Assembly (NCBI GenBank): GCA_014859225.1
Contig: JACUUP010000017.1
Coordinates: 1-18,874 of the forward strand
Direction: 5' to 3'
Length of the DNA: 18,874 bases
DNA from: Candidatus Aerophobota bacterium
GTDB taxonomy: Bacteria; Aerophobota; Aerophobia; Aerophobales; B3-G15
In this document: positions 1 through 18,874 of the stretch, one piece after another
Layout: each line of letters begins with the position of its first letter
Numbering within the stretch: position 1 is the stretch's first letter
The notes under the pieces: model-generated
The model's database searches: none
Seen by the model: only the letters and a program-made list of their open reading frames with translations
Told to the model about the DNA's origin: nothing
Position numbers and translations under genes: made by a program

Positions 1-2761
1 CACCAACCAGAGCAACATCGCAGTCTTCTGCCTGCAGCTGTTTTGTTGCTACCTCAAGGCCGGCCAGGGAGGATGCACAGGCTGCATCCACAGTGAAGTT
101 GCTACCACCAAGGTTAAGTCGGTTAGCCACACGCCCCGCCACAATGTTACCCAGAAAGCCGGGGAAAGAATCACCTGTCCATTTTGGCAGTATATCGTAA
201 AGTGACTCTATGATTTTTTGACGCACATCATCTGTTAAATTCTCTACTTTTGGCAGGTAATGGGTTAACATGGTGCGAAATACATAATCAATACCAAGGT
301 CGTGCAGTTGTGAGACACCAAAAATGACCGAGGTGCGCTCACGCGGAAATTCCCGACGGTTGTAGCCGGCATCCTCCAGTGCCCGCCAGGCAACTTCCAG
401 GGCTAAAAGCTGCATTGGTTCAATGTAAGGGACACTAATAGGTGGAATTCCATACTTTGTAGGGTCAAGCTGAATCTCTTTGAGAAAACCACCCCACTTA
501 GAATAAGTCTTATCAGAAGCCTGAGGGTCAGGGTCAAAAAAATCAGATGGTTTCCAGCGCTCCTCATCCACCTCGTGTATAGCATCCACCCGATTTATTA
601 TGTTTTGCCAGTACTCCCTGAGGTTAGCTGCTTCAGGAAACATACAAGCCATACCCACTATAGCTATATCTTGTTTTTTAATCACTTTAACCTGTTTTTT
701 TTTCTGAGGAAAAGTTACTGCATCAAGATATCTTCTGCTACCTTGCGAAACCTCGGTATGCAAGCTGGACATAGTAACTGTTTTTTCCCGAAGCGAGGCG
801 ACCTCACCCATGAGGAAAAGGCCTTCTTTTCGCTGGGTTGTGCGGTTAACTTTGATGAGTTTACTTGATTCACTCCTTTTTATCCCCGGGCTAACATTAT
901 AAGCTGTGCCTTTTGCCGCAATACGCAGACGCCCCAGGGTTAGGGCTCCAAGTTCTCTGTGAATCTCGTCGGTTTTTTTTCCTTGTTCAATTAGCTTTTT
1001 CTTTCTCATGGTAAACTCATCTATAAATGAGTTTTTTGTGCAGCGTATAGCTCGACCAGGCGCTATCTCAAGTAAAGTAGTTTGCTTGCATGCAATTGCC
1101 TGCGCCTGGTATTCAGGACTTACGGCTTTTGTAGCCACTGCTTCCCGGGTAAAAAGATAGGCGGTTCCCATGAGAAGACCAACTTTCATACCTTTTAAAT
1201 GAAGTGGTGTGGCAATAGCTGCTATCATGGCAGAAGATAAACCACTGTGTATACCCCCGGCAAATAATATTTGCACTTTTTCAAAATCCTCAATACCGCT
1301 TTGCAAAAGAACATCAATTGCTTTTTCCCATAATATAAAACTTGCAAGTGGACCCACATGTCCACCACTTTCACGACCTTCAAAGATAAACTTTCTGGCA
1401 CCATCCCTGATGAATGTTTCCAGCAGGGCAGGGGATGGGACATGCAGGTAGGTAGCAATGTTATGTGCCTCAAGTTCTTTAGCCTGAGCTGGATAGCCTC
1501 CAGCAATGATGGCAAAGGGAGGGGCTGTTTTGCAGATGAGTTTACTTTGCTCTTTTCTAAGTTCGGGAGGCAAAAATCCTAAAATACCTACCCCCCAGGG
1601 AAAATTTCCCATCCTTTTTTTTGTCTGAGCAAGCAGACTTTGAAGCTCACTTTTTTGCATCAAACCTATACTCAAAAAAGGTAGGGCCCCGCTTTTCGCT
1701 ACAGCCTCACAGAAGGAAACTGTATCGCTGATGCGCGCCATAGGTCCCTGGACAATGGGATAGAAAGTATTATGAGCTTTCGATAGAGGTGAATTTGCTG
1801 TAAAAAGTGCACCCTCTTTAGCCCTTTTGATATTGTTGGTAATGGCATTTTGCATGGCGGTGAGCACACAGCCAACGGTGGCAAATCTTTTTGCTAAATT
1901 TCCCGCAAAAGCAATATCCTGTCCCAGGGCAACGATAGGCTCACCATCAGGTGCGAGAAGGTATGAGTTTAATTTTTTTTGCCAGTTTAAATTTTTTGTA
2001 AGAGAAACTTCAAGCTGGCGAAGCTTTATCTTACCACTGTGCTTGAAGCATCTAAACCATTTATTTTCTTGCCCAATGCAGATGGTCTCAGTCCCGTCAG
2101 TTTTTTCCCATATCATGCGATCATAGGAAGAAAAGGGGGATTCCTTTGTTAACCAGAGTTGTTCGCATAAAACTACCCCTCTTGCACCAGCCACAAGAGC
2201 AGCTGCAGATGTGTAAAGTCCAATTCCGCCTTGAATCCAGTAAGGGATGCTTATTTTTTTATACAGCTTCTGGAGTAAAATAAATGAAGATTCGCTGCCC
2301 ACCCGACCACCCGCCTCATTGCCTTTAATAATGAGTCCATCGTATCCTGCACTCTGGAAAGCTTCAGCCTCTTTCAGGCTGCAAGCTTCTATCAAAATTT
2401 TTTGTGCGAGAAGGCGAGCTTTTTTAAGTTCCTGGGCAGCCTGTTCACTTTCAAGTTCAATTCCTCCAAGCACAAGAACTGGAACAGGCTCTTTTATAAT
2501 TTCTTGAAGATTTGATACTGACCTTATTTTTTCCCCCAGGGTATCCCAGCGAATCCCCCAGCCTGTATCCCGGCGGGCAAATTGTGTTAGTAAGCTTAAG
2601 GTTTCACGCATAACTTCTTTGTTATCTTTGTAACCAAGGTCAAGGATACCTATCTTGCCTGCTCTAATTGCCGCTATGGCAATCTGCGGGTCCAGGACAT
2701 GAGCAGGGGTAAGGGCAATTATTGTTTCTTTTTGCCAATTCCGGTCATCTAACCTTCCCAT
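1..2761 (-). CDS. Type I polyketide/PUFA-synthase-like megasynthase: tandem nitronate-monooxygenase (PfaD-like) domains plus ketosynthase; C-terminus outside window
   Basis: I translated this frame by hand from 2761 to the window edge: 920 codons with no stop. Residues about 15-220 form a first TIM-barrel enoyl-reductase/nitronate-monooxygenase-like domain (GNEAGGRVG at 147-155, WIQGGIG at 175-181). Residues about 331-620 form a second one (YPIVQGPMARIS at 334-345, GRESGGHVGP at 462-471, AGGIHSG at 501-507). After a Lys-rich linker (about 620-695) a ketosynthase starts (IAIVGMACMFPEA, 699-711) and reaches its active-site motif VDAACASSLA with Cys895. FMN-dependent enoyl reduction is known for PfaD in PUFA synthases, and KS performs chain elongation; joining them in one chain suggests a secondary-lipid or polyketide synthase. 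The ATG is preceded by GGAG at 8 nt spacing, and an in-frame TAA lies directly upstream, fixing the start. It follows the PorV-like gene by 26 nt, probably in one operon. Acyltransferase, ACP and other domains would lie beyond position 1. Product unknown. Confidence 0.88.
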   Translation of the reverse strand, partial: MGRLDDRNWQKETIIALTPAHVLDPQIAIAAIRAGKIGILDLGYKDNKEVMRETLSLLTQFARRDTGWGIRWDTLGEKIRSVSNLQEIIKEPVPVLVLGGIELESEQAAQELKKARLLAQKILIEACSLKEAEAFQSAGYDGLIIKGNEAGGRVGSESSFILLQKLYKKISIPYWIQGGIGLYTSAAALVAGARGVVLCEQLWLTKESPFSSYDRMIWEKTDGTETICIGQENKWFRCFKHSGKIKLRQLEVSLTKNLNWQKKLNSYLLAPDGEPIVALGQDIAFAGNLAKRFATVGCVLTAMQNAITNNIKRAKEGALFTANSPLSKAHNTFYPIVQGPMARISDTVSFCEAVAKSGALPFLSIGLMQKSELQSLLAQTKKRMGNFPWGVGILGFLPPELRKEQSKLICKTAPPFAIIAGGYPAQAKELEAHNIATYLHVPSPALLETFIRDGARKFIFEGRESGGHVGPLASFILWEKAIDVLLQSGIEDFEKVQILFAGGIHSGLSSAMIAAIATPLHLKGMKVGLLMGTAYLFTREAVATKAVSPEYQAQAIACKQTTLLEIAPGRAIRCTKNSFIDEFTMRKKKLIEQGKKTDEIHRELGALTLGRLRIAAKGTAYNVSPGIKRSESSKLIKVNRTTQRKEGLFLMGEVASLREKTVTMSSLHTEVSQGSRRYLDAVTFPQKKKQVKVIKKQDIAIVGMACMFPEAANLREYWQNIINRVDAIHEVDEERWKPSDFFDPDPQASDKTYSKWGGFLKEIQLDPTKYGIPPISVPYIEPMQLLALEVAWRALEDAGYNRREFPRERTSVIFGVSQLHDLGIDYVFRTMLTHYLPKVENLTDDVRQKIIESLYDILPKWTGDSFPGFLGNIVAGRVANRLNLGGSNFTVDAACASSLAGLEVATKQLQAEDCDVALVG

Positions 2762-2787
2762 TTACAAAACTCCATCTGGCATTTAAT

Positions 2788-3675
2788 CTACAGCTTTAAC
2801 CCCATGGAGACCCGGTGAGTATCTCCCAGCCTGGCATAGGGAACATAGGCGTAGTCAAAGCTAACTTTTTCTAAATTAAAACCAAGACCACAGGAAAACT
2901 CCGAGTCAACGTATCTATTATAGCGAGAGCCTGCCCTTAATGTAAAGGTTTGTGAGAGAGGAACCTCTAAGCCCACAGCAACAAAGTGTGTTTTATTATC
3001 GGCAGGGAATGCAACATCAAAACTCAAGTTGAAAGAGCTCATCTTTAGAGCAAAACCTACTTTGTAGGTCAAAGGTAAAGGGTCTTCTTTCAGACTGGAG
3101 CCAAGATTCTGGATGGCAAGACCAACATCAAGAGAAGGCAGGGATTTAATTAATCCAATATTAGTATGAAAAGCTGCCTGCTGGTCAGCATCTATTGTAT
3201 CAGCTAAATAACCTGCTGCTATACCTAAGGATAGGTCTTTACCTACATTTTTTGCGTATGCTATCTGGAAAAGTAAATTTGAAGCACCAAACTGGTACGT
3301 GGGCTCGCCAAGTTCATCATATCCTTGAATTTTACCCATATCTGTGTAATTGAGGGCAAAGCCCCACACACTTTTTTCTGACGGTAAAACATAGCTTAGG
3401 TAACCCTGGGATATTTCCTGAAACCACATATTGTAAGTAGCGAAAAATTGCCTGTTTTTGATTTTAGTAAGTCCTGCCGGATTCCAGTAAATAGATGAAC
3501 CATCATCAGTTAAAGCGGTGAAGGCATCTCCTAATGCCGCAGCTCTTGCCCCAACTCCTATTTTCAAGAAGTTAGCACCGCTTGTTCCAACATCATTTGC
3601 TCCTGCCATCTGGCTGAGGCTGAAAATAACTATAAAGATGATTACTGGTAAAAGCGGTATCAGTCTTTTTTCCAT
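2788..3675 (-). CDS. PorV/PorQ-family outer-membrane beta-barrel protein
   Basis: A 295-residue protein with a hydrophobic signal peptide (about 1-26, ending MAGA) followed by the family hallmark at the mature N-terminus: FLKIGVGARAAALGDAF (36-52), then DDGSSIYWNPAGL (57-69). The remainder is alternating beta-strand sequence ending in MGLKL, as expected of an outer-membrane barrel. In Bacteroidetes, PorV is the shuttle/attachment subunit of the type IX secretion system; in other phyla the family is widespread with unknown role. The start has AAGGA about 7 nt upstream. The upstream gene ends 13 nt before it, and the megasynthase begins 26 nt after it. The adjoining secreted protein has a C-terminal domain of the kind seen in T9SS/FlgD-Ig proteins, so export or surface attachment of that neighbour is a plausible but unproved job. 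Confidence 0.87.
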   Translation of the reverse strand: MEKRLIPLLPVIIFIVIFSLSQMAGANDVGTSGANFLKIGVGARAAALGDAFTALTDDGSSIYWNPAGLTKIKNRQFFATYNMWFQEISQGYLSYVLPSEKSVWGFALNYTDMGKIQGYDELGEPTYQFGASNLLFQIAYAKNVGKDLSLGIAAGYLADTIDADQQAAFHTNIGLIKSLPSLDVGLAIQNLGSSLKEDPLPLTYKVGFALKMSSFNLSFDVAFPADNKTHFVAVGLEVPLSQTFTLRAGSRYNRYVDSEFSCGLGFNLEKVSFDYAYVPYARLGDTHRVSMGLKL

Positions 3676-3688
3676 ATATTTTCCTTCA

Positions 3689-5524
3689 TTATTTTATAAT
3701 GGCAATTTTCCCGCTAACGCTCAAAGACGGACTGGTCACTATATAAATATAGATACCTCTTGCCACCAGCTCTCCTTTTTCATTTTTGCCGTCCCAGATA
3801 ACTCTGTCAGGTAATGATTGCGCTGGCTCAAGCGTTCTTACCAGCTCCCCGGAAATAGTATAGATAAATACCCTGGCATCTTGAGGTAGATAGTCAATTA
3901 CCACCCCGCGCTGTTCACCCAGATAACAGGGGTTGGGATAGGCTTTAACAGGAAAAGCATCTACGGGCAAAGTTTCGGGTAAATGCTCAATTCTCCATAT
4001 CTCACAGCCTACGTAAGGTGAGTGCATATAAAAACCAAAAGGTCCAGGTGGCTCATCCGGACAACCTAAGTTAAATCCCTCTTCCATTCCAGGAACAGGA
4101 ACGGCATAAGGGGAAAAAACCATCCCGTCAACAAAATATGCCCAGCTTGCCATACCCACATATAATTTATTTTTAAACTTAGCAAGTGACCTTACCCCGT
4201 AAAGCTCTGAGAGATAAATCTTCTCTTTTTCAGAAGTTTCAGTTGTAACACATACGGGAACGCGATGAGTATCTCTTCTCATTCCCGGCTCGCTTATCTG
4301 CCTGAAACTTGCCGTATCTCCAGTATAGCTTGCCCAGAGCTCCCCGCCATTAAACATATTATGCGTGCCCACGAGAAGCTGGTCATCATACTCAATCATG
4401 CTCCACATGTACATATTACCTCGTCTTAAGCCTTCTCCTTCAGGGTCTCCCCAGCGAATGACACGTTCCCACGCCGGCTTACCATCACCACCCAGGCTCT
4501 CACCATCCCAGCGCCACAACTCTCCTCCCCTTCTTGCCACCAGTTGCCCCGGGGTAAACCTTTGAGTGCCAGCATAAAGCTTTTCCTTAAATACGCTCAT
4601 GGAAAGGATGGATACATTATCGGCTCTGCCAAACCCTGACTCGCTTACCTGGACCCATGCGGGACTGGTAGAAGGTGTATAGCGCCAGACCTCGCAGCCA
4701 TTTGCCGGTGTGGAGCCACCCCAGTATGATACTGACCAGGTTCCGGCATAAAGAGAGCCTTTAAACTCTATCATTTCACCCACCGAGTTTATGGGATGTG
4801 AAGGTCCCCACTCGGGGGGCGTGACCGATACCCAGGAAGCGGGATTAATACTGTCAAGGTCACCCTCAAGGACAGTTCCTTCGTACTTAAAAATTTGTGC
4901 ACTTTCCTCGCCAACCAGTTGCCCGGCATCGGTATAAAGCTCGTCCTGAAACTTTGCTATCCCTCTTGTTGACTGTGCGCCCACTTCAAAGCCGGGTAGA
5001 CTGGCTACCTTCCATCTGGTGCCATCGGTCACCCATATCTGGCAACCATCATCCGGATTATCTGTTTGTTTTAATGTGCCAAGCCACAAAAGTCCTGCAT
5101 GTTCTGTCATCCCACGCACACCTGTAAAGCCGGCAAGGTATCTTACAAATTCAAAATTTTCCCCATCCTGTGAGCGCCAAACCTCAGCTGTTCCACCTGT
5201 TGCTCTTGCATTCTGATTCATGGTTCCAACATAAAGCCACTCTCTTCCATCTTTATTGGTATAAGCCTTCATTGTCCAGGGGTATTCATTGTTTAAGTTA
5301 CCAAAACCATCCTTTACCACCCTCTGCCATCCATAGTTAACCGGGCTCTGAGTTGTGGATAGCTCGCCCTCTTTTTTTACTTCATAATAGGTTTCTTTAA
5401 GGTAATTAATAAAATCCTCACGTGATACACCCTGATTTATACTCTGAGCAAAAACAGCGCTACCCATTGTCAGTGCAAAAATGATTAAAGCTGCTAACAG
5501 TGGCAAAAATGGCTTTTTTATCAT
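3689..5524 (-). CDS. Secreted seven-repeat beta-propeller protein with C-terminal FlgD-Ig/T9SS-type domain
   Basis: A 611-residue protein with signal peptide (1-26, cleavage after VFA likely). I see seven repeats of the form LYxGT...G(G/C)E(V/I/L)WR: near 97, 146, 196, 258, 316, 383 and 454, each followed by an aromatic strand. Seven such units imply a seven-bladed propeller. The final 90 residues (522-611) are a separate domain: AYPNPC (528-533), VFIYTISGELVRTL (551-564), WDGKNEKGE (577-585), ARGIYIY (588-594), GKIAIIK at the end. This matches FlgD-Ig and T9SS type A sorting-like domains. Start ATG has GAGGA about 6 nt upstream. It is first in the operon with the PorV-like protein and megasynthase; no clear promoter is visible because repeat sequence begins about 40 nt upstream. 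The gene ends with tandem stops TAATGA. Ligand and enzymatic activity cannot be told from sequence. Confidence 0.85.
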   Translation of the reverse strand: MIKKPFLPLLAALIIFALTMGSAVFAQSINQGVSREDFINYLKETYYEVKKEGELSTTQSPVNYGWQRVVKDGFGNLNNEYPWTMKAYTNKDGREWLYVGTMNQNARATGGTAEVWRSQDGENFEFVRYLAGFTGVRGMTEHAGLLWLGTLKQTDNPDDGCQIWVTDGTRWKVASLPGFEVGAQSTRGIAKFQDELYTDAGQLVGEESAQIFKYEGTVLEGDLDSINPASWVSVTPPEWGPSHPINSVGEMIEFKGSLYAGTWSVSYWGGSTPANGCEVWRYTPSTSPAWVQVSESGFGRADNVSILSMSVFKEKLYAGTQRFTPGQLVARRGGELWRWDGESLGGDGKPAWERVIRWGDPEGEGLRRGNMYMWSMIEYDDQLLVGTHNMFNGGELWASYTGDTASFRQISEPGMRRDTHRVPVCVTTETSEKEKIYLSELYGVRSLAKFKNKLYVGMASWAYFVDGMVFSPYAVPVPGMEEGFNLGCPDEPPGPFGFYMHSPYVGCEIWRIEHLPETLPVDAFPVKAYPNPCYLGEQRGVVIDYLPQDARVFIYTISGELVRTLEPAQSLPDRVIWDGKNEKGELVARGIYIYIVTSPSLSVSGKIAIIK

Positions 5525-5561
5525 AAACTTTCCTCAAGCTAATAAGGATATTGTTACATTA

Positions 5562-5616
5562 ATTCGTCCTCTCGCCCCCTGGGAGAGAGGGAAAGGGTGA
5601 GGGGCATTCGTCCTCT
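5562..5616. repeat. 11-bp direct repeat flanking a GC-rich CTCTCCC/GGGTGAGGG block
   Basis: The string ATTCGTCCTCT occurs at 5562-5572 and again at 5606-5616. Between them lies a CCCC/GGGAGAGAGG block ending in GGGTGAGGGG. The block can fold on itself through CCTCTC (5569-5574) and GAGAGG (5585-5590). The intervening sequence resembles a dispersed intergenic repeat (CCCTCACCC...CTCTCCC) that I recall from many environmental genomes; that attribution is from memory. It lies just upstream of the propeller operon. Confidence 0.5.
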
Positions 5617-5623
5617 TTCCCAG

Positions 5624-5648
5624 CAGGACGGGCGTCTCGCCTGTCCTG
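5624..5648 (-). repeat. GACAGGCG palindrome, imperfect copy in inverted orientation
   Basis: CAGGACGGGCG-TCT-CGCCTGTCCTG: an imperfect palindrome (one G/T mismatch in the stem) equal to the reverse complement of the GACAGGCG-AGA-CGCCTGTC element at 7121, 8199 and 18852. It lies between the propeller operon and the terminator of the neighbouring barrel gene. Confidence 0.7.
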
Positions 5649-5674
5649 ATTCCTGAAAACATGTTTTAACACCA

Positions 5675-5711
5675 ATAAGCCCGCAGGATAATTTTTCTCC
5701 TGCGGGCTTAT
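5675..5711 (-). terminator. Strong hairpin terminator after the 366-aa barrel gene
   Basis: A perfect 14-bp inverted repeat, ATAAGCCCGCAGGA (5675-5688) with TCCTGCGGGCTTAT (5698-5711), and a 9-nt loop. It begins 16 nt past the stop of the minus-strand gene at 5727. The T-run on the minus strand is interrupted, so termination efficiency is uncertain. No converging plus-strand gene exists that would need it. Confidence 0.7.
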
Positions 5712-5726
5712 GTTTTGCCTCTGAGG

Positions 5727-6827
5727 TTACATGGCGATTTGCAGTCCTGTAGATAGGGCTGTTTCATCAAGTATACGAATCTCAAATTTGCCCGTGACTC
5801 TGTCGGTGAAATGATAATCAGCTCCGGCAAACATACCAAAACTATCCTTTTGCTTCATGGTGTATGCAAAGGTGTCTAAAGTTTTTTCAATGTAAAAGCC
5901 GTCATATTCAACCCAGACAAACATACTTCCATCATATTTTGTGCTCATGTTGGAGAACTTCAATCCCCCATAAGGGGAAAGTTTTCCCATTATCCCGGAT
6001 AAAACAAGGGCTAAGTGCATCTCTGTAGTCTCGCTTTCATCAATTCTTGCTCCAAAGCCAACTTCACCATAAGATTCGTCTCCTTCTTCATCCTCCCAAT
6101 ACCACTCTCTATAAGAGCCGCCCAGAGCAAAAAATCCCCTCTGTTTATTTCTTTGAACCGCATACTGTGCATCAAAAGCCACTCTAAAGTCAGGTTTTTC
6201 GTAGAAGATATATTTCAAACCCAGTCCATAAAATGTTCCCCAATCAGATTGCTCAAGCCCAAGTTCAACGGGACTCTCTTTTTTAAAGTCATATTCTTCG
6301 CCCCAGCCCCACTCATCTGTATAATCAAATATCCACTCCTCACCATCATGATAATACCAGTCGTCCATATAGGACCCTCCCGATCCCAAGAAACCTTCCA
6401 TCCAGTAATGCTCCCATTTGGATATGAGTCTTCCCACCCCAAATTTACCGTAAATTTCAAAAAGGTTGGTGGTGTATGATGCTTTCAGGAAGTAGCGGTC
6501 TATGGTCTCAATCTCCTCAAGTCCAGCAAGGTCAAGGTAAGCCCAGTTGGCGTATTCGTCACGATAAATATATCCAGTGTCACCTGAAACAGGGTCCGGA
6601 GGTCGATAATCATACTCATACTCAGTGGTGTAACTTGTCGCGGCCAGGGTTGCCCGCTCCTCCAGGTGCATCTGGCGGGTTATGTGTTCTCCCTGAAGCT
6701 CCAGAGCGAATCCCCTTTCTTTTTCCTCTCCTACAACTCTTATGTTACCAACCTGACCTGCACCTGCTAACGTGCACATGGATAAAACTAACAGTCCTGC
6801 GGATAATAATACAACTGCTTTTTTCAA
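5727..6827 (-). CDS. Predicted outer-membrane beta-barrel protein (family not recognised)
   Basis: 366 residues with a signal peptide (MKKAVVLLSAGLLVLSMCTLAGA, about 1-23). The body is rich in Tyr, Trp, Asp and Glu, with alternating hydrophobic/polar strands and very acidic aromatic loops (for example WEDEEGDES near 239-247). It reads through to a C-terminal strand ending LQIAM, consistent with a beta-barrel. The start codon is TTG: GAGGAG lies 7 nt upstream, and the next in-frame Met (residue 17) would destroy the signal peptide. It has its own promoter (6939-6966), a leader of about 105 nt and a terminator at 5675-5711, so it appears monocistronic. The C before TLAG is not in a proper lipobox. 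No function can be assigned; it shares general style but no obvious sequence identity with the 214-aa barrel at 7361-8005. Confidence 0.75.
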   Translation of the reverse strand: MKKAVVLLSAGLLVLSMCTLAGAGQVGNIRVVGEEKERGFALELQGEHITRQMHLEERATLAATSYTTEYEYDYRPPDPVSGDTGYIYRDEYANWAYLDLAGLEEIETIDRYFLKASYTTNLFEIYGKFGVGRLISKWEHYWMEGFLGSGGSYMDDWYYHDGEEWIFDYTDEWGWGEEYDFKKESPVELGLEQSDWGTFYGLGLKYIFYEKPDFRVAFDAQYAVQRNKQRGFFALGGSYREWYWEDEEGDESYGEVGFGARIDESETTEMHLALVLSGIMGKLSPYGGLKFSNMSTKYDGSMFVWVEYDGFYIEKTLDTFAYTMKQKDSFGMFAGADYHFTDRVTGKFEIRILDETALSTGLQIAM

Positions 6828-6887
6828 TTTTTTTCTCCTCTTTTTATTTTTCTGCTACTTCAACTTCCCTTTTTCTTTCCCCCTTTC

Positions 6888-6895
6888 TCACCTCC
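6888..6895 (-). promoter_or_regulatory. Perfect anti-16S octamer GGAGGTGA in leader, 61-68 nt upstream of the start
   Basis: GGAGGTGA on the minus strand is fully complementary to the usual 16S rRNA 3' end (UCACCUCC). It is distinct from the GAGGAG that serves the TTG start at 6827, and no well-spaced ATG follows it. The same octamer sits at a similar place in the leader of the other barrel gene. A ribosome standby or leader-peptide role is inferred. Confidence 0.4.
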
Positions 6896-6938
6896 TGCAT
6901 TTAGAATTTTTTACCATTACTTCGTTTCTGCTGAAAAC

Positions 6939-6966
6939 TTTATACCCCTTTTAGGTTTTTTGTCAA
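6939..6966 (-). promoter_or_regulatory. Sigma70-type promoter for the 366-aa barrel gene
   Basis: On the minus strand: TTGACA (6961-6966), 16-bp spacer, TATAAA (6939-6944). A start near 6932 gives a leader of about 105 nt to the TTG start at 6827. Confidence 0.75.
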
Positions 6967-7054
6967 GGTCTGCTCAGGTTTTTCTGTTTTTTATCTTATC
7001 TTTCAAAGCGTTTTGTATTATAATTTTAGCCGAAGGTTTCGTCAAGCTAATAAA

Positions 7055-7110
7055 TGTAGCCGCACCCTTCTTGGTGCGCATCTTTACGCAGGCTAAAGCC
7101 TGCGGCTACA
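7055..7110. repeat. Three-way-junction repeat element, copy 1
   Basis: TGTAGC (7055-7060) pairs with GCTACA (7105-7110) as an outer stem. Inside it, CGCACC (7061-7066) pairs with GGTGCG (7073-7078), and CGCAGGCT (7087-7094) pairs with AGCCTGCG (7097-7104). All three stems are perfect and mutually compatible; 8 nt (7079-7086) join the hairpins. A REP/MITE-like non-coding element. Confidence 0.8.
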
Positions 7111-7120
7111 ATGGTTTAAT

Positions 7121-7154
7121 GACAGGCGAGACGCCTGTCCTACGGGGTGTGTAA
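7121..7154 (+). repeat. GACAGGCG palindrome with conserved GTGTGTAA tail
   Basis: GACAGGCG-AGA-CGCCTGTC (7121-7139) forms an 8-bp stem with a 3-nt loop and is followed by CTACGGGGTGTGTAA. The same unit and tail recur at 8199-8232. Together with hairpin 2 of the preceding element (7087-7110) it makes a composite of about 68 nt that is duplicated on the other side of the 214-aa gene. Confidence 0.8.
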
Positions 7155-7165
7155 ATCCTGACGAA

Positions 7166-7221
7166 TGTAGCCGCACCTTTTAAGGTGCGCTATTTTTCGC
7201 AGGCTAAAGCCTGCGGCTACA
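7166..7221. repeat. Three-way-junction repeat element, copy 2
   Basis: Same length (56 nt) and stems as copy 1: TGTAGC/GCTACA outer, CGCACCTT/AAGGTGCG (extended to 8 bp, TT loop) and CGCAGGCT/AGCCTGCG. The loop and junction sequences differ from copy 1 while every stem is kept, which points to structure as the conserved property. Confidence 0.8.
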
Positions 7222-7272
7222 TAAAAAATATTGCGTGAAAACTTAAATGTCAAGGTCTGACCCTCTTAAAGG

Positions 7273-7310
7273 AAAAACCTGCAAGCACACAAGGTAACTT
7301 GCAGGTTTTT
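7273..7310 (-). terminator. Rho-independent terminator after the 214-aa barrel gene
   Basis: A perfect 13-bp stem, AAAAACCTGCAAG (7273-7285) with CTTGCAGGTTTTT (7298-7310), and a 12-nt loop. Read on the minus strand it ends in a T-run, 50 nt past the stop at 7361. Confidence 0.8.
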
Positions 7311-7360
7311 CATGCTTTACCTCTCCACATTTTTAAAAAGTTTTTCAAAAACCTGAAAAC

Positions 7361-8005
7361 TTACTTGTTTTCACCTAAATAGTAGGCAATGGATAACCTG
7401 AGAGGAGTTGCCGACAGGGCGTAGTCGTAATCGTAATAAATGTCACTATGATCGCGCTCGTAACTTATCTGGCTGTAGCCCCACTGAGCAGAAATGGCTA
7501 CGTTCTCTGGCCAGGCAGGGAACCACTCAAAACCCAGGAAAGCATCAAAGCCAGTTCCTCTGTATTCCCGCTCCCAGTAAAGATACCATCCGTCGCAATA
7601 ATCATAGTTTGTCTCTCTAAAATTGTGGAAGCGAGGTCCCGCACCAACGTAGAGATGTGAGTTTGGTGTGTCCAGCACTTTGAAGAGAACTCTTGCTACG
7701 AAACTCGTCACGTTATAATGGTAGCGCCAATTAGGCTCGCTATAGTAATATTGTGTTTCTTGCCAGGAATTCATGCCAAAGGCGCCCTCCACTCCGAGGG
7801 AAGGTGTAAACCAACCTCTTAAAAGGATTCCATCGCCGTATCCCCACCATGGACTCCATGAATGCATCGGGTCCCTCGGGACCATCTCTCGTTCATAGCC
7901 GATGGAAAATCTTCCCGATAAATCCTTGCTATAAGCAAGGCTACCTATACCTATAACTACCGCTAAAACTACCAGCAAACCAACTACCTTTCGTACCTTC
8001 TTCAT
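7361..8005 (-). CDS. Predicted small outer-membrane beta-barrel protein (family not recognised)
   Basis: 214 residues from the ATG at 8005. This start is chosen because GAGGAGG lies 6 nt upstream; the longer reading from a TTG at 8020 would place that ribosome site inside the gene. Signal peptide: MKKVRKVVGLLVVLAVVIGIGSLAYS (1-26). The mature part has amphipathic strands with aromatic girdle residues (SGRFSIGYERE, LYVGAGPRFHNF, FDAFLGFEWFP, LRLSIAYYLGENK at the end), like small OmpW/OprF-sized barrels. Loops are rich in Tyr, Trp and Asp, like the 366-aa neighbour. It is monocistronic with a near-consensus promoter (8123-8151) and terminator (7273-7310). The whole transcription unit sits between two same-orientation copies of a composite repeat (7087-7154 and 8164-8232). 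Function unknown. Confidence 0.8.
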   Translation of the reverse strand: MKKVRKVVGLLVVLAVVIGIGSLAYSKDLSGRFSIGYEREMVPRDPMHSWSPWWGYGDGILLRGWFTPSLGVEGAFGMNSWQETQYYYSEPNWRYHYNVTSFVARVLFKVLDTPNSHLYVGAGPRFHNFRETNYDYCDGWYLYWEREYRGTGFDAFLGFEWFPAWPENVAISAQWGYSQISYERDHSDIYYDYDYALSATPLRLSIAYYLGENK

Positions 8006-8071
8006 CTTTTGCCTCCTCAATTTTTCTTTTTAAGTGATAAAATAGCAAAACTCATTATATTATAAGATGCA

Positions 8072-8079
8072 TCACCTCC
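8072..8079 (-). promoter_or_regulatory. Perfect anti-16S octamer GGAGGTGA in leader, 67-74 nt upstream of the start
   Basis: The same octamer as at 6888-6895, again additional to the proper ribosome site (8012-8018). Here an ATG overlaps the end of the octamer and would give only a five-codon peptide (MHLII). The spacing of 2 nt is too short for efficient use. Standby binding or leader control is inferred. Confidence 0.4.
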
Positions 8080-8122
8080 CCGTTCCTTTTTCCCATCCAC
8101 GGTAAAAGCTTATGGTGGGTGA

Positions 8123-8151
8123 ATTGTATCATAAAGCATTTATTATGTCAA
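8123..8151 (-). promoter_or_regulatory. Near-consensus sigma70-type promoter for the 214-aa barrel gene
   Basis: On the minus strand: TTGACA (8146-8151), 17-bp spacer, TACAAT (8123-8128). Initiation near 8116 gives a leader of about 110 nt. An imperfect hairpin (8092-8119, CCCA-CCA with TGG-a-TGGG) would lie at the very 5' end of that transcript. Confidence 0.85.
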
Positions 8152-8163
8152 GCAGGATTTTTG

Positions 8164-8232
8164 CGCAGGCTAAAGCCTGCGGCTACCAGGTGCGTAATGA
8201 CAGGCGAGACGCCTGTCTTACGAGGTGTGTAA
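8164..8232 (+). repeat. Composite repeat: half junction element plus GACAGGCG palindrome
   Basis: CGCAGGCT-AA-AGCCTGCG-GCTAC (8164-8186) equals the right half of the junction element. It is followed by TAATGACAGGCG-AGA-CGCCTGTC (palindrome at 8199-8217) and a TTACGAGGTGTGTAA tail. It matches 7087-7154 over its length except for a diverged joint of about 10 nt, one indel and a few substitutions. It ends 2 nt from the lepA stop, so it is the first sequence transcribed after lepA. Confidence 0.8.
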
Positions 8233-8234
8233 TT

Positions 8235-10034
8235 TTACTCCTCAGTCTCAATGATTGATAGTAGGGCTTCCTGAGATATATTTACATTTCCAAATTTTTT
8301 CATTCTTTTTTTACCTTCTTTCTGACGTTCCAACAGTTTTCTTTTTCTGGTAACATCTCCTCCATAAAGAGGTGCAGTCACATCTTTTCTTAAAGTGGGG
8401 ATGGTTTCCCGGGCAATTATTTTTCTATCAATTGCTACCTGAATGGGGACAGGAAACTGATGTTTGGGAATGAACTTCTTTAGTTTTTTTGCCAGCACTC
8501 TTGCTCTTTGATAGGCTTTTTCTTTATGCACAATCACAGAAAGAGCGTCCACCACTTTGCCATTGACCAGAACATTCAGCTTAACCAGCTCTGTCTCCTC
8601 ATATCCTGCATGCTCGTAATCAAAGGTAGCGTAACCTCTGGTTATTGATTTTAGCTCATCGTAAAATTTTGTGGCAACCTCAGCTAAGGGCACTTTGTAA
8701 ATTAAAAGGACATGCACGGCATCAAGCCATCTCATATCCACAAACTCGCCTCTTTTTTTCTCCAAAAGGTCAAACACTGCTCCCATGTACTCCTGGGGAG
8801 AGGTTATGTTCACCTTGATGTAGGGTTCTTCCACCATCTCTATCTTTTTATCAGAGGGGAATTTACTCGGACTGGTTATCTCTAAGATTTCCCCATCAGA
8901 TGTAAGTATACGGTAGATAACATTAGGAGCGGTGCTTACAAGGTTTAAATCAAATTCTCTTTCCAGTCTTTCCTGGACTATCTCCCGGTGCAAAAGACCT
9001 AAAAACCCGCAGCGAAAGCCAGGACCTAAAACGGAAGAGTTTTCCGGCTGATAGTCAAAAGAAGGGTCGTTAAGTTTTAGTTTTTCAAAGGCATTTTTTA
9101 AACGCTCAAAGGTTTCTCCCTCTGCCGGATAAACTCCACAAAATACAACTGGCTTTGGCTGACGATAACCAGGAAAAGGTACAGGAGTTGGATTATGCCT
9201 GGAAGTTATGGTATCTCCTACCCTGAGTAAAGAAATATCCTTAACGTTAGCGATGAAATAACCCACCTCGCCTGACTCTAAGGTAGCGACAGGAACTTTT
9301 TTTAGTTTTAAGATACCAACCTCTTCTACCTTAAATTCATTCTGAGAAGACATTGCAATAATTTTCATTCCTGGTTTGATTGTGCCTTCAAAGACCCTTA
9401 TATATGCAATGACGCCTCGGTGCGTGTCAAAGAAAGAATCAAATATGAGTGCTTTTAGCGGTAGATGATTTGCCGGGATGGGTGGAGGGATTTTATTAAC
9501 GATAGCTTCAAGAGTTTCAGGAATACCTCTTCCATCGCGCGCACTTGTTAGAATAATACCTGATGCTGTATTTAATCCTAATTTTGTAAGCTGGGTTTTT
9601 ACTCTTTCAGGGTTAGCCAGGGGCAAATCAATTTTATTTATTAGCGGGATGATGGTAAGTTTTCTCTGCTGGGCAAGGGCAAGGTTTGCTATGGTTTGAG
9701 CCTCCACCCCCTGTGCAGCATCTACAACAAGTAGTGTCCCCTCACAGGCAGCAAGGGCTCTTGATACTTCGTAGCTGAAGTCCACATGTCCCGGGGTGTC
9801 AATAAGGTTCAGGGAGTATTTTTTGCCATCTTTTGCCTCGTAGGGAAGGGTGATGGTATGAGCTTTAATGGTGATTCCTTTTTCTCGTTCCAGGTCCATA
9901 GTATCAAGAGTTTGTTCTTTGAGCTCTCGCGGTGAGAGAGTATGGGTATACTCCAGCAAACGGTCGGCTAAAGTAGATTTACCATGGTCAATATGAGCAA
10001 TTATAGAGAAATTCCTGATGTTTTTTTGAGTCAT
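8235..10034 (-). CDS. lepA: Elongation factor 4 (LepA), ribosome-associated translational GTPase
   Basis: 599 residues, the normal LepA length. G-motifs are intact: AHIDHGKS (13-20), DTPGH (79-83), NKID (133-136), SAR (G5). The EF-G-like domains and the LepA-specific C-terminus follow, with the conserved run LYGGDVTRKRKLLERQKEG near the end. LepA acts on stalled or mispositioned ribosomes and influences initiation and biogenesis. The start is certain, because an in-frame TGA lies six codons upstream with no other start between; the ribosome site is odd, with AAGG directly touching the ATG. It follows rpsT by 40 nt and very likely shares its promoter. A repeat hairpin (8164-8232) abuts the stop. 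The sequence TAPLYGGD replaces the commoner TAKCYGGD, a known type of variation. Confidence 0.97.
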   Translation of the reverse strand: MTQKNIRNFSIIAHIDHGKSTLADRLLEYTHTLSPRELKEQTLDTMDLEREKGITIKAHTITLPYEAKDGKKYSLNLIDTPGHVDFSYEVSRALAACEGTLLVVDAAQGVEAQTIANLALAQQRKLTIIPLINKIDLPLANPERVKTQLTKLGLNTASGIILTSARDGRGIPETLEAIVNKIPPPIPANHLPLKALIFDSFFDTHRGVIAYIRVFEGTIKPGMKIIAMSSQNEFKVEEVGILKLKKVPVATLESGEVGYFIANVKDISLLRVGDTITSRHNPTPVPFPGYRQPKPVVFCGVYPAEGETFERLKNAFEKLKLNDPSFDYQPENSSVLGPGFRCGFLGLLHREIVQERLEREFDLNLVSTAPNVIYRILTSDGEILEITSPSKFPSDKKIEMVEEPYIKVNITSPQEYMGAVFDLLEKKRGEFVDMRWLDAVHVLLIYKVPLAEVATKFYDELKSITRGYATFDYEHAGYEETELVKLNVLVNGKVVDALSVIVHKEKAYQRARVLAKKLKKFIPKHQFPVPIQVAIDRKIIARETIPTLRKDVTAPLYGGDVTRKRKLLERQKEGKKRMKKFGNVNISQEALLSIIETEE

Positions 10035-10074
10035 CCTTGCACTAAATCAATCTTTGACAGAGTAAAAAAGCTTG

Positions 10075-10344
10075 CTAAACTTTATTCACGACATTAATTT
10101 TTTTCATAAGTTTAGCTTTCATGCGAGCTGCCTTATTTTTATGCCATATACCTTTTGAAGCGGCAGAATCAATAAGAGTTATTATTTGAGGTAACTGTTT
10201 TTTTGCCTCCTCAAGGTTTTTCTGGCTGGTAAGCTGAAGAAATTTTTTTAGAGCATTTTTTACCCGGCTCTCTATTTGGCGGTTGCGGGTTGTTTTTTTT
10301 TCGGATTGCTTCATCCGTTTTTTAGCTGATTTTGTCTGAGGCAT
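10075..10344 (-). CDS. rpsT: Small-subunit ribosomal protein S20
   Basis: 89 residues, typical for S20, which binds 16S rRNA early in 30S assembly. It begins MPQTKSAKKRMKQSEK and shows the usual basic helical pattern, with the conserved IDSAASKGIWHKNKAARMK (57-75), where most S20 proteins have IDKAAxKGVIHKNxAARxKS. Excellent ribosome site (AGGAG, 6 nt). It has its own promoter at 10373-10400 and is followed by lepA, so the two genes form a translation-related pair. It is divergent from the long plus-strand operon. Confidence 0.97.
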   Translation of the reverse strand: MPQTKSAKKRMKQSEKKTTRNRQIESRVKNALKKFLQLTSQKNLEEAKKQLPQIITLIDSAASKGIWHKNKAARMKAKLMKKINVVNKV

Positions 10345-10372
10345 AAGCTTCTCCTGTGGGTATTTTTCAAGT

Positions 10373-10400
10373 AGTTTAGCATAAATTTTGGATATGACAA
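10373..10400 (-). promoter_or_regulatory. Probable sigma70-type promoter for rpsT-lepA
   Basis: On the minus strand: TTGTCA (10395-10400), 16-bp spacer, TAAACT (10373-10378). It lies about 30 nt upstream of the rpsT ATG at 10344. Confidence 0.55.
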
Positions 10401-10416
10401 GATAGACACCGATATG

Positions 10417-10445
10417 TTGACAAAATGGTTATTTAGTGTTAGTTT
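10417..10445 (+). promoter_or_regulatory. Probable promoter for the eight-gene plus-strand operon
   Basis: TTGACA (10417-10422) is a perfect -35 box; with a 17-bp spacer the -10 would be TAGTTT (10440-10445), a poor match. It lies back-to-back with the rpsT promoter; no other intergenic space large enough for a promoter occurs downstream until polX ends. Confidence 0.5.
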
Positions 10446-10478
10446 GTTTGTGATAGATGAATTTTGAGGGAGGATAAG

Positions 10479-11231
10479 ATGAAGGATACGGTGGCGGTTA
10501 TCCTGGCTGCGGGAGAAAGTAAGAGGATGAACTCAAACGTAAGTAAGTTATTGCACCACCTGGGAGGAAAGTTACTGGTGGAGTTTCCCGTTCAAGCTTG
10601 CATAGAAGCTAATGTTGGCAGAATAATTGTCGTGGTGGGTCATCAGGCTGATAAATTGAAGGAAACTTTAAAAGATAAAGGTTGTGAGTTTGTTTATCAG
10701 GAAAAAAGGTTGGGAACAGGAGATGCCTTGAGGCGGGCAACTCCTCTACTTCAAGGTTTTAATGGAGAGCTGGTGGTGCTTCCCGGAGATGCTCCTTTCA
10801 TAAGCGCATCTTTATTAAAAAAGCTTGTTATTTATCACCGAAAAAGAAAATCTACCGCTACTATTTTAACTTCTATTGTTCCCGAGCCAGGCTACTACGG
10901 GCGAGTTGTTAGAAATGGATATAAGTTGGTGAAAAAAATTGTTGAAAGCAAAAATGCCACGCCACATCAACTTAAGATAAAAGAGATTAACTCTGGTATT
11001 TACTGTTTTGATGCCGGGAAGATTATTCTTGCTCTACCTTCTCTTAAAGTGAACAGGTTAAGTGGAGAAGTTTATTTAACCGATATTTTTGAGATTTTTT
11101 ACCGGCAAAAAGAAAAAGTTGAGGCTCTGCCGGTTGATGAGCCTTACCTTTGCATGGGAGTAAATACTCCCGATGATTGGAAAAAAGCATGTGAGTTTTT
11201 CAGAAACTCTGGACTTTTTTTATCAGTTTGA
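10479..11231 (+). CDS. Stand-alone GlmU-type N-terminal nucleotidyltransferase (UDP-GlcNAc pyrophosphorylase-like)
   Basis: 250 residues from the ATG at 10479, preceded by AGGGAGGA; a reading from a TTG at 10464 would bury that site. It carries the sugar-nucleotidyltransferase signature AAGESKRM (10-17), LGTGDA (78-83), PGDAP with metal-ligand Asp104, GYYGRVVR (138-145), EINSGIY (169-175), EVYLTDIF and a C-terminal GVN (Asn229). These match the uridylyltransferase half of GlmU, which makes UDP-GlcNAc from GlcNAc-1-phosphate and UTP. The left-handed beta-helix acetyltransferase half of GlmU (about 200 residues) is absent, and the gene simply ends before leuA 40 nt on. Either acetylation is done by another protein or the enzyme uses a different sugar phosphate. 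It is the first gene of the operon. Confidence 0.85.
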   Translation: MKDTVAVILAAGESKRMNSNVSKLLHHLGGKLLVEFPVQACIEANVGRIIVVVGHQADKLKETLKDKGCEFVYQEKRLGTGDALRRATPLLQGFNGELVVLPGDAPFISASLLKKLVIYHRKRKSTATILTSIVPEPGYYGRVVRNGYKLVKKIVESKNATPHQLKIKEINSGIYCFDAGKIILALPSLKVNRLSGEVYLTDIFEIFYRQKEKVEALPVDEPYLCMGVNTPDDWKKACEFFRNSGLFLSV

Positions 11232-11271
11232 TATAGTTTGATACTAATAGATACAGTCAACATAAGGAAAG

Positions 11272-12813
11272 ATGATGGAAAAGATTTTTATACTTGATAC
11301 CACTTTGCGTGATGGTGAACAAACTCCGGGAGTTGCACTAAGCGCAGATGAGAAATTGAAAATAGCAAAAGCTCTGGAAAAGCTAAGAGTTGACGCAATT
11401 GAGGCGGGTTTTCCTGCCTCCTCTTCCGGGGATTTTGACGCAGTGAAACTTGTTGCCGGGGAAATTGAATATTCTACGGTGGTTGCACTTGCAAGAACAG
11501 TTCCAGATGATATTGAAAAAGCTGGCCAGGCTCTTGAGCGGGCTAAAAAAGCTCGTATTCACACCTTTATAGCCACATCTCCTGTTCATATGCAATACAA
11601 ACTAAAGAAAACTTCTGATGAAGTGTTAAAAATTGCAGTTGAGGCGATTAAGCTTGCCATGGAATATACAGATGAAGTTGAATTTTCACCTGAGGATGCT
11701 TCAAGAAGTGAGATTCCTTTTCTCTTAGAAATAATCCATGCTGTAGTTGAGGCAGGTGCCAGAGTTATCAATATTCCTGATACGGTTGGTTATTCAACTC
11801 CTGATGAGTTTGCCTCACTGGTTGAAAAGGTTAAAGACTGTGTATCTTGTATGGATAATGTGAGGGTAAGTGTGCACTGCCATAATGACCTGGGAATGGC
11901 GGTTGCCAATTCCTTAGCTGCGGCAAAGAAAGGTGCAAGACAAATTGAGTGCACGGTTAACGGGATTGGGGAAAGAGCCGGTAATGCCGCTCTGGAAGAG
12001 ATAGTTATGGCTATAAAGACAAGGGAAGATTTTTTTAATTACTACACGGAGATTAACACAAAGCAGATTTATCCAGTTTCCCGTTTGGTATCCCACCTGA
12101 CAGGTATTCCTGTTCAGCCAAACAAAGCTATTGTTGGGAAAAATGCCTTTCGTCACCAGGCAGGTATTCATCAGGATGGAATTTTAAAGAAAACAACCAC
12201 TTACGAAATAATTACTCCTTCCTCAATTGGACTGGAGCAAAGTGAGCTTGTTATGGGTAAATTATCGGGGCGTCACGCTTTTAAGGACCGATTGAGTACG
12301 TTAGGTTTTACCTTAGAGGGGGAGGAGCTGGAGAACTGTTTTGACGCTTTCAAGAAGCTTTCTGAAAAGAAAAAAGAAGTTTTTGATGAGGACCTTATAT
12401 TAATTGTAGAAGAGCATACTGTCAGAATACCTCAGGTTTTCATCCTTGACTATATTCACACTGTTACAGGCAATAAAATTCTTCCCACCGCAACTGTAAG
12501 GATAAGAAAAGGTGACAAGCTGTATCAAGAAGCAGCCTGCGGAGATGGGCCAATTGATGCTGCATATAAGGCTATAGACCGTATATGCAAACTTGAGTTA
12601 AGCCTTCTTGATTACTCTATTCAGGCAGTAACCCGTGGTAAAGATGCTCTGGGCGAGGTAACGGTTAAGGTTAAAAGAGGAGATAATCTGGTTTCAGGTA
12701 GAGGCTCATCTACAGACATAATTGAGGCAAGTGCCAAAGCTTACATTAATGCTATTAATCGCTTTTTATACCGCTATGTTAAGGAAAAAGAATATGAAAG
12801 CTATACAGGATGA
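11272..12813 (+). CDS. leuA: 2-isopropylmalate synthase
   Basis: 513 residues, the standard length of bacterial LeuA. It condenses acetyl-CoA with 2-oxoisovalerate, the first committed step to leucine. Catalytic HMGL-like barrel: [10 protein letters not shown] (8-17), HCHND with metal ligands His202 and His204, NGIGERAGN (230-238, ligand Asn238). The hinge ([11 protein letters not shown] region) and the C-terminal LeuA dimer domain (about 370-500), the allosteric leucine site, are both present. Two adjacent ATGs exist; AAGGA is 3 nt before the first and 6 nt before the second (11275), so the second may be used. No leuB, leuC, leuD or leader peptide is nearby. The end overlaps pheS by 20 nt. 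Citramalate synthase is a less likely alternative on sequence style. Confidence 0.95.
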
Positions 12814-13813
12814 GATAAAAAAGATAAAAAAAGACTTAGAGGAAAGACTGAGTAAAGCAAGTTCAGAAAAAGAGATAGATAATGTTAAAATAGATTTTTT
12901 AGGAAGGAAAAAAGGTAAAATCACTCTTTTATTAAAATATATTCCCGAATTATCCCCTGAAGAGAGAACTCGGATGGGAAGTTTATTAAATGAGCTTAAA
13001 AAGGAAGCGGAAAAGCTTATTGAGGGAAAAAGCGAGATTTTAAAAAAGGAAAAAGTAGCACAAAGGATAGTTGATGTTACTTTCCCTGGAGATAAGCCTT
13101 TGATAGGGAAAATCCATCCCATAACGCAAACTATCCAGAAAATTAAAGATATTTTTATCGGGCTTGGCTTTGAAGTTGTCATGGGACCGGAAATAGAGAC
13201 AGAATATTACAATTTTGAGGCTTTAAATATGCCCAGATTCCATCCGGCAAGAGATGAACAGGACTCCTTCTATATTGACTCAAATTGCCTTTTAAGAACT
13301 CAAACTTCTCCCGTTCAAATCAGAGTAATGGAAAAATCACATCCTCCCATCAGAGTCATCTCTCCTGGTCTTTGCTATAGAAGAGATGCCATTGATGCCT
13401 CTCATTTTCCTGTGTTCCATCAGGTTGAAGGTCTTGCTGTGGATGAGAAAATTACCTTTGCTGATTTAAAGGGATGTCTCACTTATTTTGTCAGGGAGAT
13501 GTTCGGGAAAGATACCAGGCTTCGTTTTCGTCCCAGTTACTTTCCTTTCACCGAACCAAGCGCCGAGGTAGATATAAGTTGTATTATCTGTAAGGGCTCA
13601 GGTTGCAGAGTTTGTTCTAATAAAGGATGGTTAGAGATTCTTGGCTCAGGAATGGTAGACCCGGAAGTTTTTAAAAAAGTGGGATATGATGTGGAAAAAT
13701 ACCAGGGTTTTGCTTTTGGTATGGGGGTGGAAAGAATTTGTATGCTTGAATACGGGATAGATGATATTCGTCTTTTCTTTCAAAATGATGTCAGGTTTTT
13801 AAGGCAATTTTAA
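12794..13813 (+). CDS. pheS: Phenylalanyl-tRNA synthetase alpha subunit
   Basis: 339 residues from the ATG at 12794 (AAGGA 8 nt upstream). An in-frame start at 12722 would add 24 unlikely residues inside leuA. It has the N-terminal coiled coil that contacts tRNA (about 1-90) and the class II core: motif 1 around [21 protein letters not shown] (131-151), motif 2 [12 protein letters not shown]...[20 protein letters not shown] (167-213), motif 3 [10 protein letters not shown] (308-317). A CxxC...CxxC pair (Cys263, 266, 271, 274) is typical of many bacterial PheS proteins. It should work as an alpha2-beta2 enzyme with PheT, yet no pheT follows: the next gene, 12 nt on, is FtsZ-like. The start overlaps the end of leuA, suggesting translational coupling. 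Confidence 0.96.
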
Positions 13814-13825
13814 AAAGGACAGATT

Positions 13826-14950
13826 ATGATTCAGTTTGATGTGGGCGAAAAGCTTCCTGAAAGGGAAGGTAAAGAGTTAAAACTCTTACATAAAAAAATA
13901 AAAGTTCTGGGAATAGGTGGGGCTGGATGCAACATAGTATCGCGCATTTATTCCAGGGATTGGTCTTATGTAGATTTTTTGGTCTGTGACTCCAGCATGA
14001 GGACACTTTCTGAATGCCAGGATGTAGAAAAAATGCTGATGGGAGATTCTCTTACCCATGGATGGGGAACAGGGGGTGATAAGGAGATAGCCAGAAAAGT
14101 TGCTCAGGAAGCAGAATCTAAGATAAAGGATGTGCTTCGGGGCGCAGACCTTATCTTTGTGGTTTGTTCTCTGGGAAAAGGATTGGGAACAGGAGCCTCA
14201 CCTGTTTTTTTCAAGATTGCAAGGGAGATAGGTATTTTATCTATTGGTTTTTTTGTTTTGCCGTTTAGCTTTGAAGGGAAAGAGAGTGCAGCAAATTCAC
14301 AGGAGGCATTGAATAGTTTATGGCAACTGGTAGATGGTGCGCTGGTGGTGCCCAACGATGTTCTTCTTAGTATAGAGAAAGCTCAGTCGGAAAACTCATC
14401 TTTGAGAGAAGTTTTTTCAAAGATAGATGCTGTTTTTGAAAATCTTTTGCAGTCAGTTGAGAGTGTTCTTTTCCAACCGGCAGTTATGGGTATTGATTTT
14501 GCTGATATTAAATCTTTTCTCATAAAAGGGAAAAAGCTAATGATTACGACAGGTGAGGGAACTGGAGAGGGATGTGTTGAGGAGGCTATAGAAAAGATAT
14601 TTTATTCTTCTGCATGGGGTGAGATTTCCCTTGATAAAACAAAAGGGGCTCTGCTTATTATTAAAGCAGGAGAAGCGTTTAAACTAACGGAGCTGGAGAA
14701 AATCATTTTATCTTTACAAAAAAGGGCTGCCCTTCCTATTCCAATCACCTTTGGAGTATATACAGATAAGGAACTATCGGATAAACTTATTATAACTTTA
14801 ATGACGTGCAGTGCCGATACTCAACAGATAGAGCCTGGAAAATTAGATACGCTATATCAGCAGGAATTGAAGCTGAAGACCTACGATGAAAAAGACCTTG
14901 ATGTTCCCACATTTTTGAGAAAAAACATCAAAGTTAACAATGAAGAATAA
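13826..14950 (+). CDS. Divergent FtsZ-family (tubulin-like) GTPase
   Basis: 374 residues, close to FtsZ length and readable along it: KIKVLGIGGAGCN (24-36, T1), LTHGWGTGGD (76-85, T3), DLIFVVCSLGKGLGTGASP (108-126, T4), PFSFEG (146-151, T5), GIDFADI (222-228, T7), and an extreme C-terminal LDVPTFLRK that recalls the LDIPxFLR tail of many FtsZ proteins. FtsZ polymerises with GTP into the division ring. Two hallmark sites are altered: the tubulin signature GGGTGTG reads GKGLGTG (Lys118, Leu120), and the T7 Asn is Gly222, although catalytic Asp224 and Asp227 remain. It is therefore a divergent FtsZ or a paralogue with changed GTP turnover, possibly working with a canonical FtsZ elsewhere. AGGA stands 6 nt before the ATG. 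It lies where pheT would be expected. Confidence 0.85.
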   Translation: MIQFDVGEKLPEREGKELKLLHKKIKVLGIGGAGCNIVSRIYSRDWSYVDFLVCDSSMRTLSECQDVEKMLMGDSLTHGWGTGGDKEIARKVAQEAESKIKDVLRGADLIFVVCSLGKGLGTGASPVFFKIAREIGILSIGFFVLPFSFEGKESAANSQEALNSLWQLVDGALVVPNDVLLSIEKAQSENSSLREVFSKIDAVFENLLQSVESVLFQPAVMGIDFADIKSFLIKGKKLMITTGEGTGEGCVEEAIEKIFYSSAWGEISLDKTKGALLIIKAGEAFKLTELEKIILSLQKRAALPIPITFGVYTDKELSDKLIITLMTCSADTQQIEPGKLDTLYQQELKLKTYDEKDLDVPTFLRKNIKVNNEE

Positions 14951-14966
14951 GCTATTAATTTAAAAA

Positions 14967-15182
14967 ATGCTAAGATACCTTAAGGAAAATAAGGGAAAAA
15001 TTGGTGGAGGTGTGGCCGGATTTTTGCTTGCTCTTCTTCTTATCATTGCCTGGCCTGTAATACTCATTCTATTTCTCATTTTTCTGGGAATTTTTTTTGG
15101 AGCAATTTTTGACCTTTTAAACAAAGGGCGCAGATGGTTTGAAGAATCTACCACAGAGCGCTCAAAAAACAAAAAAAAATAA
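14967..15182 (+). CDS. Small inner-membrane protein (DUF2273-like)
   Basis: 71 residues: a short basic N-terminus with NKGKIGGGVAGF (8-19), two hydrophobic segments (about 12-29 and 31-50) separated by a Trp-Pro turn, and a basic tail ending in four lysines among the last residues. The layout (N(R/K)GKI-glycine-hydrophobic) resembles the small membrane protein family DUF2273, but this is a pattern judgement. No good Shine-Dalgarno is visible; the gene starts 16 nt after the FtsZ-like stop, so translation may depend on coupling. rph follows after 14 nt. Because it lies between an FtsZ homologue and rph it could be a membrane partner of the former, but nothing in the sequence proves this. Confidence 0.65.
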   Translation: MLRYLKENKGKIGGGVAGFLLALLLIIAWPVILILFLIFLGIFFGAIFDLLNKGRRWFEESTTERSKNKKK

Positions 15183-15196
15183 AAGGAGCATTTTTT

Positions 15197-15907
15197 ATGA
15201 GGCGAGCAGATGGTAGGGCTCCAGATGAGCTTCGTCCTATTTCTCTCCAGAGAGGAATTATTCAACATGCTCAGGGCTCTGCCCTTATAAGTTTTGGTAA
15301 CACCAAGGTTCTTTGTGTTGCCATGGTAGAGGAGGGTGTTCCTCCCTTTCTTAAAGGAACAGGCAAGGGATGGTTAACGGCTGAGTATGCAATGCTTCCT
15401 TATTCAGCTCCCAATCGCTTCCCAAGAGAGATAGAGCAAAAAAGAGGGCGCTCTTATGAGATTCAAAGATTAATAGGTAGAAGCTTGAGGGCGGTGGTAG
15501 ATTTAAACAGGATACCGGAGAAAACCATCTGGCTGGACTGTGATGTTCTTCAGGCAGATGGAGGAACAAGATGTGCAGCGATTACAGGCTCTTTTATCTG
15601 TCTTCTTGATACAGACAACTGGCTCCAGAGGAAAAAATTAGTAGAGGATACCATCATAAAAGATTTTTTAGCCGCGGTGTCTATAGGTCTCACTAATGAA
15701 GATGATATCTTACTAGATCTCACATTTTACGAGGATTCACAGGCTAAGGTGGATATGAATTTAGTAATGACTGCGGGCGGAAAATTGGTGGAGGTTCAGG
15801 TTAGTGGAGAGGAGTATTCTTTTCCAAAAGAGGTTCTGGATAAACTAATAGATGCTGGTCAAAAAGGGATAGAGCTTGTCATTCAGGAAGAAAAGAGGCT
15901 TCTTTAG
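15197..15907 (+). CDS. rph: Ribonuclease PH
   Basis: 236 residues, usual size. A phosphorolytic 3' exoribonuclease that trims tRNA 3' ends and structured RNA. Motifs: RADGRAPDELRP (3-14), GWLTAEYAMLP (58-68), RGRSYEIQRLIGRSLRAVVDL (83-103, with the phosphate-binding Arg), QADGGTR (119-125), EDSQAKVDMN (179-188) holding the catalytic aspartates 180 and 186. The usual MLPRAT is MLPYSA here and VEVQGT is VEVQVS, unusual but outside the catalytic aspartates. Strong ribosome site (AAGGAG, 8 nt). rdgB follows after 8 nt; the rph-rdgB pairing is common in bacteria and supports both calls. Confidence 0.96.
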   Translation: MRRADGRAPDELRPISLQRGIIQHAQGSALISFGNTKVLCVAMVEEGVPPFLKGTGKGWLTAEYAMLPYSAPNRFPREIEQKRGRSYEIQRLIGRSLRAVVDLNRIPEKTIWLDCDVLQADGGTRCAAITGSFICLLDTDNWLQRKKLVEDTIIKDFLAAVSIGLTNEDDILLDLTFYEDSQAKVDMNLVMTAGGKLVEVQVSGEEYSFPKEVLDKLIDAGQKGIELVIQEEKRLL

Positions 15908-15915
15908 AAGATGCT

Positions 15916-17121
15916 ATGGAACTTGTCCTGGCAACCAGAAACACTGATAAAATAAAAGAGATAGAAAAGGTATTAAAGGGGCTTAATTTAAAAATACTTA
16001 CCTTCAGGGACTTTCCCAACTTTCCCTCGCCCATAGAAAGTGCACTCACTTTAGAAGAAAATGCTCTCATTAAAGCAAGGGCTGTGGCTGCTTTTACCGG
16101 TAAACTTTCCCTGGCTGATGATTCAGGTCTTGAAGTGCAGGCTTTACATGGTGCACCTGGAATATATTCTTCTCGCTTTGCCGGAGATAATGTATCCTAT
16201 GAGGCTAATAACAGGAAGCTACTTTTTCTTTTAAAGGATGTGCCCGAGGAAAAAAGAGATGCCACTTTCAGGTGTGTGATGGCTCTTGTTAGTCCTGAAG
16301 CAAAAGAGATGGTAGTGGAGGGAACCTGTCCCGGGAAAATAACTACCTTCCTGCGGGGAGAAGCTGGTTTTGGTTATGACCCTGTCTTTGAGCCTTCAGG
16401 ATGTAATAAAACTTTTGCCGAGATATCTCTTACAGAAAAAAATCGCATCTCCCACAGAGCTAAAGCTCTGGTTAAGGTCAGGGAGGCACTTGAGGAGCTA
16501 ACCGCTATAAGGGGAAAATTTTTAGTTGGGCTTACCGGTGGGATAGGTTGCGGCAAAAGCACTGTGGCAAAATTTTTTGATGAGTGGGGCTTGAAGGTTA
16601 TAAAAGCAGATGAGATTGGTCACCAGCTTTTGCAAAAGGATGATGTAAAGAAAAAACTTAGCTTGGTATTTGGAGATGATATTTTAAATGAGAAAGGCAA
16701 CATCTCCCGGGCTAAGTTAAGACAAAAAACTCTCCTTGATAAAGAAAAACTTCACCGCTTGAATGAAATCTTACATCCTTTAATAAAAAAAGTAATCTGG
16801 AATCTTTTAAAGAAGGAAAAGAATAAGATTGTAGTAATTGAGGCTGCTCTTATTTTTGAGGTTGGCTGGGATTTTTTTATGAAAAAAATAGTTACCGTTC
16901 ACTGCTCCCAGAATAAACAGATAGAAAGGATAAGGAAAAATACTCATCTAAGCGCAGAGGAGATACAGGCTTTTTTGTGTGTTCAGCTTCCTGAGGAGGA
17001 AAAAATGAAAAGAGCTGATTTTGTTATTCCAAATGAAAAAGATATGACAGAGCTTGAGGTAAAAGCAAAAGAAGTTTTTGCTAAAATTTTAAGGGAGAGT
17101 AGAGGTGGCAGCAAAAGCTAA
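15916..17121 (+). CDS. Fused XTP/dITP diphosphatase (RdgB/HAM1) and dephospho-CoA kinase (CoaE)
   Basis: 401 residues in one unbroken frame. Residues 1-197 are RdgB: LATRNTDKIKEI (5-16), ADDSGLEVQALHGAPGIYSS (67-86), FGYDPVF (152-158), SHRAKAL (179-185); it removes ITP, dITP and XTP from the nucleotide pool. Residues 201-400 are CoaE: P-loop GGIGCGKST (208-216), KADEIGHQL, HPLIKK, EAALIFE and the LID region ending ADFVIPN; it phosphorylates dephospho-CoA, the last CoA step. The joint (TAIRGKF, 196-202) has no stop and no in-frame ATG, GTG or TTG that could restart CoaE, so a true fusion is likely. CoaE usually has an Arg in the AxRIxxQ helix, here AFLCVQ. Both halves are full length. Weak ribosome site. 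The 3' end overlaps polX by 17 nt. Confidence 0.93.
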   Translation: MELVLATRNTDKIKEIEKVLKGLNLKILTFRDFPNFPSPIESALTLEENALIKARAVAAFTGKLSLADDSGLEVQALHGAPGIYSSRFAGDNVSYEANNRKLLFLLKDVPEEKRDATFRCVMALVSPEAKEMVVEGTCPGKITTFLRGEAGFGYDPVFEPSGCNKTFAEISLTEKNRISHRAKALVKVREALEELTAIRGKFLVGLTGGIGCGKSTVAKFFDEWGLKVIKADEIGHQLLQKDDVKKKLSLVFGDDILNEKGNISRAKLRQKTLLDKEKLHRLNEILHPLIKKVIWNLLKKEKNKIVVIEAALIFEVGWDFFMKKIVTVHCSQNKQIERIRKNTHLSAEEIQAFLCVQLPEEEKMKRADFVIPNEKDMTELEVKAKEVFAKILRESRGGSKS

Positions 17122-18853
17122 CAAGTCTAACATTGTTCGCATATTCAGGGAAATGGCCGATTTTCTTGCCATAAAAAATGAGAATCCTTTTCGTATAAGA
17201 GCCTACGAGAAGGCAGCTGATGTAATAGAGCATTTTTCAGGGAATCTGGAGGAACTTTTGCATCAGGGCAGGTTAAATCAGATTCCTGGAATAGGCAAGG
17301 GGATGCTGGAGAAGATTGAGAAGATTATCAGCGCCGGAGCACTGCCCGAGTATGAACAGTTGAAATCAAGTTTTCCTCCGGGTTTGATGGAGATTCTCTT
17401 GGTTCCAGATGTTGGGCCAAAAACAGCTAAAGTTCTCTATGAGAAATTAGGAATAAAAAGCGTGGGTGAGCTGGAGGATGCGGCAAAAAAAGGAAAACTC
17501 AGAGACCTTCCCGGACTTGGAGCTAAAAAAGAGGAAAATATTTTAAGAGGTATAAAACTTTACAAAAGTCGCTCTTCAAGAATTCTTTTAGGTAAGGCGC
17601 TACCCATAGTAGAGAGGGTAATAGCCGAGCTCGAACAGGAGGCTTCCTCTTTTCTTATAAAAAAGATTTCTCCCGCAGGAAGTTTAAGGAGAGGAAAGGA
17701 GACTATTGGAGATATTGATATTCTAACAACCTCCCCTGACCCTTTATCTTTAATGCAAATTTTTACCCATCTTTCTTTTGTGGATGAGGTGCTTGCTAAG
17801 GGAGAGACAAAATCCAGCGTCCTGACAGGCGAAGGTCTCCAGATTGATTTAAGAGTGGTAGCGGATGAGTGTTTTGGTGCAGCTATTCAGTATTTTACCG
17901 GCTCCAAAGCGCATAACATCAAATTGCGGGAGCGGGCAATAAAAAGAGGTTTGAAGATAAATGAATACGGTGTTTTTAGCAGGGATGAAAAAAAGGTAGC
18001 GGGTGAGGAGGAAGCAGGGATTTATAAAATGCTGGATTTACCTTTTATCCCTCCGGAGCTGCGTGAGGATAGAGGAGAAATTGAGGCGGCGGAAAAAAAT
18101 TTACTTCCAGAACTTTTAACCGAGAAAGATATTAAAGGAGACCTCCACATCCATACACAGGCAAGTGATGGGAGGGATGAAATTGATAAAATAGTGGAAA
18201 AAGCAAAACAGATGGGCTACCAGTACATCGCCATCACTGACCATTCTGCCTCACTTAAAGTTGCGGGAGGACTTGGTGTGGAAGCTATTTTGTCTCAGGT
18301 AGAGAAGATAAGAAAGCTTAATTTGAACCTGAGTAATATTAAGGTGCTAACGGGGGTGGAGGTAAATATAAAGCTTGATGGTAGCCTTGATTTACCGGAT
18401 GCTCTTTTATCCAGACTTGACATTGTGGTTGCTGCCATCCATACAGGATTCAAACAGGATGAAAAAAGTATGACCGAGCGGGTAGTTAAAGCTATGCGCC
18501 ACCCACTGGTGCATATTCTTGCTCATCCTTCGGGCAGGCTTTTAGGGGAAAGGGAAGCTTATGCTATTAACCTTGATAAAGTTCTTGATGTAGCTAAAGA
18601 GCAAGGAGTATGGTTGGAGATAAACTCACAGCCCGAGCGTCTTGATTTAACAGATTACTGGGTAAAGGAGGCGAAAAAAAGAGGGGTAAAAATCGTCCTC
18701 AATACCGATGCTCACAGTAAAGATTCGCTTGACTTTATTAAACTTGGAGTAATTACCGCTCGTAGAGCCTGGCTGGAGAAAAAAGATGTGATAAACACAC
18801 TTCCCCTTGATGAGCTCCTGAAAAATAGGAGGGTCAGGTCAGACTCGCAGTGA
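17105..18853 (+). CDS. polX: Family X DNA polymerase/3'-5' exonuclease PolX
   Basis: 582 residues, typical of bacterial PolX, a gap-filling repair polymerase with a PHP exonuclease. N-terminal 8-kDa-like region and helix-hairpin-helix loops (IPGIGKG 60-66, VPDVGPKTAK 100-109, LPGLGAKK 135-142), then the polymerase palm with GSLRRGKETIGDIDIL (192-207). All three metal aspartates are visible (203, 205, 248). The C-terminal PHP domain has DLHIHTQASDG (346-356), TDHS (378-381) and later histidines, and looks catalytically complete. The start is GTG, with GGGAG 7 nt upstream, inside the end of the RdgB-CoaE gene. The last residues (VRSDSQ) run into repeat sequence: the TGA stop overlaps the palindrome that begins at 18852. 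Last visible gene of the operon. Confidence 0.96.
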   Translation: MAAKANKSNIVRIFREMADFLAIKNENPFRIRAYEKAADVIEHFSGNLEELLHQGRLNQIPGIGKGMLEKIEKIISAGALPEYEQLKSSFPPGLMEILLVPDVGPKTAKVLYEKLGIKSVGELEDAAKKGKLRDLPGLGAKKEENILRGIKLYKSRSSRILLGKALPIVERVIAELEQEASSFLIKKISPAGSLRRGKETIGDIDILTTSPDPLSLMQIFTHLSFVDEVLAKGETKSSVLTGEGLQIDLRVVADECFGAAIQYFTGSKAHNIKLRERAIKRGLKINEYGVFSRDEKKVAGEEEAGIYKMLDLPFIPPELREDRGEIEAAEKNLLPELLTEKDIKGDLHIHTQASDGRDEIDKIVEKAKQMGYQYIAITDHSASLKVAGGLGVEAILSQVEKIRKLNLNLSNIKVLTGVEVNIKLDGSLDLPDALLSRLDIVVAAIHTGFKQDEKSMTERVVKAMRHPLVHILAHPSGRLLGEREAYAINLDKVLDVAKEQGVWLEINSQPERLDLTDYWVKEAKKRGVKIVLNTDAHSKDSLDFIKLGVITARRAWLEKKDVINTLPLDELLKNRRVRSDSQ

Positions 18854-18874
18854 CAGGCGAGACGCCTGTCCTAC
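18852..18874 (+). repeat. GACAGGCG palindrome at the end of polX, cut by the window
   Basis: GACAGGCG-AGA-CGCCTGTC (18852-18870) followed by CTAC, identical to 7121-7143 as far as the window goes. Its first two bases are part of the polX stop codon TGA (18851-18853). The hairpin could act as the operon's 3' end structure; the T-run, if any, is outside. Confidence 0.8.

Follow-up and report, generated by a model that had tools for sequence, protein, structure and literature searches.

The ftsZ gene of the window (the whole stretch of 18,874 nucleotides of Candidatus Aerophobota DNA analysed here; Table 1) lies outside the division cluster and probably encodes the sole division FtsZ of its lineage, one whose GTPase and subunit-interface pocket has been rewired. 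The sample of the phylum comprises 17 species, all from one order and all represented by draft assemblies; the window's own genome measures 1.8 Mb and is 91% complete. Sixteen of these species carry an FtsZ of the same type, and these 16 proteins are referred to below as the lineage. Residue numbers are those of E. coli FtsZ unless the window protein or S. aureus is named.

Table 1. The ftsZ gene of the window, features of its product and the neighbouring genes
Feature	Position	Strand	Remarks
pheS	12794..13813	+	directly upstream of ftsZ in 16/16 members; named by eye from similarity, start codon inferred
ftsZ	13826..14950	+	374 aa; sole FtsZ/tubulin-family gene of the genome
Loop T2/H2, DSSMR for NTDxQ	13988..14002	+	residues 55-59; E. 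coli N43->D, D45->S, Q47->R
Loop T4, tubulin signature GKGLGTG	14174..14194	+	residues 117-123; K118 = E. coli G106, L120 = T108
Ser154 at catalytic Arg position	14285..14287	+	E. coli R142, S. aureus R143; from alignment
Loop T7, GIDFAD	14489..14506	+	residues 222-227; Asn -> Gly222, catalytic D224 and D227 kept
C-terminal peptide LDVPTFLR	14897..14920	+	residues 358-365; FtsA-binding type of tail, conserved across lineage
DUF2273 (PF10031) small membrane protein	14967..15182	+	71 aa; Pfam, above cut-off
rph (RNase PH)	15197..15907	+	downstream neighbour
rdgB-coaE fusion	15916..17121	+	Ham1 + dephospho-CoA kinase in one ORF

The window protein is a divergent FtsZ. It matches the Pfam families Tubulin (PF00091; 9.8e-33, 114.5 bits) and FtsZ_C (PF12327; 2.9e-8, 34.4 bits), both above cut-off, and solved FtsZs at around 1e-50 with about 30% identity. 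Against TIGR00065 (ftsZ) it scores 226.7 bits (5e-67), which is below the equivalog cut-off of 295 bits; six of its lineage relatives exceed that cut-off. The AlphaFold2 structure predicted from the window protein together with 22 relatives (mean pLDDT 78) superimposes on S. aureus FtsZ with a TM score of 0.88 (target-normalised), and the PDB structures 4b45 and 4b46, which we take to be CetZ, score far below FtsZ structures against the window protein. In an FtsZ phylogeny drawn without eukaryotic tubulins, TubZ and CetZ, the 16 lineage members form a monophyletic group (support 1.0) on a stem of 0.62 substitutions per site, nested within the bacterial FtsZs. The start codon chosen for the gene is backed by the N-terminus MI(E/Q/K)F that is common to the relatives. 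The catalytic Asp pair of loop T7 (D209 and D212) is present in all 16 members, as D224 and D227 in the window protein.

Several features argue for a working protein. The dN/dS of ftsZ lies between 0.17 and 0.34 in six pairs, the two most distant pairs being near synonymous saturation or without an estimate; the gene is under purifying selection, and these values together with intact reading frames rule out a pseudogene. The tail, L(D/E)(I/V)P(T/A)FLRK, is conserved in the lineage and predicted from its sequence to bind FtsA. A full-length canonical FtsA is found above cut-off in 15 of the 17 genomes, that of the window included, SEDS proteins (the FtsW/RodA family) in 16 of the 17, with two in the window's own genome, and FtsQ is present in relatives. 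The protein likely works as a division FtsZ. It shares with canonical bacterial FtsZ (TIGR00065; the S. aureus and B. subtilis structures) its fold, the GTP-binding loops T1, T3 and T6, the catalytic T7 Asp pair, the FtsA-binding tail, single copy number and a canonical FtsA in the genome. It differs in that the glycine of loop T4 is Lys in all members of the lineage, that the T7 Asn, the Asn and Asp of loop T2 and the Gln of H2 are largely replaced, and that ftsZ is not part of the division cluster.

The tubulin signature GGGTG(T/S)G is not matched; the window protein reads GKGLGTG and all 16 members have GKG, G106 being Lys throughout. This replacement and Gly222 at the T7 Asn had been pointed out in the initial annotation and are both seen in the translated ORF, as are the features it listed as retained, namely Asp224/Asp227, PFSFEG (residues 146-151) and LDVPTFLR. 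The changes of loop T2 (N43D, D45S, Q47R) and of R142 (Ser154) had gone unlisted. As a reference we have used 126 other FtsZs from across Bacteria, partly picked for their divergence, so that the contrast with the lineage is conservative. Among these, G106 is Gly in 121, Lys in one, Arg in one, Asn in one and Tyr in two. The T7 residue N207 is Asn in 117 and changed in nine; in the lineage it is replaced in 15 of 16, by Ser (8), Asp (5) or Gly (2), with Asn persisting in a single member (L063). Asp at position 45 is found in 9 of the 16 members versus 122 of the 126, and Q47 has become Arg in seven members and Lys in three, is still Gln in three and is something else in the remaining three, versus Gln in 112 of the 126. 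R142 is kept in 13 members and is Lys in two, with Ser found only in the window protein; T108 is Thr in 12, with Leu only in the window protein and L059. The residues D209, D212, E138, P134 and N165 are kept in all 16, and the T4 glycines other than G106 never change in the lineage.

To obtain a more general view, we took the 43 positions at which 127 other FtsZs show at least 90% conservation and ranked them by the frequency with which the lineage departs from them. G106 (16/16) and N207 (15/16) head this list, followed by D45, N43, L189 and V15 at 7/16 each. The departures are thus centred on the nucleotide and interface pocket, though not exclusively so. The window protein departs at 12 of the 43 sites, L059 at 11 and the other members at 3 to 9, versus a median of one elsewhere.

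What these positions do is known from filament structures of S. aureus FtsZ, whose numbering is that of E. coli plus one. There, the waters around Mg2+ are held by N44 and D46. In loop T7, K+ is coordinated by the side chain of N208, which also makes bonds to D46 and Q48 in the adjacent subunit; this K+ is locked by Q48, and R143 has an arginine-finger role. The catalytic water is positioned by D210 and D213, and the gamma-phosphate mimic is bonded by G108 and T109, which adjoin the glycine replaced here (PMC8936486). The substitutions D46A, R143Q, N208L, D210N and D213N each abolish assembly, whereas Q48A and R143K leave assembly intact and slow hydrolysis about 6-fold (PMC8936486). In E. coli, substitutions of G105 and G109, the signature glycines adjoining G106, give temperature-sensitive alleles (PMC8953583); no report of a G106 mutant was found in the literature searched. 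The lineage has kept both catalytic Asp residues; almost all the rest of the network is replaced in it, to differing extents, and in the window protein the equivalents of D46, Q48, R143 and N208 are all lost together.

On the simplest reading, the Lys would have been fixed in the common ancestor, on the long stem, and the other changes would have come afterwards, because the Lys is found in 16 of 16 members while at N207, D45, Q47 and R142 some members still have the canonical residue. With the Lys in place, the K+/Mg2+ network may have become partly dispensable, its charge duties at the interface with GTP passing to built-in basic side chains (K118 in T4, the Arg or Lys at Q47). Such a protein would be less dependent on K+ and/or slower in GTP hydrolysis than textbook FtsZ, hydrolysis being expected to be slowest in the species of the window, which lacks the catalytic Arg as well; it would still form GTP-dependent polymers and a Z-ring, with the canonical FtsA as its tether. 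A permissive role for the Lys is compatible with the order of events, which does not prove it. The rewiring is also partial and variable, one member (L063) having kept Asn at 207 and three having kept Gln at 47. In the five members with Asp at 207, the Q47 position is Arg (four) or Asn (one). Asp207 together with Arg at Q47 would permit a salt bridge between neighbouring subunits, a weak hint given that a single family (f6) accounts for four of the five.

The closest parallels to the Lys come from outside the lineage. The FtsZ L184 (genome G064), from an unrelated family elsewhere in the tree, has Lys in its T4 motif (GMGKGTGTG), but D45, Q47, R142, N207, D209 and D212 are all canonical there, so that the Lys alone does not force the other changes. 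A divergent Lentisphaeria FtsZ (L058) likewise has a basic side chain at position 106 in T4, here an Arg, along with divergent T7 and H2 residues; it differs in being only 21% identical and in having Ser at the D212 position, the second catalytic Asp being lost. The initial annotation suggested that GTP hydrolysis could be affected by the basic side chain in the phosphate loop. This idea gains some weight because several other residues of the Mg2+/K+ network have changed in the same lineage, and loses some because the unrelated L184 carries the same Lys in an otherwise canonical protein. The comparison also brought up two very divergent FtsZ-family proteins, L160 and L161 (genomes G097 and G367), with LGYGSGS at the signature and most catalytic residues changed; each is the only FtsZ-family match in its genome.

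Might all this simply be drift in an ordinary, fast-evolving FtsZ, with a Lys that is neutral and tolerated, and normal GTP hydrolysis and K+ use? FtsZ does evolve faster than its neighbours throughout the order: the window protein is 36-54% identical to its relatives, versus mostly 59-75% for leuA, pheS, rph and polX (one leuA comparison gives 53%), so that some of the changes may reflect relaxed constraint rather than compensation. The presence of the same Lys once elsewhere beside a canonical network (L184) is in keeping with drift, as is the variety of the changed residues, which do not converge on one new state. Nevertheless, it is the residues of the GTP/Mg2+/K+ pocket that lead among the 43 near-invariant positions, no member of the lineage has a change at D209, D212, E138, P134, N165 or the remaining T4 glycines, and single changes of S. 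aureus D46, of R143 to Gln or of N208 to Leu stop assembly (PMC8936486). We regard drift as a rather unlikely explanation of the whole pattern.

The family of the window itself (f1) invites a more extreme reading, namely an FtsZ that polymerises and hardly hydrolyses GTP, its stable filaments serving as a scaffold whose turnover would depend on other factors. In this family D45, Q47, R142, T108 and N207 are all replaced, the window protein and L059 have the highest numbers of departures (12 and 11 of the 43 near-invariant sites), and the S. aureus substitutions Q48A and R143K show that assembly can go along with about 6-fold slower hydrolysis (PMC8936486). However, both catalytic Asp residues are kept, and the failure of S. 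aureus D46A, R143Q and N208L to assemble (PMC8936486) makes loss of assembly equally predictable. Such a scaffold appears unlikely to us. Doubtful, too, is the broader proposal of an FtsZ that would be K+-independent across the phylum, in which the K+ cofactor would have been swapped for basic side chains (the T4 Lys and the H2 Arg or Lys), with altered Mg2+ handling and altered treadmilling. A division FtsZ with a rewired pocket is the reading that we retain as the most probable.

The initial annotation had envisaged that the window gene might be a paralogue beside a second, canonical ftsZ. No such gene was found in the window's own genome, where the window gene gives the only FtsZ/tubulin-family match. 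A single FtsZ of the lineage type is present in 16 of the 17 species (the window's own genome and 15 relatives, in assemblies 69-93% complete), and none of these 16 genomes has a full canonical second FtsZ. The seventeenth genome (G001, 82% complete) has no FtsZ match, and since it lacks pheS as well, that stretch must be missing from the assembly. Loss of a canonical ftsZ to the incompleteness of the assemblies is very unlikely across 16 genomes; from the completeness figures, with incompleteness treated as independent, the chance that such a copy escaped all of them is about 4e-14. Nor is an ftsZ hidden beside ftsA, as the ftsA contigs of the window's genome and of the relatives show other neighbours. 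One relative (G009) gave two extra short FtsZ matches, of which one is the same lineage FtsZ on an overlapping contig. The other (L102, positions 3658-3792, on G009:C40) is a piece of 45 aa with a canonical NLDFAD T7 loop; it lies at a contig end, antisense to and overlapping the tail of an alpha-2-macroglobulin-like ORF, and is probably a chimera or a contaminant, so that neither match was accepted as a second FtsZ. A divergent paralogue with a role other than division, alongside an unseen canonical FtsZ, could draw on this 45-aa fragment and on the location of the gene outside the division cluster, as is usual for second ftsZ copies (PMC9871819), but it is made highly improbable by the 16 genomes with a lineage FtsZ and no full canonical copy, by the conserved FtsA-binding tail and by the occurrence of the Gly-to-Lys change in the sole FtsZ of every relative. 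The absence of another FtsZ from the genome and the sharing of this change by all relatives refute the paralogue reading by the very test that the initial annotation had proposed.

The gene order around ftsZ is leuA-pheS-ftsZ-DUF2273-rph-rdgB/coaE-polX, the downstream part being seen in those relatives whose contigs extend far enough. The surroundings had been described as a housekeeping operon with no division gene beside ftsZ, and it is true that no named division gene adjoins it; the DUF2273 gene that immediately follows had escaped the list. A gene of this type, coding for 71-100 aa, directly follows ftsZ in 11 of the 14 lineage loci examined (the window, L059, L062-L064, L067-L070, L072 and L073) and is absent in L060, L061 and L065. 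The usual partner of DUF2273 in Firmicutes is an Asp23-family protein, and one is encoded elsewhere in 15 of the 17 genomes; it is possible that the DUF2273 protein is an FtsZ-linked membrane protein. In some species a protein with a fumarase C-terminal domain is encoded between the ftsZ side and rph, after the DUF2273 position. The rdgB and coaE genes, fused in the window and in some relatives, are two adjacent ORFs in other members of the order (compare L061-L065). Elsewhere in the window (2788-5524, minus strand), a gene for a PorV/UPF0164-type outer-membrane protein adjoins one for a protein of 611 aa whose C-terminus gives a weak FlgD/CHU_C-like match, a pair that suggests a type IX-like sorting system.

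In the relatives, the cluster murB-ddl-ftsQ-ftsA, or part of it, persists without ftsZ (murB and ftsQ identified by Pfam, ddl by eye), and the gene after murB-(ddl)-ftsQ-ftsA is pdxA, ahcY or one resembling a sugar-kinase gene; in the window's own genome ftsA lies between polA and gpsA, both named by eye from sequence. Bacterial ftsZ usually belongs to the dcw cluster; a copy located elsewhere is as a rule a second one, as in Bipolaricaulota (PMC9871819). The lineage gene resembles these in its location and differs in being the only copy: the sole ftsZ has here left the dcw cluster.

What matters is that ftsZ is separated from ftsQ-ftsA across a phylum, and that the tubulin signature of FtsZ and its K+/Mg2+ network have been regarded as near-universal. 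A sole FtsZ in which most of this network has been replaced constitutes a natural experiment on whether K+, the arginine finger and the T2 Asp are required for division, and on whether one Lys can make those parts dispensable.
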